Origin: Pseudomonas putida
Lineage (GTDB): Bacteria > Pseudomonadota > Gammaproteobacteria > Pseudomonadales > Pseudomonadaceae
DNA: 64,000 nucleotides
Direction of reading: 5' to 3'
NCBI RefSeq assembly: GCF_005080685.1
Contig: NZ_CP039371.1
Span: forward strand, 5,208,001 to 5,272,000
A model generated the notes under the pieces. The model ran no database searches and was not told where the DNA came from. It saw only the letters and a program-made list of their open reading frames with translations. The translations under genes were made by a program, and so were the position numbers. Every line of letters begins with the position of its first letter. Within the stretch, counting starts at the first letter, position 1. Below, piece by piece: positions 1-64,000 of the stretch.

Positions 1-308
1 ATATTGAGGGTGAAATCGGGAGCATCGATGCCGATGAACACATCGGGTTTTTCGGCGATGAGCGTCTGGATCAGCGCCTTGCGCCGCTTGAGCAGCTCGC
101 GCAGGCGCCCAAGCACCTCGACCAGCCCCATGACCGCCAGGCGCTCCATGGGGAAGTACGAGCTCAGGCCCTCGGCCTCCATCAGCGGGCCACCGACACC
201 GATGAAACGCACATCGGGATGACGCGCCTTGAGCGCGTGCATCAGGCCAGAACCAAGAATATCGCCGCTGGCCTCACCCGCGACCAAGGCTACACAGAGC
301 TGCGCCAT
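1..308 (-). CDS. lpxB: Lipid-A-disaccharide synthase, N-terminal part (gene runs off the window)
   Basis: The reverse strand reads [19 protein letters not shown] from 308 and stays open to the window edge (about 102 residues). LpxB joins UDP-2,3-diacylglucosamine to lipid X to form the lipid A disaccharide at the inner face of the cytoplasmic membrane. The N-terminal GEASGD segment and the later IGIDAPDF segment are typical of this GT19 family. The ATG lies one base past the lpxA stop, so the two genes are probably translationally coupled. The C-terminal two thirds are outside the window. Confidence 0.95.
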
Positions 309-309
309 G

Positions 310-1086
310 TCAGCGGGTGATGCCGCGGGCGGAGGTCAGGATCGACTGGCGGAACAACTCGACTTCAGGGTACTGGCCCGCCAGCTCGTCGAGTTCCTTG
401 AGCGCGTCTTCCACGGTCAGGCCCTGGCGATAGACGATCTTGTAGGAACGACGCAGGGCGTGGATCACTTCATCGCTGAAGCCACGGCGGCGCATGCCTT
501 CGAAGTTCATGCTGCGGGCTTCGGCAGGGCTGCCGAACACCGTGACGAACGCCGGCACGTCCTTGCCGATGGCCGTCCCCATGCCGGAAAACGCATGGGC
601 ACCGATATGGCAGTACTGGTGCACGAGGGTGTAGCCGGACAGGATTGCCCAGTCGCCGACGTGGACGTGCCCGGCCAAGGCGGTGTTGTTGACCAGGATG
701 CAATGATTGCCGATCACGCTGTCGTGGCCGATGTGGGCATAGGCCATGATCAGGTTGTGGTCGCCCAAGGTGGTCTCGGCGCGGTCCTGGATGGTGCCAC
801 GGTGAATGGTCACACCTTCGCGGATCACGTTGTGATCACCGATCACCAGGCGGGTCGGCTCACCCTTGTACTTGAGGTCTGGGGTGTCTTCGCCGATCGA
901 CGAGAACTGGTAGATACGGTTGTGCTTGCCGATACGGGTCGGGCCCTTGAGCACTACGTGCGGGCCGATGACCGTACCTTCGCCGATCTCGACGTCGGGA
1001 CCGACGATGGACCAGGGGCCGACTTCGACGCCGTCGGCCAGCTTGGCCGACGGATCGATGATCGCCCGAGGGTCGATCGAACTCAT
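310..1086 (-). CDS. lpxA: UDP-N-acetylglucosamine O-acyltransferase
   Basis: 258 residues, the usual LpxA length. LpxA catalyses the first step of lipid A synthesis, moving a 3-hydroxyacyl chain from ACP to UDP-GlcNAc in the cytoplasm. The N-terminal two thirds are hexapeptide repeats of a left-handed beta helix ([20 protein letters not shown] and similar). The AHIGHD segment contains H121, matching the catalytic histidine of the family. The C-terminus is helical. The start overlaps the fabZ stop by 4 nt (ATGA), and lpxB follows after 1 nt, giving the standard fabZ-lpxA-lpxB order. Confidence 0.98.
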
Positions 1087-1523
1087 AGGGAGCGTTCCGC
1101 GCAGGTGATCTCAGCCGAGCAGACTGGCTTGCCGTCGACCAGCGCACGGCACTCGAACTTCCAGATCATGCTCTTGCGGCTGAGGAACTTGGCCTCGAGC
1201 ACCAGCTGGTCACCCGGCAGCACTGGCTGGCGGAAACGCAGCTTGTCGGACCCGACGAAGTAATACAGCGTGCCATCTGCCGGCTTGGCATCGAGCATCT
1301 TGAAACCGAGGATGCCGGCCGCCTGGGCCATGGCCTCGATGATCAGAACGCCCGGCATGATCGGATGCGCCGGGAAATGGCCATTGAAGAACGGCTCGTT
1401 GATGCTGACATTCTTGTAGGCACGAATGCTCTGGGCCTCGAAGTCCAGATCCGTCACGCGATCTACCAGCAGGAACGGGTAGCGGTGAGGCAGGTATTCG
1501 CGAATCTCGTTGATGTCCATCAT
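1083..1523 (-). CDS. fabZ: 3-hydroxyacyl-ACP dehydratase FabZ
   Basis: FabZ dehydrates 3-hydroxyacyl-ACP in type II fatty acid synthesis and competes with LpxA/LpxD for 3-hydroxyacyl-ACP, which fits its place between them. I take the start at 1523 ([17 protein letters not shown]), giving 146 residues, the usual length; a longer frame upstream to 1586 adds 21 unconserved residues. The hot-dog fold signature is visible: H49 in [12 protein letters not shown] and E63 in IIEAMAQ are the catalytic pair. No strong Shine-Dalgarno precedes the start, so coupling to lpxD is possible. Confidence 0.97.
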
Positions 1524-1636
1524 TTCGGGGGGAAGCCTGTAATAAGAATAGGGAGCGCAGGGGCTGACCGCACGCTCCTTTTGCAATCCAAAGAGGAGCC
1601 AGCTAGCGACTGTTCACTCTTGCTCAGGAAATGGTA

Positions 1637-2692
1637 TCAGCCTTCTGATGCCGGCTGGCCACCTGAGGTCACGGTATCGACGCGTTTTTCCAGCTGCTGC
1701 AGGCGCTTGGCCATGTCATCCAGCTGGCGAATACGCGCGGCGCTCTTGCGCCAATCAGCCAGAGGCTGCATGGCAGTCCCGGAAGAATAAGAGCCCGGTT
1801 CGGTGATCGAACGGGTCACCATGGTCATTCCGGAAACGAATACGTTATCGCAGATATCGATATGCCCCACCAGGCCAACGCCGCCGGCGAGCATGCAGTG
1901 CTTGCCGATGCGCGCACTGCCGGAGATCCCGACACAGGCTGCCATGGCGGTGTGGTCGCCGATTTGCACGTTGTGCGCGATCTGTATCTGGTTGTCGAGT
2001 TTGACGCCATCACCAATACGGGTGTCGGACAGGGCACCGCGGTCCACGGCGGTGTTGACGCCGATCTCCACGTCGTCGCCAATGGTCACACCACCGATCT
2101 GGGCGATCTTCTGCCACACGCCCTTCTCGTTGGCGAAGCCGAAGCCCTCGCCGCCGATCACCGCGCCGGATTGGATCACCACGCGCTTGCCGATGGTCAC
2201 GTCGTGGTACAGCGTAACCCGCGGTGCCAGCCAGCCACCTTCGCCGATCACGCTGCGGGCGCCGACCACGCAGTGGGCGCCGAGGGTGACATGGGCTCCG
2301 ATACGTGCACCGCTTTCGACCACCACGAATGGCCCGACGCAGGCACTGGCATCGACCTGGGCGTCTTCCGCTACCACGGCGCTGGGATGAATACCCGCCA
2401 CAGCCTTGGGCTTGGGATCGAACAGGTGCGAAATGCGCGCATATGCCAGGTACGGATCGGCAACGATCAGGGCATTGCCGGCAAAGCCTTCGGCATCCGC
2501 CGCCTTCAACAGCACCGCCGCGGCCTGGCTGTCATCCAGGTACTTGCGGTACTGCGGGTTGGCGAGGAAGCTCAATTGACCGGGGCCGGCCTCCTGCAAG
2601 GTAGCCAGCCCGGTAATCTGCACGGCCTCGGCGCCCTTGAGGGTGGCGCCGAGAGCCTCGGCCAACTGGCCGAGTGTCATGGTCACGGTCAT
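1637..2692 (-). CDS. lpxD: UDP-3-O-acylglucosamine N-acyltransferase
   Basis: 351 residues. LpxD adds the second 3-hydroxyacyl chain (N-linked at position 2) during lipid A synthesis. The order is a uridine-binding N-domain (about residues 1-100), a long run of hexapeptide repeats, then a C-terminal helix ([20 protein letters not shown]) that binds ACP. The catalytic histidine lies in the [10 protein letters not shown] segment. The gene starts 1 nt after the skp stop and is followed by a 113-nt gap before fabZ. Confidence 0.98.
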
Positions 2693-2693
2693 A

Positions 2694-3197
2694 TCAACGC
2701 GCTTGGTTCATGCGCTCGATGACTTGGCGGGTGATGTCGTACTGAGGTTTGACATCGATGACCGCACCGCGCTCGAGGACCAGGTCGTAGCCGCCTTTCT
2801 TGATCACTTCCTCGACAGCGCCGTCCAGCTTTGGCTTGAGCTGCTTGAGCATGTCACGGTCGGCCACGGCCTTGGCTTCGTTCAGTTCCTTGGACTGGAA
2901 CTGGAAGTCGCGGGCCTTCTGCTTGAATTCGAGCTCCAGGCGCTCACGCTCCTGCTGCTGCATCTTGTCGCCGCCCTTGATCAGGCGGTCCTGGATGCCT
3001 TTGGCGCTGCTTTCCAGGGTCTTGAGCTTGGTCAGCTGCGGGCCAAACTTCTTCTCGGCATCGACCGCGTACTTCTTGGCCGCGTCCGATTCGAGCAGAG
3101 CCATCTGATAGTTCAGCACGGCAACCTTCATTTCAGCGAAAGCCGGGGTGGCGACCAGCGCCGCGGCCACGAAGGCCAGTTTGGTCAACTTACGCAC
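2694..3197 (-). CDS. skp: Periplasmic OMP chaperone Skp/OmpH
   Basis: Skp binds unfolded outer-membrane proteins in the periplasm and hands them to BamA, encoded just upstream. I choose the GTG at 3197 because AGGAG lies about 8 nt before it and translation then opens with a proper signal peptide ([21 protein letters not shown]); a longer frame to 3230 lacks this. The mature part (about 146 residues) is rich in Lys, Glu and Gln, as expected for the long coiled-coil arms of the Skp trimer. Confidence 0.93.
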
Positions 3198-3239
3198 GAT
3201 GCACTCCTGGATAAACCGTTGTTTGAGCAAGGGCCGACC

Positions 3240-5588
3240 TTAGAAGGTCTGGCCCAGAGAGAATTGGAACACCTGGGTATCGGCGTCGTCCGGCTTCTTG
3301 ATCGGCATCGCCAGGCTGAAGCTCAGCGGGCCGAGTGCGGTGATCCAGGTGACGCCGAGGCCCACAGAGCTGGCCATGTCCGAGAAACCGACCTTCGCGC
3401 AGTCCGGCTTGCTACCGCAGTTGGTGTCGAAGACGTTACCCACATCCCAGAACACGGAAGTACGCAGCGAGCGCTGGTCCTTGACGAACGGCAGTGGGAA
3501 CAACAGTTCTACGCCGCCCTGCACCAGCACGTTGCCACCGAACGGCAGCGGGTCTTGGTCCGGGTCACGGACGGTACCATCGTTCTTGCCGGTACTTGGC
3601 GTACTGCGTGGGCCCAGGCTGCTGTCCTTGAAGCCACGTACCGAATTGAAACCACCCGCGTAGTAGTTCTCGTAGAACGGCAGGCCGGAGGTACCGCCAA
3701 AGCCATCACCATAGCCCAGCTCGGTGTGCAGGCGCAGGGTGTAGTCGTTGTTGATCGGCTGGAACAACTGGCCACGGTAGTCGAGCTTGTAGAACGACAG
3801 GTCGCTGCCCGGAATGGTCGATTCCAGGGTCAGGCTCTGGGAGTGACCACGGGTCGCCAGCACGCCTTTGTTCAAGGTCGACTCGGACCAGCCGATCGAG
3901 GCCTTGAAGTTGAGGAAGTTGTCACCCTCTTCTTCCAGGAAGTCGAAGATCTCGTCGACGGTGTACTTACCGGTCTTGATCTTGTCCTGCTGCACGCTCA
4001 GGCCGTAGGTCAGGCGCGAGGTTTCGCTGATCGGGTAGCCCAGGCTGACGCCGGCACCCAGGCTGTCCACCGCATAGCTGGCCACGTCGACGTCGAGGTC
4101 GTCGTAGTCGGTGCTGCGGTAGAACGCGTTGTAACCCAGGCTCACGCCATCGGCGGTGAAGTAGGGATCGACGAAGCCGAAGTTGTAGCGGGTCTGGTAT
4201 TCCGAACGGGTCAGGCCGATGGAGACCTTGTTACCGGTACCGAGGAAGTTGCTCTGGCTGATCGAGCCGCCGAGGATCAGGCCGGCGCTCTGGGCGAAGC
4301 CGACGCTGGCGGTGATCGAACCGGACGCCTGCTCCTCGACGCTGTAGTTGACGTCGACCTGGTCGTCGGTGCCAGGCACCGGCGGAGTCTCGACGTTGAC
4401 CTCCTTGAAGAAGCCCAGGCGCTCGAGACGGGTCTTGGACTGGTCGATCAGGTAGGTCGAAGCCCAGCCGCCTTCCATCTGGCGCATCTCGCGACGCAGC
4501 ACTTCGTCTTCGGTCTTGGTGTTGCCGCGATAGTTGATGCGGTTGACGTAGGCACGCTTGCCCGGATCGACCACGAACGTGATATCGACGGTGTGGTCTT
4601 CGTCGTTGGCCTGCGGCACGCCGTTGACGTTGGCGAAGGTGTAGCCTTCGTTACCCAGGCGACGGGTGATCAGGTCGGAGGACGAGGTCATCACCTTGCG
4701 CGAGAATACCTGGCCCGGCTGCACCAGCAGCAGCGACTTGACCTGGTCTTCCGGCACCTTGAGGTCACCGGACAGCTTGACGTCGCGGACGGTGTACTTC
4801 TCGCCTTCGTTGATGTTGACGGTGATGTAGACGTGCTTCTTGTCCGGGGTGATCGACACCTGGGTGGAAGCGATGTCCATGTTGATGTAGCCGCGGTCCA
4901 GGTAGTAGGAACGCAGGCGCTCCAAGTCACCGGAGAGCTTTTCGCGGGCGTATTTGTCGTCGTTCTTGAAGAACGACAGCCAGTTGGTGGTGTGAAGCTC
5001 GAACAGCTGCCCCAGGGTATCGTCGTCGAACACGTTGTTGCCGACGATGTTGATGTGCTGGATGGCGGCCACGGTGCCTTCGTTGATCTTGATCTTCAAC
5101 GCGACACGGTTGCGCGGCTGCGGCACCACCTCGGCGTCGACCTCGGCCGAGTAGCGACCCTGGGCCACGTACTGGCGCTGCAGTTCGTTACGCACGCCTT
5201 CGAGGGTGGCACGCTGGAAGATCTCGCCTTCGGCCAGGCCCGACTGTTTCAGGCCTTTCATCAGGTCTTCGGTGCTGATCGCCTTGTTGCCTTCGATCTC
5301 GATACTCGACACCGAGGGGCGCTCGACCACGTTGATGATCAGGACGTTGCCGTCGCGGTCCAGCTGGATGTCCTGGAAGAACCCGGTCTTGAACAACGAA
5401 CGGGTCGATTCCACCAGGCGCCGATCATCGGCCTGGTCGCCCACGTTCAGGGGCAAGGCGCCAAAGACGCTGCCGGCGGACACCCGCTGCAGGCCGTTGA
5501 CTCGGATATCGGAGATGGTGAAGGACTCGGCGTGAACTTCAGCGATCATCAGTGCGGACATGACCGCAGTTAGCAGCAGACGTTTCAT
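3240..5588 (-). CDS. bamA: Outer membrane protein assembly factor BamA
   Basis: 782 residues. BamA is the central beta-barrel subunit of the Bam complex, which folds proteins into the outer membrane. A signal peptide (about residues 1-20, ending VHA) precedes five POTRA repeats to about residue 420, then a 16-strand barrel. The protein ends in phenylalanine (SLGQTF), the usual C-terminal outer-membrane targeting signal. The RGF segment of barrel loop 6 is visible as SVRGFKDSSLGPR. It lies between rseP and skp. A hairpin at 5619-5644 separates it from rseP. Confidence 0.98.
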   Translation of the reverse strand: MKRLLLTAVMSALMIAEVHAESFTISDIRVNGLQRVSAGSVFGALPLNVGDQADDRRLVESTRSLFKTGFFQDIQLDRDGNVLIINVVERPSVSSIEIEGNKAISTEDLMKGLKQSGLAEGEIFQRATLEGVRNELQRQYVAQGRYSAEVDAEVVPQPRNRVALKIKINEGTVAAIQHINIVGNNVFDDDTLGQLFELHTTNWLSFFKNDDKYAREKLSGDLERLRSYYLDRGYINMDIASTQVSITPDKKHVYITVNINEGEKYTVRDVKLSGDLKVPEDQVKSLLLVQPGQVFSRKVMTSSSDLITRRLGNEGYTFANVNGVPQANDEDHTVDITFVVDPGKRAYVNRINYRGNTKTEDEVLRREMRQMEGGWASTYLIDQSKTRLERLGFFKEVNVETPPVPGTDDQVDVNYSVEEQASGSITASVGFAQSAGLILGGSISQSNFLGTGNKVSIGLTRSEYQTRYNFGFVDPYFTADGVSLGYNAFYRSTDYDDLDVDVASYAVDSLGAGVSLGYPISETSRLTYGLSVQQDKIKTGKYTVDEIFDFLEEEGDNFLNFKASIGWSESTLNKGVLATRGHSQSLTLESTIPGSDLSFYKLDYRGQLFQPINNDYTLRLHTELGYGDGFGGTSGLPFYENYYAGGFNSVRGFKDSSLGPRSTPSTGKNDGTVRDPDQDPLPFGGNVLVQGGVELLFPLPFVKDQRSLRTSVFWDVGNVFDTNCGSKPDCAKVGFSDMASSVGLGVTWITALGPLSFSLAMPIKKPDDADTQVFQFSLGQTF

Positions 5589-5618
5589 GAAGTCCTTTTA
5601 TTCCAACTGGCAATAAAC

Positions 5619-5644
5619 AACCTGCCGCGAAAAGGCGGCAGGTT
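5619..5644 (-). terminator. Hairpin between rseP and bamA
   Basis: A perfect 10-bp stem (5619-5628 with 5635-5644) and a 6-nt loop lie in the 74-nt rseP-bamA gap. Read on the minus strand it ends in GGTTGTTTATT, a modest U-rich tail. It could be a partial terminator or attenuator that lowers or uncouples bamA expression from the upstream genes, or an mRNA-stability element. Confidence 0.5.
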
Positions 5645-5662
5645 CGCAATTGAGCGAAGCTT

Positions 5663-7015
5663 TTATAGTCGACCCAGATCGTTGATCAGGGCGAGCAACA
5701 TCACCCCTACGACCAAACTGATACCGATCTGGACCCCCCAACCTTGCACCCGATCCGACAGCGGACGACCGCGCGCCCACTCGACCAGGTAAAACAGCAA
5801 ATGCCCCCCATCCAGTACGGGGATGGGCAGCAGGTTAAGAACCCCCAGGCTTATGCTCAGGTAGGCCAGGAAATTCAAGAAATCCCCCACGCCGGACTGG
5901 GCTGAAGCGCCCGCCACTTTAGCAATGGTTATCGGTCCGCTCAAGTTTTTTACCGAGAGCTCCCCGAACAGCATTTTCTTCAGCGACTCGAGGGTGAGCA
6001 CACTCATGTTCCAGGTCCGCGACAGGCCTTCGCCCACCGCATCCACCGGGCCATAGCTGACCTCGCGGAGCATGTCGGCCGGCCATTGCGCGGCCTTGAC
6101 GCCTGCGCCCAGGTAGCCGCCGGAGCCTTTGCCCTCGCCGTGACGGGCCAGGGTCACCGGCACCTCGAGCTGTGCACCGTCGCGTTCGACACGCAAAGTC
6201 ACTTTTGTTTCCGGACGAGCGCGCACCGCGTCCACCAACTGCTGCCAGTCGCTCATTGCCACGCCATCGAGGGCCAGCAGCTTGTCGCCGGTTTTCAGGC
6301 CGGCAGCGGCAGCGGGACTCTTCGGGGCGATCTCGGCGAGCACCGGGGCAATCGCCGGGCGCCAAGGACGCAGGCCCAGGGACTGGATGGGATCCGGCTC
6401 GTCGGCGCCCTTGAGCCAGGCGTCGAGCTTGATCTGCAGGCGATGCTCGGCGCTCACGCCATCATCACGCACGCCCACCTGCAAGGTACCGCTCTCGCCC
6501 AGGCGGCGAACCAACTGCAAATTGACCGCCGACCAACCGCTGGTCGGTTCGCCGTCGATGGAGACGATTTCCTGGCCAGCCATCAGGCCTGCCGACGCGG
6601 CCAGGCTCCCAGGCTCGACCGCGCCGATCACCGGGCGAATCTGCTGGGTGCCGAGCATGGCCAGGATCCAGAAGAACAGGATTGCCAGGAGGAAGTTGGC
6701 GATCGGTCCCGCCGCGACGATGGCAATACGCTGGCGCACCGACTTGCGATTGAACGACTGCTCGATCAACGCTGGTGGCACCTCGCCCTCACGCTCGTCG
6801 AGCATCTTCACGTAGCCACCGAGCGGAATCGCCGCCACCACGAACTCGGTGCCGTGCTTGTCATGCCAGCGCAACAGCGGTGTGCCGAAGCCGACCGAGA
6901 AGCGCAGCACCTTGACGCCACAACGACGCGCCACCCAGAAGTGACCGAATTCGTGGAAGGTGACCAGAACACCCAAGGCCACCAGTGTGCCGATAATCAT
7001 GTAGAGCGCAGTCAT
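5663..7015 (-). CDS. rseP: Site-2 metalloprotease RseP
   Basis: 450 residues. RseP cleaves the membrane-bound anti-sigma factor after DegS-type cleavage, releasing the envelope-stress sigma factor (AlgU/RpoE), and also clears signal-peptide remnants. The zinc motif HEFGH is at residues 21-25 in the first membrane helix. Two periplasmic PDZ domains occupy about residues 110-310. The second active-site motif is in PIPVLDGGHLLF near the C-terminus. Its place directly before bamA-skp fits a role in monitoring outer-membrane assembly. Confidence 0.97.
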   Translation of the reverse strand: MTALYMIIGTLVALGVLVTFHEFGHFWVARRCGVKVLRFSVGFGTPLLRWHDKHGTEFVVAAIPLGGYVKMLDEREGEVPPALIEQSFNRKSVRQRIAIVAAGPIANFLLAILFFWILAMLGTQQIRPVIGAVEPGSLAASAGLMAGQEIVSIDGEPTSGWSAVNLQLVRRLGESGTLQVGVRDDGVSAEHRLQIKLDAWLKGADEPDPIQSLGLRPWRPAIAPVLAEIAPKSPAAAAGLKTGDKLLALDGVAMSDWQQLVDAVRARPETKVTLRVERDGAQLEVPVTLARHGEGKGSGGYLGAGVKAAQWPADMLREVSYGPVDAVGEGLSRTWNMSVLTLESLKKMLFGELSVKNLSGPITIAKVAGASAQSGVGDFLNFLAYLSISLGVLNLLPIPVLDGGHLLFYLVEWARGRPLSDRVQGWGVQIGISLVVGVMLLALINDLGRL

Positions 7016-7060
7016 GTCTATCTCCGAATGACGTTCAGCGGAACCTGGAGGCCGGCGGCA

Positions 7061-8251
7061 TCAGTGGCCGTGGCGCCTCAGCCATTCCCGGGACAGCTCC
7101 CGGGCGCGCTGGTCGGCGGCGAACACCGCGTCCAGCGAAGGCAGTGCCACCACCGGTTCCTGGTCGAGCACCTGTTCGATCATACCCGCGATCTGCGGGA
7201 AGCGGATACGCCGCTGGAGAAACGCCTCCACGGCAACTTCGTTGGCCGCATTGAGCACGGCCGGGGCGCTGTCGCCCGCCTCGGCAGCCTGCCGCGCCAG
7301 GCGCAGGCAAGGGAAGCGCTGTTCGTCGGGGGCCTGGAAATCCAGACGGGCGATGGCGAACAGGTCCAGCGGGGCGACCCCCGAATCGATGCGCTCAGGC
7401 CACGCCAGGGCATTGGCGATAGGGGTGCGCATGTCCGGGTTGCCCAACTGGGCCAGCACCGAACCATCGACGTAGTCGACCAGCGAGTGAATCACGCTTT
7501 GCGGATGCACCACGACCTCCACCTTGGCAGGTGCAGCATCGAACAACCAACAAGCCTCGATCAGCTCCAGGCCTTTGTTCATCATGCTGGCCGAGTCCAC
7601 CGAGATCTTGCGACCCATGGACCAATTGGGGTGAGCACAGGCTTGCTCGGGCGTGACATCCATCAGCGCCGCCTGCGGCGTCTCGCGGAACGGCCCGCCC
7701 GATGCGGTCAGCAGGATACGCCGCACACCCACCTGGCTCAGGCCGCGGGCATAGTCGCCGGGCAGGCACTGGAAAATCGCATTGTGCTCGCTGTCGATCG
7801 GCAACAGCACGGCGCCACTGCGCCGCACAGCGTCCATGAACAGCGCGCCGGACATCACCAGGGCTTCCTTGTTGGCCAGCAACACCTTCTTGCCGGCCTC
7901 CACCGCAGCCAGGGTAGGACGCAGCCCAGCAGCACCGACGATGGCGGCCATCACGGCATCTACCTCGGCGGCCGCTGCCACCTGGCACAACCCCGCCTCG
8001 CCCACCAGCACCTCGCTGGCGCAGCCGGCAGCGGCCAGACCTTCACGCAGGCGTGCGGCCTGCTCGGCGGCCGGCACCACGGCATAGGCCGGGCGATGGC
8101 GCAGGCACAGGGCCAGCAACTCGTCGATGCGCGAATAGCCGCTGAGGGCGAACACTTCGTAACGATCAGGGTGCCGGGCGATCACGTCCAGCGTGCTGAG
8201 ACCGATCGAGCCGGTGGCGCCGAGCACGGTGATGCGCTGCACTGCACTCAC
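7061..8251 (-). CDS. dxr: 1-deoxy-D-xylulose 5-phosphate reductoisomerase
   Basis: Dxr converts DXP to 2-C-methylerythritol 4-phosphate with NADPH, the first committed step of the MEP isoprenoid pathway. The NADPH-binding [10 protein letters not shown] motif is at the N-terminus; the metal-site segments [12 protein letters not shown] and [17 protein letters not shown] follow. I prefer the GTG at 8251 (396 residues, starting [14 protein letters not shown]). It overlaps the cdsA stop as GTGA, a typical coupled junction. A longer frame to 8275 runs into cdsA and adds 8 unlikely residues. Confidence 0.95.
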
Positions 8252-9063
8252 ATCACACCCCATTCGGCGGCCCACAACAGCACGGCGAACACCGGGATGG
8301 CCGCGGTCAGGCTGTCGATGCGGTCGAGCACACCACCATGCCCAGGCAACAGGTTGCTGCTGTCCTTGATACCGGAGCGGCGTTTGAACATGCTCTCGGT
8401 GAGGTCACCCACCACCGACGACATGACCACCAGCGCCGCACCCAGCAGGCCCAGCAGGATCTGGCCGAAACCCCAGTCGCGATTCAGACCGACCACCAGG
8501 GTGATCAGCAGGCTCAGCGCCAGGCCGCCATAGACGCCCTCCCAGCTCTTGCCGGGACTGACTTGCGGCGCCAGCTTGCGCTTGCCGAACTTGCGACCCG
8601 AGAAGTATGCGCCGATGTCAGCAGACCATACCAGGACCATGACCGACAGAATCAGCCAGTTGCCCAGCGGCCAATGCTTGAGCAGCACCAAGCCCTGCCA
8701 TGCCGGCAGCAGCACCAGCAAGCCGATCAGCAGGCGACAGGCGGCGCTCGCCCACAGCTCGCTGGTGCGTGGGAAGGTCAGCACCAGCCAAGTCGCCAGC
8801 GCCCACCAGATCACCGACGCCCCCAGCACCCACGGGGCCAGCTCGGGAAGGATATACAGCAGCATCAGCGCCCCGGCGACGACGAGCGCATAGGCGATGC
8901 GCAGCGGCTGGGCCATCAGCCCGGCCAGGCGCGCCCACTCCCAGGCGCCCAGCGTCACCACGAATCCGATGAACAGGGCAAAATCCCCACCGTTGAGCAG
9001 GAAAAACCCACCCACCGCGATCGGCAGCAGGATCAGCGCGGTAATGATGCGTTGTTTAAGCAT
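8248..9063 (-). CDS. cdsA: Phosphatidate cytidylyltransferase
   Basis: CdsA makes CDP-diacylglycerol from phosphatidic acid and CTP in the inner membrane, the branch point for all phospholipids. From the ATG at 9063 ([19 protein letters not shown]) it is 271 residues with about eight hydrophobic segments. The CDS family signature is near the C-terminus: [17 protein letters not shown] followed by [13 protein letters not shown]. The start overlaps the uppS stop by 1 nt (TAATG). The extra 66 residues of the longer open frame lie inside uppS and are not believed. Confidence 0.97.
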
Positions 9064-9818
9064 TAAGCACGAGCTCCAGCCTCGACCTGCTCGCTGGTTT
9101 TCCCAAAGCGGCGCTGGCGCGAAGCGAAATCGGCCAGTGCTTTGCGCATGGCCTCGTGTTTGAAGTCCGGCCAGAAGAGGTCGGAGAAATACAGCTCGGC
9201 ATAGGCTAGCTGCCACAACAGAAAGTTGCTGATGCGGTGCTCGCCGCCGGTACGGATGCACAGGTCCGGCAACGGCAGATCGCCCGTCGCCAGGCAGGTT
9301 TGCAACAACCCCGGCGTGATGTCGTCCGGACGCAGATGCCCAGCCTGAACCTCACGCGCCAGGCGCTGCGCGGCCTGGGCGATATCCCACTGACCACCAT
9401 AGTTGGCGGCGATCTGCAGGATGAAGCGATTGTTGCCTGCGGTCAGCGCTTCGGCTTCGCGCATGGCAGCCTGCAACTCGGGATGGAAACGCGAACGATC
9501 ACCGATGATGCGCAAGCTGATCCTGTTCTCGTTGAGACGCTTGGCCTCGCGGCGCAGGGCCGAGAAGAACAGCTCCATCAGGGCGCCGACCTCATCGGCC
9601 GGGCGCTGCCAGTTTTCACTGGAGAAGGCGAACAGGGTCAGTACCTCGACCCCGGCCTCGGCGCACACCTCGATGACCGCACGCACCGCATCGACGCCGG
9701 CCTTATGCCCGGCAACGCCAGGCAAAAGGCGCTTCTTCGCCCAGCGATTGTTGCCATCCATGATGATCGCGACGTGACGCGGCACCGATGAAGGTGCCGC
9801 CAGCTTGGTCTTTTCCAT
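9063..9818 (-). CDS. uppS: Undecaprenyl diphosphate synthase
   Basis: 251 residues. This cis-prenyltransferase adds eight isoprene units to farnesyl-PP to make the C55 carrier lipid for peptidoglycan and O-antigen. The diagnostic N-terminal segment HVAIIMDGNNRWAKKR contains the catalytic aspartate D21. FAFSSENWQRP and the late RTGGEHRISNFLLWQ segment are also family hallmarks. It lies 15 nt after frr and overlaps cdsA by 1 nt. Confidence 0.97.
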   Translation of the reverse strand: MEKTKLAAPSSVPRHVAIIMDGNNRWAKKRLLPGVAGHKAGVDAVRAVIEVCAEAGVEVLTLFAFSSENWQRPADEVGALMELFFSALRREAKRLNENRISLRIIGDRSRFHPELQAAMREAEALTAGNNRFILQIAANYGGQWDIAQAAQRLAREVQAGHLRPDDITPGLLQTCLATGDLPLPDLCIRTGGEHRISNFLLWQLAYAELYFSDLFWPDFKHEAMRKALADFASRQRRFGKTSEQVEAGARA

Positions 9819-9833
9819 TAAAAAACCTCGGCC

Positions 9834-10391
9834 TTAGACGGCCATAAGGTCCTTTTCCTTGGCTTTGTATGCGGCATCGACCTCAGCAATGAACTTGTCG
9901 GTCAGCTTCTGGATCTCGTCCGCGGCACGACGCTCTTCGTCTTCGCTGATTTCCTTATCCTTGGTCAGCTTCTTCAGGTCACCCAGGGCATCGCGCCGCA
10001 CGTTGCGCACGGCCACCTTGGCGTCTTCGGCAACGCCGCTGGCCTGCTTGGTGTAGCCCTTGCGGGTTTCCTCGGTCAGGGCCGGCATCGGTACGCGGAT
10101 GGTGGTACCGGCGCTGGATGGGTTCAGGCCCAGGTCGGAGGTCAGGATGGCCTTTTCGATGGCCGCGCTGAGGTTCTTGTCGTGAGCGACGATCTTCAGG
10201 GTACGGGCATCTTCGACGGTAATCGCAGCGACCTGGTTCAGCGGCATCTCGCTGCCCCAGGCAGTGACCTTGACGGCATCCAGGATGCTTGGGTGAGCGC
10301 GACCCGTGCGAATTGCCGCCAGGTTGCGAGCCAGGGATTCGAGGGACTTGCCCATGCGCTCCTGGGCGTCTTTCTTGATGTCGTTGATCAT
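9834..10391 (-). CDS. frr: Ribosome recycling factor
   Basis: 185 residues, the standard RRF length. With EF-G it splits post-termination ribosomes. The N-terminal [18 protein letters not shown], the central [19 protein letters not shown] hinge region and the long C-terminal helix ([20 protein letters not shown]) match the family. The start overlaps the pyrH stop by 4 nt (ATGA), the usual pyrH-frr coupling. Confidence 0.98.
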
Positions 10392-11131
10392 GCTTGGCCT
10401 TCCTCGATCAAAGTGCCTTCGGCGCCACCCACTACGATGTTCAGCAGGGAGCCAGGCTTGTTCATGTTGAATACCCGCAACGGCATATTGTGGTCACGGC
10501 ACAGGCAGATCGCGGTCAAGTCCATGACACCGAGCTTGCGATCCAGGACCTCATCGTAGGTCAGGTGATCGAACTTCTCGGCATGCGGGTCCTTGAATGG
10601 ATCGGCAGTGTACACGCCGTCAACCTTGGTAGCCTTCAGCACCACATCTGCATCGATTTCGATGCCGCGCAGGCAGGCTGCGGAATCGGTGGTGAAGAAC
10701 GGGTTGCCGGTACCGGCGGAGAAAATTACCACATCCCCGGAGTTGAGGTGGCGAATAGCTTTGCGACGATCGTAATGGTCGGTCACGCCCACCATGGAGA
10801 TGGCCGACATCACCAGGGCCGGGATGTTCGAGCGCTCCAGCGCATCGCGCATGGCCAGGCCGTTCATCACGGTGGCGAGCATGCCCATGTGGTCACCGGT
10901 GACGCGATCCATGCCGGCCGCACTGAGCGCGGCACCACGGAACAGGTTGCCACCACCGATCACCAGGCCGACCTGGACACCGATCCCTACCAGCTGGCCG
11001 ACTTCAAGGGCCATGCGATCCAGTACCTTCGGGTCGATCCCGAAGTCTTCCGAGCCCATCAGGGCCTCGCCGCTAAGTTTGAGCAAAATGCGTTTATAGC
11101 GAGGTTGGCGACCACTCACCTGCTGAGCCAT
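10388..11131 (-). CDS. pyrH: UMP kinase
   Basis: 247 residues. PyrH phosphorylates UMP to UDP and is normally allosterically controlled by GTP and UTP. The amino-acid-kinase fold is shown by [13 protein letters not shown] near the N-terminus, the glycine-rich [12 protein letters not shown] and the late [10 protein letters not shown] segment. It lies downstream of tsf after a 180-nt gap with a terminator-like hairpin, so it may have its own promoter in addition to any readthrough. Confidence 0.97.
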
Positions 11132-11255
11132 TGCGAGTCTCTCCTGCGGCGTACTTTTAGAAAATTCGTGCGAGCTGTTTACAGCTTGCTAACTGTAGCG
11201 TGGCACCGCTTCGGTGCCAGCGGAGACGGGTCGGATAAACCCTCCTCCGTTTTGA

Positions 11256-11291
11256 CAAAGAGGCTGCGCGCGTGAGCGGGCAGCCTCTTTG
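11256..11291 (-). terminator. Terminator-like hairpin downstream of tsf
   Basis: A perfect 12-bp inverted repeat (11256-11267 with 11280-11291, CAAAGAGGCTGC arms, 12-nt loop) lies 21 nt past the tsf stop codon. Only a weak U stretch is present (CTCTTTG inside the 3' arm), so termination may be partial. It separates the rpsB-tsf transcript from pyrH-frr. Confidence 0.65.
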
Positions 11292-11311
11292 GGGCGACAG
11301 ACGGGGCTGTC

Positions 11312-12175
11312 TTACTGCTTGGCAGCAGCTACCTGAGCGGCAACTTCGGCAGCGAAGTCGTCGACGGGCTTCTCGATGCCTTCGCCAACCTTGAAGTAGG
11401 TGAAGGAAACGATTTCAGCACCGGCTTTCTTGGCCAGCTCGCCAACCTTGACTTCCGGGTTCATGACGAAAGCCTGCTCTTTCAGCGAGGCTTCGGCCTT
11501 GAACTTGGCGATACGACCGTTGACCATGTTTTCAACGATGTTTTCCGGCTTGCCGGCGATCTTGTCAGCGTTCAGCTGCAGGAAGACGCCCTTCTCGCGC
11601 TCGATGGCCTCGGCGGAGATTTCCGACGAATCCAGGAACTCTGGGTTCGAAGCGGCAACGTGCATGGCGATGTTCTTGGCCAGCTCGATGTCGCCGCCCT
11701 TCAGAACAACGGCAGCGCCGATCTTGTTGCCGTGCAGGTAGGCACCGACAACGTCACCCTCAACGCGCACCAGGCGACGGATGTTGACGTTCTCGCCGCA
11801 CTTGGCGACCAGGGCTTCACGAGCGGCTTCACGCGATGCGATCAGCGGAGCTGCGTCGGTCAGCTTCTGGGCGAAGGCTTCTTCCAGGCTTTCGGCCACG
11901 AAGTTCTTGAAGTCGTCTTGCAGGGCCAGGAAGTCGGTCTGCGAGTTGACTTCCAGCAGGACCGCGGCCTTGCCGTCGGTCTTGACGGCGATAGCGCCTT
12001 CAGCAGCGACGTTGCCGGCCTTCTTGGCGGCCTTGATGGCGCCCGAGGCACGCATGTCGTCAATGGCTTTTTCGATGTCGCCGCCGGCCTTTTCCAGGGC
12101 CTTCTTGCAATCCATCATGCCTTCGCCGGTACGCTCGCGCAGTTCTTTGACCAGCGCTGCAGTAATTGCTGCCAT
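11312..12175 (-). CDS. tsf: Translation elongation factor Ts
   Basis: 287 residues. EF-Ts is the guanine-nucleotide exchange factor for EF-Tu. The N-terminal UBA-like domain carries the signature LRERTGEGMMDCKKALEKAG; the core contains the EF-Tu-contacting segment SQTDFLALQDDFKNF. It follows rpsB after a 185-nt spacer containing a strong hairpin, the conserved rpsB-tsf arrangement. Confidence 0.98.
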   Translation of the reverse strand: MAAITAALVKELRERTGEGMMDCKKALEKAGGDIEKAIDDMRASGAIKAAKKAGNVAAEGAIAVKTDGKAAVLLEVNSQTDFLALQDDFKNFVAESLEEAFAQKLTDAAPLIASREAAREALVAKCGENVNIRRLVRVEGDVVGAYLHGNKIGAAVVLKGGDIELAKNIAMHVAASNPEFLDSSEISAEAIEREKGVFLQLNADKIAGKPENIVENMVNGRIAKFKAEASLKEQAFVMNPEVKVGELAKKAGAEIVSFTYFKVGEGIEKPVDDFAAEVAAQVAAAKQ

Positions 12176-12308
12176 TTCAAAATCCTCTTGGAAAGTTTTT
12201 CAACCATTCCACCCGTTCGTCACGGGCGTTAAATTCTGCAAATCCGCTGCTGGTATCTCAGCTCGACCATGATGCGAGGGCGATGCTGACAGCAGGATTT
12301 CAAGGTGG

Positions 12309-12335
12309 CAAAAAGGGGGCAAAGCCCCCTTTTTG
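12309..12335 (-). terminator. Perfect hairpin in the rpsB-tsf spacer
   Basis: 12-bp perfect stem (12309-12320 and 12324-12335, CAAAAAGGGGGC arms) with a 3-nt loop. The 3' arm ends in five Us on either strand, so this is a textbook intrinsic terminator shape. It sits 25 nt downstream of rpsB. Since tsf is normally co-transcribed with rpsB, it probably acts as a partial terminator or attenuator. Confidence 0.8.
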
Positions 12336-12360
12336 CGTGCCAAGTAGACGCTAGCGCCTA

Positions 12361-13098
12361 TTACTCGGCAGCAGGTGCAGCCGCTTCTTCAGCGTAGACT
12401 TCGGTGCCACCAGCAACGTTGTTGCGGCCGCGGATGATGGCGTCGGCCATCGAAGTCATGTACAGCTCGATGGCGCGGATGGCGTCGTCGTTACCTGGGA
12501 TGACGTAGTCAACGCCTTCTGGGCTGCTGTTGGTATCGACAACGCCGATAACCGGGATGCCCAGCTTGTTGGCTTCGGTGATGGCAATGCGCTCGTGATC
12601 GACGTCGATCACGAACAGGGCATCAGGCAGGCCGCCCATGTCCTTGATACCACCCAGGCTACGATCCAGCTTTTCCAGATCGCGCGAACGCATCAGGGCT
12701 TCTTTCTTGGTCAGCTTGGCAAAGGTGCCATCTTCGGCCTGGGTTTCCAGGTCGCGCAGACGCTTGATCGAGGCGCGGATGGTTTTGTAGTTGGTCAGCA
12801 TGCCGCCCAACCAACGGTGATCAACGTATGGCGAACCTGCGCGAGCAGCTTGCTCGGCAACGATCTTGCCAGCGGAACGCTTGGTACCGACGAACAGGAT
12901 CTTGTTCTTGCCCTGAGCCAGGCGCTCTACGAACGCCAGAGCGTCGTTGAACATTGGCAGGGTTTTTTCCAGGTTGATGATGTGGATCTTGTTGCGCGCG
13001 CCGAAAATGAACTTGCCCATTTTCGGGTTCCAGTAACGGGTCTGGTGGCCGAAGTGCACACCGGCCTTCAGCATATCGCGCATGTTGACTTGGGACAT
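12361..13098 (-). CDS. rpsB: 30S ribosomal protein S2
   Basis: S2 is assembled late onto the 30S subunit. From the ATG at 13098 ([27 protein letters not shown]) it is 245 residues, with an AAGGA-type Shine-Dalgarno about 10 nt upstream. The longer open frame to 13251 covers the 5' leader and is not coding. The C-terminus is an acidic and alanine-rich tail ([11 protein letters not shown]). It is transcribed divergently from map. Confidence 0.98.
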
Positions 13099-13456
13099 GA
13101 TAGTTCCTTGATAAGTCGGGTTGGGCCTCCACGCATCCCAATGACCAACCCACGTTCCTGAACCAAGTTCGAGGGAAACGGGGCACCCAGGCCATCGTGT
13201 CGACACGTGTGTGGGTTTGTGCTTCCGGGGACCTCCCCGAAAGCGGCGCATTTTATACCACAGACCGCCGGCAAACGGAACCCGGATAATGTTGCGTCCG
13301 TCAGCGGCTTTTGCAGCACCAAGGCTTTGGCGCCAGAATGCCTTCTATTGGACCACATCCTGGCCGCCTTTATCCCGACAGATTGCAGCCCCGCTCTGGT
13401 AGAATCCGGCCTTTCCCGTTTGTTCGCGCCCTAGATGGCGCCGTAGAGAGCCTGCA
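13099..13456. promoter_or_regulatory. Divergent rpsB/map intergenic region with rpsB leader
   Basis: 358 nt without a gene. On the minus strand a TATAAA -10 box (13252-13257) followed by a GC-rich discriminator (ATGCGCCGC) suggests an rpsB promoter under growth-rate or stringent control; the -35 is not clear. The resulting leader of about 145 nt has a hairpin at 13221-13244 (10-bp stem with one mismatch). In gamma-proteobacteria the rpsB leader is the site where S2 represses its own operon; I infer the same here. On the plus strand TAGAAT at 13400-13405 is a possible map -10, with no good -35. Confidence 0.5.
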
Positions 13457-14239
13457 ATGACCGTTACCATCAAGACCGCAGAAGACATCGAAAAGATGCG
13501 CATCGCCGGCCGCCTGGCCGCCGAAGTGCTCGAAATGATCGAGGAACACGTCAAGCCCGGCGTCACCACCGAAGAGCTCGACCGCCTGTGCCACGACTAT
13601 ATCGTCAATGTCCAGCAGGCCATCCCGGCGCCGCTCAACTACAAGGGCTTCCCCAAGTCGATCTGCACATCGGTCAACCACGTCGTCTGCCACGGCATTC
13701 CCGGTGAAAAACCACTGAAGGACGGCGACACGCTGAACATCGACGTCACCGTGATCAAGGACGGCTACCACGGCGACACCAGCCGCATGTTCCACGTAGG
13801 CACCGTGCCGGCCTGGGCCGAGCGCCTGTCCAAGGTCACCCAGGAATGCATGTACAAGGCCATCGAGCTGGTCAAGCCGGGCTGCCGCCTGGGCGACATC
13901 GGCGAGGTGATCCAGAAGCACGCCGAAAAGAACGGCTTCTCGGTGGTACGCGAATTCTGCGGCCACGGCATCGGCAAGGTATTCCATGAAGAGCCGCAGA
14001 TCCTCCACTACGGCAAGGCCGGCACCGGCATGGAACTCAAGGAAGGCATGACCTTCACCATCGAGCCGATGATCAACCAGGGCAAGGCCGACACCAAGGT
14101 GCTGGGCGACGGCTGGACCGCCATCACCAAGGACCGCAAACTCTCGGCCCAGTGGGAACACACCCTGGTGGTGACCGCCACCGGCTACGAAATCTTCACC
14201 CTGCGCAAGGACGACACCATCCCGCGCACTTCCGCCTGA
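13457..14239 (+). CDS. map: Methionine aminopeptidase, type I
   Basis: 260 residues. It removes the initiator methionine from nascent proteins. The pita-bread fold metal ligands are recognisable: D in LNIDVTVIKDGYHGD (two aspartates), H in CGHGIGKVFHEEP, E in FTIEPMIN and E in WEHTLVVT. There is no N-terminal extension beyond the core, so it is type Ia. It is followed 36 nt later by glnD and is the first gene of a plus-strand run. Confidence 0.97.
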   Translation: MTVTIKTAEDIEKMRIAGRLAAEVLEMIEEHVKPGVTTEELDRLCHDYIVNVQQAIPAPLNYKGFPKSICTSVNHVVCHGIPGEKPLKDGDTLNIDVTVIKDGYHGDTSRMFHVGTVPAWAERLSKVTQECMYKAIELVKPGCRLGDIGEVIQKHAEKNGFSVVREFCGHGIGKVFHEEPQILHYGKAGTGMELKEGMTFTIEPMINQGKADTKVLGDGWTAITKDRKLSAQWEHTLVVTATGYEIFTLRKDDTIPRTSA

Positions 14240-14275
14240 CCTTACCCGGCCACTTTACGACAGGAACGCGACAGC

Positions 14276-16978
14276 ATGCCCCAGGTGGACCCCGAGCTGT
14301 TCGACCGTGGCCAGTTCCAGGCGGAACTGGCCCTCAAGGCAAGCCCCATCGCCGCTTTCAAGAAGGCCATCCGCCAGGCCGGCGAGGTGCTCGACAAGCG
14401 TTTTCGCGAAGGTCGGGAAATCCGTAGCCTGATCGAGGATCGCGCCTGGCTCGTCGACAATATCCTGCAACAGGCGTGGAACCAGTTCGACTGGGGCGAT
14501 GCCGGCGGCATCGCCCTGGTGGCGGTAGGCGGCTATGGCCGCGGCGAACTCCACCCGCACTCTGACATCGACCTGTTGATCCTGCTCGGTGCCGCCGAGC
14601 ATGAGCAGTACCGCGAAGCCATCGAGCGCTTCCTGACCCTGCTCTGGGACATCGGCCTGGAAGTCGGCCAGAGCGTGCGCAGCGTCGGCGAATGCGCCGA
14701 GCAGGCCCGCGCCGACCTGACGGTAATCACCAACCTGATGGAAAGCCGTACCATCGCCGGCCCCGAGGCCCTGCGCCAGCGCATGCTGGAGGTGACCAGC
14801 ACCGCCAACATGTGGCCGAGCAGGGAGTTCTTCCTGGCCAAGCGCGCCGAGCTCAAGGCTCGCCATCACAAGTACAACGACACCGAGTACAACCTCGAGC
14901 CCAACGTCAAGGGTTCGCCCGGTGGGCTGCGCGACATCCAGACGGTGCTCTGGGTGGCCCGGCGCCAGTACGGCACCCTGAACCTCCACGCGCTGGCCGG
15001 TGAAGGCTTCCTGCTGGAAAGCGAGAACGAGCTGCTGGCTTCCTCCCAGGACTTCCTGTGGAAGGTGCGTTACGCGCTGCACATGCTCGCGGGGCGCTCC
15101 GAGGACCGCCTGCTGTTCGACCACCAGCGCAGCATCGCCGCGCTGCTGGGCTACAGCGACGAGAACCCCAAGCGCGCCATCGAGCAGTTCATGCAGCAGT
15201 ACTACCGGGTGGTGATGAGCATCAGCCAGCTGTGCGACCTGATCATCCAGCATTTCGAGGAAGTCATCCTCGCCGACGACGACAGCGGCAGCACCCAGCC
15301 ACTCAATGCCCGCTTCCGCCTGCACGACGGCTATATCGAGGCAGCCCACGCCAACGTGTTCAAACGCACGCCGTTCGCCATGCTGGAGATTTTCGTGCTG
15401 ATGGCCCAGCACCCGGAGATCAAGGGCGTGCGCGCCGACACCGTGCGCCTGCTGCGCGAGCATCGGCACCTGATCGACGAGACCTTCCGCAACGATATCC
15501 GCAACACCAGCCTGTTCATCGAACTCTTCAAGTGCGAGGTCGGCATCCACCGCAACCTGCGCCGGATGAACCGCTACGGGATCCTCGGGCGCTACCTGCC
15601 GGAATTCGGCCTGATCGTCGGGCAGATGCAGCACGACCTGTTCCACATCTATACCGTGGACGCGCACACCCTCAATCTCATCAAGCACCTGCGCAAGCTG
15701 CAGTACACGCCGGTGTCCGAGAAATTCCCGCTGGCCAGCAAGCTCATGGGCCGCCTGCCCAAGCCCGAGCTGATCTACCTGGCCGGCCTGTACCACGACA
15801 TCGGCAAGGGTCGCCAGGGCGACCACTCCGAGCTCGGCGCGGTGGATGCGCAGAAGTTCTGCGAACGCCATCAACTGCCGGCCTGGGATTCGCGCCTGAT
15901 CGTCTGGCTGGTGCAAAACCACCTGGTGATGTCCACCACCGCCCAGCGCAAGGACCTGTCCGACCCACAGGTGATCAACGATTTCGCCTTGCACGTGGGC
16001 GACGAGACCCGCCTGGACTACCTCTATGTGCTGACCGTGGCCGACATCAACGCCACCAACCCCAGCTTGTGGAACTCCTGGCGCGCCAGCCTGCTGCGCC
16101 AACTCTACACCGAGACCAAGCGCGCCTTGCGCCGGGGCCTGGAGAACCCGCTGGACCGCGAGGAGCAGATTCGCCAGACGCAAAGCGCGGCCCTGGACAT
16201 CCTGATCCGCGAAGGCACCGACCCGGACGACGTCGAACAGCTATGGTCACAGCTGGGGGATGACTATTTCCTCAAGCACACCGCCGCCGACGTGGCCTGG
16301 CACAGCGATGCGATCCTCCAGCAGCCGGCCGATGGCGGGCCGCTGGTGCTGATCAAGGAAACCACCCAGCGCGAGTTCGAAGGCGGCACCCAGATCTTCA
16401 TCTACGCCCCCGACCAGCACGACTTCTTCGCCGTGACGGTGGCCGCCATGTCGCAGTTGAACCTGAACATCCACGATGCGCGGATCATCACCTCCAGCAG
16501 TCAATTCACCCTCGACACCTACATCGTGCTCGACAACGACGGCGGCTCGATCGGTGACAACCCGCAGCGGGTCAAGCAGATACGCGAGGGGCTGACCGAA
16601 GCCTTGCGCACCCCCGAGGACTACCCGACCATCATTCAGCGCCGGGTACCGCGCCAGCTCAAGCACTTCACGTTCGCTCCGCAGGTGACCATCCACAACG
16701 ACGCCCAACGACCGGTGACCGTCCTCGAGATCATCGCCCCCGACCGGCCGGGGCTTCTGGCCAGGATCGGGCGGATCTTCCTGGAGTTCGACCTGTCGCT
16801 GCAGAACGCCAAGATCGCCACGCTCGGCGAGCGGGTGGAGGACGTGTTCTTCATCACCGACGCCGACAATCAGCCGCTGTCCGACCCGCAGTTGTGCAGC
16901 CGCCTGCAGGAAGCCATCGTGCAGCAACTGCAGGCAGGCCAGGGCAGCGACGCCAGCCCCAGCCGCGTGACCTTTTAA
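14276..16978 (+). CDS. glnD: PII uridylyltransferase/uridylyl-removing enzyme GlnD
   Basis: 900 residues. GlnD senses glutamine and adds or removes UMP on the PII proteins, controlling glutamine synthetase and NtrBC. The nucleotidyltransferase motif is [16 protein letters not shown] at residues 85-100. The HD phosphohydrolase domain (uridylyl removal) is marked by [19 protein letters not shown] around residue 500. Two ACT domains, which bind glutamine, fill the last 200 residues ([18 protein letters not shown] and [18 protein letters not shown]). The map-glnD-dapC order is usual in pseudomonads. Confidence 0.98.
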
Positions 16979-17012
16979 CGATTAGATAGACGATTGACGA
17001 GACCTTGCGCCG

Positions 17013-18209
17013 ATGAACCATGCCTTGACCCAGCTGCAGCCCTACCCGTTCGAGAAACTCCGCGCCCTGCTGGGTAGCGTGAAGCCAGCCGCAGACAAAC
17101 GCGCCATTGCCCTGTCGATCGGTGAGCCGAAGCACGAATCGCCGGCATTCGTCGCCCAAGCCATGGCCGACAACCTCGACAAACTGGCCGTCTACCCCAG
17201 CACCATCGGCTTGCCGGCCCTGCGCCAGGCCATTGCCCAATGGTGCGAGCGCCGTTTCGGCGTGCCGGCCGGCTGGCTGGACGCCGACCGCCACGTGCTG
17301 CCGGTCAATGGCACCCGCGAGGCGCTGTTCGCCTTCACCCAAGCCGTGGTCAACCGTGCCGATGACGGACTGGTGATCAGCCCCAACCCGTTCTACCAGA
17401 TCTACGAAGGTGCCGCGCTGCTGGCAGGTGCCACCCCGCACTACCTGCCGTGCCTGGAAAACAACGGCTTCAACCCCGACTTCGACGCCGTGCCGGCCGA
17501 GGTCTGGAAACGTTGCCAGATCCTCTTCCTCTGCTCGCCAGGCAACCCGACCGGCGCCTTGGTGCCGATGGATACCCTGAAGAAGCTGATCGCCCTAGCC
17601 GACGAGCACGACTTCGTGATCGCCGCCGACGAGTGCTACAGCGAGCTGTACTTCGACGAGGATGCACCACCACCGGGCCTGCTGACCGCCTGCGCCGAGC
17701 TCGGTCGCAGCGACTTCAAGCGTTGCGTGGTGTTCCACAGCCTGTCCAAGCGTTCCAACTTGCCGGGGCTGCGCTCGGGCTTCGTGGCCGGCGACGCCGA
17801 GATCATCAAGCCGTTCCTGCTGTACCGCACCTACCATGGCTGCGCCATGCCGGTGCAGACCCAGCTGGCCAGCATCGCCGCCTGGCAGGACGAAGCCCAT
17901 GTTCGCGAGAACCGCGATCAGTACCGGGCCAAGTACGACGCCGTGCTCGACATCCTGCAGCCAGTGATGGACGTGCAGCGCCCGGATGGCAGTTTCTACC
18001 TGTGGGCCAAGGTGCCCGGCAGCGATGCCGACTTCACCCGTGACCTGTTCGAGGCGCAGCACGTGACCGTGGTGCCGGGCTCGTACCTGTCGCGTGAGGT
18101 GGATGGCGTCAACCCAGGGGCTGGGCGGGTGCGCATGGCACTGGTCGCGCCGCTGGCAGAATGCATCGAGGCAGCGGAGCGGATTCGCGCCTTCCTGCAA
18201 AGCCGCTGA
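17013..18209 (+). CDS. dapC: N-succinyl-L,L-diaminopimelate aminotransferase
   Basis: 398 residues. This PLP enzyme converts N-succinyl-2-amino-6-ketopimelate to N-succinyl-diaminopimelate in lysine and peptidoglycan precursor synthesis. It belongs to fold-type I class I aminotransferases: SPNPFYQIYEGAA, CSPGNPTGA, AADECYSELY and the PLP lysine in FHSLSKRSNLPGLRSGF. The assignment as DapC rather than ArgD-type rests on overall sequence and on dapD and dapE nearby. Confidence 0.93.
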   Translation: MNHALTQLQPYPFEKLRALLGSVKPAADKRAIALSIGEPKHESPAFVAQAMADNLDKLAVYPSTIGLPALRQAIAQWCERRFGVPAGWLDADRHVLPVNGTREALFAFTQAVVNRADDGLVISPNPFYQIYEGAALLAGATPHYLPCLENNGFNPDFDAVPAEVWKRCQILFLCSPGNPTGALVPMDTLKKLIALADEHDFVIAADECYSELYFDEDAPPPGLLTACAELGRSDFKRCVVFHSLSKRSNLPGLRSGFVAGDAEIIKPFLLYRTYHGCAMPVQTQLASIAAWQDEAHVRENRDQYRAKYDAVLDILQPVMDVQRPDGSFYLWAKVPGSDADFTRDLFEAQHVTVVPGSYLSREVDGVNPGAGRVRMALVAPLAECIEAAERIRAFLQSR

Positions 18210-18216
18210 TGGGTCC

Positions 18217-18233
18217 GGGGCGCTTTGCGCCCC
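18217..18233. terminator. Hairpin between convergent dapC and antiporter
   Basis: A perfect 7-bp GC stem (GGGGCGC with GCGCCCC, 3-nt loop TTT) fills the 38-nt gap between two convergent genes. There is no U tract on either side, so it may mark RNA ends or slow polymerase rather than act as a classical terminator. Confidence 0.5.
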
Positions 18234-18247
18234 ATTCCCAGGCAGAT

Positions 18248-19894
18248 CTACTTGACCGGCCCCAGGTTGGCCTCGCTCATGTCCAGCTCACCGAGCACCT
18301 GCCGTACCACCTCATCGCCCACCAGATGCTGGCGATGCAGGTTGTACAGCTCCAGCCGCTGCGCCCGCAGCGCGCGCACACGCAAACGACGCTCCAGCAA
18401 GTCCATCTGCTCGGCCAGGGCTCGCGCCTCGGCGGTGTCGTTGTAGCTGTCTAGCTCGGCCCGGTACTCGGCCATCAACCGCGCTTTCAGCTCGGTAGCC
18501 AGGGTCGCCTGGGCGGCATCCTGGGGCGCGTTGGCATCGATGACCTCCTCGGCCTCCAGCGCATGGATCGCCGCCTCCACCGTACGCCGCCAAGCCTCCT
18601 GGACTTCCTGGTGCAAGCGCTCGTCAGGGCTCTTGGTCACCCCGCGCAACAGCAGCGGCAGGGCGATACAGGCACTGATCAACGACAGCAGGATCACCCC
18701 GGCAGCGATGAAGATCAGCAGGTCACGCTCGGGGAATGCCTTGCCCGCCCCCATCAACAGCGGGATCGACATCACGCCGGCCAAGGTCACCGCACCACGC
18801 ACGCCCCCCAGCGTCATCAGCCAGCACGAGCGCGTGGTGGGCAGCAGTACCAGCGCCGGCTTGCCGCGCCAGCGGCGGACCACGCCGATAGCTCGCCAGA
18901 TGCTTTGTACCCAGATGAACCGCAACAGGATCAGCGCGGCGAAGATCGCCACCACGTCCAGGCAGCGCCAGGCCAGGGTTGGCCAGACCGTGGCCTCGTG
19001 GCTGACCACGGCCTTGATGATGTCCGGCAATTGCAGGCCCAACAGCAGGAAGATCAGGCCGTTGAAGGCGAACTCCAGCAACGACCAGACGCTGCGGTTG
19101 AGCAAACGGGTGCTGGTCTGGCGCGGCAGCAGGTCAAGCCAGCTCTGCATCATGCCGGCCGCCACCGCCGAAAGAATGCCCGACACCCCCAGGCGCTCGG
19201 CCAGCACGTAGGCGGCAAACGGCAACAGCAGCATGAATACCACGTGGGTCGCCGGATCGTCCCAGCCACGCGCGATCATCCAGGTACGTAGCCGGCCGAT
19301 CAGCCAACTCAAGGCCACCCCCACCGCCAGGCCTCCGAGGGCAACCAGGACGAAACTGACGCTGGCGTCGGTCAGCGAGAACACCCCGGTAATTGCCGCG
19401 GCCAGGGCAAACTTGAAGGTCACCAGACCCGAAGCGTCGTTCATCAACGCCTCGCCTTGCAGCATGTGCATCAGCGGCGTTGGCAGGCGGTCCTGGGTGA
19501 TGGCCGACACCGCCACGGCGTCGGTAGGCGACAGCACCGCAGCCAGGGCGAAGGCGACTGCCAGCGGGATGGACGGCAGCAGCCAGTGAATGAACAGGCC
19601 CGCACCGACCACGGTGAACAGCACCAGGCCAACCGCCAATGCCACCACTGGCCCGCGGATGCGCCACAGCTCGCGCTTGGGGATACGCCAGCCGTCGGCG
19701 AACAGCAGCGGCGGCAGGAACAGGAACAGGAACAGCTCGGGATTGAGGGCAACATGCAAGCCGAGGGTCGGCCAGGCCAACAATGCGCCAGCGGCGATCT
19801 GCACCAGAGGGAGCGGCAGCGGGATCACCCTGCCGACCAGTTTCGAGACGCTTACCAGTGTCAGCAGGATGAGGACGGTGTAGGCGGACTGCAT
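18248..19894 (-). CDS. Na+/H+ antiporter (CPA1/NhaP type)
   Basis: 548 residues from the ATG at 19894 (MQSAYTVLILLTLVSVSKLVGR), which has GGAAG about 10 nt upstream; an 18-residue longer frame starts at 19948. About twelve membrane helices occupy the first 420 residues. The conserved ion-site segments AAVLSPTDAVAVSAI and GEALMNDASGLVTFKFA identify the CPA1 family of monovalent cation/proton antiporters. The last 130 residues are a charged cytoplasmic tail with predicted helices. It probably contributes to pH and Na+ homeostasis; ion preference cannot be read from sequence. Confidence 0.88.
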   Translation of the reverse strand: MQSAYTVLILLTLVSVSKLVGRVIPLPLPLVQIAAGALLAWPTLGLHVALNPELFLFLFLPPLLFADGWRIPKRELWRIRGPVVALAVGLVLFTVVGAGLFIHWLLPSIPLAVAFALAAVLSPTDAVAVSAITQDRLPTPLMHMLQGEALMNDASGLVTFKFALAAAITGVFSLTDASVSFVLVALGGLAVGVALSWLIGRLRTWMIARGWDDPATHVVFMLLLPFAAYVLAERLGVSGILSAVAAGMMQSWLDLLPRQTSTRLLNRSVWSLLEFAFNGLIFLLLGLQLPDIIKAVVSHEATVWPTLAWRCLDVVAIFAALILLRFIWVQSIWRAIGVVRRWRGKPALVLLPTTRSCWLMTLGGVRGAVTLAGVMSIPLLMGAGKAFPERDLLIFIAAGVILLSLISACIALPLLLRGVTKSPDERLHQEVQEAWRRTVEAAIHALEAEEVIDANAPQDAAQATLATELKARLMAEYRAELDSYNDTAEARALAEQMDLLERRLRVRALRAQRLELYNLHRQHLVGDEVVRQVLGELDMSEANLGPVK

Positions 19895-20040
19895 CCGTGA
19901 AAGCTTCCTTTGTGAACCTAAAACGACAACGGGGCGAAACATCGCCATTGAAACAGTATGTTAGCGGCGCCTGAAGCAACGGAGCCGCTGCACGATAGTC
20001 GCAAGTGGAGGGCGAATATGTAACACAATGCTTCCTAGGC

Positions 20041-20069
20041 CTTAAAAACAAAAACCCGCCTAGGCGGGT
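20041..20069 (-). terminator. Terminator of the toxin-antitoxin pair
   Basis: A 7-bp perfect stem (ACCCGCC and GGCGGGT, 20054-20060 with 20063-20069) is followed on the minus strand by TTTTGTTTTTAAG, a classic intrinsic terminator 19 nt past the antitoxin stop. Confidence 0.85.
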
Positions 20070-20087
20070 CATTGCAGGGTCACGCAC

Positions 20088-20402
20088 TCAGACAGCTTCC
20101 AGCCGTTCGAGCATATCTGGGTACTTTTCGACGAGTTTCAAAAGCATGGCGGCTTGCGGGTTGGGGCTAGCCTTGTCCTGCTCCCAATTCCTGAGCGTGG
20201 CAGCCTTGGTCCGTATGCACCTCGCGAATACCTCTTGCGACATACGCAGGCGTTCGCGAATGGCCACGATTTCCTGCGATGTGACCTTGGGTGCATCGGT
20301 TACCTTGACGTGATGCTGACGCAACGTGATTTTCCCTTCGCGCTGAGCGTGCATATCGTCGATGCCGCTCATCAGTTCGGCAAACAAATCGCGCTTTTTC
20401 AT
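20088..20402 (-). CDS. HTH antitoxin (HigA/NadS-type XRE regulator)
   Basis: 104 residues. The C-terminal half is a helix-turn-helix of the XRE type (TSQEIVAIRERLRMSQEVFARCIRTKAATLRNWEQDKASP), as in antitoxins paired with RelE/HigB-fold toxins. It should bind the upstream toxin through its N-terminal region and repress the operon. The ATG directly follows the toxin stop (TGAATG), so toxin-first order with tight coupling. An intrinsic terminator lies just downstream. Confidence 0.88.
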   Translation of the reverse strand: MKKRDLFAELMSGIDDMHAQREGKITLRQHHVKVTDAPKVTSQEIVAIRERLRMSQEVFARCIRTKAATLRNWEQDKASPNPQAAMLLKLVEKYPDMLERLEAV

Positions 20403-20729
20403 TCAATTCCTCCTCTGCTTGACCGATCGCTTCGCTTTACGCGCCTCGACCTCAGCAGTGATGGCCTGTTTCAAAGCCCTCTCCTGTTCACAGGTGAGAT
20501 TCTCAAGTTCGTCCTTGTCGTAAATAGCGAACATCCACATTTGCCCATCGCTGGACAACCAGTAGTAAATGACCCGCAGGCCGCCGCGCTTGCCCTTGCC
20601 TCGGCGCCTGTCTCCCCAGCGGAGCTTCCTGAAACCACCCGTGCGAGGCATCACGTCGCCGCACTCGGGGTTTGTCAGCAAATCCTGCTGCAACGCCTTG
20701 TACTCATCATCGCTCAGGTAGTCCGACAC
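20403..20729 (-). CDS. RelE/HigB-family toxin, apparently missing its native start through a T8 frameshift
   Basis: The open frame from GTG 20729 gives 108 residues (MSDYLSDDEYKALQQ...). RGGLRVIYYW and MWMFAIYDKDELENLT match HigB2/RelE-like mRNA-cleaving toxins, which usually begin with a strand reading ETSIFT. Those residues (FETSIFTATV) are encoded in the same frame upstream of the GTG, but that frame has no ATG. An ATG at 20772 reading MEAIFF is one base out of frame across eight Ts (20755-20762). Removing one T gives a 122-residue protein starting MEAIFFETSIFTATVSDYL. The toxin may be inactive, phase-variable or slippage-dependent, or this may be a sequence error. Confidence 0.8.
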   Translation of the reverse strand: MSDYLSDDEYKALQQDLLTNPECGDVMPRTGGFRKLRWGDRRRGKGKRGGLRVIYYWLSSDGQMWMFAIYDKDELENLTCEQERALKQAITAEVEARKAKRSVKQRRN

Positions 20730-20930
20730 GGTGGCGGTGAAGATCGACGTCTCGAAAAAAAATGGCTTCCATGCGGCAAACCATACGCAACTTGCACATA
20801 GTAGGCAACTGTCGAAGGCGCCCGTTCATCACAAGTCCAACCCGTCGCAACCGTGGCGCTCGACCGATCGTTCCCGCATAATCCCGCGACTGACATTCGG
20901 CAACGGAGAGATTGGGGTGGCGCCTCCCCA

Positions 20931-21287
20931 ATGAACACGATGACCTATACGCTCTACGGCATAAAAGCCTGCGACACCATGAAAAAAGCCCGCACCTGGC
21001 TCGAAGACCAGGCCATCGGCTACGAATTCCACGACTACAAGACCCAGGGCATCGACCGCGACAGCCTCAACCGCTGGTGTGACGAACACGGCTGGGAAGT
21101 CATCCTCAACCGTGCCGGCACCACCTTCCGCAAGCTCGACGACGCCAGCAAGGCCGATCTCGACCAGGCCAAGGCCGTCGAACTGATGCTGGCCCAGCCG
21201 TCGATGATCAAACGCCCGGTGCTCGACCTCGGCAAACGCACCCTGGTCGGCTTCAAGCCCGACCTGTACGCCGCAGCGCTGGCCTGA
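20931..21287 (+). CDS. ArsC-family (Spx/YffB-like) reductase
   Basis: About 118 residues starting MNTMTYTLYGIKACDTMKKA; an alternative ATG at 20940 gives 115. The thioredoxin-like ArsC/Spx fold is indicated by YGIKACDTMKKAR, with a single cysteine at the redox position, and by the C-terminal IKRPVLDLGKRTLVGFKPD. E. coli YffB has the same features and lies beside dapE; here the gene lies directly before dapD, again tied to lysine synthesis. Its biochemical role in this family is poorly defined; a glutathione-dependent reductase is likely. The frame upstream to 20853 is not believed. Confidence 0.88.
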   Translation: MNTMTYTLYGIKACDTMKKARTWLEDQAIGYEFHDYKTQGIDRDSLNRWCDEHGWEVILNRAGTTFRKLDDASKADLDQAKAVELMLAQPSMIKRPVLDLGKRTLVGFKPDLYAAALA

Positions 21288-21329
21288 ACCGGTCTACGTT
21301 CCACCCCCTATTTCGCATGAGGTAATCCT

Positions 21330-22364
21330 ATGTCCAACACTCTGTTCAGCCTGGCCTTCGGTGTCGGCTCCCAGAACCGCCAGGGCACCTGGCTGGAAGT
21401 CTTCTACGCACAACCCCTGGTCAACCCGAGCGCCGAACTGGTCGCCGCCGTGGCACCGATCCTCGGGTACGAAGGTGGCAACCAGGCGATCACCTTCAGC
21501 ACTGCCCAGGCCGCCCAACTGGCCGAGGCCGTGAAAGGCGTCGACGCAGCCCAGGCCGCCCTGCTGACCCGCCTGGCAGAAAGCCACAAGCCGCTGGTCG
21601 CCACCGTGCTGGCCGAAGACGCCGCCCTGACCTCGACCCCAGAGGCCTACCTCAAGCTGCACCTGCTCTCGCACCGCCTGGTCAAGCCGCACGGCGTGAG
21701 CCTGGCCGGTATCTTCCCGCTGCTGCCGAACGTGGCCTGGACCAACCAGGGCGCCGTCGACCTGAGCGAACTGGCCGAACTGCAACTGGAAGCGCGCCTG
21801 AAGGGCGAGCTGCTGGAAGTGTTCTCGGTCGACAAGTTCCCGAAGATGACCGACTACGTGGTCCCGGCCGGCGTGCGTATCGCCGACACCGCCCGCGTGC
21901 GCCTGGGCGCCTACATCGGCGAAGGCACCACCATCATGCACGAAGGCTTCGTCAACTTTAACGCTGGCACCGAAGGCCCAGGCATGATCGAAGGCCGCGT
22001 ATCCGCTGGCGTATTCGTCGGCAAGGGTTCGGACCTGGGCGGCGGCTGCTCGACCATGGGCACCCTGTCCGGTGGCGGCAACATCGTCATCAAGGTGGGC
22101 GAAGGCTGCCTGATCGGCGCCAACGCCGGTATCGGCATCCCACTGGGCGACCGCAACACCGTCGAAGCCGGCCTGTACATCACCGCAGGTACCAAGGTGA
22201 ACCTGCTGGACGAGAACAACGTCCTGGTCAAGGTGGTCAAGGCGCGCGACCTGGCCGGCCAGACCGACCTGCTGTTCCGCCGCAACTCGCTGAACGGCGC
22301 TGTGGAGTGCAAGACCCACAAGTCGGCCATCGAGCTGAATGAGGCGCTGCACGCCCACAACTGA
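21330..22364 (+). CDS. dapD: 2,3,4,5-tetrahydropyridine-2-carboxylate N-succinyltransferase
   Basis: 344 residues, the long DapD type seen in pseudomonads and actinobacteria (the E. coli enzyme is about 274). It succinylates tetrahydrodipicolinate using succinyl-CoA, the step before DapC. A novel N-terminal domain (1-165) is followed by hexapeptide repeats of a left-handed beta helix (GVRIADTARVRLGAYIGEGT, GGGCSTMGTLSGGGN, IGANAGIGIPLGDRN). It starts 42 nt after the ArsC-like gene and ends at a strong terminator. Confidence 0.97.
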   Translation: MSNTLFSLAFGVGSQNRQGTWLEVFYAQPLVNPSAELVAAVAPILGYEGGNQAITFSTAQAAQLAEAVKGVDAAQAALLTRLAESHKPLVATVLAEDAALTSTPEAYLKLHLLSHRLVKPHGVSLAGIFPLLPNVAWTNQGAVDLSELAELQLEARLKGELLEVFSVDKFPKMTDYVVPAGVRIADTARVRLGAYIGEGTTIMHEGFVNFNAGTEGPGMIEGRVSAGVFVGKGSDLGGGCSTMGTLSGGGNIVIKVGEGCLIGANAGIGIPLGDRNTVEAGLYITAGTKVNLLDENNVLVKVVKARDLAGQTDLLFRRNSLNGAVECKTHKSAIELNEALHAHN

Positions 22365-22391
22365 GAACCCTGCTCGGTTTGAAGTGATAAG

Positions 22392-22424
22392 ATCGGGTCT
22401 GATGTCGTGTCAGACCCGATTTTT
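22392..22424 (+). terminator. Intrinsic terminator of dapD
   Basis: An 11-bp perfect stem (22392-22402 with 22410-22420) with a 7-nt loop is followed by TTTT and TC on the plus strand, 28 nt past the dapD stop and just before csdA. Confidence 0.9.
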
Positions 22425-22443
22425 CATTCCAGGCCCCGCTCAC

Positions 22444-23649
22444 ATGTTCCAGCCCTCCCCCTGGCGTGCCGATTTCCCAGCCATCGCCGCCCTGCAACGG
22501 CAGCACCAGACCTACCTGGACAGCGCCGCCACCACCCAGAAGCCCCAAGCCCTGATCGACGCCCTCGGCCATTACTACGGCCATGGCGCGGCCAACGTGC
22601 ACCGGGCCCAGCATTTGCCCGGCGCCTTGGCGACCCAGGCTTTCGAGGCAAGCCGTGACAAGCTGGCGGCCTGGCTCAATGCTGCCGACTCCCGGCAGAT
22701 CGTCTTCACCCACGGCGCCACCTCGGCACTGAACCTGCTGGCCTACGGCCTGGAATACCGTTTCGAGCCGGGGGACGAAATCGCCATCAGCGCCCTCGAG
22801 CACCACGCCAACCTGTTGCCCTGGCAACAACTGGCGCAGCGACGCAACCTGCGCCTGGTCGTGCTGCCGCTGGATAGTCGCGGCTTTATCGATCTGGAGC
22901 AGGCCCTGCAACTGATCGGCCCGCGCACCCGAGTGCTGGCCGTGAGCCAGCTATCCAACGTGTTGGGCACCTGGCAGCCCTTGCCCGCCCTGCTCGCCCA
23001 CGCCCGTGCCCAAGGCGCGCTGACCGTGGTCGACGGGGCACAGGGGGTCGTTCATGGACGCACCGATGTGAGCCAGTTGGGCTGTGACTTCTATGTGTTC
23101 TCCGGCCACAAGCTGTATGGCCCGGAAGGCGTCGGCGTGCTGTATGGGCGCTCCGAGGCGCTGGGGCTGCTGCGCCACTGGCAGTTCGGCGGCGAAATGG
23201 TGCAATTGGCCGATTACCAGGGGGCCAGTTTCCGCCCCGCGCCACTGGGGTTCGAGGCCGGCACGCCGCCAATCGGCGCGGTGATCGCCCTGGGTGCGAC
23301 GCTGGACTACCTGGCCAGCCTCGACCTGCAGGCCGTCCAGGTCCACGAAGCGAACCTGCACCAGCATTTGCTGCGCGGCCTGGCCGACCGCGAAGGCGTA
23401 CGTCTGCTCGGCGCCCCTCAGGCGGCGCTGGCCAGCTTCGTCATCGACGGCGTGCATAACGCCGATATCGCCCACGTCCTCACCGAGCAAGGCATCGCCG
23501 TGCGCGCCGGGCACCATTGCGCCATGCCGTTACTAAAGGGGTTGGGGCTGGACGGCGCGATCCGGGTTTCGCTAGGGCTGTACAACGACAGCGACGACTT
23601 GCAACGCTTCTTCGATGCGCTCGACCAAGGCCTGGAGCTGCTGCAATGA
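22444..23649 (+). CDS. csdA: Cysteine desulfurase CsdA
   Basis: 401 residues from the ATG at 22444 (MFQPSPWRADFPAIAAL). This group II cysteine desulfurase takes sulfur from cysteine as an enzyme persulfide and passes it to CsdE. PLP lysine: FSGHKLYGPEGVGVLYG. The active-site cysteine lies in VRAGHHCAMPLLKGLG near the C-terminus. The neighbouring csdE and tcdA genes separate it from SufS. The 35 residues upstream in the open frame run over the dapD end and terminator and are not coding. Confidence 0.95.
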   Translation: MFQPSPWRADFPAIAALQRQHQTYLDSAATTQKPQALIDALGHYYGHGAANVHRAQHLPGALATQAFEASRDKLAAWLNAADSRQIVFTHGATSALNLLAYGLEYRFEPGDEIAISALEHHANLLPWQQLAQRRNLRLVVLPLDSRGFIDLEQALQLIGPRTRVLAVSQLSNVLGTWQPLPALLAHARAQGALTVVDGAQGVVHGRTDVSQLGCDFYVFSGHKLYGPEGVGVLYGRSEALGLLRHWQFGGEMVQLADYQGASFRPAPLGFEAGTPPIGAVIALGATLDYLASLDLQAVQVHEANLHQHLLRGLADREGVRLLGAPQAALASFVIDGVHNADIAHVLTEQGIAVRAGHHCAMPLLKGLGLDGAIRVSLGLYNDSDDLQRFFDALDQGLELLQ

Positions 23650-24056
23650 ACCTGCCGGCAGAGGCCCGGGAAGCCTTGGATCATTTCGAACAGGCACGCG
23701 GCTGGGAACAGCGTGCGCGGCTGTTGATGCAGTGGGGCGACCGCCTCGAGCCGCTCGGCGAGGCGGACAAGGTCGAGGCCAACCGCGTGCATGGCTGCGA
23801 GAGCCTGGTGTGGTTGGTGGCGCAGCAGCAGGATGGGCAATGGCGGTTCAAGGCCGCCAGCGACGCGCGGCTGTTGCGTGGTTTGCTGGCGTTGCTGCTG
23901 GTGCGGGTGCAGGGGATGACCGGTACGCAACTGGCTGGCCTGGATCTGCGCGAGTGGTTCACCCAACTTGGGCTGGAGCGCCAATTGTCGCCCTCGCGCA
24001 GCAACGGGTTGCATGCGGTGCTGATGCGAATGGCTGAGTTGGTGGCTTCCTGTTGA
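23646..24056 (+). CDS. csdE: Sulfur acceptor protein CsdE
   Basis: 136 residues. It is a SufE-family protein that accepts persulfide sulfur from CsdA on a conserved cysteine, seen here in NRVHGCESLVWLV. The ATG overlaps the csdA stop by 4 nt (ATGA), so the pair is translationally coupled. In E. coli the CSD system sends sulfur through CsdL/TcdA, which is encoded next to it here on the opposite strand. Confidence 0.94.
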   Translation: MNLPAEAREALDHFEQARGWEQRARLLMQWGDRLEPLGEADKVEANRVHGCESLVWLVAQQQDGQWRFKAASDARLLRGLLALLLVRVQGMTGTQLAGLDLREWFTQLGLERQLSPSRSNGLHAVLMRMAELVASC

Positions 24057-24141
24057 GTCGGCGGTGTGCCCTTCGAGGGCAAGTCGGGGCGCCGAACCGC
24101 CGCGCCTACAGGATCACCACCATGTTCAGGTTCGGCGGGGT

Positions 24142-24180
24142 GCCTGTGGGAGCGGGCTTGCCCCGCGAGCAAGCCGCCGC
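24142..24180. repeat. REP-type palindromic sequence downstream of csdE
   Basis: Contains the GGGAGCGGGCTTGCCCCGCGA core of pseudomonad REP sequences in the gap between convergent csdE and tcdA. A degenerate inverted partner may lie at 24072-24105. The core arms GCGGG (24152-24156) and CCCGC (24162-24166) form a small hairpin. Confidence 0.7.
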
Positions 24181-24182
24181 GG

Positions 24183-24992
24183 CTATTCAGGCTTGACCCG
24201 CTCCGACGGCCGCCGCGCCCCCGCCACCAGCTTCTCCACGGCCTTGCTGGCCGCTACCATGCCGAAGGTCGCGGTCACCATCATCACCGCGCCGAAGCCC
24301 CCGGCACAGTCCAGGCGCACGCCTTCGCCGACGAAACTCTTTTGCAGGCACACACTGCCATCTCCCTTGGGATAGCGCAGCTGTTCACTGGAAAACACGC
24401 ACGGCACGCCATAGTTGCGGCTGACATTGCGCGAGAAGTTGTAGTCGCGGCGCAGGGTCGAGCGTACCCGTGAGGCCAGCGGGTCGTTGAAGGTCTTGTT
24501 GAGGTCGCCGATCTGGATCTGCGTCGGGTCGATCTGCCCGCCGGCACCACCGGTGGTCACCACGGCAATCTTGCGCCGCCGGCACCAGGCGATCAGCGCC
24601 GCCTTGGCCATCACGCTGTCGATGCAGTCGATGACGCAATCGAGGTGCTCGGTGATGTACTCGACCATGGTGTCGCGGGTCACGAAGTCGGCCACCGCAT
24701 GCACCGTGCAGGCCGGGTTGATCGCCCGCAGGCGCTCGGCCATGACCTCGACCTTGGGCCGCCCGACCTGTCCTTCCAGTGCATGGGCCTGGCGGTTGGT
24801 ATTGCTGACGCACACGTCATCCAGGTCGAACAGGGTGATCTCACCCACGCCGCTGCGCGCCAGCGCCTCGGCCGCCCACGAGCCGACCCCGCCGATGCCG
24901 ACCACCGCCACATGGGCCTGGCGCAGGCGATGCAAGCCTTCGTCGCCATACAAGCGGGCAACGCCGGCGAAACGTGGATCTTCTGTGCTCAT
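24183..24992 (-). CDS. tcdA: tRNA threonylcarbamoyladenosine dehydratase (CsdL)
   Basis: 269 residues from the ATG at 24992 (MSTEDPRFAGVARLYGDEG). This E1-like, MoeB/ThiF-fold ATPase cyclises t6A37 in tRNA to ct6A, helped by the CsdA-CsdE sulfur relay. The nucleotide-binding site is VAVVGIGGVGSWAAEALARS, followed by the DLDDVCVSNTNRQ segment typical of E1 enzymes. It is convergent with csdE, separated by a REP sequence. Confidence 0.94.
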   Translation of the reverse strand: MSTEDPRFAGVARLYGDEGLHRLRQAHVAVVGIGGVGSWAAEALARSGVGEITLFDLDDVCVSNTNRQAHALEGQVGRPKVEVMAERLRAINPACTVHAVADFVTRDTMVEYITEHLDCVIDCIDSVMAKAALIAWCRRRKIAVVTTGGAGGQIDPTQIQIGDLNKTFNDPLASRVRSTLRRDYNFSRNVSRNYGVPCVFSSEQLRYPKGDGSVCLQKSFVGEGVRLDCAGGFGAVMMVTATFGMVAASKAVEKLVAGARRPSERVKPE

Positions 24993-25124
24993 GTGGATAC
25001 CCCGACGCTCATGCCTCAAAAACCGGCGCGCATTATAGGCCAGTCGCTCCCTGACCTCCACGGTTAGGAAAGACCCTACCAACCCTGCTTTAATGTCCTA
25101 TCCCTTCGACAGATTTGGACGACG

Positions 25125-27713
25125 ATGTCTTCACGTAAATTCGGCATGAACCTGGTGGTGGTCCTGGCCATCGCCGCGTTGTTCACCGGCTTCTGGGCGC
25201 TGATCAACCGCCCAGTCTCCGCTCCCGCCTGGCCGGACCAGATCTCCGGCTTCTCATACTCGCCGTTCCGCCTGGGCGAAAGCCCACAAAAGGGCCAGTA
25301 CCCCAGCGACGACGAGATGCGCCAGGATCTGGAGCAGATGAGCAAGCTCACCGACAACATCCGAATCTACACCGTGGAAGGCACCCAGGCCGAGATCCCG
25401 CGCCTGGCCGAAGAACTGGGCCTGCGCGTGACCCTGGGCATCTGGATCAGCCCCGACCTGGAGCGTAACGAACGCGAGATCAGCAAAGCCATCGAGCTGG
25501 CCAATACATCGCGCAGCGTCGTGCGCGTGGTGGTCGGCAACGAAGCGCTGTTCCGCGAAGAGGTCACCCCCGAAGCGTTGATCCAGTATCTGGACCGGGT
25601 CCGCGCAGCGGTCAAGGTTCCGGTCACCACCAGCGAGCAATGGCACATCTGGAAAGAGCACCCGGAACTGGCCCGCCATGTCGACCTGATCGCCGCGCAC
25701 ATCCTGCCCTACTGGGAATTCGTGCCCATGAAGGACTCGGTTGAATTCGTGCTCGACCGCGCCCGCGAACTCAAGCGTCAGTTCCCGCGCAAGCCGCTGC
25801 TGCTGTCGGAAGTCGGCTGGCCGAGCAACGGCCGCATGCGCGGCGGTGCCGACGCGACCCAGGCCGACCAGGCGATCTACCTGCGGACCCTGGTCAACAC
25901 CCTCAACCGCCGGGGCTACAACTACTTCGTCATCGAAGCCTACGACCAGCCGTGGAAGGCCAGCGACGAAGGTTCGGTAGGCGCCTACTGGGGCGTGTTC
26001 AACGCCGAGCGCCAGCAGAAGTTCAACTTCGAGGGGCCGGTGGTGGCGATTCCCCAATGGCGTGCCCTGGCGGTAGCGTCGGTGGTACTGGCGATGATCG
26101 CCCTCGCCGTGCTGCTGATCGACGGCTCGGCCCTGCGTCAGCGGGGCAGGACCTTCCTGACGTTCATCACCTTCCTGTGCGGATCGGTGCTGGTATGGAT
26201 CGCCTATGACTACAGCCAGCAGTACAGCACCTGGTTCAGCTTGACCGTTGGCGTGTTGCTGGCCCTGGGTGCCCTGGGCGTATTCATCGTGTTGCTGACC
26301 GAGGCCCACGAACTGGCCGAAGCGGTGTGGATCCACAAGCGCCGCCGGGAGTTCCTGCCAGTCCCAGGCGACAGTGCCTACCGGCCCAAGGTCTCGGTGC
26401 ATGTGCCGTGCTACAACGAGCCGCCGGAGATGGTCAAGCAGACCCTCGACGCCCTGGCGGCCCTGGACTACCCCGACTACGAAGTGCTGGTGATCGACAA
26501 CAACACCAAGGACCCGGCCGTGTGGGAACCGCTCAAGGCCCATTGCGAGAAGCTCGGCGAGCGCTTCAAGTTCTTCCATGTCGCGCCCCTGGCCGGCTTC
26601 AAGGGTGGCGCGCTCAACTACCTGATCCCGCACACCGCCAAGGATGCCGAGGTGATCGCGGTCATCGACTCGGACTACTGCGTGGACCGCAACTGGCTCA
26701 AGCACATGGTGCCGCACTTCGCCGATCCGAAGATCGCCGTGGTGCAATCGCCGCAGGACTACCGCGACCAGCACGAAAGCGCCTTCAAGAAGCTGTGCTA
26801 CAGCGAATACAAGGGCTTTTTCCATATTGGCATGGTCACCCGTAACGACCGCGACGCCATCATCCAGCACGGCACCATGACCATGACCCGGCGCACCGTA
26901 CTGGAAGAGCTCGGCTGGGCCGATTGGTGCATCTGCGAAGACGCAGAGCTTGGCCTGCGCGTATTCGAGAAAGGCTTGTCGGCGGCCTATGCCCACAACA
27001 GCTATGGCAAGGGCCTCATGCCCGACACCTTCATCGACTTCAAGAAGCAACGCTTCCGCTGGGCCTACGGCGCCATCCAGATCATCAAGCACCATGCCAG
27101 CGAACTGCTGCGTGGCAAGGGCAGCGAACTGACCCGCGGCCAGCGTTACCACTTCCTAGCCGGCTGGCTGCCGTGGATCGCCGATGGCATGAACATCTTC
27201 TTCACCGTCGGCGCCTTGCTGTGGTCGGCGGCGATGATCATCGTCCCGCACCGGGTCGACCCACCCTTGATGATCTTCGCCATCCCGCCGCTGGCGCTGT
27301 TCTTCTTCAAGGTCGGCAAGATCGTCTTCCTCTACCGCCGCGCGGTGGGGGTCGACCTCAAGGACGCCTTCGCTGCCGCACTGGCGGGGCTGGCGTTGTC
27401 GCACACGATCGCCAAGGCAGTGCTGTACGGCTTCTTCACCAGCAGCATGCCGTTCTTCCGTACACCGAAAAACGCCGACAGCCATGGGGTACTGGTGGCG
27501 ATTTCCGAGGCCCGGGAAGAGCTGTTCATCATGTTGCTGCTGTGGGGGGCCGCCGCTGGCATCTTCCTGGTGCAGGGGCTGCCAAGTTCGGATATGCGCT
27601 TCTGGGTCGCCATGCTGCTGGTGCAGTCGTTGCCGTACCTTGCGGCACTGGTGATGGCATTGCTGTCATCCCTGCCCAAGCCTGCTCCGCAGGAAAACCC
27701 CGTGCAGGTGTAG
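25125..27713 (+). CDS. ndvB: NdvB-like fused GH17 transglycosidase / GT2 glucan synthase
   Basis: 862 residues: an N-terminal membrane anchor (about 8-28), a periplasmic GH17 domain (40-305), two membrane helices (315-392), a cytosolic GT2 domain (420-650) and four or more C-terminal membrane helices. GH17 catalytic glutamates are E140 (VVGNE) and E229 (SEVGWPSNG). The GT2 domain has D515-S-D517 and Q642-RFR-W646 (QxxRW). The layout fits synthesis of a beta-1,3-linked glucan in the membrane and its elongation, branching or cyclisation in the periplasm. P. aeruginosa NdvB has this architecture and makes periplasmic glucans linked to biofilm drug tolerance. Confidence 0.88.
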   Translation: MSSRKFGMNLVVVLAIAALFTGFWALINRPVSAPAWPDQISGFSYSPFRLGESPQKGQYPSDDEMRQDLEQMSKLTDNIRIYTVEGTQAEIPRLAEELGLRVTLGIWISPDLERNEREISKAIELANTSRSVVRVVVGNEALFREEVTPEALIQYLDRVRAAVKVPVTTSEQWHIWKEHPELARHVDLIAAHILPYWEFVPMKDSVEFVLDRARELKRQFPRKPLLLSEVGWPSNGRMRGGADATQADQAIYLRTLVNTLNRRGYNYFVIEAYDQPWKASDEGSVGAYWGVFNAERQQKFNFEGPVVAIPQWRALAVASVVLAMIALAVLLIDGSALRQRGRTFLTFITFLCGSVLVWIAYDYSQQYSTWFSLTVGVLLALGALGVFIVLLTEAHELAEAVWIHKRRREFLPVPGDSAYRPKVSVHVPCYNEPPEMVKQTLDALAALDYPDYEVLVIDNNTKDPAVWEPLKAHCEKLGERFKFFHVAPLAGFKGGALNYLIPHTAKDAEVIAVIDSDYCVDRNWLKHMVPHFADPKIAVVQSPQDYRDQHESAFKKLCYSEYKGFFHIGMVTRNDRDAIIQHGTMTMTRRTVLEELGWADWCICEDAELGLRVFEKGLSAAYAHNSYGKGLMPDTFIDFKKQRFRWAYGAIQIIKHHASELLRGKGSELTRGQRYHFLAGWLPWIADGMNIFFTVGALLWSAAMIIVPHRVDPPLMIFAIPPLALFFFKVGKIVFLYRRAVGVDLKDAFAAALAGLALSHTIAKAVLYGFFTSSMPFFRTPKNADSHGVLVAISEAREELFIMLLLWGAAAGIFLVQGLPSSDMRFWVAMLLVQSLPYLAALVMALLSSLPKPAPQENPVQV

Positions 27714-27740
27714 TGGCGCATACGCGGGCGGTCGCAGCGC

Positions 27741-30128
27741 TCAGACCGCCCGACAAATTGCCGGCAGTGTTTCGTAATACAGGGTGGGGTCCGACGGGTC
27801 GGCAGGCTGGAACTCCAGGACACAGGTGCCCAGTTCGGGCGACTCTACCCTCAGGCGGCGTCCGGGACGAAAGTCATGCAAAAAGATCAGTCCACCACGC
27901 TGAACTACCGTGATGAAACCATCCACCTCATCGCTCACCGCAGCTCCGGTAGGCAATGGCTGGCCAGCGAACGCGCCATGCAATAACAAGCGGCGCCGCT
28001 CGTAGGCCTCGAACACCACCTGTGACACCGCTGCACGCTGCGCCTGCACGGTCGCCAGGGCATTGCCCAGTTCGACGTTGCGAGGCAGGCTGGGGGCGTG
28101 AACTTGAACCTGGCTGCTACCAAAAGGCTCGACGCGGGCGACCACCCCGCGGCCGTTACCATCGGTCCAGACGGGACCGCTTGGGGTGTTGACCTTGACG
28201 CCAGCCAGTTCCCCAATGCTCAACAAGGCGAACGTGTCCTGCACGGGGTAGGCCGAAAGGGTGAGGCCAGCGTCGTGAACGACAGCCCCACCACGAACCT
28301 GGGCAGTCAGGCTGCGCCGCCCCCGCCCGGTATCGACGTGATCCAGACGTACTTGGTTGTAGCGCGACATCAGCGACAGGCCGATACGGCTTTGCAGCAG
28401 GTCTTCGCCACTGTGCCGCTCAAGTCCGAGATCGTAGGCCACGCGATCGTTCAATCGCTCATGAAAGGTCACGCCAACTCGCTGCAGGTTCCCTGCGTTT
28501 CGGAAGGTCGTGCGCAGCCGGCGGCTGCCACCCAGTGGTACGCTCACACCAAGATGCATAGCTCGCGCCCGATCCCCCGCAGCGCCCATTCCCCAGTCCA
28601 TTCCAGCATTGACGGAAAACTGGGTCAGTTGCTTGGACCACGCCAACCCGAGCCGGCCCGAACGCTCGCCATCGATCAGGCGCGACCGACTGACCGACAG
28701 GTTCAAGCCACCGATGACGGCATGCTGCCAGGACCCACCCAGACTGTATTGATCGCGCTCGAACACACGTCGCACTCTGTAGGCACCAGGCAAGGTGTCA
28801 TGAAACTCCCGATAGCCCTGACCTTGGCGCAAATAGCCGAGCGTCACTTGCCAATTCGGCGCCAAGCGCTGCGACAGCTGAAGCTGCCCCTGCGCCCCGA
28901 CCCGCGCACTATGGCTTACCAGGGAATGACGCACCGTTGCCGATGCTTGGGCGTCGACCCAGGGTTGCATGCCAAGCCCCCACCCCAGCGCTTGGTAACC
29001 ACTACTGGAAAGCCCTCCCAGGCTTGCACTGAGGCCTTCGGCCAGGGCCCCGTTCCAGCCGCCACTGAGCACCGCCGGCGACTGTCGGACTCCGCGCAGC
29101 GTGCCCAGGCCAAAGGTAAAACCGGTCGGTGAATCCGCTGCCGCAGCCGGCGCCGCCGACAATCGTCGCTCCCGCCGTTCGCCGCTGGCCTCGATGATCG
29201 TCACCTGCAAGGGAGCATGCGCGTCCACCTGCGCGGGCAGCTCGACAGCGAACGGGCCGGCAGCCACCCATGCCGTATGCACCAGCCGCCCCGCCTGTCG
29301 CACCTCCAGGCGGGCCTGGGTTTGCGCGATACCCTCGACCAACCGCCGCTGCCACTGCCCTGCCAAGGCTTGCTCGGGAAACACCTGCCCCCCTGTGACC
29401 GCCAGGCCGCTCAGCACGGGATTCCCCAAGTTGATCTGGCCAAGTTGCAAGACCAAGCCCTGGTCAGCGAGGCCGCGCTGGGCGTAGGCATCGAGCAGCG
29501 TGCGGCGTTGCCGACCGCCGAATTGGCTGAAAATCTGGTTCGTGCGCAGTGCCCAGCCCCCGGCATTCATGCCAAGCTCGGTCCTGGCGGCCCAAGCGTC
29601 CTCGGCACCACGCTTGAAGCGATGATTAGCCCAAGACAGGTCGTAGTTGAGAATCCCCGCCACGCCACCGGTATCGTATTCCAGCAACGGCTTGCCAGCG
29701 TGAAGCGGCATCAGCCCGGAAGCGGGCACTCTCAGGTCGACCACGGCGTTCTGGGGGTCGAGCGACACCTGGGTCTGCGGATGCTCGAGAGCGAACCGAT
29801 GACAATCGGTGCCTGGATCGCTGGACTGATCGGCAGGAACCTGCAGTTGGGCAGCCTCCAGCAACGACCGATCGAAGCACAAGCGCCCTGCTTCGGAGAA
29901 ACGCACTTCGACAGTTCCCAGAGAGCGGTCGTTGACCCTCAATTTGACCCGCTGGAGCCCGGGTATAAAGCGTGGCGACTGGCCGAGGTACGCCGCTACC
30001 GCCGGATCGACGCCACGCGCGCGCAAGGTCTGCAGGTCAAACACTGCCTCCGCACTACGCGCTTGTCCTGGGTTGAGCCCAGCGACGCACGCGTAGCCCA
30101 GACATATCAGCCGCCACCTGCCCCACAT
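27741..30128 (-). CDS. Fimbrial outer-membrane usher
   Basis: 795 residues. Ushers form the outer-membrane pore through which chaperone-bound pilins are added and exported. After a signal peptide (about 1-26) comes the PapC/FimD-type N-terminal domain (VFDLQTLRARGVDPAVAAYL, VKLRVNDRSLGTVEVRF), then a long beta barrel with many alternating aromatic strands, a plug region and C-terminal domains with CVLEFQ. The ATG overlaps the chaperone stop by 1 nt (TGATG). It ends 28 nt from the convergent ndvB stop. Confidence 0.88.
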   Translation of the reverse strand: MWGRWRLICLGYACVAGLNPGQARSAEAVFDLQTLRARGVDPAVAAYLGQSPRFIPGLQRVKLRVNDRSLGTVEVRFSEAGRLCFDRSLLEAAQLQVPADQSSDPGTDCHRFALEHPQTQVSLDPQNAVVDLRVPASGLMPLHAGKPLLEYDTGGVAGILNYDLSWANHRFKRGAEDAWAARTELGMNAGGWALRTNQIFSQFGGRQRRTLLDAYAQRGLADQGLVLQLGQINLGNPVLSGLAVTGGQVFPEQALAGQWQRRLVEGIAQTQARLEVRQAGRLVHTAWVAAGPFAVELPAQVDAHAPLQVTIIEASGERRERRLSAAPAAAADSPTGFTFGLGTLRGVRQSPAVLSGGWNGALAEGLSASLGGLSSSGYQALGWGLGMQPWVDAQASATVRHSLVSHSARVGAQGQLQLSQRLAPNWQVTLGYLRQGQGYREFHDTLPGAYRVRRVFERDQYSLGGSWQHAVIGGLNLSVSRSRLIDGERSGRLGLAWSKQLTQFSVNAGMDWGMGAAGDRARAMHLGVSVPLGGSRRLRTTFRNAGNLQRVGVTFHERLNDRVAYDLGLERHSGEDLLQSRIGLSLMSRYNQVRLDHVDTGRGRRSLTAQVRGGAVVHDAGLTLSAYPVQDTFALLSIGELAGVKVNTPSGPVWTDGNGRGVVARVEPFGSSQVQVHAPSLPRNVELGNALATVQAQRAAVSQVVFEAYERRRLLLHGAFAGQPLPTGAAVSDEVDGFITVVQRGGLIFLHDFRPGRRLRVESPELGTCVLEFQPADPSDPTLYYETLPAICRAV

Positions 30129-30844
30129 CAGTGATCTGGCTGGCGCAGCGACGCTTCATGGAACTGCGTCGCGGCTCCGTATACCCGGGCAGGAAACAAC
30201 CGGACCCGTTCGACGGGGGCATGGATACCCTGCTCCAACGCAACCCGCAACGCCTCACCTGGCAAGATGTAGCCCCGGGGCAGCCGCACTTGCTGGCCAG
30301 AGGGCTGCAGCACCAACTCCTGGGCCAACCTCACCACGTAGGGGCTGGGGTTGTGCACCTGCAGCGCGTCGTCAAGCACGCGCCAATGCAGCCTGGTCCA
30401 GGGGGTGCGGTCGAAGTCCAGGCCCTTGGGATGAATCAGCACCGGCAGGTTCTGACGAATACTCACACCCACCCGCGAAGGTTCGCCATCGGCCTCCAGC
30501 ACTGCGGGTACACCTTCGAACACCACACGCTTGAGGCGCTGGGTGGTCAAGGGGATGTCGGTACGTAAAATGAACCGCACCACTTGCTCCTTGCCTGCCT
30601 CCACACGCCAAGCCGGCTGGGTGAGGAACAACAGCGGTTCTTCGTCCTCCGGAATATCCTGCAAATCCACCAACAACAATGCCACCCGGCTGTCGTCGTT
30701 GCGCACACGAAGCGAAGCCTCACCGTCGGCTTCATGGACGATGACGATGGAGGTTTCCGGAACCATGCCATCTGCCCTGACCGGGGTATGCGCCATCGAA
30801 GCCAGGGCGGCAATGCAGCAGAAAATGTACGGGGAAGTTTTCAT
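30128..30844 (-). CDS. Periplasmic fimbrial chaperone (PapD-like)
   Basis: 238 residues with a signal peptide (about 1-24, ending VRA). The two immunoglobulin-like domains of pilus chaperones are indicated by SLRVRNDDSRVALLLVDLQD, QVVRFILRTDIPL and the VHNPSPYVVRLAQ segment that matches the N-P-(T/S) G1-strand region. It should hold pilin subunits by donor-strand complementation before delivery to the usher, whose gene it overlaps. It starts 20 nt after the DUF1120 subunit gene. Confidence 0.86.
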   Translation of the reverse strand: MKTSPYIFCCIAALASMAHTPVRADGMVPETSIVIVHEADGEASLRVRNDDSRVALLLVDLQDIPEDEEPLLFLTQPAWRVEAGKEQVVRFILRTDIPLTTQRLKRVVFEGVPAVLEADGEPSRVGVSIRQNLPVLIHPKGLDFDRTPWTRLHWRVLDDALQVHNPSPYVVRLAQELVLQPSGQQVRLPRGYILPGEALRVALEQGIHAPVERVRLFPARVYGAATQFHEASLRQPDH

Positions 30845-30864
30845 GGACGCCTTGTCGCATCGGC

Positions 30865-31508
30865 TCAGAGGTAATGCACTTCCAGAGTCGAGGCGCCATC
30901 GAGCTGAATACCATCGGCAACGTCGAGGTCACTGAGCGGCGAGATGAACAGCTCCACTCTCAAGTCAGCGCTCAGCCGCTGTATCGGCACGGGAAGGCTG
31001 CTGCCTGCCGGCGCGAAGCTGTGCAAGGCGTTGGTCCGGCTGTTGCTGATCAATGTGTGATCTACCCCGTCGTCCCGCCTCCAGTTCGCGCCCCCGTCGT
31101 TACTGAACAAACGCGATACCGATTTGCTGCCATCGACCTCGATGCTGGCTCCCTGAAGCGCCAGGCGATAATTACCGATTGGCTTGTGGCCGCTCATGCC
31201 AAGGCCAAACAGGAAGTTATCGGTCGACGCGCTGGCAGCCCGGGAGTCATATGCACGGATACCGAAGCGGGTCGGCGTATCGCACACTACAGTGAGTGCC
31301 TGGTAGTCCGAGTTGAAGCGGCTGTTGCGCTCCCGACTCAACTGACGGGTACCGATGGTGCCGAAATCGTAGAGGCCGCCCCCGCTGAGGGTGGGCATGC
31401 AGGCCCTGGCTTGATCAGGCCGGTGACTTTCACGTCGGCGCTACCGGCGACAGCTAGACCGCTCGCACACAGGCTCGCGGCGACGAAGAGAATTGATACC
31501 CGTTTCAT
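30865..31508 (-). pseudogene. DUF1120 fimbrial-type subunit gene, frameshifted after the signal peptide
   Basis: Two frames make one gene. An ATG at 31508 with AGGAG 5 nt upstream opens a signal peptide (MKRVSILFVAASLCASGLAVAGS) and mature start ADVKVTGLIKPG, then shifts frame at a GGG run (31406-31404) and stops after 56 codons. The second frame continues CMPTLSGGGLYDFGTIGTRQ to the stop at 30865 (177 residues from an internal ATG). Adding one G gives a 214-residue protein with the DUF1120 hallmarks (beta-rich, VVCDTPTRFGIRAYDSR). DUF1120 proteins accompany chaperone-usher genes as presumed surface subunits. As read, no exported product is made. Confidence 0.82.
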
Positions 31509-31724
31509 CCAGGCTCCTTGATGATTGGTTAAGGGTTGTAGGCAAGGGCACGGGCAAGACTATTGATCTTGCAATGATGTCGGCAGGGGGCACCGATTCC
31601 CTGACAAGTCATCGAAACCGCGCACTGTCGGCCGGAAAAGCCAGGGCCACGGATGCTCAGCCATGGCCATTTTGCTTTAGACTATTGCCCCCTTGCCCGC
31701 CTTGCCCGCTTCCGGAGTACCACG

Positions 31725-32876
31725 ATGACGGCCCCAGCCGACCTGTCCCCCACCCTGCAACTGGCCTGCGACCTGATCCGTCGCCCGTCGGTCACCCCTG
31801 TCGATGCCGATTGCCAGGCGCAGATGATGAATCGCCTGGGCGCCGTGGGCTTCCAGCTCGAACCGATGCGCATCGAAGACGTCGACAACTTCTGGGCGAC
31901 CCATGGCACCCAGGACGGCCCGGTACTGTGCTTCGCCGGCCATACCGACGTGGTCCCCACCGGCCCGGTACAGCAGTGGCAGCATGAGCCGTTCGAGGCG
32001 CTGATCGATGCCGATGGCATGCTCTGCGGCCGAGGCGCCGCCGACATGAAGGGCAGCCTGGCGTCCATGGTGATCGCCAGCGAGCGCTTCGTGCAGGACT
32101 ACCCGAACCACCGGGGCCGGGTCGCCTTCCTCATCACCAGTGACGAGGAAGGCCCTGCGCACCATGGCACCAAGGCCGTGGTCGAGCGCCTGAAGGCACG
32201 CAACGAGCGCCTGGACTGGTGCATCGTCGGCGAGCCGTCGAGCACTACCCTGCTTGGCGATGTGGTCAAGAACGGCCGGCGTGGCTCGCTGGGCGCCAAG
32301 CTCACCGTGCGCGGCAAGCAGGGCCATGTGGCCTACCCGCACCTGGCGCGCAATCCGATCCATCTGGCCGCACCCGCCCTGGCGGAACTGGCCGCCGAGC
32401 ACTGGGACGAAGGCAACGCATTCTTCCCACCGACCAGCTTCCAGATCTCCAACCTCAATTCCGGTACCGGCGCCACGAACGTGGTGCCAGGCGACCTGAC
32501 CGCCCTGTTCAATTTCCGCTTCTCCACCGAGTCGACCGTCGAGGGCCTGCAAGCACGCGTTTCGGCGATCCTCGACAAGCATCAGCTGGACTGGTCGATC
32601 GACTGGGCGCTGTCCGGCCTGCCGTTCCTCACCGAACCGGGCGAGCTGCTCGATGCGGTGTCGGCCAGCATCAAGGGCGTCACCGGCCGCGATACCCAGC
32701 CCTCCACCAGCGGCGGCACCTCCGATGGTCGCTTCATCGCCACCATGGGTACCCAGGTGGTCGAACTCGGCCCGGTCAACGCCACCATCCACCAGGTCGA
32801 CGAACGTATCCTGGCCAGCGACCTCGACCTGCTGACCGAAATCTACTACCAGACCCTGGTGCGGTTGCTCGCCTGA
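31725..32876 (+). CDS. dapE: Succinyl-diaminopimelate desuccinylase
   Basis: 383 residues from the ATG at 31725 ([20 protein letters not shown]), with GGAG 8 nt upstream. It hydrolyses N-succinyl-L,L-diaminopimelate, the step after DapC. M20 metallopeptidase family: zinc ligands in [13 protein letters not shown] (H), [12 protein letters not shown] (D) and [13 protein letters not shown] (EE), plus the late SGGTSDGRF segment. The 216-nt upstream gap separates it from the divergent fimbrial genes. rlmA overlaps its stop. Confidence 0.97.
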
Positions 32877-33688
32877 TGCTCACCTGCCCTCTTTGCCAGG
32901 CGGCCCTGACGCGGCTCGACAACGGCGTGGTGTGCCCGGCCGGCCACCGCTTCGACCGCGCTCGCCAGGGTTACCTGAATTTGCTGCCGGTGCAGCACAA
33001 GAACAGCCGCGACCCTGGTGACAACCAGGCCATGGTCGAGGCCCGCCGCGACTTCCTCGAGGCTGGCCACTATGCGCCAGTGGCCCGGCGCCTGGCCGAG
33101 CTTGCCGCCGAACGCCAGCCCAACGCCTGGCTCGACATTGGCTGCGGCGAAGGCTACTACACCGCGCAGATCGCCCAGGCCGTACCCCAGGCCGAAGGCT
33201 ACGCCCTGGACATCTCCCGGGAGGCGGTCAAGCGCGCCTGCCGGCGGGCCCCATCGGTGACCTGGATGGTGGCCAGCATGGCCCGGGTGCCGTTGGCCGA
33301 TGCCAGTTGCCAGTTCATCGCCAGCGTATTCAGCCCGCTGGACTGGGCCGAGGCCAAGCGTGTGCTCAGCCCTGGCGGCGGCCTGATGCGGGTTGGCCCG
33401 ACCAGTGGCCACCTGATGGAGCTGCGGGAAGTGCTCTACGATGAAGTACGCCCCTACGCCGACGACAAGCACCTGGCCCTGGTGCCGCCCGGCATGGTCC
33501 ACGGCCACAGCGAAACCCTGGCGTTCCGCTTGAGCCTGGCCGCGCCCAAGGCCCGTGCCGACCTGCTGGCGATGACCCCGCACGGCTGGCGTGCCAGTGC
33601 CGAGAAGCGCGCCCGGGTGATCGACCAGCCCGAGCCGTTCGAGGTCACGGTTTCCATGCGTTATGACTATTTCGTGCGCCAAGACTGA
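32876..33688 (+). CDS. rlmA: 23S rRNA (guanine-N1)-methyltransferase RlmA
   Basis: 270 residues. RlmA methylates a guanine in helix 35 of 23S rRNA (G745 in E. coli). An N-terminal zinc finger (CPLC at 4-7, C20, H24) precedes a SAM-dependent domain with WLDIGCGEGYYTAQIA and a YALDISREAVKRA segment. The NLLPVQHKNSRDPGDN stretch is characteristic. The ATG overlaps the dapE stop by 1 nt (TGATG). Confidence 0.94.
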   Translation: MLTCPLCQAALTRLDNGVVCPAGHRFDRARQGYLNLLPVQHKNSRDPGDNQAMVEARRDFLEAGHYAPVARRLAELAAERQPNAWLDIGCGEGYYTAQIAQAVPQAEGYALDISREAVKRACRRAPSVTWMVASMARVPLADASCQFIASVFSPLDWAEAKRVLSPGGGLMRVGPTSGHLMELREVLYDEVRPYADDKHLALVPPGMVHGHSETLAFRLSLAAPKARADLLAMTPHGWRASAEKRARVIDQPEPFEVTVSMRYDYFVRQD

Positions 33689-33704
33689 GCACACCGGAGC
33701 CCCT

Positions 33705-34079
33705 ATGCGCCAACCTGATATCGAGATCTACCTCAAAGACGCCGACGTCGACCACAAGCGAATCGCACAGTGGCTCGGCCAGGCCGTGGGCACTTGCAGC
33801 GAATGGCAGCAAAAAGGCCAGACCTTCAAGTGCAAGGCCGGTAACATTTCGGTCACCTGGTTACCCAAGGCTGTGGGGAAATGGAACAGTCTTTATCTGG
33901 AAAGCGACCAGACGCCATGGGAAGACGATGTCGCCTGCGCACGCGCTGCCTTTGCCGCATTAGGCGTGGAAGTCCGCTGCGCGCCGGGTGGCTGGGTCGA
34001 GGAAGATGGGGAAGAGGATGCCGATCGATGGATCCGCATCAGCGCCGATGGTGAAGAGGAAATCACCTGGCGCACCTGA
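33705..34079 (+). CDS. Conserved hypothetical protein
   Basis: 124 residues from the ATG at 33705 (MRQPDIEIYLKDADVDHKRIAQWL), with GGAG 5 nt upstream. It is a soluble acidic protein, with no signal peptide or membrane segment, rich in Trp and Asp/Glu near the C-terminus (GWVEEDGEEDADRWIRISADGEEE). It starts 17 nt after rlmA and is probably co-transcribed with dapE-rlmA. I do not recognise a functional domain. Confidence 0.8.
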   Translation: MRQPDIEIYLKDADVDHKRIAQWLGQAVGTCSEWQQKGQTFKCKAGNISVTWLPKAVGKWNSLYLESDQTPWEDDVACARAAFAALGVEVRCAPGGWVEEDGEEDADRWIRISADGEEEITWRT

Positions 34080-34094
34080 CAGCCTGGTGTTCTC

Positions 34095-34181
34095 TGTAGG
34101 AGCGGGCTTGTCCCGCGAAGCAGGCACCGCGGTGACTGGCACCGGCTGCGCCGGTGTTCGCGGGGCAAGCCCGCTCCTACA
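34095..34181. repeat. Inverted REP pair between a hypothetical gene and csp
   Basis: Two 25-nt REP arms in opposite orientation (34095-34119 and 34157-34181, core GTAGGAGCGGGCTTG), with one mismatch between them, separated by 37 nt that itself contains a GC-rich palindrome (GGCACCGGCTGCGCCGGTG region). It lies between convergent genes and probably shapes both 3' ends. Confidence 0.85.
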
Positions 34182-34198
34182 CGCTTACAGCCAGAGGC

Positions 34199-34408
34199 TC
34201 AGAGGCCTACCACGTCCTCGGCTTGCAGGCCTTTCTGGCCCTGCACGCAGGCGTATTCCACGCGCTGCCCTTCGACCAGGGTACGATGCCCCTCACCGCG
34301 GATCGCCCGATAGTGGACGAAGACATCCGCACCACCTTCGCGCTGAATGAAGCCATAACCCTTGGCATCGTTGAACCACTTTACATTCCCAGTCTCACGA
34401 GACGACAT
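34199..34408 (-). CDS. Cold-shock domain protein (CspA family)
   Basis: 69 residues, a single OB-fold cold-shock domain. RNA-binding motifs RNP1 (KGYGFIQ) and RNP2 (VFVHYRAI) are present after the diagnostic [11 protein letters not shown]. It should bind single-stranded RNA or DNA and melt mRNA structure. Whether it is cold-induced cannot be seen. It has a leader of about 100 nt if the candidate promoter at 34511-34533 is right, which is common in this family. Confidence 0.94.
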
Positions 34409-34510
34409 CTGAACTACTCCGGTTTTTTATTGTGAAGATCGCCTTGCAGGCACAAGGTCACCCCCCTGTGCCGACGCCGCTTGCGCGAATATCTTGCAAG
34501 TGGCAGGCCG

Positions 34511-34539
34511 AGTATATGACACAGAACAAAAAATATTCA
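34511..34539 (-). promoter_or_regulatory. Candidate promoter of the cold-shock gene
   Basis: On the minus strand TATACT (34516-34511) is preceded at 17 nt by TGAATA, with an intervening run of Ts, in an AT-rich pocket between csp and plsB. This would give a 5' leader of about 95-100 nt. The -35 match is weak. The 229-nt gap also must hold the plsB promoter, for which I see no clear boxes. Confidence 0.4.
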
Positions 34540-34637
34540 TGACGGGCGTAGGAATTACCGTTTTTTGCTGAACTTGCGCAGATACGGCAGACTAAGTGCC
34601 TGCATAATCATTGAAATTCTGCCCAGGCACTCACTTC

Positions 34638-37130
34638 ATGACCCGTTCTCCCCTGCGCCGCCTGATCTTCGGCGGCCTACGTCGCCTGTTGTACCTGTGG
34701 GTGCGCTCCGAAACGATCAACCAGTCGTCGCCGGCCTTGCAGCTCGACCGCAGCCGCCCGGTGTTCTACGCCCTGCCCTCGCCCTCGCTGACCGACCTGG
34801 CAGTGATCGACCATGAGTGCACCAAGGCAGGCCTGCCACGCCCTGTACTGCCGGTGAGCGTGGGCGGCGAGCAGGAACCTGCAGCCTTCTTCTACCTGAC
34901 GCCAGAGCCAGACTGGCTCGGGCGCCAGGATAAACGCGGTGCCCCACCCACCCTGCAGCGCCTGGTCACGGCGGTAAGCCAGCACCCTGAGGAAGATGCG
35001 CAGATCATTCCGGTGAGCGTGTTCTGGGGGCAGACCCCGGCCAGCGAGTCGAGCCCGTGGAAGCTGCTGTTCGCCGACAGCTGGGCCGTCACCGGGCGCC
35101 TGCGCCGGCTGCTGACCGTTCTCATACTCGGCCGCAAGACCCGCGTGCAATTCTCCGCGCCCATTCACCTGCGCGAACTGGTGGCGCACAACAAGGGGCA
35201 CGAACGCACGGTGCGCATGGCCCAACGCCTGATGCGCGTGCACTTTCGCAACCTCAAGACCGCGGTCATCGGCCCGGACATCTCGCACCGGCGCAACCTG
35301 GTCAAAGGCCTGGTCCATGCCCCACTGGTGCGCCAGGCCATCGGCGAGGAAGCGGCCCGCGAGAACATCCCGGTGGCCAAGGCAGAGGCCCTGGCCCTGC
35401 GCTACGGCAACGAGATCGCCTCGGACTATACCTACACCGCCATCCGCTTCCTCGAAGTGGTGCTCAGCTGGTTCTGGAACAAGATCTACGATGGCATCAA
35501 GGTCAACCACATCGAGCAGGTGCAAGGCATCGCTCCCGGCCACGAAGTCATCTACGTTCCCTGCCACCGCAGCCACATCGACTACCTGCTGCTGTCCTAC
35601 CTGCTGTTTCGCAATGGCCTGACCCCGCCGCACATCGCTGCCGGGATCAACCTCAACATGCCGGTGATCGGCAGCCTGCTGCGCCGTGGCGGCGCGTTCT
35701 TCATGCGCCGCACCTTCAAGGGCAACCCGCTGTACACGGCCGTGTTCAACGAGTACCTGCACACCTTGTTCACCAAGGGTTTCCCGGTGGAGTACTTCGT
35801 CGAGGGCGGCCGCTCGCGCACCGGGCGCATGTTGCAACCGCGTACCGGCATGCTGGCGATCACCCTGCGCAGCTTCCTGCGCTCCTCGCGCACGCCGATC
35901 GTCTTCGTGCCGGTGTACATCGGCTATGAGCGGGTGCTCGAAGGCCGTACCTACCTGGGCGAACTGCGTGGCGCGAGCAAGAAGAAAGAGTCGATCTTCG
36001 ATATCTTCAAGGTCATCGGCGCACTGAAACAGCGCTTTGGCCAGGTCTATGTCAATTTCGGCGAGCCGATCCGCCTGGCGGGTTTCCTCGACCAGCAGCA
36101 ACCTGGATGGCGCGAGCAGGACCTCGGCCCGCAGTTCCGTCCAGCCTGGCTCAACGAAACCACCAGCCGCCTGGGCGAAACCGTGGCCCGTCACCTCAAC
36201 GAGGCGGCAGCGGTCAACCCGGTCAACCTGGTCGCCCTGGCGCTGCTTTCCACCAGCCGCCTGGCCCTCGACGAACGCGCCCTGGTCCGCGTGCTCGACC
36301 TGTACCTGGCGCTGTTGCGCCAAGTGCCGTACTCCAGGCACACCACCCTGCCCGAGGGCGATGGGCAGGCGCTGATCGAACATGTCAGGGGCATGGACCT
36401 GCTGTCCGAGCAGAAAGATGCCATGGGCCGAATCCTCTACCTGGATGAAGCCAATGCGGTGCTGATGACCTACTACCGCAACAACGTGCTGCATATCTTC
36501 GCCCTGCCAGGCTTGCTGGCGAGCTTCTTCCTCAGCAGCTCGCGGATGAGCCGCGAACTGCTCGGCCAGTATGTGCACGCGCTGTATCCCTACCTGCAGG
36601 CCGAGCTGTTCCTGCGCTGGGCACCCGAGCAACTGGACGAGGCGATCGACCAATGGCTGGCCGTGCTGGTCGAGCAAGGCTTGCTGCGCCGCGAAGGCGA
36701 CGTATTCATGCGCCCGGCACCAAGCTCACGGCAGTTCGTCCTGCTGACCCTGCTGGCCCGCGCCATCACCCAGACCCTGCAACGTTTCTACATGGCGACC
36801 TCGCTGCTGCTCAACAGCGGCCAGCACACGCTCAGCGCCGAAGCGCTCGAAGACCTGTGCGTGATGATGGCGCAGCGCCTGTCGATTCTGCATGGCCTCA
36901 ACGCGCCCGAATTCTTCGACAAGACCTTGTTCCGCCACTTCATCCAGACCTTGCTCGAACAAGGCGTGCTGCGCCCGGACGGCAACGGCAAGCTGGGCTA
37001 CCACGACAAGCTCGGCGAACTCACCGAAGGGGTGGCCAAGCGCGTGCTTTCAGCCGAACTTCGCCTGTCGATCCGCCAGGTCGCGTTGCACCACGACGAG
37101 CCTGCTCCCACAACACCGGAGACTCCATGA
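34638..37130 (+). CDS. plsB: Glycerol-3-phosphate acyltransferase PlsB
   Basis: 830 residues from the ATG at 34638 ([21 protein letters not shown]). PlsB acylates sn-glycerol 3-phosphate at position 1, the entry to phospholipid synthesis, at the inner membrane. The acyltransferase block I motif HX4D is in [17 protein letters not shown]; block [11 protein letters not shown] and block [17 protein letters not shown] follow. A 9-residue longer frame starts at 34611. The next gene overlaps its stop by 4 nt. Confidence 0.96.
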
Positions 37131-37525
37131 AAAAACCCTTGATGCTGTTCTGCGCCGCCCTGCTCGCGGCCTGCTCCAGCCACGAGCCCGCCCAGCAAGC
37201 GCAGCTCGACGGCGAAGTCTTCTATCTGCAACGCATCGCCCTGCCGCCTGCCGCCACCCTCAGCGTGCAGTTGCAGGACGTGTCGCTGATGGACGCCCCG
37301 GCCATGACCCTGGCCCGCCAGGCAGGCCCGGTCAAAGGCAACGTGCCGCTGCCGTTCCACCTCACCTACGACCCCACCCAGGTCAAGCCCGGCCACCGCT
37401 ACGCGCTGAGCGCCCGTATCGAACTGGACGGCAAGCTGCTGTTCATCAACACCGAACACCACGGCGTGCTGCTCGACGGCAGCGACCCGCAACCGGTACG
37501 GGTCAAGGTCGACCCGGTTCGCTGA
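37127..37525 (+). CDS. YbaY-family lipoprotein
   Basis: 132 residues. A lipoprotein signal peptide ([18 protein letters not shown]) has a lipobox LLAAC with the cysteine at about residue 16. The remainder is the YbaY/YscW-like beta domain ([52 protein letters not shown]), found in pilotin-like outer-membrane lipoproteins. The ATG overlaps the plsB stop (ATGA), so the two are coupled. Specific role unknown. Confidence 0.88.
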
Positions 37526-37558
37526 ACGCCGCACCCATTCGTCGATAAGGAAGTACAC

Positions 37559-38245
37559 ATGATTCGCTCCACCCTGCGCTTCACCTCCCTCTGCACCGGC
37601 CTGGTGCTCTCGGCCAGTGCCATGGCCCTGTCGCTGGGCGACCTGTCGCAGACCGACGCCAGCGCCGGCGTCAAGGATGCCCTGACCCAGGGCGCGCAGC
37701 TTGCCGTCAAGCAACTGAGCACCCCAGGCGGCTTCAACGACAACCCGGATGTGCGCATCGAACTGCCCGGCAAGCTCGGCAAGGCGGCCAAGGCCATGAA
37801 GATGTTCGGCCAGGGCGACAAGGTCGAAGCCCTGGAAAACAGCATGAACGCCGCTGCCGAGGCCGCCGTGCCACAGGCCCAGGCGATCCTCGTCGACGCG
37901 GTGAAGAAGATGAGCGTGGCCGACGCCAAGGGTATCCTCAGCGGCGGTGACGACTCGGCCACCGAGTACCTGGACAAGAGCAGCCGCGAACAGATCCGCG
38001 CCAAGTTCCTGCCAATCGTCAAGCAAGCCACCGACAAGGTCGGCGTCGCCCAGCAGTACAACGCCTTCGCCGGCCAGGCCAAAGGCCTGGGCCTGATCAA
38101 GGAAGACGCCAACATCGAGAACTACGTGACCGAGAAGGCCCTGGACGGTCTGTTCGAGATGATCGCCAAGGAAGAACAGAGCATTCGCCAGAACCCGGCG
38201 CAAGCGGCTACCAGCCTGGCCAAGAAGGTCTTCGGCGCCATCTGA
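37559..38245 (+). CDS. DUF4197 domain protein, exported
   Basis: 228 residues with a signal peptide (about 1-22, ending SAMA) followed by a helical DUF4197 domain (LSLGDLSQTDASAGVKDALTQG..., AAVPQAQAILVDAVKKMSVADAKGIL). These periplasmic proteins are widespread in proteobacteria without an assigned function. It sits 34 nt after the YbaY-like gene, likely the last gene of the plsB transcript, followed by two hairpins. Confidence 0.88.
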   Translation: MIRSTLRFTSLCTGLVLSASAMALSLGDLSQTDASAGVKDALTQGAQLAVKQLSTPGGFNDNPDVRIELPGKLGKAAKAMKMFGQGDKVEALENSMNAAAEAAVPQAQAILVDAVKKMSVADAKGILSGGDDSATEYLDKSSREQIRAKFLPIVKQATDKVGVAQQYNAFAGQAKGLGLIKEDANIENYVTEKALDGLFEMIAKEEQSIRQNPAQAATSLAKKVFGAI

Positions 38246-38251
38246 GGCACC

Positions 38252-38287
38252 TGGGGCTGCGTTGCAGCCCCATCGCCGGCAAGCCGG
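38252..38287. terminator. Double hairpin between convergent genes
   Basis: Two adjacent GC-rich palindromes: GGGGCTGC with GCAGCCCC (38252-38259/38263-38270, 3-nt loop) and GCCGGC-AA-GCCGGC (38274-38287). They fill the 49-nt gap between the DUF4197 gene and the RND pump and probably end both transcripts. No U tract is present. Confidence 0.6.
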
Positions 38288-38294
38288 CTGCTCG

Positions 38295-41200
38295 TCAGCC
38301 CTTCTTCACCCTGAACCACGCCGCATACAGCGCCGGCAGGAACAGCAGCGTCAACGCCGTGGCCACGATCAACCCGCCCATGATCGCCACTGCCATCGGC
38401 CCGTAGAACACACTGCGCGACAACGGAATCATCGCCAGCACCGCCGCCAGCGCGGTCAGCACGATGGGCCGGAATCGCCGCACGGTGGCCTCGATGATCG
38501 CCTGCCAGCGGTCTAGCCCGGCCGCGATGTCCTGCTCGATCTGATCGACCAGGATCACCGAGTTACGCATGATCATCCCCGCCAGGGCAATGGTCCCGAG
38601 CATGGCGACGAAGCCGAAAGGCTGGCGGAACACCAACAGGAACAGGGTCACGCCGATCAGCCCAAGCGGCGCGGTGAGGAACACCATCACGGTGCGCGAG
38701 AAGCTGCGCAGCTGGATCATCAACAAGCTCAGCACCACCACCACGAACAGCGGCATGCCGGCGTTCACCGACTTCTGGCCGCGTGCGGAATCCTCCACGG
38801 TGCCGCCCACTTCGAGCAGGTAGCCGTCGGGCAGCTTGGCCTTGATCGCGGCCAGGGTCGGTTCGATCTGCCGCACCAGGGTGGCGGGCTGTTCCTGATC
38901 GTAGATATCGGCACGCACGGTCACCGTGGGCAGGCGGTTGCGGTGCCAGATGATGCCCTCCTCGAAGCCGTACTCCAATGTCGCCACCTGCGACAACACC
39001 ACGCTCTGGCCATTGTCGGTGGGTAGCGCCAGGCTGCCGAGGTTACCCAGCTCGCCGCGTTCACGCGGGGTTCCGCGCAGAAGGATCTCGATCAGCTCGT
39101 TATCTTCGCGATACTGGCTCACCGAAGTGCCGGTCAGCGAACTCTGCAGGAAGCTCGACAGGTGCGCGGTGCTCACGCCCAGCGCACGTGCCCGGTCCTG
39201 GTCGATGTTCAGGTACACCGCCTTGCTCGGCTCTTCCCAGTCCAGGTGCACGTTGACCACATGCGGGTTCTCGCGCACCTTGCCCGCCACTTCACGGGCC
39301 AGGGCACGGACCTGCTCGATGTGCTCGCCGGTCACCCGGAACTGCACCGGGTAGCCCACCGGTGGGCCGTTCTCCAGGCGCGTGACGCGCCCGCGCAGGT
39401 CGGGGAACTGCTGGTCCAGCGTATCGATCAGCCAGCTACGCAGGTGTTCGCGGTCTTCAAGCGACTTGGCCAGCACCACGAACTGGGCAAAGCTTGCCGC
39501 AGGCAATTGTTGGTCCAGCGGCAGATAGAAACGCGGCGAGCCGGTGCCGACATAGGCCACGTAGTTGTCGATGCCGTCCTGCTGCTTGAGCAGTGCCTCC
39601 AGTTGCTTGACCCGCTCGGCCGTATTGGCCAGCGAAGCGCCTTCGGCGAGCTTGAGGTCGACCATCAGCTCGGGACGCCCAGAAGCGGGGAAGAACTGTT
39701 GCGGCACGAAGCGGAACAACAGGATGCTGCCGACGAACGCGGCGATGGTCAGCAGGATCACTGTCTTGCGCCGCCGCACGCACCATTCCACCACGCGCCG
39801 CACCCGCTGATAGAACGGCGTAGCGTACGGGTCCGGGGCATGCCCATCCTTGCCGTGCCGGGCAGCATGCAGTTTGGCCAGGTCCGGCAACAGCCGCTCG
39901 CCAAGATAGGGAACGAACAGTACCGCCGCGACCCAGGAGGTCAACAACGCGATGGTCACCACCTGGAAGATCGAGCGCGTGTACTCACCGGTACTCGACG
40001 CTGCAGTGGCGATAGGCAGGAAGCCCGCCGCGGTGATCAGCGTGCCCGTGAGCATGGGGAACGCAGTGCTGGTCCAGGCGTAGCTGGCCGCCTTGAGGCG
40101 GTCGAAGCCCTGTTCCATCTTGATCGCCATCATTTCCACGGCGATGATCGCATCGTCCACCAGCAGGCCCAGCGCCAGCACCAGGGCGCCGAGCGAGATC
40201 TTGTGCAGGCCGATGCCAAAGTAATGCATCGCGGCGAAGGTCATGGCCAGCACCAGCGGAATGGCCAGGGCCACCACCAGGCCGGTGCGCAAGCCCAGCG
40301 AGAAGAAGCTCACCAGCAGCACGATGATCAGCGCCTCGGCCAGCACCTGGACGAACTCGCCGACCCCGGCCTTGACCGCCGCCGGCTGGTCCGAGACCTT
40401 GCGCAGCTCCATGCCCGCCGGCAGATTGCGCGCCAGGCGTTCGAACTCGCCTTCCAGTGCCTTGCCCAGCACCAGGATATCGCCGCCGTCCTTCATCGCC
40501 ACGGCCAGGCCAATGGCATTTTCGCCCATGAAGCGCATGCGCGGTGCGGGCGGGTCGTTGAAGCCGCGGTGCACCTCGGCGACATCACCGATGCGCAGGG
40601 TGCGGTCACCGACCCGGATGGGGAACTGGCGGATCTGCTCGACGCTGTCGAAGCGCCCGCTCACGCGCAACTGCAGGCGCTCGCTGGGGGTTTCGAAAAA
40701 GCCTGCCGTGCTCACCGCATTCTGCTCGCGCAGGGCCTGTTGCACGGCCTCCAGCGGCACGCCGAGGGTGGCCAGCTTGAGGTTGGAGAGTTCGATCCAG
40801 ACCTTCTCGTCCTGCAGGCCGATCAGCTCGACCTTGCCCACGTCCTTGACCCGCTGCAGCTGGATCTGGATGCGATCGGCGTAGTCCTTGAGCACCGCGT
40901 AATCGAAGCCTTCGCCGGTCAGCGCATAGATATTGCCGAAGGTGGTGCCGAACTCGTCGTTGAAGAACGGCCCCTGGATCTCCGGCGGCAGGGTGTGGCG
41001 AATGTCCGCGACCTTCTTGCGGATCTGATACCACAGCTCGGGGATGTCCTTGGAAGGCATCGAGTCGCGGGCCATGAAAGTCACCTGGGATTCGCCCGGA
41101 CGCGAGAACGAGACGATCTTCTCGTACTCGCCGGTTTCCATCAGCTTCTTCTCGATGCGCTCGGTGACCTGGCGCGATACCTCCTCGGCAGTGGCGCCCG

Positions 41201-41360
41201 GCCACAGGGTCTGGATGACCATGGCCTTGAAGGTGAACGGCGGATCTTCGCTCTGCCCCAGCTTGGTGTAGGACATCACGCCCACTGCAGCCAGCAGGAT
41301 CATCAGGAACAACACGATCTGGCGATTGCGCAGCGCCCAGGCGGAAAGGTTGAAACCCAT
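38295..41360 (-). CDS. RND-family efflux transporter, inner-membrane pump
   Basis: 1021 residues, typical RND length: two repeats of one membrane helix, a large periplasmic loop and five helices. Recognisable signatures are the N-terminal FNLSAWALRNRQIVLFLMI, the TM4 segment LVLALGLLVDDAIIAVEMM with the paired aspartates of the proton relay, and the late RFRPIVLTALAAVLAMIPLSRS. It should export hydrophobic compounds using the proton gradient together with the adaptor encoded 6 nt upstream. No outer-membrane channel gene is present, so it probably borrows one (OprM/TtgC-type). Confidence 0.93.
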   Translation of the reverse strand: MGFNLSAWALRNRQIVLFLMILLAAVGVMSYTKLGQSEDPPFTFKAMVIQTLWPGATAEEVSRQVTERIEKKLMETGEYEKIVSFSRPGESQVTFMARDSMPSKDIPELWYQIRKKVADIRHTLPPEIQGPFFNDEFGTTFGNIYALTGEGFDYAVLKDYADRIQIQLQRVKDVGKVELIGLQDEKVWIELSNLKLATLGVPLEAVQQALREQNAVSTAGFFETPSERLQLRVSGRFDSVEQIRQFPIRVGDRTLRIGDVAEVHRGFNDPPAPRMRFMGENAIGLAVAMKDGGDILVLGKALEGEFERLARNLPAGMELRKVSDQPAAVKAGVGEFVQVLAEALIIVLLVSFFSLGLRTGLVVALAIPLVLAMTFAAMHYFGIGLHKISLGALVLALGLLVDDAIIAVEMMAIKMEQGFDRLKAASYAWTSTAFPMLTGTLITAAGFLPIATAASSTGEYTRSIFQVVTIALLTSWVAAVLFVPYLGERLLPDLAKLHAARHGKDGHAPDPYATPFYQRVRRVVEWCVRRRKTVILLTIAAFVGSILLFRFVPQQFFPASGRPELMVDLKLAEGASLANTAERVKQLEALLKQQDGIDNYVAYVGTGSPRFYLPLDQQLPAASFAQFVVLAKSLEDREHLRSWLIDTLDQQFPDLRGRVTRLENGPPVGYPVQFRVTGEHIEQVRALAREVAGKVRENPHVVNVHLDWEEPSKAVYLNIDQDRARALGVSTAHLSSFLQSSLTGTSVSQYREDNELIEILLRGTPRERGELGNLGSLALPTDNGQSVVLSQVATLEYGFEEGIIWHRNRLPTVTVRADIYDQEQPATLVRQIEPTLAAIKAKLPDGYLLEVGGTVEDSARGQKSVNAGMPLFVVVVLSLLMIQLRSFSRTVMVFLTAPLGLIGVTLFLLVFRQPFGFVAMLGTIALAGMIMRNSVILVDQIEQDIAAGLDRWQAIIEATVRRFRPIVLTALAAVLAMIPLSRSVFYGPMAVAIMGGLIVATALTLLFLPALYAAWFRVKKG

Positions 41361-41366
41361 CGGGAC

Positions 41367-42467
41367 TTACTCCTTGGCCTTCAGGTCGATCACCCGGTTG
41401 CTGCGATCCACCGGCCGCACCTCCTGGCCTTCGCGCAACACATGACCACCGGCAGCGACGATCCAATCACCGGGGTTGAGCCCCTCCAGCACCGGCACGC
41501 TCTCGCTGCCATAAGGCCCCAGGCGTACCGTGACGCGCTCCAGGCGGCGCTGCGGATCGATGCGCCAGACGTAGGCCTGGCCATTTTCCGCACTGATAGC
41601 CGACAAGGGCACTGCCAGCGGCACCAGGCCGTCATGAGCGATATAGACCCGGGCACTCTGGCCCAGATCGGCCGGCGCCTTGGCCGAAGCGAAGGCGATG
41701 CGCGCAGCGAAGGTACGCGAGCGCGGATCGGCCGCCGGCGAAAGCTCGCGGATGCGCCCCTCGAAGCGCTCGCCGGGGTGCGACCATAGCTCGACGCTGA
41801 CCGCCTGGCCCACGGCAAAGCGGGAAAACTGCTGCTCCGGGAAGCTGATGGCGACTTCACGCTCGCCGTCGGCAGCCAGGGTGAACACCGTTTGCCCGGC
41901 GGCGACCACCTGGCCGACCTCGACCTGGCGCTTGGCGATGACCCCGGCCTGGGGGGCGCGCAGCACGGCGTACTCGGCCTGGTTGCCGGCCACGTCGAAT
42001 TCGGCCTTGGCCTGTTTCAGGCGGGCCAAACCGGCGCGGTAGAGGTTCTCGGCATTGTCGTACTGGGAATGGCTGACCATCTGCCGGTCCAGCAGTTTCT
42101 GGTAGCGATCACGTTCGGCGCGCACCAGCGACAGGTTGGCCTCGGCGGCTGCCAACTGGGCGCGATTGGCTTCCAGTTGCAGACGGACGTCCTGCGGGTC
42201 CAACTCGGCCAACGGCTGTTCGGCCTTGACCCGCTGCCCCTCTTCGACCAGGCGTTTGCTGACCTTGCCGGCGATGCGGAAGGCCAGGTCCGGCTCGAAG
42301 CGCGCGTGCACCTCGCCAGGGTAGCTATCGGCCCCGGCTTCGAGCGGTTGCGGCTGGACCACCAGCGCCGGGCGCGGCGCAGTGGGCGGCGCGGCCTCCT
42401 GGCCGCAGGCAACGAGCAACAGGGCGGCAAGCGCCGGCACAGCGAGGGACAAGGCGTGGCGCAACAT
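41367..42467 (-). CDS. RND efflux periplasmic adaptor (membrane fusion protein)
   Basis: 366 residues. A lipoprotein signal peptide has the lipobox LLLVAC (C about residue 21). The lipoyl/biotinyl-like halves (FRIAGKVSKRLVEEGQRVKAEQPLAELD and LRAPQAGVIAKRQVEVGQVVAAGQ) flank a coiled-coil hairpin (about 90-160), followed by a beta barrel and membrane-proximal domain. It links the pump to an outer-membrane channel. It is the first gene of the adaptor-pump pair and is divergent from a TetR regulator. Confidence 0.94.
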   Translation of the reverse strand: MLRHALSLAVPALAALLLVACGQEAAPPTAPRPALVVQPQPLEAGADSYPGEVHARFEPDLAFRIAGKVSKRLVEEGQRVKAEQPLAELDPQDVRLQLEANRAQLAAAEANLSLVRAERDRYQKLLDRQMVSHSQYDNAENLYRAGLARLKQAKAEFDVAGNQAEYAVLRAPQAGVIAKRQVEVGQVVAAGQTVFTLAADGEREVAISFPEQQFSRFAVGQAVSVELWSHPGERFEGRIRELSPAADPRSRTFAARIAFASAKAPADLGQSARVYIAHDGLVPLAVPLSAISAENGQAYVWRIDPQRRLERVTVRLGPYGSESVPVLEGLNPGDWIVAAGGHVLREGQEVRPVDRSNRVIDLKAKE

Positions 42468-42636
42468 GATGAATCCTTTCGCGAAGAGCTATGTCGAATA
42501 ACTAAACTGGCGAGTATATTAAGCCAGGCAAGCGAAGCCGGGAAGCCGGCCTTGGCAAGAAAAACCACATTAGCGTGCGGCATCAGTTGCAGCCCGAACG
42601 CCATTGAGCGGCTAAGATAGGCGTCCATTCATCCAC
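42468..42636. promoter_or_regulatory. Divergent promoter region of the RND operon and tetR
   Basis: 169 nt between divergent starts. On the minus strand a TATACT -10 (42518-42513) precedes the adaptor gene by about 46 nt, in an AT-rich stretch TAACTAAACTGGCGAGTATA that is a plausible operator site for the adjacent TetR protein. No perfect palindrome was seen. Confidence 0.4.
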
Positions 42637-43278
42637 ATGCGGATTCCAATGCCCAACGATGCACCCAACGGCCCAGGGCGGCCCAAGGACCTGGCCAAGC
42701 GCGAGTCCATCCTCGAGGCAGCCAAGTCGCTGTTCCTCAGCCTCGGCTATGCCAATACCAGCATGGATGCGGTCGCTGCAGCGGCAGGGGTTTCGAAGCT
42801 CACGGTGTACAGCCACTTCACCGACAAGCAGACACTGTTCTGCTCGGCGGTGATGGCGACCTGCCAGATCCAATTGCCAGACCTGCTGTTCGAATACCCC
42901 GACGGCGCGCCGGTGGACGAGGTGCTGCTGAACATTGCCCGGGGTTTCCAAGCGCTCATCAGCAGTGACGAAGCGGTGAAACTGAGCCGCTTGATCATGG
43001 CCCAGGGCAGCCAGGACCCAAGCTTTGGCGAGTACTTCTACGAGGCAGGCCCCAAGCGCGTGCTGGCTGGAATGGAAGCGTTGCTGCGGGATATCGATGC
43101 GCGGGGGCTGCTCCGGATTGCCAATCCGTTGCACGCGGCGGAGCACTTCTTCTGCCTGGTCAAGGGTGCGCCGGATTATCGTTTGCTACTGGGATGTGCG
43201 GGGCCGCTCGAAGAGGAAGAGGCCGAGGCGCATGTGCGCGAGGTGGTCGGGGTGTTCCTGCGGGCGTTTCGGCCCTGA
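42637..43278 (+). CDS. TetR/AcrR-family regulator of the RND operon
   Basis: 213 residues; an alternative ATG 12 nt downstream gives MPNDAPN. The N-terminal TetR helix-turn-helix is clear (RESILEAAKSLFLSLGYANTSMDAVAAAAGVSKLTVYSHFTDKQTLF). The C-terminal half is an AcrR-type ligand-binding domain. Placed divergently from the adaptor-pump genes, it most likely represses them and is relieved by a pump substrate. It ends at a strong hairpin. Confidence 0.9.
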   Translation: MRIPMPNDAPNGPGRPKDLAKRESILEAAKSLFLSLGYANTSMDAVAAAAGVSKLTVYSHFTDKQTLFCSAVMATCQIQLPDLLFEYPDGAPVDEVLLNIARGFQALISSDEAVKLSRLIMAQGSQDPSFGEYFYEAGPKRVLAGMEALLRDIDARGLLRIANPLHAAEHFFCLVKGAPDYRLLLGCAGPLEEEEAEAHVREVVGVFLRAFRP

Positions 43279-43296
43279 GCGCTTGATGGCGTCTGC

Positions 43297-43320
43297 GCCG
43301 GCCTCTTCGCAGAGGCCGGC
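43297..43320. terminator. Bidirectional hairpin between tetR and rsmJ
   Basis: A perfect 10-bp stem (GCCGGCCTCT with AGAGGCCGGC, 43297-43306/43311-43320) with a TCGC tetraloop sits between convergent genes. It lacks a U tract. Confidence 0.65.
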
Positions 43321-43334
43321 ACAGGCCTACCTGA

Positions 43335-44156
<822 letters not shown>

Positions 44157-44222
44157 TCACCGGCCACGGCCGATACAGGCAATATCCCGCTATTCTGCCA
44201 GAGCACAGCGCGCACGACTGCC

Positions 44223-44846
44223 ATGTCAGAAACTCTTTCCATCGGCTTGACCTACCTGTCGCCTGTCGACAACTACGGTCGGCAGAATACCCAGGCACTG
44301 GGGGGCGTCAGCCACCTGTGGCAGGATTTCTTCGCCCGCGCCATGGCCGAGCAGCAAGCGCCGGAACCCGACACCTTCAGCCAGGCGCTGGTCGAGCAAT
44401 ACGACAAGCAAAGTGGCGAGCCCATCGGTGGCGCCCGGGCGCTGGCGCTGATCGATGCGCAGCGCGCCTGCAACGTGCAGGACACCGAAGTGGCCCCGCC
44501 CGAGCCGCTGTTCCTGCCCAAGGCGGAACTGGAAGCCCACCTGCTCGCGCCGGCCGCCGAACCCTACAGCGCCGCCGAACTGATCGAGCAGCAACGCCAG
44601 CTCGACGTCAACAACAGCTGGTTGCGCCCCGTGGTCATGAGCCAGGGTCATGAGCTGCCGCAACCCGGCGCAGCCCCGGCCACCCGACCGCTGCACCTGC
44701 CGATCGCCGAATTCGAGATGGACCTGCTACCGCCCGCCCCCGAGCCATTCGATGAGGTCACCCTGGCGCAACAACAGCAGGACCTGGAATTCGACACCCA
44801 CTGGGCGCGCCCGGTGGTGCTGAACAACGTTCGCGCTTACGCCTGA
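44223..44846 (+). CDS. Conserved hypothetical protein with an internal duplication
   Basis: 207 residues, no signal peptide or membrane helix. The N-terminal 60 residues (MSETLSIGLTYLSPVDNYGR) contain an aromatic-rich stretch. Residues 96-139 and 157-200 are two aligned 44-residue repeats, each with FLP or HLP, a central LL.P...EP(Y/F) motif, a Q-rich helix and an ending W.RPVV. It is acidic and proline-rich. The gene stands alone, divergent from rsmJ and convergent with the extensin-like gene. Function unknown. Confidence 0.82.
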   Translation: MSETLSIGLTYLSPVDNYGRQNTQALGGVSHLWQDFFARAMAEQQAPEPDTFSQALVEQYDKQSGEPIGGARALALIDAQRACNVQDTEVAPPEPLFLPKAELEAHLLAPAAEPYSAAELIEQQRQLDVNNSWLRPVVMSQGHELPQPGAAPATRPLHLPIAEFEMDLLPPAPEPFDEVTLAQQQQDLEFDTHWARPVVLNNVRAYA

Positions 44847-44848
44847 GG

Positions 44849-45538
44849 TCAGCGGCAGACCTGCCACTGCCCCATGTCCAGGTGAAAGTGGTCGCGGTGC
44901 GCGGCGTTGTAATCTGGCCCCAACACCGTCCCGAACACCTCGCACGCCGCTTGGCGCACCTCGCGCAGGAACGTCGCCTTCTCCCCCTCGCCCTGCCAGT
45001 CCCGCGCCAACATCACCCGCTGACCGTCCTTCAGCCGAAAACCGCTGATATCCAGGGCATTGGCCGTGGCATGCTGGCTGAGCCGGCCCTGGGCACGGTT
45101 GTAAACGTTGCGACAGGCAAAGCTACCCAGGTGCTCGACCTGCACCACCGGTTGGCCAAACACCCGCTGGGCCGCAGGTTGCAGGCCATGCTCCTCGAAC
45201 AACGCATAGGCCACCGCCAATGGGCAACTGGCCAGGAAGCTGCTGGACAAGCGCGCCTGCCCCCCTTCGACACGCCACACATTACGCAAAGGGCACTTGG
45301 CCGAAGGCGGGCTGTCGGCCTGGGCTCGATAGCGCAGGGCGGAGCGTTGCAAGGCCTGCCGGCACAAGGCTGGGTCGCTGGCCAAACGCGACAGTTTGTA
45401 TGAGGTCAGCAGGTTCGGAGGCTGGCGAACATCCAGGGGCGCCCAAGGGTTCCACGCTGCAGGCGGTCGCCAACCCAGCTGCCAGGCAAGGCCGGCGACC
45501 AGCGCCAGGCCGAGTAGCAGCACCAGCAGCCAGCGCAT
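44849..45538 (-). CDS. Extensin-like domain protein, putative periplasmic peptidase fold
   Basis: 229 residues with an N-terminal membrane anchor or signal (MRWLLVLLLGLALVAGLAW). The C-terminal extensin-like domain carries SQHATANALDI (H156, D163) and HRDHFHLD (H217, H219). This pattern resembles the SxHxxxxAxD...HxH zinc sites of LAS/VanY-type peptidoglycan peptidases. I infer a cell-wall metallopeptidase or binding role; no activity is established for this group. It starts 3 nt after the stop of the ICL/PEPM-like gene. Confidence 0.86.
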   Translation of the reverse strand: MRWLLVLLLGLALVAGLAWQLGWRPPAAWNPWAPLDVRQPPNLLTSYKLSRLASDPALCRQALQRSALRYRAQADSPPSAKCPLRNVWRVEGGQARLSSSFLASCPLAVAYALFEEHGLQPAAQRVFGQPVVQVEHLGSFACRNVYNRAQGRLSQHATANALDISGFRLKDGQRVMLARDWQGEGEKATFLREVRQAACEVFGTVLGPDYNAAHRDHFHLDMGQWQVCR

Positions 45539-45541
45539 GGC

Positions 45542-46372
45542 TCAGCGGCGGAACAGGTCGTTGAGCTGGGCGAACGGCAGCGCCTGCTCGGCGTAGTCGA
45601 AGGTGCCCTGTTCGCGGATCTCCAGCGCCGCACGCTGCAAGGCGCCCAGCGCGGCGCGGGCCATCGAGGAGCCTACACTGATACGCTTTACCCCCAGGTC
45701 CTGTAGCTGGTTGACGCTCAAGGGCACGCCAGCCAGTCCCATCAGCACGTTCACCGGCTTCGGCGCCACCGCCTGAACCACCGCGCGAATTTCATCGACG
45801 CTGCGCAACCCCGGCGCATAGAGCACATCGGCTCCCGCTTCGGCGAAGGCCTGCAGGCGCAGGATGGTATCGTCCAGGTCCATTCGGCCGTGCAGGAGGT
45901 TTTCGGCCCGGGCACACAGGGTGAAGGGGAACGGCAGGCTGCGTGCAGCCTGCACCGCTGCACGCACGCGTTCTACCGCCAGGGCCAGGTCGTAGATAGG
46001 CGCGTCGCCGCGGCCAGTGGCATCCTCGATCGAACCCCCCACCAGCCCCGCCTCGGCTGCACGCAGGATCGCTTGCGCGCAGTCCTGCGGCAGGTCGCCG
46101 AAGCCGTTTTCCAGGTCTGCGGCAACCGGCAAAGGCGTGGCGTCGACGATCGCCTTGGCGTTGTCCAGCGTCTCGTCCAGGCTCAGGGCCGCCTCGGCAT
46201 CCGGCCGCCCCAGGCTGAAGGCAAGCCCGGCACTGGTCGTGGCCAGGGCCTCGAAGCCGAGGCTCGCCAGCAGCCTCGCCGAGCCGGCATCCCACGGGTT
46301 GGGGATGACGAAGGCGCCGTCACGCTCGTGCAGCGCCTTGAAGGCTTCGGCTCGCAGGGTTTGTACATCCAT
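45542..46372 (-). CDS. Isocitrate lyase/PEP mutase family protein
   Basis: 276 residues from the ATG at 46372 (MDVQTLRAEAFKALHERDGAF), with GGAG 8 nt upstream; a longer frame adds 10 residues. The (beta/alpha)8 fold of the ICL/PEPM superfamily is shown by VIPNPWDAGSARLLASLGF, TTSAGLAFSLG, PVAADLENGFGD and VGGSIEDATGRGD (metal ligands D and E). The lyase KKCGH loop is not present, so it is not isocitrate lyase. Members act on 2-oxo acids or phosphonates (for example oxaloacetate decarboxylases); the substrate here is unknown. Confidence 0.85.
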   Translation of the reverse strand: MDVQTLRAEAFKALHERDGAFVIPNPWDAGSARLLASLGFEALATTSAGLAFSLGRPDAEAALSLDETLDNAKAIVDATPLPVAADLENGFGDLPQDCAQAILRAAEAGLVGGSIEDATGRGDAPIYDLALAVERVRAAVQAARSLPFPFTLCARAENLLHGRMDLDDTILRLQAFAEAGADVLYAPGLRSVDEIRAVVQAVAPKPVNVLMGLAGVPLSVNQLQDLGVKRISVGSSMARAALGALQRAALEIREQGTFDYAEQALPFAQLNDLFRR

Positions 46373-46412
46373 GGTGGCATCTCCAGCAGGTCGATCGGGC
46401 AATGGGGTGGCG

Positions 46413-47282
46413 TCAGAGTAGCCCCAATTGTTCGACCTCAGGGCCGCGCGGCAATTCAGACAAAGCGGCGAGGCCCGGCAGACGTGCCATCAGGCGCTGG
46501 TGGAAGTGCTGGGCGAGCGCCGCTGCCAAGCGATTGTCCGCCGTATGGAGGAACACATAGGGGCTGCGCCCTTCCTCGATCCATTCGGCGACCTTGGCCA
46601 CCCAAGGCGTGAGAAAGCTGACGTTGGCCGCCAGCGTCGGGTGGCCGATGAAGCGTACTTGTGGATGCTGGCTGAACGCAGCCGGGCGCGGCGGCACCTT
46701 CGGCTTCTTGGACTGGGCATGCAACACCGCCGGCTCGCGTGACGTGCAACTGAACAGCGCACGAGGGTCGAGACAGATACGCTCCACCTGGCGCTCATGC
46801 AGCAGGCGATTGAGCAGGCGTTCTTCCTCGCCTTTGGCGAAGAACGCCTGGTTGCGCACCTCGACGGCCACCGGCACGCCGATCTCGTCGAGGAACTGGC
46901 TCAACTCGGCCAGGCGTGCCGGGCCGAACTGGGCGGGCAACTGCAGCCAATAGGGCGCCACCCGCTCGCCCAGTGGCGCCAGCAAGCGCGTGAAATCAAA
47001 CGCCGACTCGAGCCGATCGCGCAGGTCGCCTTCATGGCTGACATCACCCGGAAACTTGGCAGTGAAGCGAAAGTGCCCGGGCATCACCTGGGCCCAGCGG
47101 GCCACGGTCCCGGGTGCCGGGCGTGCGTAGAAGGTGGTATTGCCCTCGACTGCATTGAACACCTGGCTGTACAGCCCGAGGAACTCGGCAGGGCGGGCAT
47201 CGGCGGGATACAGGTAGTCGCGCCAGGCGTTTTCGCTCCAGGACGGACAACCGAGAAAATAAGGCAGGGGGGACGGATTCAT
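46413..47282 (-). CDS. DUF72 domain protein
   Basis: 289 residues. The DUF72/YecE family TIM-barrel signature is clear: FLGCPSWSENAWRDYLYP at the start, YSQVFNAVEGNTTFYARPAP, FRFTAKFPGDVSHEGDL and VAVEVRNQAFF. Function of the family is unproven. It lies 3 nt after a small hypothetical gene on the same strand and is likely co-transcribed with it. Confidence 0.92.
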   Translation of the reverse strand: MNPSPLPYFLGCPSWSENAWRDYLYPADARPAEFLGLYSQVFNAVEGNTTFYARPAPGTVARWAQVMPGHFRFTAKFPGDVSHEGDLRDRLESAFDFTRLLAPLGERVAPYWLQLPAQFGPARLAELSQFLDEIGVPVAVEVRNQAFFAKGEEERLLNRLLHERQVERICLDPRALFSCTSREPAVLHAQSKKPKVPPRPAAFSQHPQVRFIGHPTLAANVSFLTPWVAKVAEWIEEGRSPYVFLHTADNRLAAALAQHFHQRLMARLPGLAALSELPRGPEVEQLGLL

Positions 47283-47285
47283 CCG

Positions 47286-47573
47286 TCAAATGTACAGGTC
47301 GAGCCCCAGTACTTCCATGTCCCAGTCATTGAAGCCGGCCGTACTTAGGTAGCTGGCCAAGGCCCTGGCCGTTCGCCGGTCGCTGGCACGGGGGAACACC
47401 AGGTCCTGCTGACGGGCTGGCAAGCCGCCACTGCGCGGGCGCACCGGAGCGGCCTGGGCTGCCTCGACGTCCTCGACCAGCTCGGCGTCGTCGATGGACT
47501 CGTCGCGCACCGCTGCCTTGCGCGGTGTGCGCTTGATCGGGTAGGACTGCGATGAGAAGCCATCGATACGCAT
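47286..47573 (-). CDS. Small conserved hypothetical protein
   Basis: 95 residues (MRIDGFSSQSYPIKRTPRKA...). A basic N-terminus is followed by an acidic and proline/arginine linker and a short folded-looking C-terminal region (DRRTARALASYLSTAGFNDWDMEVLGLDLYI). No signal peptide or membrane helix. Two other frames are open over the same stretch; this one is chosen for its conserved-looking C-terminus and its 3-nt spacing to the DUF72 gene. Function unknown. Confidence 0.75.
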   Translation of the reverse strand: MRIDGFSSQSYPIKRTPRKAAVRDESIDDAELVEDVEAAQAAPVRPRSGGLPARQQDLVFPRASDRRTARALASYLSTAGFNDWDMEVLGLDLYI

Positions 47574-47703
47574 GAAGGAGCACTCAGGACCAATAGTGGC
47601 AATTTAGCAGCACCAGGGATCCTTCGCTAATGCCCGCGTGATAACTGGACCACAGTTCGGGAAAAAGGTTTTATCGTGACCGGCAATAACCGACGAGCAA
47701 CCT

Positions 47704-48378
47704 TCAACGCGCCTTGGGGGTGGCTACATTATCGCGCAGATACACCGGTTGCGCCTGCTCGGCGGCAATCGCCTCGCCTCGCGCCCAGGCGAAACGCGCC
47801 AGGCTGAGCACATCCTGGGCGTGCGGCAAGGCTGCGGCATTCTGCGCGCGGGTTGCCACCGCCAGGCGCTCGCCATAGCCCCAACCGGTCCCGGTACCGA
47901 ACCAGTCACCGCCGATGTCTTCGGGCAGGGTGACGCGCTCGGGCGGCAGCACCGCCTCCTGGCCGATCAGGCGCATTTCACCGGCCTGGTCTTGGTAGCA
48001 GCCCCAATACACCTCGTCCATCCGCGCATCGATAGCGGCAGCCACCTGTTGCACGCCGTGCTCGCGCAGAGCCCCCTGGGCCAAGGCGGCCAGGTTGGAC
48101 ACCGGCAGCACCGGGCGCTCCAGGGCAAACGCCAGGCCCTGGACCACGCCAATGGCGATACGCACACCGGTGAACGCGCCCGGGCCGCGGCCAAAGGCGA
48201 TGGCATCCAGGGCAGTGAGCGCGACGCCAGAGTCGGCCAGCAGCTGCTTGATCATCGGCAGCAGCTTCTGCGCATGCATGCGCGGGATCACCTCGTAATG
48301 GCTGGTCACCTTGCCGTCATGCAGCAATGCGACGGAACAGGCTTCGGTGGCGGTATCCAGGGCCAGCAGGGTGGTCAT
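47704..48378 (-). CDS. tsaB: tRNA threonylcarbamoyladenosine synthesis protein TsaB
   Basis: 224 residues from the ATG at 48378 (MTTLLALDTATEACSVALL). TsaB is the scaffold partner of TsaD in making t6A37 on tRNAs reading ANN codons. The actin-like ATPase fold is seen in LLALDTATEACSVALLHDG and AFGRGPGAFTGVRIAIGVVQG. The extra 31 residues of the open frame overlap a REP pair and are not coding. It is downstream of adk, and its product provides the substrate later modified by TcdA, also encoded in this window. Confidence 0.94.
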   Translation of the reverse strand: MTTLLALDTATEACSVALLHDGKVTSHYEVIPRMHAQKLLPMIKQLLADSGVALTALDAIAFGRGPGAFTGVRIAIGVVQGLAFALERPVLPVSNLAALAQGALREHGVQQVAAAIDARMDEVYWGCYQDQAGEMRLIGQEAVLPPERVTLPEDIGGDWFGTGTGWGYGERLAVATRAQNAAALPHAQDVLSLARFAWARGEAIAAEQAQPVYLRDNVATPKAR

Positions 48379-48436
48379 CGAACGAGTTTCCGGGGTGTGA
48401 GGGAAAAGAGCGGCAGTATAGAGCAGCAGCGGCCCC

Positions 48437-48552
48437 TGTGGGAGCGGCCTTGCGTCGCGACAGGGCCGCATAGCGGCCCCATCAATTTCGCCACGTCGCT
48501 GACACCCTGGGGCCGCTTTGCGGCCCTTTCGCGACGCAAGGCCGCTCCCACA
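48437..48552. repeat. Long inverted REP pair between adk and tsaB
   Basis: Perfect 24-bp inverted arms (48437-48460 and 48529-48552) with core TGTGGGAGCGGCCTTGCGTC. Inner GC-rich palindromes (AGGGCCGCATAGCGGCCCC and GGGGCCGCTTTGCGGCCC) lie between the arms. It is the same family as the core of the 54.2-kb MITE-like element and differs from the 34.1-kb and 58.6-kb copies. Confidence 0.88.
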
Positions 48553-48579
48553 AAAAGCGGACCGTGCGTCAGGCGTTGA

Positions 48580-49449
<870 letters not shown>

Positions 49450-49487
49450 TCATTGTCGGCAGTACCCGGGGGCGTGCCGCAACAGCC

Positions 49488-52115
49488 TCATCCGGTGTTG
49501 CGCAGACCCGCGGCGATACCAGCCACGGTCACCAGCAAGGCCTGCTCCAACGGGCCATCCAGAGCGGCTTCGCGGCTGCGCGAACGCGCCAGCAGTTCGG
49601 CCTGCAGGCGATGCAGCGGGTCCAGGTAGGTATTGCGCAGGCTGATGAATTCCCGGGTTTCCGGGCTGTGCGCCAGTAGCACCGGCTGGCCGGTCAGGCC
49701 CAGGACTACCTGGCACGACTGCGACAATAGGTCGCGCAGATGCACACCCAATGCACGCAACCCCGGTTGCACTAGACGTTCGTCGTAGGCTTCGGCGATC
49801 TGTGCATCGGCCTTGGCCAGCACCATCTCGAGCATGTCGATACGGGTGCGGAAGAAAGGCCATTGCTGGCGCATCTGCGCCAGCAACTCGCCTTGGCCAC
49901 GGGCCAACGCGTTGCTCAAGGCCGTCTCCCAGCCCAGCCACGCCGGTAGCATCAGGCGCGTCTGGGTCCAACCGAAAATCCATGGAATCGCCCGCAGGCT
50001 CTCGATGCCGCCAGCACGGCGCTTGGCTGGCCGGCTGCCCAGTGGCAGGCGGCCGAGCTCCTGTTCGGGGGTGGACTGGCGGAAGTACTCGACGAAATCG
50101 GGGTTCTCACGCACTACGCCGCGATAGGCCTTGAGGCCGTCTGCGGCCAACTGGTCCATCAGCTCGCGCCAGGCCGGCTCCGGCGGGGGCGGCGGCAACA
50201 AGGTCGCTTCGAGCACGGCAGCCAGGTAGAGGTTGAGGTTTTGCTCGGCGATACCGGGCAAGCCGAACTTGAAGCGGATCATCTCGCCCTGCTCGGTGGT
50301 CCGGAAACGCCCCGCCACGGAACCTGGCGGCTGCGACAGGATCGCCGCGTGGGCCGGACCACCGCCACGACCGACGGTGCCACCGCGGCCATGGAACAGC
50401 AGCAGCTCGACCTGGTGCTCGCGACAGATGCGCACCAGGTTTTCCTGGGCCCGGTACTGGGCCCACGCGGCGGCCGTGGTGCCGGCGTCCTTGGCCGAGT
50501 CGGAGTAGCCGATCATCACCTCCTGCGGGCCTCGCAGGCCGGCGCGGTAGCCCGGCAGGCCGAGCAGGCGCTCCATCACCGGCCCGGCGTTGTCCAGGTC
50601 GGCGAGGGTTTCGAACAGTGGCACCACCCGCATCGGCCGGGTCAGCCCGGCTTCCTTGAGCAACAACTGCACCGCCAGCACGTCCGAAGCCGCGCCGGCC
50701 ATCGAGATCACGTACGAGCCCAACGAGGCTGCCGGGGCGGCAGCGATCTCGCGGCAGGTGGCGAGCACCTCGGCGGTGTCGGCCTGGGGCTTGAAGTGCG
50801 CCGGCAGCAATGGGCGGCGGTTTTTCAACTCGGCCTGGAGGAAGTCGATGCGCTGTTCTTCGTCCCAATCGGCGTAGCGACCAAGCCCCAGGTAGTCGGT
50901 GATTTCCGACAGGGCATCGCGGTGCCGGGCGGCATCCTGGCGCACATCCAGACGCCCGAGGAACAGACCGAAGGTCACGGCGCGGCGCAGGGTGTCGAGC
51001 AACGGCCCATCGGCGATCACACCCATGCCGCATTCATGCAGCGACTGGTAGCAGAGCTCGAGCGGTGCTATCAGGTCGCGGTTGTCGGTCAGCACCTCGG
51101 CACTGGCCGGCTGGCTGCCACCCAACGATGCGTGGGCCCAGCTGCGGGTCGCCCGCAGCCGGTCGCGCAATTGCTTGAGCAGCGCTCGGTAAGGTTCGGC
51201 ACTGTCGCCCACGCGCTCGCGCACGGCACGGCTGGCCTGCTGCATGGAAAGCTCCGCGGCCAGGCCATCGATGTCGCGCAGGAACAGGTCGGCCGCCATC
51301 CAACGGGCCAGCAGCAGCACTTCGCGGGTCACCGCCGCCGTGACGTTGGGGTTGCCATCACGGTCGCCGCCCATCCACGAGGCGAAGCGGATCGGCGCGG
51401 CCTCCAGCGGCAAGCGCAGGCCGGTGGTCTCGAACAGCGCCGTGTCGACCTTGCGCAGGTGGCTGGGCACGGCCTGCCACAGCGAGTGTTCGATGACCGC
51501 GAAGCCCCATTTGGCTTCATCTACCGGGGTCGGTCGCGTGCGGCGAATCTCTTCGGTGTGCCAGGCCTCGGCGATCAGCCGGCGCAGGCGCTCACGCACC
51601 TGCTGGCGCTCGACAGCGGTCAGGTCCCGATGGTCCTGGGCGGCCAGTTGCCCGGCGATGGCGTCGTACTTCTGGATCAACGTGCGCCGCGCCACTTCGG
51701 TGGGATGCGCAGTGAGCACCAGCTGGATATCCAGCTTGGCCAGTTGCCGGGCCAGGGCGTCATCACCATGGCCGGCCTGTTTCAGGCGCGCCAGTAACTC
51801 GGGCAGCACGCGCGCCTCGAACGGCTCCGGCTGGTCGGCGTCGCGCCGGCGAATCAACTGGTATTGCTCGGCCATGTTGGCCAGGTTGAGAAACTGGTTG
51901 AAGGCCCGCGCCACCGGCAACAGGTCATCTTCGCCGAGGTTGGCCAAGGTCGAACTCAACTGCTCGGCGGCGCCCCGGCGGTCGGCCTTGGCACTGTGGC
52001 GGATGTCCTCGATCTTGCCCAGGAAGGTGTCGCCGTGCTGCTGGCGAATGGTCTCGCCGAGCAGTTCTCCCAACAGATGGACATCTTCACGCAATCGCAC
52101 ATCGATATCGGTCAT
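49488..52115 (-). CDS. ppc: Phosphoenolpyruvate carboxylase
   Basis: 875 residues from the ATG at 52115 ([19 protein letters not shown]). It carboxylates PEP to oxaloacetate to refill the TCA cycle. Catalytic signatures are [13 protein letters not shown] (histidine), [14 protein letters not shown] (lysine) and [18 protein letters not shown]; the C-terminal NTG is the usual end that lines the aspartate-inhibitor site. The 26-residue longer frame to 52193 is not supported. Confidence 0.98.
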
Positions 52116-52284
52116 TGGCCCTCTCTTCGGCGCGGCTTGCCCGCGCACTTGTCGTGAACAGCGCTGCCCCAAGAGTGCCCATAGCCGGGGCACCGTGGCA
52201 AGCCGCGATCAGGCAAAGCAAACTAAAGTGAATGTAGAGCACTCCCATGCAATGCAGCCTTTCGAGGCGTAGACAGAGGTCTTC

Positions 52285-52629
52285 ATGAAAATCCGTGAAC
52301 TCGCGCAACATTGGGAACAGAACGCCGCCGGGCGCATGAGCCCGACCAGCCACGTGTTGCACCTGGACCTGGAGTCCGAAGCGCGCCTGGCCGCGCTGAT
52401 CGACATGTACCCCAAGCGCACGGCCGAGGAACTGCTCGGCGAACTGGTCGCCGCCGCCCTCGAAGAGGTGGAAGCAAGCTTCCCCTATGTGCCCGGCCGG
52501 CAGGTGATCGCCACCGACGAAGAAGGTGACCCGTTGTATGAAGACATCGGTTCCACCCCACGTTTTCTAGCCCTTTCAAGGCATCATCTGCAGGCGCTCA
52601 GCAACACGGCATCCGACGACCAGAAATGA
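52285..52629 (+). CDS. Conserved Pseudomonas protein, often labelled pilin assembly protein
   Basis: 114 residues, MKIRELAQHWEQNAAGRMSP..., with AGAGGT 6 nt upstream. The central part (RLAALIDMYPKRTAEELLGELVAAALEEVEASFPYV) is helical and resembles a small ribbon-helix or coiled region. No signal peptide. Homologues next to ppc in pseudomonads have been named type 1 pili tip component or pilin assembly protein without strong evidence that I know of. Transcribed divergently from ppc. Confidence 0.75.
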   Translation: MKIRELAQHWEQNAAGRMSPTSHVLHLDLESEARLAALIDMYPKRTAEELLGELVAAALEEVEASFPYVPGRQVIATDEEGDPLYEDIGSTPRFLALSRHHLQALSNTASDDQK

Positions 52630-52643
52630 TCGAACCGCAAGGA

Positions 52644-52669
52644 TTCGCGAGTCTGAAGAGGCTCGCGAA
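52644..52669 (+). terminator. Hairpin after the 114-residue protein gene
   Basis: TTCGCGAG at 52644-52651 pairs with CTCGCGAA at 52662-52669 (8 bp, 10-nt loop), 15 nt past the stop codon. No U tract. Confidence 0.5.
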
Positions 52670-52704
52670 ATCGCATTCGCGCCCACCGCTCCGGGGCCAT
52701 TTCA

Positions 52705-52720
52705 CTGACTGATCAGTCAG
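52705..52720. promoter_or_regulatory. Perfect 16-bp palindrome, possible operator
   Basis: CTGACTGATCAGTCAG is a perfect palindrome with a GATC centre, followed at once by seven As, in the 274-nt gap before the lipoprotein pair. Spacing and symmetry fit a dimeric TetR-type repressor site, but no regulator gene is adjacent. A terminator on the minus strand is unlikely because no minus-strand gene leads into it. Confidence 0.4.
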
Positions 52721-52903
52721 AAAAAAATCCCTCACGAAGTGTAATTTTTCTGAACCATTGGAAAAACCCGCCAGTCCCAGCCAATAGCCATCACGCTAAA
52801 ACCCTGCACACCTGCCGTTGTGCACAGTTCGGCTGAAGCTCGCGGAATGTCAGGGATTGAGCGATGGAGTGCTACGGACAACGTCGTTATCAGGAGTGAT
52901 CCA

Positions 52904-53317
52904 ATGGAGCTGACCACCATGAAGACCCGCACTTCGCAATCCTCATCCACTCACGTGCGCGGGTTCAAGCTGGCCGCGCTGGCCCTGGGCAGTAGCCTGG
53001 TTCTGGCCGGCTGTGCAGGGAACCCACCTACCGAGCAGTACGCCGTGACCCAGTCCGCCGTGAACTCCGCCGTCAGCGCGGGCGGTACCGAGTTCGCCGC
53101 CGTCGAAATGAAGGCGGCGCAGGACAAGTTCAAGCAGGCCGAAATCGCCATGCACGACAAGAAGTACGACGATGCCAAGCGTCTGGCCGAGCAGGCTGAA
53201 TGGGATGCTCGCGTCGCCGAGCGCAAGGCCCAGGCGGCCAAGGCCCAGAAGGCCGTGCAGGATGCCCGCCAGGGCGTTCAGGACGTACGTGAGGAAGGCC
53301 TGCGCAGCGCCGAATGA
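52904..53317 (+). CDS. DUF4398 lipoprotein
   Basis: 137 residues from the ATG at 52904, with AGGAGTG 7 nt upstream; a second ATG is at 52919. The N-terminal cytosolic part is unusually long before the hydrophobic stretch LAALALGSSLVLAGC, with the lipobox cysteine about residue 39. The rest is one long amphipathic helix rich in Ala, Lys and Gln (AAVEMKAAQDKFKQAEIAMHDKKYDDAKRLAEQAE), the DUF4398 pattern. It is followed 50 nt later by an OmpA-type lipoprotein; the two probably work together at the outer membrane. Confidence 0.85.
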   Translation: MELTTMKTRTSQSSSTHVRGFKLAALALGSSLVLAGCAGNPPTEQYAVTQSAVNSAVSAGGTEFAAVEMKAAQDKFKQAEIAMHDKKYDDAKRLAEQAEWDARVAERKAQAAKAQKAVQDARQGVQDVREEGLRSAE

Positions 53318-53367
53318 GCCCTGCCCAGCCAACTCAAGCCTTCGCCAACGATCAAAGGATGAACACT

Positions 53368-54153
53368 ATGCGCAACTACGTAATGATTCCCGCCCTGCTG
53401 GCCCTGAGTGTCGGTCTCGCTGCCTGCTCGCACGACCCGAACCCGAACCTGGAATCGGCCCGTACCAATTTCTCCGCGCTGCAAAGCGACCCGCAGTCGA
53501 GCAAGGTCGCCGCGCTGGAAACCAAGGACGCCCAGGACTGGCTGAACAAAGCCGACAAGGCCTTCATGGAACGCGAGGACACCCAGAAAGTCGACCAGTT
53601 GGCCTACCTGACCAACCAGCGTGTCGAAGTGGCCAAGCAGACCATCGCCCTGCGCACTGCCGAAGGCGAGCTGAAAAACGCCTCGGCCCAACGCGCCCAG
53701 GCCAAGCTCGATGCGCGTGACGCACAGATCAAGAAGCTGCAGGACAGCCTCAACGCCAAGCAGACCGATCGCGGCACCCTGGTGACCTTCGGTGACGTGC
53801 TGTTCGACTTCAACAAGGCCGACCTGAAGAGCAGCGCCCTGCCCAACGTCACCAAGCTGGCCCAGTTCCTCCAGGAAAACCCGGAGCGCAAGGTGATCGT
53901 CGAGGGCTACACCGACAGCGTCGGTTCGGCCAACTACAACCAGACCCTGTCCGAACGCCGCGCCAACAGCGTGCGCATGGCGCTGGTGCGTGCGGGCGTG
54001 GACCCGGCGCGTATCGTCGCCCAGGGTTATGGCAAGGAGTACCCGGTGGCGGACAACTCCAGCAACTCGGGCCGTGCGCAGAACCGTCGGGTGGAAGTGA
54101 CCATCTCCAACGACAACCAGCCAGTGGCACCGCGCTCGGTTAGCCAGCGCTAA
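53368..54153 (+). CDS. OmpA-family outer-membrane lipoprotein
   Basis: 261 residues from the ATG at 53368 (MRNYVMIPALLALSVGLAACSH), chosen because AAAGGA lies 8 nt upstream; an ATG at 53359 is the alternative. The lipobox is GLAAC. A DUF4398-like helical region (about 25-130) precedes a C-terminal OmpA peptidoglycan-binding domain (LVTFGDVLFDFNKADLKSSAL, VEGYTDSVGSANYNQTLSERRA, RIVAQGYGKEYPVADN), including the D and R residues that hold meso-DAP. It should tether the outer membrane to peptidoglycan. Its terminator is split by the MITE-like insertion. Confidence 0.93.
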   Translation: MRNYVMIPALLALSVGLAACSHDPNPNLESARTNFSALQSDPQSSKVAALETKDAQDWLNKADKAFMEREDTQKVDQLAYLTNQRVEVAKQTIALRTAEGELKNASAQRAQAKLDARDAQIKKLQDSLNAKQTDRGTLVTFGDVLFDFNKADLKSSALPNVTKLAQFLQENPERKVIVEGYTDSVGSANYNQTLSERRANSVRMALVRAGVDPARIVAQGYGKEYPVADNSSNSGRAQNRRVEVTISNDNQPVAPRSVSQR

Positions 54154-54194
54154 GCAGTCGGCCTGGTTGACAGTAAAAACCCCGCCTGATGGCG

Positions 54195-54381
54195 TAATGC
54201 TGTTCACTTAAGCTCGACATCGCCGGCATTGGGGCCGCTTTGCGGCCCATCGCGACACAAGGCCGCTCCCACACTGACCGCGTAAGCCCTTATCTACAGG
54301 GCAAGCACGGACAATGTGGGAGCGGCCTTGTGTCGCGATGGGCTGCGCAGCAGCCCCGGCATTCTTAAGTGAACAGCATTA
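54195..54381. mobile_element. MITE-like element with REP core
   Basis: 187 nt bounded by perfect 17-bp terminal inverted repeats (TAATGCTGTTCACTTAA at 54195-54211; its complement at 54365-54381) and flanked by a 12-bp direct repeat CGCCTGATGGCG (54183-54194 and 54382-54393) that looks like a target-site duplication. Inside is a perfect 28-bp inverted REP-type repeat (54246-54273 and 54315-54342). It has no coding capacity. A 12-bp duplication fits an IS4-type transposase acting in trans, but the parent IS is not in this window. Confidence 0.75.
54246..54342. repeat. REP-type inverted pair inside the MITE-like element
   Basis: 28-bp perfect arms (54246-54273 and 54315-54342) with core GGGAGCGGCCTTGTGTCGCG, closely matching the 48.4-kb copy. 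The 41-nt spacer holds a smaller imperfect palindrome. Confidence 0.85.
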
Positions 54382-54491
54382 CGCCTGATGGCGGGTTTTT
54401 CATGTTTGAACCCAAAAGACACCTTTAAAAGCACTCTTGAAAGCACTAGGATTACCAGACTCAAAATCCCGCTTCATGAGTTGATACAACT

Positions 54492-54758
54492 ATGACCTAC
54501 GCCGTTCTCGCCGATCTGGCAGCATCCATCACCGACTTGAAGAGAGACCCCATGGGTACTATCCGCGAAGCCGCTGGTGAAACCGTGGTCATCCTCAATC
54601 GCAACGAGCCGGCCTTTTATGCGGTACCGCCGGAGCGCTACGAAGCGATGATGGAACTGATCGACGACATGCAACTGGCCGAGCGGGTTCGCCAACGACG
54701 TGGAAAGCCCACTGTGAAAGTGGACATAGATGAGCTCATCGCCGAAGCCGAAGGCTGA
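54492..54758 (+). CDS. Phd/YefM-family antitoxin without an adjacent toxin
   Basis: 88 residues. The N-terminal Phd/YefM DNA-binding fold is clear (LADLAASITDLKRDPMGTIREAAGETVVILNRNEPAFYAVPPERYEAMM) and the C-terminus (KVDIDELIAEAEG) is the acidic toxin-binding tail. Normally a RelE- or Doc-type toxin follows within a few bases. Here the next 30 nt run into the end of a convergent gene and no toxin can be read, so the antitoxin appears orphaned. Confidence 0.9.
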   Translation: MTYAVLADLAASITDLKRDPMGTIREAAGETVVILNRNEPAFYAVPPERYEAMMELIDDMQLAERVRQRRGKPTVKVDIDELIAEAEG

Positions 54759-54786
54759 GAAGGATGCAGTTGCTGAAGAACCCGCC

Positions 54787-55113
54787 TCACTGCACCTGCT
54801 GCGGCGTTTCCTCGCCCATGCAGCGCACCGCCCGCTTGCGGTTGTCCACCAGCACCCCGGTCAGGCCCTTCTGCTGGACATCGAACAACACCAACACGCC
54901 ATCGACGCATTGCGCCACCTGCGGCGCAGGCTCGAGGGATGCCTTGTAGTCTTCGCCAGGCACCGTCTTGAGCATGGTGTAGTCCTGCAGCAACAGGGCA
55001 TCCTCGGGCTTGGCGAAATGCAGGTAGCCGTAGTACCAGAGAGCCCCCACCGTCACGATGATGCTGCCGACACCGGTCAGGATCAACGGGATGGCGTTGC
55101 GTTCTTCACTCAT
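54787..55113 (-). CDS. Small membrane-anchored hypothetical protein
   Basis: 108 residues. One N-terminal membrane helix (IPLILTGVGSIIVTVGALWYYGYLHF) is followed by about 75 residues, mostly beta, with two cysteines (AQCVDG and RAVRCMG) that may form a disulfide if periplasmic. Its ATG overlaps the stop of the upstream hydrolase gene by 4 nt, so the two are coupled. Function unknown. Confidence 0.78.
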   Translation of the reverse strand: MSEERNAIPLILTGVGSIIVTVGALWYYGYLHFAKPEDALLLQDYTMLKTVPGEDYKASLEPAPQVAQCVDGVLVLFDVQQKGLTGVLVDNRKRAVRCMGEETPQQVQ

Positions 55114-56033
55114 TGCTTGTTCTTCTCGTCAGGGTAGTTTGGCACTTCGGCGAGCCGCCGCAGGCCGTTGAAATGGCTGGGGTCATCGAGGAAACGCAGC
55201 ATCACCTGGCGCCACACCGGGTCGGCGAAGGTCTGTACATGGCCGCCACGGGTCAGTTGCAGCACCCGCGGGGGTGGCGCGTGCTGGTACAGGCGAATGC
55301 CGTTGTCCATCGGCACCAGATTGTCGTCGATACTGTGGAAGAACAGCTTCGGCGGGCTGCTCAGCCGCTCGATCGAGCGGATCGCGCTGTCGCCGTCCGG
55401 CACCAGCCACGACAGTGGCACCTGCAGCGGCCAGGTCATCCACGAGGTACTCAAGGCATAGCGACCGACCGCGCGATAACTCGCCGGTACGCCATCGAAC
55501 ACCAGGGCATGGAAGCGCGCGCTCTGCTCGGGGTGCGCCGCCAGGTAGTGGATCGCCATCGCCCCGCCAAGGCTCTGGCCCAGCAGCACCAGGGGCTTGC
55601 CCCGCACCTCGGGGGCCTGGGCCAGCCAGGTCATCGCCGCGTCGATGTCCTCGTACACCTCGGGCAGGCTCGGCTTTCCTTCGGACAGGCCATAGCCACG
55701 GTAGTCGATCATCAGCACCTGATAGCCCTGCTCCGGCAGCCAATAGCTGCCGCCCAGGTGCCCGGGCAGGTTACCGCCGTTGCCGTGCAGGTGCAGCACC
55801 GTGCCCTTGACCTCGATACCGGCCTTGGCCGGCAGCCACCAACCGTGCAAGCGAATGCCATCGGCGGTGGTCAGGGTGACGTCGCGGAATTCAAGCTTGG
55901 CCCGCTCTGGCGTGAACGGCTGCCCCGGTTCGGGGTAGAACAGCAGGCTGCTGCAGCCGGCCATGGCGAGCAGGGCCACCGCCAGCGTCAGCAGGCGGCA
56001 GCGTTCAGAGAATGTTCGCGTAGTCGGCTTCAA
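55110..56033 (-). CDS. Alpha/beta-hydrolase lipoprotein
   Basis: 307 residues. The signal peptide has lipobox AMAGC (C about residue 27). The alpha/beta-hydrolase core shows the oxyanion segment LHLHGNGGNLPGHLG, the nucleophile elbow GQSLGGA (serine), and late acid and histidine in HSIDDNLVP and RGGHVQTF. This is the YfhR/ABHD13-like group of lipid- or peptide-active esterases; the substrate is unknown. The start lies inside the end of the QEGLA-family gene (29-nt overlap), so these genes form one operon. Confidence 0.88.
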   Translation of the reverse strand: MKPTTRTFSERCRLLTLAVALLAMAGCSSLLFYPEPGQPFTPERAKLEFRDVTLTTADGIRLHGWWLPAKAGIEVKGTVLHLHGNGGNLPGHLGGSYWLPEQGYQVLMIDYRGYGLSEGKPSLPEVYEDIDAAMTWLAQAPEVRGKPLVLLGQSLGGAMAIHYLAAHPEQSARFHALVFDGVPASYRAVGRYALSTSWMTWPLQVPLSWLVPDGDSAIRSIERLSSPPKLFFHSIDDNLVPMDNGIRLYQHAPPPRVLQLTRGGHVQTFADPVWRQVMLRFLDDPSHFNGLRRLAEVPNYPDEKNKQ

Positions 56034-57282
56034 TGCGATCCAGGCTCAGGTGATTGAGGAAGTTGGAGAAACACATCCACGCCGAGAGAGCGTTGAGGTC
56101 GCGGAACTGCTCCGGCAGGTACTTGGGCGGCTCCACCAGCCCCTCCTCCACCAACTGGCGCAAGGTACGCATGTCTTCCAGGGTGGTCTTGCCGCAGAAC
56201 AGCAGCGGGATCTGCTCGAGCTTGCCCTTCTTCACGGCCAACTGAATGTAGTTGTAAACCATGATGAAGCCCTTGAGGTAGGACAAGTCCTTGGTGAATG
56301 GCAAGCCATTGGGCACCGAGCCACGGAACACCCGGCTGGCGTTGCTGTAGCTCTGCGCCATCTCGAAGCCCTGGGCGCGGAAGAACTCATAGACCTGCAT
56401 GAAGTCGGCGCCCTCCTCGACCATGTGGATGGCGCGGGTACGGTTGGTCAGCTTGCGCAGGCGACTGGGATAGGAGGCGAAGGCGATCACCTCCATGAGG
56501 ATCGCCAGGCCTTCCTGGGTCACCGTCGACGAGGGTGGGCCCTTGGCCAGGAAGGTGCAGATCGGCTGATTGAGGCCGTTGAGTGTGGTGCCGACATGCA
56601 CCAATCCTTCGTGGACTTCCAGCGCACGCACGTCGCGGCTGTTGAACATGGCGTCGGCACGCACCTTGATGTAGTCGGCGCCCGCCGCGGCGTCGGCGAC
56701 GATACCGTCGGACTCGAACACGCGGATGGTCTCCTCGGCTTCGCCGAACACCTTGTTCAGGCGGCGCTGGAGAATGTCCACGGCTTCCTTGGCGGTGAGG
56801 TTCTTCGGTTCGTCCTTGAGGTCGCCACGGCCGTCGATGTTGTTCAGGTAGTCCGACAGCATCAGGCCGAGGTCGGCCAGGGTCGGATCACCCGCGTGGA
56901 AGGCATCGGAGGCAGCGCCGTAGAGCTCCTGGGAGATCAGGCCGAAATCCTCGGTGCCGCGCGCCTCGAGCATGCGCACCACCATGCGGTACTCGCGGCA
57001 CATGCGCTTCATGATCTGGCCGACCGGGTTGAACTGGCCAAGCTGGCGAATGATGTCGCGCTCGATGCCTTGAAATTCCGCCTTCACCGCACTGGAGTCG
57101 AACGACAGGGGACGGGCCTGATAGTACGCCCGGTCCACCGCCGGTGGCTCCTTGCCCTTGGCCTTGAGAAAGCCCTGGCGGATGCTGTCATCCCACTTCA
57201 CCGCATCGAGGACACGGATTGGCGTCTGCGCCGCGACGATACGGTCGGACAGGGCGCGGATGGTTTGCTGGTATTCGTCCAC
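56005..57282 (-). CDS. QEGLA-motif DUF1704 protein, putative zinc peptidase
   Basis: 425 residues from the GTG at 57282, chosen because AGGAGT lies 5 nt upstream; an in-frame ATG-type start at 57306 is the alternative. It belongs to the family called flavohemoglobin expression-modulating QEGLA motif protein. The QEGLA motif is at 256-260. H224-E225-GLV-H229 is an HExxxH metal motif, as in eukaryotic MATCAP-type carboxypeptidases of the same DUF1704 family, with the QEGLA glutamate as a likely third ligand. A metallopeptidase role is inferred; no substrate is evident. First gene of the hydrolase operon. Confidence 0.88.
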   Translation of the reverse strand: MDEYQQTIRALSDRIVAAQTPIRVLDAVKWDDSIRQGFLKAKGKEPPAVDRAYYQARPLSFDSSAVKAEFQGIERDIIRQLGQFNPVGQIMKRMCREYRMVVRMLEARGTEDFGLISQELYGAASDAFHAGDPTLADLGLMLSDYLNNIDGRGDLKDEPKNLTAKEAVDILQRRLNKVFGEAEETIRVFESDGIVADAAAGADYIKVRADAMFNSRDVRALEVHEGLVHVGTTLNGLNQPICTFLAKGPPSSTVTQEGLAILMEVIAFASYPSRLRKLTNRTRAIHMVEEGADFMQVYEFFRAQGFEMAQSYSNASRVFRGSVPNGLPFTKDLSYLKGFIMVYNYIQLAVKKGKLEQIPLLFCGKTTLEDMRTLRQLVEEGLVEPPKYLPEQFRDLNALSAWMCFSNFLNHLSLDRIEADYANIL

Positions 57283-57316
57283 TGGGGACTCCTTGTTAAG
57301 GCGCACGCGTAATTCG

Positions 57317-57865
57317 CTACTTACCGGAACGCTGGAACCGCGCCACCTCGACGAACAGGTCGGAATTGGCCGGGTCGTCCAGGTACGCCAGGACCCGCGC
57401 GGCAGGGCTGTCGATCAGCACGCCCTCGCCATTGTCCTCGGCTACCTGGGTGCTGCGGCCAGTCAGTTCCTTGTGCTGCACGGCCTGCTGGACCTGGTCG
57501 ACATCAAGGTTGTAGACCACCAACTCCTTGCCATCGACGACCTCGAAGCCGCCGATCAGGAAGTTGCCGCCCAGGCGCTTGGGCACACCGGCCGAGAGAT
57601 ACCAGCGGTTGCCGTGGCGCGAGACGGTGAACACGTACTCCTCGGGGGCCTTGCCCTTGGCCGTGGCAACGGCCTTGTAGGCATCGCCGCCACTGCGGCT
57701 GATCACCAGCTTCAGCGGCTCGCCCCAGGCGTCCTTGCTGCTCCATTTGCCGAGCAGGGCCTTGGGCGCGGCCTGGTTGCTCGGCAGCGGCTCATGGAAG
57801 GTCACCAAACAACCGCCCAGCAGCAGGAATGACAACGTCAACAACACCACACGCCAGGCTTTCAT
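57317..57865 (-). CDS. Hypothetical lipoprotein
   Basis: 182 residues from the ATG at 57865 (MKAWRVVLLTLSFLLLGGCLV), with AGGAGA 6 nt upstream. Lipobox LLGGC, cysteine at about residue 19. The mature part looks like a small beta barrel (LGKWSSKDAWGEPLKLVISRSG, YVFTVSRHGNRWYLSAGVPKRLGG), reminiscent of a lipocalin-like fold, then a helical end. It lies between the tetR gene and the QEGLA gene on the same strand. The 88-residue upstream extension of the open frame lies in tetR and is not coding. Confidence 0.82.
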   Translation of the reverse strand: MKAWRVVLLTLSFLLLGGCLVTFHEPLPSNQAAPKALLGKWSSKDAWGEPLKLVISRSGGDAYKAVATAKGKAPEEYVFTVSRHGNRWYLSAGVPKRLGGNFLIGGFEVVDGKELVVYNLDVDQVQQAVQHKELTGRSTQVAEDNGEGVLIDSPAARVLAYLDDPANSDLFVEVARFQRSGK

Positions 57866-57894
57866 CCGGTTCTCCTTGAAAATACGATCTCGGC

Positions 57895-58611
57895 TCAGGC
57901 CGCTGCCAGCACCAGGTGCAGGTAACGGGTAAGCATAGCGAGCATCTGCCCATCGGCTTGCGCGTCGGCATCCTTGAGCAGGCCCTGATATTCCATCTGC
58001 TCGATTATCGCCGTCAACATCTGGGCGTCCTGTTCCGGTTGTTGCGAGCCGACCACTTGAAGCATCTGCCGCGCGCCGTGCAGCAGGATCTGCTCGTGGG
58101 CACACACCAACTCGGCCAAGCGCGGGCACAACAGGGCCTCCTGGCGGAAGGCCTGTTCGGCCATGAGGTAGTCGCGCCGGCTACGCAGCTGGCGCGACAC
58201 GTAGTCGGTCATCATCCGAGCGATATCGTCGGCCAGCCGGGCGCGGGCCTGGGGGCTGCCGTCGCCCTGGGCCAGCAACTGACGCAACACCACCTCGCTG
58301 TTGGCCCACAGCTTGGCCATGTACGCGGCGCTGCGTTCGACGTACTGGGCAAAGGTGTCGGTCAGCAGGTCTTCGATGTCCTTGAAGTAATAGGTGGTCG
58401 CCGACAGCGGCACGTCGGCCTCGGCAGCCACCGCGCGGTGCCGCACGCCACGCACGCCATCGCGCACCACGATGCGCATGGCGGCGTCGAGGATCGCCTG
58501 GCGGCGCTGCTCGCTGCCTGGGCGGGCGGTCTTGCGACCCTGGTACTGCACGCTTTCGGCGACGGCGGTGGCAATGCCGGCGGCGCCTTGATGAGCCATT
58601 GCGGGTGTCAC
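57895..58611 (-). CDS. TetR-family transcriptional regulator
   Basis: 238 residues from the GTG at 58611, which has GAGG 7 nt upstream; an ATG at 58599 is the alternative. The TetR HTH is clear (RRQAILDAAMRIVVRDGVRGVRHRAVAAEADVPLSATTYYFKDIEDLL). The C-terminal region includes a TetR_C-type helical ligand domain. The gene directly precedes the lipoprotein gene on the same strand. Its target may be its own operon; no palindrome was found in the immediate upstream region, which is filled by a REP pair. Confidence 0.88.
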   Translation of the reverse strand: MTPAMAHQGAAGIATAVAESVQYQGRKTARPGSEQRRQAILDAAMRIVVRDGVRGVRHRAVAAEADVPLSATTYYFKDIEDLLTDTFAQYVERSAAYMAKLWANSEVVLRQLLAQGDGSPQARARLADDIARMMTDYVSRQLRSRRDYLMAEQAFRQEALLCPRLAELVCAHEQILLHGARQMLQVVGSQQPEQDAQMLTAIIEQMEYQGLLKDADAQADGQMLAMLTRYLHLVLAAA

Positions 58612-58644
58612 GGGGGTACCTCATGGACGGTGGTTGTCAATGTC

Positions 58645-58718
58645 GGCCTCTTCGCGGGTAAACCCGCTCCTACAGGGGTTAGCGAACCTGTAGGAGCGGG
58701 TTTACCCGCGAAGAGGCC
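58645..58718. repeat. Perfect 32-bp inverted REP pair between tetR and lysS
   Basis: Arms 58645-58676 and 58687-58718 are perfectly complementary over 32 bp, core GTAGGAGCGGGTTTACCCGC, with a 10-nt loop. It sits between the lysS terminator and the start of the tetR gene, an unusual 5' position only about 34 nt upstream of the chosen tetR start. Confidence 0.9.
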
Positions 58719-58745
58719 AGCACTGCCAACACAAGGCTTCAGGCA

Positions 58746-58772
58746 ATAAAAAGCCGCCCCGAGAGGCGGCTT
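58746..58772 (-). terminator. Intrinsic terminator of lysS
   Basis: An 8-bp perfect stem (AAGCCGCC/GGCGGCTT, 58751-58758 with 58765-58772) with a 6-nt loop; on the minus strand it runs into TTTTTATTG just past the lysS stop. Confidence 0.88.
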
Positions 58773-58783
58773 GTTCACTTCGC

Positions 58784-60286
58784 TCAGGCCTGCGGGCGCA
58801 TGTGCGGGAACAGGATCACGTCGCGAATCGACGGCGAGTTGGTCAGCAGCATCACCAGGCGGTCGATACCGATACCCTCACCTGCCGTTGGCGGCATGCC
58901 GTATTCCAATGCGCGTACGAAGTCGGCGTCGTAGTGCATGGCTTCATCGTCACCGGCGTCCTTCTCGGCCACCTGGGCCAGGAAGCGCTCGGCCTGGTCT
59001 TCGGCGTCGTTGAGCTCGGAGTAGGCGTTGGCGATCTCGCGGCCACCGATGAACAGCTCGAAGCGATCGGTGACGGCCGGGTTGTCGTCGTTGCGGCGCG
59101 CCAGCGGCGAAACTTCGAACGGGTATTCGGTGATGAAGTGTGGCTGCTCCAGCTTGTGCTCGACCAGCTCTTCGAAAATCATCACCTGCAGCTTGCCCAG
59201 GCCCTCGTGGCCGAGCACCTTGGCACCGGCTTTCTTGGCGATGTCACGGGCGCGGTCGACGTCCTGCAGGTCAGCGGCAGTCAGCTCGGGGTTGTACTTG
59301 AGGATCGAGTCGAACACCGACAGGCGCACGAACGGCTCGCCGAAGTGGAACACCTTGTCGCCATACGGCACGTCGGTGCTGCCCAGCACCAGCTGCGCCA
59401 GCTCGCGGAACAGTTCCTCGGTGAGGTCCATGTTGTCGCGGTAGTCGGCGTACGCCTGGTAGAACTCGAGCATGGTGAACTCGGGGTTGTGCCGGGTCGA
59501 GACGCCTTCGTTACGGAAGTTGCGGTTGATCTCGAACACCTTCTCGAAACCACCGACCACCAGCCGCTTGAGGTACAGCTCCGGCGCGATACGCAGGAAC
59601 ATGGCCATGTCCAGGGCGTTGTGGTGGGTTTCGAACGGCTTGGCCGCGGCGCCGCCCGGGATGGTCTGCAGCATCGGCGTCTCGACTTCGAGGAAGTCGC
59701 GCTCGATGAGGAACTTGCGGATGTGCGAGATTACCTGCGAACGCACGCGGAAGGTGTGGCGGGTTTCCTCGTTGACCATCAGGTCGACGTAGCGCTGGCG
59801 GTAGCGCTGCTCGGTGTCGGTCAGGCCGTGGTGCTTGTCCGGCAGCGGGCGCAGCGACTTGGTCAGCAGGCGCACGTTGGTCATCTCGACGTACAGGTCG
59901 CCCTTGCCGGAACGGGCCAGGGTGCCTTCGGCGCTGATGATGTCGCCCAGGTCCCAGGTCTTGACCGCCGCCAGGGTTTCTTCCGGCAGGGTCTTGCGGT
60001 TGACGTAGACCTGGATACGGCCAGTCATGTCCTGGATGACCATGAACGAGCCACGGTTGAGCATGATGCGGCCGGCAACCTTGACCGGAATCGCGGCTGC
60101 TTCCAGCTCTTCCTTGGTCTTGTCCGCGTATTGCTTCTGCAGGTCGTTGCAGTAGCTGTCGCGACGGAAGTCGTTGGGGAAGGCATTGCCCTTGGCGCGC
60201 TCTGCGGCAAGTTTTTCCTTGCGCAGGGCGATCAGGGCGTTTTCTTCCTGTTGCAGGTCTTGCGATTCGGTCTTGAGGTCGCTCAT
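58784..60286 (-). CDS. lysS: Lysyl-tRNA synthetase, class II
   Basis: 500 residues. It charges tRNA-Lys. An N-terminal OB-fold anticodon-binding domain ([25 protein letters not shown]) precedes the class II core: motif 1 [16 protein letters not shown], motif 2 [24 protein letters not shown], motif 3 [20 protein letters not shown]. It lies 93 nt after prfB, the common prfB-lysS operon, and ends in a clear terminator. Confidence 0.98.
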
Positions 60287-60379
60287 GTCGTCATTCTTTC
60301 CATCAGGTGTTCGTTGCCCTTTTCGGGCAGGGCACGCGATCCCGGCGGGTGGCCGGGCATCGCGGCAGTGGTGTGCGGC

Positions 60380-61475
60380 TTACAGCCCCTGCTTGAGGCT
60401 CGCTTCCAGGTACTGGTCGAGATCGCCGTCCAGGACCTTCTGGCAGTCGCTGCGCTCGACGCCGGTACGCAGGTCCTTGATACGCGAGTCATCCAGCACG
60501 TAGGAGCGGATCTGGTGGCCCCAGCCGATGTCCGACTTGCTGTCTTCCAGCGCCTGCGAGGCGGCGTTGCGCTTTTGCATTTCCAGCTCGTACAACTTGG
60601 CCCGCAGCATTTTCATGGCGGTGTCCTTGTTGGCGTGCTGGGAGCGTTCGTTCTGGCAAGCCACCACGGTGTTGGTCGGCACGTGGGTGATACGGACCGC
60701 CGAGTCGGTGGTGTTGACGTGCTGGCCACCGGCGCCGGAGGAGCGGTAGGTGTCGATACGCAGGTCGGACGGGTTGATCTCGATCTCGACCTTGTCGTCG
60801 ATTTCAGGCGAGACGAACACTGCCGAGAACGAGGTGTGGCGACGGGCGCCGGAGTCGAACGGGCTCTTGCGCACCAGGCGGTGCACGCCGATTTCGGTAC
60901 GCAGCCAGCCGAAGGCGTATTCGCCCTTGATGTGCACGGTGGCGCCCTTGATGCCGGCGACTTCACCTTCGGAGAGCTCGATGATGGTGGCGTCGAAACC
61001 ACGCTTGTCGGCCCAGCGCAGGTACATGCGCAGCAGGATGTTGGCCCAGTCCTGCGCCTCGGTACCACCGGAGCCGGCCTGGATGTCCAGGTAGGCGTTG
61101 TTCATGTCCATCTCGCCACTGAACATGCGACGGAACTCAAGCTGGGCCAGGGATTCCTCCAGGGCCTGCAGCTCGGTCACGACGTCGCTTACAGCGCCTT
61201 CGTCATTTTCCTCGACGGCCATGTCGAGCAGGTCCTGGCAGTCGGCCAGGCCACCGGACATCTTGTCCAGGGTCTCGACGACCTGCGCCAGCATGGCCCG
61301 CTCGCGGCCCAGGGCCTGGGCGTACTCGGGCTTGTTCCAGACGGCTGCGTCTTCCAGCTCGCGGTTGACTTCGATCAGGCGGTCATGCTTGTGATCGTAG
61401 TCAAAGATACCCCCGAATGGACTGGGAGCGTTCGGTGAGGTCCTTGATGGTGTTCAGGATCGGTTGGATTTCCAT
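60380..61475 (-). CDS. prfB: Peptide chain release factor 2 (programmed +1 frameshift)
   Basis: RF2 releases peptides at UGA and UAA. The gene begins at ATG 61475 ([18 protein letters not shown]...), meets an in-frame TGA at codon 25 (61403-61401) and continues one base later in the frame ending at 60380, giving 364 residues. The slippery site CTT-TGA with a GGGGG Shine-Dalgarno-like stretch 3 nt before it is the autoregulatory signal of prfB. The catalytic GGQ is in [19 protein letters not shown] frame starting at 61294 is only the post-shift part. It is upstream of lysS. Confidence 0.97.
61401..61414 (-). promoter_or_regulatory. prfB programmed +1 frameshift site
   Basis: On the minus strand GGGGG (61414-61410), TAT, CTT and the in-frame stop TGA (61403-61401) reproduce the conserved GGGGGTATCTTTGA signal. 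Low RF2 lets the ribosome slip from CUU to UUU and bypass the UGA; high RF2 terminates there, so RF2 controls its own level. Confidence 0.96.
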
Positions 61476-61576
61476 GGGTGCGCGGCTCTCGTACGAATTC
61501 GGTGAAAAGCCTGCGAGTATAACCGAGTCTGGCGCCCGGCGGCAGACCCGCCGGGCGGTGGCACGCCATGGCTACG

Positions 61577-62581
61577 TCAGGCGATCCCAACCTGATTGCG
61601 GCCGTTGTGCTTGGCCTGGTACAGCCCCTTGTCCGCCGCCGATATCAACTGCCGGCAATGGCTGCCGACCGGCGGCGTCTGGGTCGCCAGGCCGATGCTC
61701 ACGGTCAGGCGCGAACCGGCCTCGGGCGCGGTGTGCGGGATATCCAGGGCGAGTACCGTCTGGCGCAGCTTCTCGGCGATCAACCGTGCCCCGCCCGGCG
61801 AGGTATTGGGCAGCACCAGGGCGAACTCCTCGCCGCCATAGCGCGCCGGCAGGTCGGTCGGCCGCGCGCAGGCCCCACGCAGGGCCTCGGCGACCTGGCG
61901 CAGGGCCTCGTCACCGGCCAGGTGGCCGAAACTGTCGTTGTACACCTTGAAGTAGTCGACATCGACCATCAGCAACGACAACTGCTGCTGTTCGCGCATG
62001 GCCCGGCGCCACTCCAGCTCCAGGTACTCGTCGAAGTGGCGGCGGTTGGACAGGCCGGTGAGCCCGTCGGAGTTCATCAGCCGCTGCAGCATCAGGTTGG
62101 TGTCGAGCAGTTGCTGCTGGCTCACCCGCAGCGCCCGGTACGCCTCGTCGCGCTGCAACAGGGTGAGGTAGGAGCGCGAGTGATAGCGAATGCGCGCTAC
62201 CAGCTCGATGGTGTCCGGCAACTTCACCAGGTAGTCATTGGCCCCGGCGGCGAAGGCCGCGCTCTTGACCAGCGGGTCTTCCTTGGTCGACAGGACGATG
62301 ATCGGGATGTCCTGGGTGACCGGGTTGTTGCGGTACTCGCGTACCAGGCTCAGGCCGTCAAGACCCGGCATGACCAGGTCCTGGAGGATCACCGTAGGCT
62401 TGATCCGCATGGCCTGGGCCACCGCCTGGTGCGGGTCGGCGCAAAAGTGAAAATCGATGTTCTCCTCCTGCGCCAGACCCCGCCGCACGGCTTCGCCGAT
62501 CATCGCCTGGTCGTCGACCAGCAAGACCATCGCCGCGTTTTCGTTGGTGTCGCTGAGCCCGTCGAGCGGTAGATCGTTCAT
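61577..62581 (-). CDS. wspR: Response regulator diguanylate cyclase WspR
   Basis: 334 residues. WspR is the output of the Wsp surface-sensing system: phosphorylated by WspE, it makes c-di-GMP. The receiver domain (about 18-135) has phospho-acceptor D68 in [10 protein letters not shown] coiled stalk (140-168) leads to a GGDEF domain with active-site G249-GEEF and the inhibitory-site R240-PT-D243 five residues before it, so product inhibition is expected. It lies 52 nt after wspF. Confidence 0.96.
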
Positions 62582-62633
62582 CCTGTTTTCACCCGATCAG
62601 CGCCACACCGGCGGCCTGATTCCATACGTGTAG

Positions 62634-63647
62634 TCATTTGCCGAACACCTCCAGCAAGCGCCCGGCGATGCTTCCCAAGGGGCGTATTTCCACCGCCGCA
62701 TCAATGGCCGCGGCGGCCTTGGGCATGCCATACACCGCGCTGCTGTGCTGGTCCTGGGCAATGGTCAGGAAGCCCTGCTGACGCATCAGTTTAAGCCCTT
62801 GGGCGCCATCGCGGCCCATGCCGGTGAGCAATACGCCCACCGCGTCGCCACGCCAGTACGACGCCACGCTCTCGAAGAACACATCGATCGAGGGCCGATA
62901 GATAGCATCCACAGGCTCGGCAGTGTAGGCCAGTTGGCCGTTTTGCAGCAGGCGAATGTGGTGATTGGTGCCCGCCAGCAATACCTGGCCGGGCTGTGGC
63001 GGCTCGCCTTCGCGGGCCAGACGCACCGGCAGCCCGGCGGCGCTGCCCAGCCATTGGGCCATACCGCTGGCAAAGACCTGGTCGACGTGCTGGACCAGCA
63101 CCACCGCCGCCGGAAAACTGCGCGGCAGCCCTTTGAGCAACGCCTCCAGCGCCGCCGGCCCACCGGCAGACGAACCGATGGCCACCAGGCCGTGGCGCTG
63201 CACCACGTCACGCACCGGCGCGGCCACCGCGGCGGTGGCCCGAGGCCGTTGCTGGCCGATCAACCAGCTGATATTGAGGATCTTGCGCAGCAGCGGGGCC
63301 GCCGCTTCACGCGGGTCGCCGACGCCCACGGCAGGCGTGTCGACCACATCCAGGGCACCATGGCCCATGGCCTGGAACACCCGGTCCATGTTGCGAGTAC
63401 GGTCGACGGTGACGATGACGATAGCGCATGGCGTTTCGGCCATGATCCGCCGGGTCGCCTCCACGCCATCCATCACCGGCATGAGCAGGTCCATGAGAAT
63501 CAGGTCCGGCAGGTCCTGGGCGCACTGGCGCACCGCCTCGGCACCATCGTGCGCCACCCAGGCCACCTGGTACCTGGGCTCGAAGGCCAAGGCTCGACGC
63601 AGGACCTCGACAGCCAGGGGCATGTCGTTGACGATGGCGATCTTCAT
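62634..63647 (-). CDS. wspF: CheB-like methylesterase WspF
   Basis: 337 residues. WspF demethylates the Wsp receptor and so damps WspE signalling; loss gives wrinkly, high c-di-GMP colonies in other pseudomonads. The receiver domain has D53 in LILMDLLMPVMDG. The CheB catalytic triad is S160 (AIGSSAGGP), H187 (VLVQHVD) and D280 (GMGRDGAQG). All residues needed for activity are intact, so this strain should have a normal Wsp brake. The ATG overlaps the wspE stop by 4 nt. Confidence 0.95.
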   Translation of the reverse strand: MKIAIVNDMPLAVEVLRRALAFEPRYQVAWVAHDGAEAVRQCAQDLPDLILMDLLMPVMDGVEATRRIMAETPCAIVIVTVDRTRNMDRVFQAMGHGALDVVDTPAVGVGDPREAAAPLLRKILNISWLIGQQRPRATAAVAAPVRDVVQRHGLVAIGSSAGGPAALEALLKGLPRSFPAAVVLVQHVDQVFASGMAQWLGSAAGLPVRLAREGEPPQPGQVLLAGTNHHIRLLQNGQLAYTAEPVDAIYRPSIDVFFESVASYWRGDAVGVLLTGMGRDGAQGLKLMRQQGFLTIAQDQHSSAVYGMPKAAAAIDAAVEIRPLGSIAGRLLEVFGK

Positions 63648-64000
63648 CCCTGAGCACCTCCGATCAGTTCGCCTACGGCGTCCAGCAACGCATCGTCATG
63701 GAAGCTGGCCTTGGCCAAATAGTAGTCCGCGCCAGCGTCCAGGCCACGCCGTCGGTCTTCCTCGCGATCCTTGTACGACACCACCATCACCGGCAAGCCT
63801 TTCAGCCGCTGGTCCCGGCGCACCAGGGTGACCAGCTCGATGCCGTCCATGCGCGGCATGTCGATGTCGGTGATCAGCAGGTCGAAGTTGTCGCCGCGCA
63901 GGGCGTTCCAGCCGTCCATGCCATCGACCGCCACCGCCACCTCGTAGCCGCGGTTGCTCAACAGTTTGCGCTGCAGCTCACGCACGGTCAGCGAATCATC
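63644..64000 (-). CDS. wspE: Chemotaxis-type hybrid sensor kinase WspE, C-terminal receiver domain (partial)
   Basis: The open frame runs off the window at 64000 and encodes the last 118 residues. It reads DDSLTVRELQRKLLSNRGYE, a receiver-domain start, with the phospho-acceptor aspartate in LLITDIDMPRMDGIELV and the conserved lysine region in DYYLAKASFHDD. This matches the C-terminal receiver of the CheA-like hybrid kinase WspE, and the overlap with wspF supports it. The histidine kinase part is outside the window. Confidence 0.92.
   Translation of the reverse strand, partial: DDSLTVRELQRKLLSNRGYEVAVAVDGMDGWNALRGDNFDLLITDIDMPRMDGIELVTLVRRDQRLKGLPVMVVSYKDREEDRRRGLDAGADYYLAKASFHDDALLDAVGELIGGAQG

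Follow-up and report, generated by a model that had tools for sequence, protein, structure and literature searches.

The element and its setting

The DNA analysed here is a 64-kb stretch of the Pseudomonas putida genome (the window), in which a 187-bp element at 54195-54381 lies between a gene for an OmpA-type lipoprotein on one side (PF00691 OmpA, E 2e-25; PF14346 DUF4398 also matched) and a gene for a Phd/YefM-type antitoxin on the other. The element has perfect 18-bp inverted ends and a 12-bp flanking duplication, and the features of the locus are as follows.

53359..54153, + strand: OmpA-type lipoprotein gene, owner of the target terminator (open reading frame with the start codon chosen by us; Pfam)
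54175..54182, no strand: left part of the split terminator, with A-tract AAAAA (54175-54179) and lower stem CCC (54180-54182)
54183..54194, no strand: left 12-bp target duplication, CGCCTGATGGCG, made up of upper stem, loop and upper stem
54195..54212, + strand: left terminal inverted repeat, TAATGCTGTTCACTTAAG, the same as both ends of the full IS at L094-L099 and L101-L106
54231..54357, no strand: REPIN-like cargo with arms 54231-54290 and 54298-54357
54246-54273 (- strand) and 54315-54342 (+ strand): identical 28-bp REP cores within the cargo, exact match
54364..54381, - strand: right terminal inverted repeat (18-mer match)
54382..54393, no strand: right copy of the 12-bp target duplication (direct-repeat match to 54183..54194)
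54394..54400, no strand: right part of the split terminator, with lower stem GG (54394-54395) and T-tract TTTTT (54396-54400)

The initial annotation had described the terminal inverted repeats as perfect, which they are, but gave their length as 17 bp instead of 18 bp; it was correct as to the 12-bp direct repeat on both sides and the exact 28-bp internal REP inverted repeat. No listed ORF of at least 80 aa lies wholly within the 187-bp element, and two Rfam matches, both far under their gathering scores, were taken as chance. Being shorter than about 300 bp, non-coding, multicopy and bounded by inverted ends that match those of an IS, the element is a MITE. With up to three mismatches allowed, the 18-mer TAATGCTGTTCACTTAAG is found twice in the window, each time as an end of the element. 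A chance origin of the ends was rejected, as 100 dinucleotide shuffles of the window gave 0 matches and the 6.6-Mb P. putida genome contains 32 matches against 1 for the reversed control pattern. Beyond the element, the antitoxin gene (54492-54758) has no evident toxin gene beside it, and the next plausible coding ORF (54787-55113) is on the opposite strand.

When the element and one copy of the duplication are removed, the remaining DNA reads AAAAACCCCGCC-TGAT-GGCGGGTTTTT, a standard intrinsic terminator whose A-tract begins 22 nt past the lipoprotein stop codon. Excision had been proposed to restore this terminator, and the target to be itself a small palindrome; both claims stand, the duplication comprising upper stem, loop and upper stem. 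The 801 bases surrounding the site were searched against 95 related genomes, with a match in 63, and the best 29 of the matches outside the P. putida genome (L173-L201) were read past the stop codon. The 18-bp end, within four mismatches, was absent throughout all 29 orthologous loci, so that fixation of the element across relatives was ruled out. At 25 of these 29 element-free sites a terminator (a stem of at least 6 pairs and a T-tract) starts no more than 80 nt past the stop codon, the sites failing this rule being L177, L179, L183 and L197. In L174 and L176, for example, the part corresponding to 54175..54182 is uninterrupted and the stem is nearly that of the window, CCCCGCC-TTGAT-GGCGGGG. 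The expectation of empty sites with an intact terminator in relatives was thus borne out. With a GC-rich hairpin and a T-tract past a gene at sites free of the element, the target qualifies as a predicted intrinsic terminator.

The autonomous partner

The annotation of the locus had also envisaged a MITE inserted in a terminator, carrying a REP pair and mobilised by an IS with the same ends. Comparative data support this reading, with the qualification that the IS occurs in other Pseudomonas species and was not found in the P. putida genome. There, the IS4 N-terminal profile PF13006 gave 0 matches over 32 scored candidates, and a transposase protein search gave 0 over the 5 scored of 8 candidates. 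The 18-mer with no more than one mismatch is present in 63 of 199 genomes of the genus, and a full 1422-bp IS with both ends identical to those in the window was found in G067, G149, G317 (five), G142 (three), G280 and G080; the ends of L106, L099, L097 and others agree with the window element at 18 of 18 positions. A related 1428-bp IS, with ends starting CAATGC, is present in G005 and G243. Relatives of the transposase at E ≤0.001 were found in 62 of 298 genomes, many of them distant or partial, and a PF13006 survey of 274 class-level genomes gave one partial match.

The five IS transposases scanned contain Nterm_IS4 (PF13006) and DDE_Tnp_1 (PF01609) and match the NF033592 IS4 family, and the Y-R-E-K residues (Y329, R332, E336, K343) are invariant in 12 aligned transposases. 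The IS4 subgroup has been described as single-ORF elements of 1400-1650 bp with the YREK motif, 10-13 bp duplications and ends of the form -AATR--------WTW---- (De Palmenaer 2008; PMC2266710), a pattern which TAATGCTGTTCACTTAAG fits (Table 1 of that paper). The partner IS resembles this subgroup in its ends, duplication length, size and YREK motif. Its ends, Y(2)R(3)E(6)K motif, single ORF, length and 10-13 bp duplication place it in the IS4 subgroup of the IS4 family. From the identity of the ends and the shared target rules, we infer that the window element was mobilised in trans.

Several further features of these IS were observed. Close to one of its ends, the IS in L106 (G067) and L097 (G317) has a terminator-like hairpin of its own, CCGATGCC...GGCATCGG with a T-tract, which may protect it from read-through out of the split terminator. 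In G317, the left flank of L095 is the same as the duplication of L096 and its right flank comes from another terminator, a swap likely to reflect recombination between IS copies. G067 also contains non-autonomous derivatives of ~690-790 bp with perfect 11-12 bp duplications (L138-L140, L145, L146), some of which overlap fragments of same-family transposases.

REP cargo in P. putida and in other hosts

The 32 end matches in the P. putida genome were grouped by us into 21 elements, with both ends recognised in 11 and one end in 10. Further copies had been predicted, as had duplications of 10-13 bp, which are present (≤3 mismatches) in 10 of the 13 P. putida-genome elements analysed and absent from the other 3. 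Among mismatched duplications, three proved to be inverted, the right copy being the left one in reverse complement, exactly over 10 bp in L158 (216-411) and L415 (2455-2609) and with 2 mismatches in 13 in the L008 element; these inverted duplications look as if they had arisen by palindrome correction or inversion.

The REP arms of the window element are 60 bp each and 83% complementary, with the exact 28-bp core within. A 23-base REP core (≤3 mismatches) is present in both halves of 16 of the 21 elements, in one half of 4 and in neither half of one (L021). The REP half has 482 matches across the P. putida genome, and most REPs therefore lie outside this element; with two inverted REPs that have hundreds of copies in the host, the cargo is REPIN-like. 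The window itself also contains, at 48437-48552, a REP pair that stands alone and lacks the 18-bp ends. Amongst 30 REP loci examined, the inter-REP spacer of the element is matched with 0-6 mismatches in the 9 that are element-borne, against 8-13 in the 21 that are standalone. This pattern fits a single capture of the REP pair, which would then have spread along with the transposon ends.

Elements of other species have these ends around REP-like repeats of other kinds, a result that goes beyond the initial annotation and suggests that the ends took up such repeats separately in different hosts. When one interior was folded from each of the 19 genomes that had yielded an element of <450 bp with both ends, the left half paired with the right half in 18, the exception being G067; z-scores ranged from -2.2 to -22.5, and pairing was weak in G170, G012 and G198. 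The repeats were counted for four hosts, that of P. putida in its own genome alone. The G152 repeat has 402 copies in G152 and 0-8 in five other genomes, that of G086 has 47 in G086 and 0-4 in five others, and that of G172 has 206 in G172, 100 in G067 and 0 in the four other genomes counted. Not every enclosed repeat is strictly a REP, as G099, G198, G084 and G012 share a CCCTCTCCC-type repeat. The G086 elements retain 53-78 bases that can be aligned to the left end of the IS, and the window element just 18-19 end bases. Taken as a whole, these comparisons point to recurrent capture of REP-like repeats by the same ends. A copy in G099 (L135) is apparently broken by unrelated DNA shortly past its left end.

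Fate of the split terminator

Because target and element are both palindromic, the insertion produces one long inverted repeat ending in a T-tract: the split terminator, the duplications and the ends together form a 37-nt inverted repeat, 86% complementary, around the element. Of 30 element-bearing alleles, 24 reach a mean P >0.5 for re-pairing of the split arms in the predicted RNA. Mean re-pairing in this equilibrium prediction is 0.70, and equal when the interior is shuffled. On this folding model, which predicts pairing and not termination itself, termination may be preserved after insertion, and it is plausible that insertion of such small elements is self-healing, with the REP pair not needed. 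A role for the REP interior in re-forming the terminator was considered and is unsupported by the folding, since shuffled interiors give the same pairing.

These results bear on whether the cargo is itself under selection, a proposal compatible with the element being a terminator-directed MITE, according to which the REP pair is retained since it keeps termination or mRNA 3' ends intact. We regard this as possible, if rather doubtful. In its favour, the interior folds half-on-half in the 18 of 19 host genomes mentioned above and the REP families differ among the hosts counted; against it, the split terminator is predicted to re-pair without the interior as well, and, given the great abundance of REPs, the pattern is also explained by a chance capture that was later amplified.

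Insertion into terminators

A set of insertions was assembled from the IS and their derivatives in the P. putida genome, in other genomes of the genus and in loci from named organisms (at least 80). Of these last, 69 of 80 were searched for ends, 5 of the 69 giving none, and loci were kept with ≤3 end mismatches and ≤1 duplication mismatch, together with L030. Other loci in which two matching ends were unrecognised or doubtful were excluded (L100, L107, L128, L129, L131, L135, L144, L147, L148, L155, L164-L166, L168-L171), and 9 insertions without a recognisable duplication and 2 duplicates were dropped, one duplicate pair being L101 (G280) and L276, a named Pseudomonas record. The 107 distinct sites that remain were thus picked via recognisable ends and duplications, several share genomes, and small elements found later and the E. 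coli IS4 sites are outside the set.

A site was scored as a terminator when its stem had 5 or more pairs (G-U allowed) and ≤1 mismatch, its loop was 3-10 long, its dyad lay ≤2 bp from the centre of the duplication, and the hairpin was followed by T, or preceded by A, at 5 of 7 positions starting within 3 nt. This rule was met by 87 of the 107 insertions against 1115 of 42606 control positions (2.6%) in the same loci, the controls being nearby sequence and not intergenic DNA alone. Terminator insertion is the rule for the IS4-subgroup members examined, which the initial annotation had not foreseen. All 13 sites of the close IS clade qualify, as do 16 of 18 in the second IS clade, 8 of 10 in the P. 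putida genome, 16 of 26 other non-autonomous derivatives and, among the matches listed, 34 of 40 for the wider-survey IS together with L030. Named hosts among the matches listed include Pseudomonas, Xanthomonas arboricola, Acidovorax temperans, Acinetobacter portensis, Grimontia hollisae, Aeromonas finlandensis and Marinomonas aquimarina. Ten of the 20 failures belong to the 26 non-autonomous derivatives from other genomes, and some of the failing sites are palindromes without a T-tract; three copies found later (L357, L372, L397) lie, by our reading, in REP-like heads. The survey suggests that the usual integration target of the group examined is the intrinsic transcription terminator.

Geometry of the target

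The duplication is 10-13 bp long in 98 of the 107 insertions, derivatives included, and the duplicated DNA corresponds to the loop and upper stem of the hairpin, centred on the dyad. The strongest hairpin dyad lies ≤1.5 bp from the centre of the duplication at 89 of 107 sites, compared to 65 of 535 shuffles when ties are broken in one way for both (83 and 31, respectively, when all ties are required to agree). Around the duplication conservation is highest for A at left-arm positions -5, -6 and -7 (98, 90 and 92 of 107) and T at right-arm positions +5, +6 and +7 (94, 96 and 88 of 107).

It could be argued from the latter that the transposase reads a linear pattern only, A-tract N4 - ~11 bp - N4 T-tract, which is common in terminators. 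The conservation of the A and T positions is in keeping with this, as are two E. coli IS4 sites (L209, L211) that have an A-tract and are without a clear terminator. However, when only A/T-flanked sites are considered, 55 of 84 insertions are palindromic (≥6 of 7) against 21 of 985 in the background (the window and the 29 loci, 161206 bases), and the palindrome therefore matters beyond the A/T tracts. In addition, the arm and duplication positions covary beyond permutation, arm positions 1-4 pairing in 85, 77, 78 and 75 of 107 sites against permuted means of 51.7, 58.3, 40.0 and 46.9. We therefore consider the linear pattern an improbable explanation.

A still less probable one, to which we attach little weight, is survivor bias, whereby insertion is wide and only the least harmful copies, those in terminators past genes, persist. 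Terminators are safe sites, and other Pseudomonas repeats, which have been discussed as terminator-like, are likewise mostly intergenic and have been argued to occupy a 'least worst' location (Silby 2009; PMC2718517). Such a bias would be expected to leave copies in harmless intergenic DNA outside hairpins too, and would not account for the exact register of the insertions, with the dyad ≤1.5 bp from the centre in 89 of 107 and the A and T tracts at fixed positions. Recognition of hairpin geometry, rather than of sequence alone, would seem to fit these site comparisons best, and the form read by the enzyme may be a cruciform, a symmetric duplex or a transcription complex.

Discussion

We think it highly probable that the window element is a MITE of IS4-subgroup transposons that aim at intrinsic terminators, mobilised in trans and carrying a host REP pair as cargo. 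In the proposed mechanism, the transposase would come from an IS that shares the 18-bp ends and was not found in the present-day P. putida genome. It would excise the element and insert it via staggered cuts separated by ~11 bp, which would lie symmetrically about the dyad of the terminator hairpin, ~4 bp inside the flanking A- and T-tracts. With cuts placed in this way, duplication would leave a copy of loop and upper stem on each side. For its interior the element would have a copy of the REP pair of its host, probably taken up a single time in this lineage and carried along as cargo from then on, and the transcript could zip into an enlarged terminator hairpin, which would make the insertion near harmless. 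That the element is instead an ordinary REPIN moved by a RAYT, with its ends and 12-bp repeats belonging to the REPIN or its palindromic target, is extremely improbable, for although the REP pair fills the interior and REP dimers within longer palindromes have been reported from a few species (PMC3733652), the same ends bound the 1422-bp IS with an IS4 transposase and enclose other REP families elsewhere, and the 21 standalone REP loci are without the element's spacer (8-13 mismatches against 0-6 in the 9 element-borne loci).

The best-known relative, E. coli IS4, belongs to the same Pfam and NCBIfam families as the partner IS, with 33% identity to L106 and similar ends, and its adhE copy (L207) lies within a terminator hairpin, as here. 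Its targeting is, however, much looser, most of the 12 places examined not being terminators: 6 are one nanX site that is not terminator-like, 4 are in coding or IS-remnant DNA, and the adhE terminator accounts for 2, one of them decayed. Mayaux reportedly described, in 1984, an IS4 insertion in the pheST attenuator. A symmetric target, GGG-N5-CCC, is known for IS231A, which differs from the present elements in subgroup and target. This IS4-family element makes a comparable duplication of 10-12 bp (PMC2266710, Table 1). ISRm22, of the IS4Sa subgroup (PMC2266710), is an IS4-family element that inserts specifically into REP sequences (Tobes and Pareja 2006; PMC1525189), palindromic like the terminator target; there the REP is the target, whereas the present elements insert mainly into terminators and carry the REP as cargo.

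The cargo is like the REPIN of Bertels and Rainey (2011; PMC3116915), in which two inverted REPs are mobile as a unit, with the difference that here the REP pair sits inside the ends of a DDE transposon and is copied along with them. MITEPsy1 and MITEPsy2 of Pseudomonas syringae are likewise small and non-coding with inverted ends that match an IS or transposon, but MITEPsy1 has a 4-nt duplication, a CTAG or YTAA target and different ends (PMC3189936); the words 'terminator' and 'IS4' have 0 occurrences in the text of that paper. For the IS4 subgroup, De Palmenaer (2008; PMC2266710) recorded a 'spectacular' conservation of the target arms. The passages concerned do not say what these arms are, and 'terminator' and 'MITE' have 0 occurrences in the main text. 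In the literature searched, to which subscription papers and ISfinder did not belong, no statement of terminator targeting by the IS4 subgroup was found, and prior notice is possible.

A wider proposition, on which we are evenly divided, is that most of the IS4 subgroup are terminator-seeking transposons that read hairpin geometry, whose MITEs repeatedly capture REP pairs and act as mobile, self-healing terminators, so that REPs are spread by a DDE transposase besides the RAYT. Targeting of tRNA genes, attachment sites or REPs by mobile elements is known. A group of transposons that aims at terminators, if true, would represent a new safe-harbour strategy, and insertions located in terminators would gain a predictable rule, one that bears on read-through between neighbouring genes. 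Such targeting would also account for the conservation of target arms recorded in 2008, for which the passages of PMC2266710 on the arms offer no explanation. Furthermore, whether a transposase can read a DNA hairpin becomes testable. Multiplication of REP pairs is usually credited to RAYT transposases, besides which the REP cargo described here may be a second possible route.
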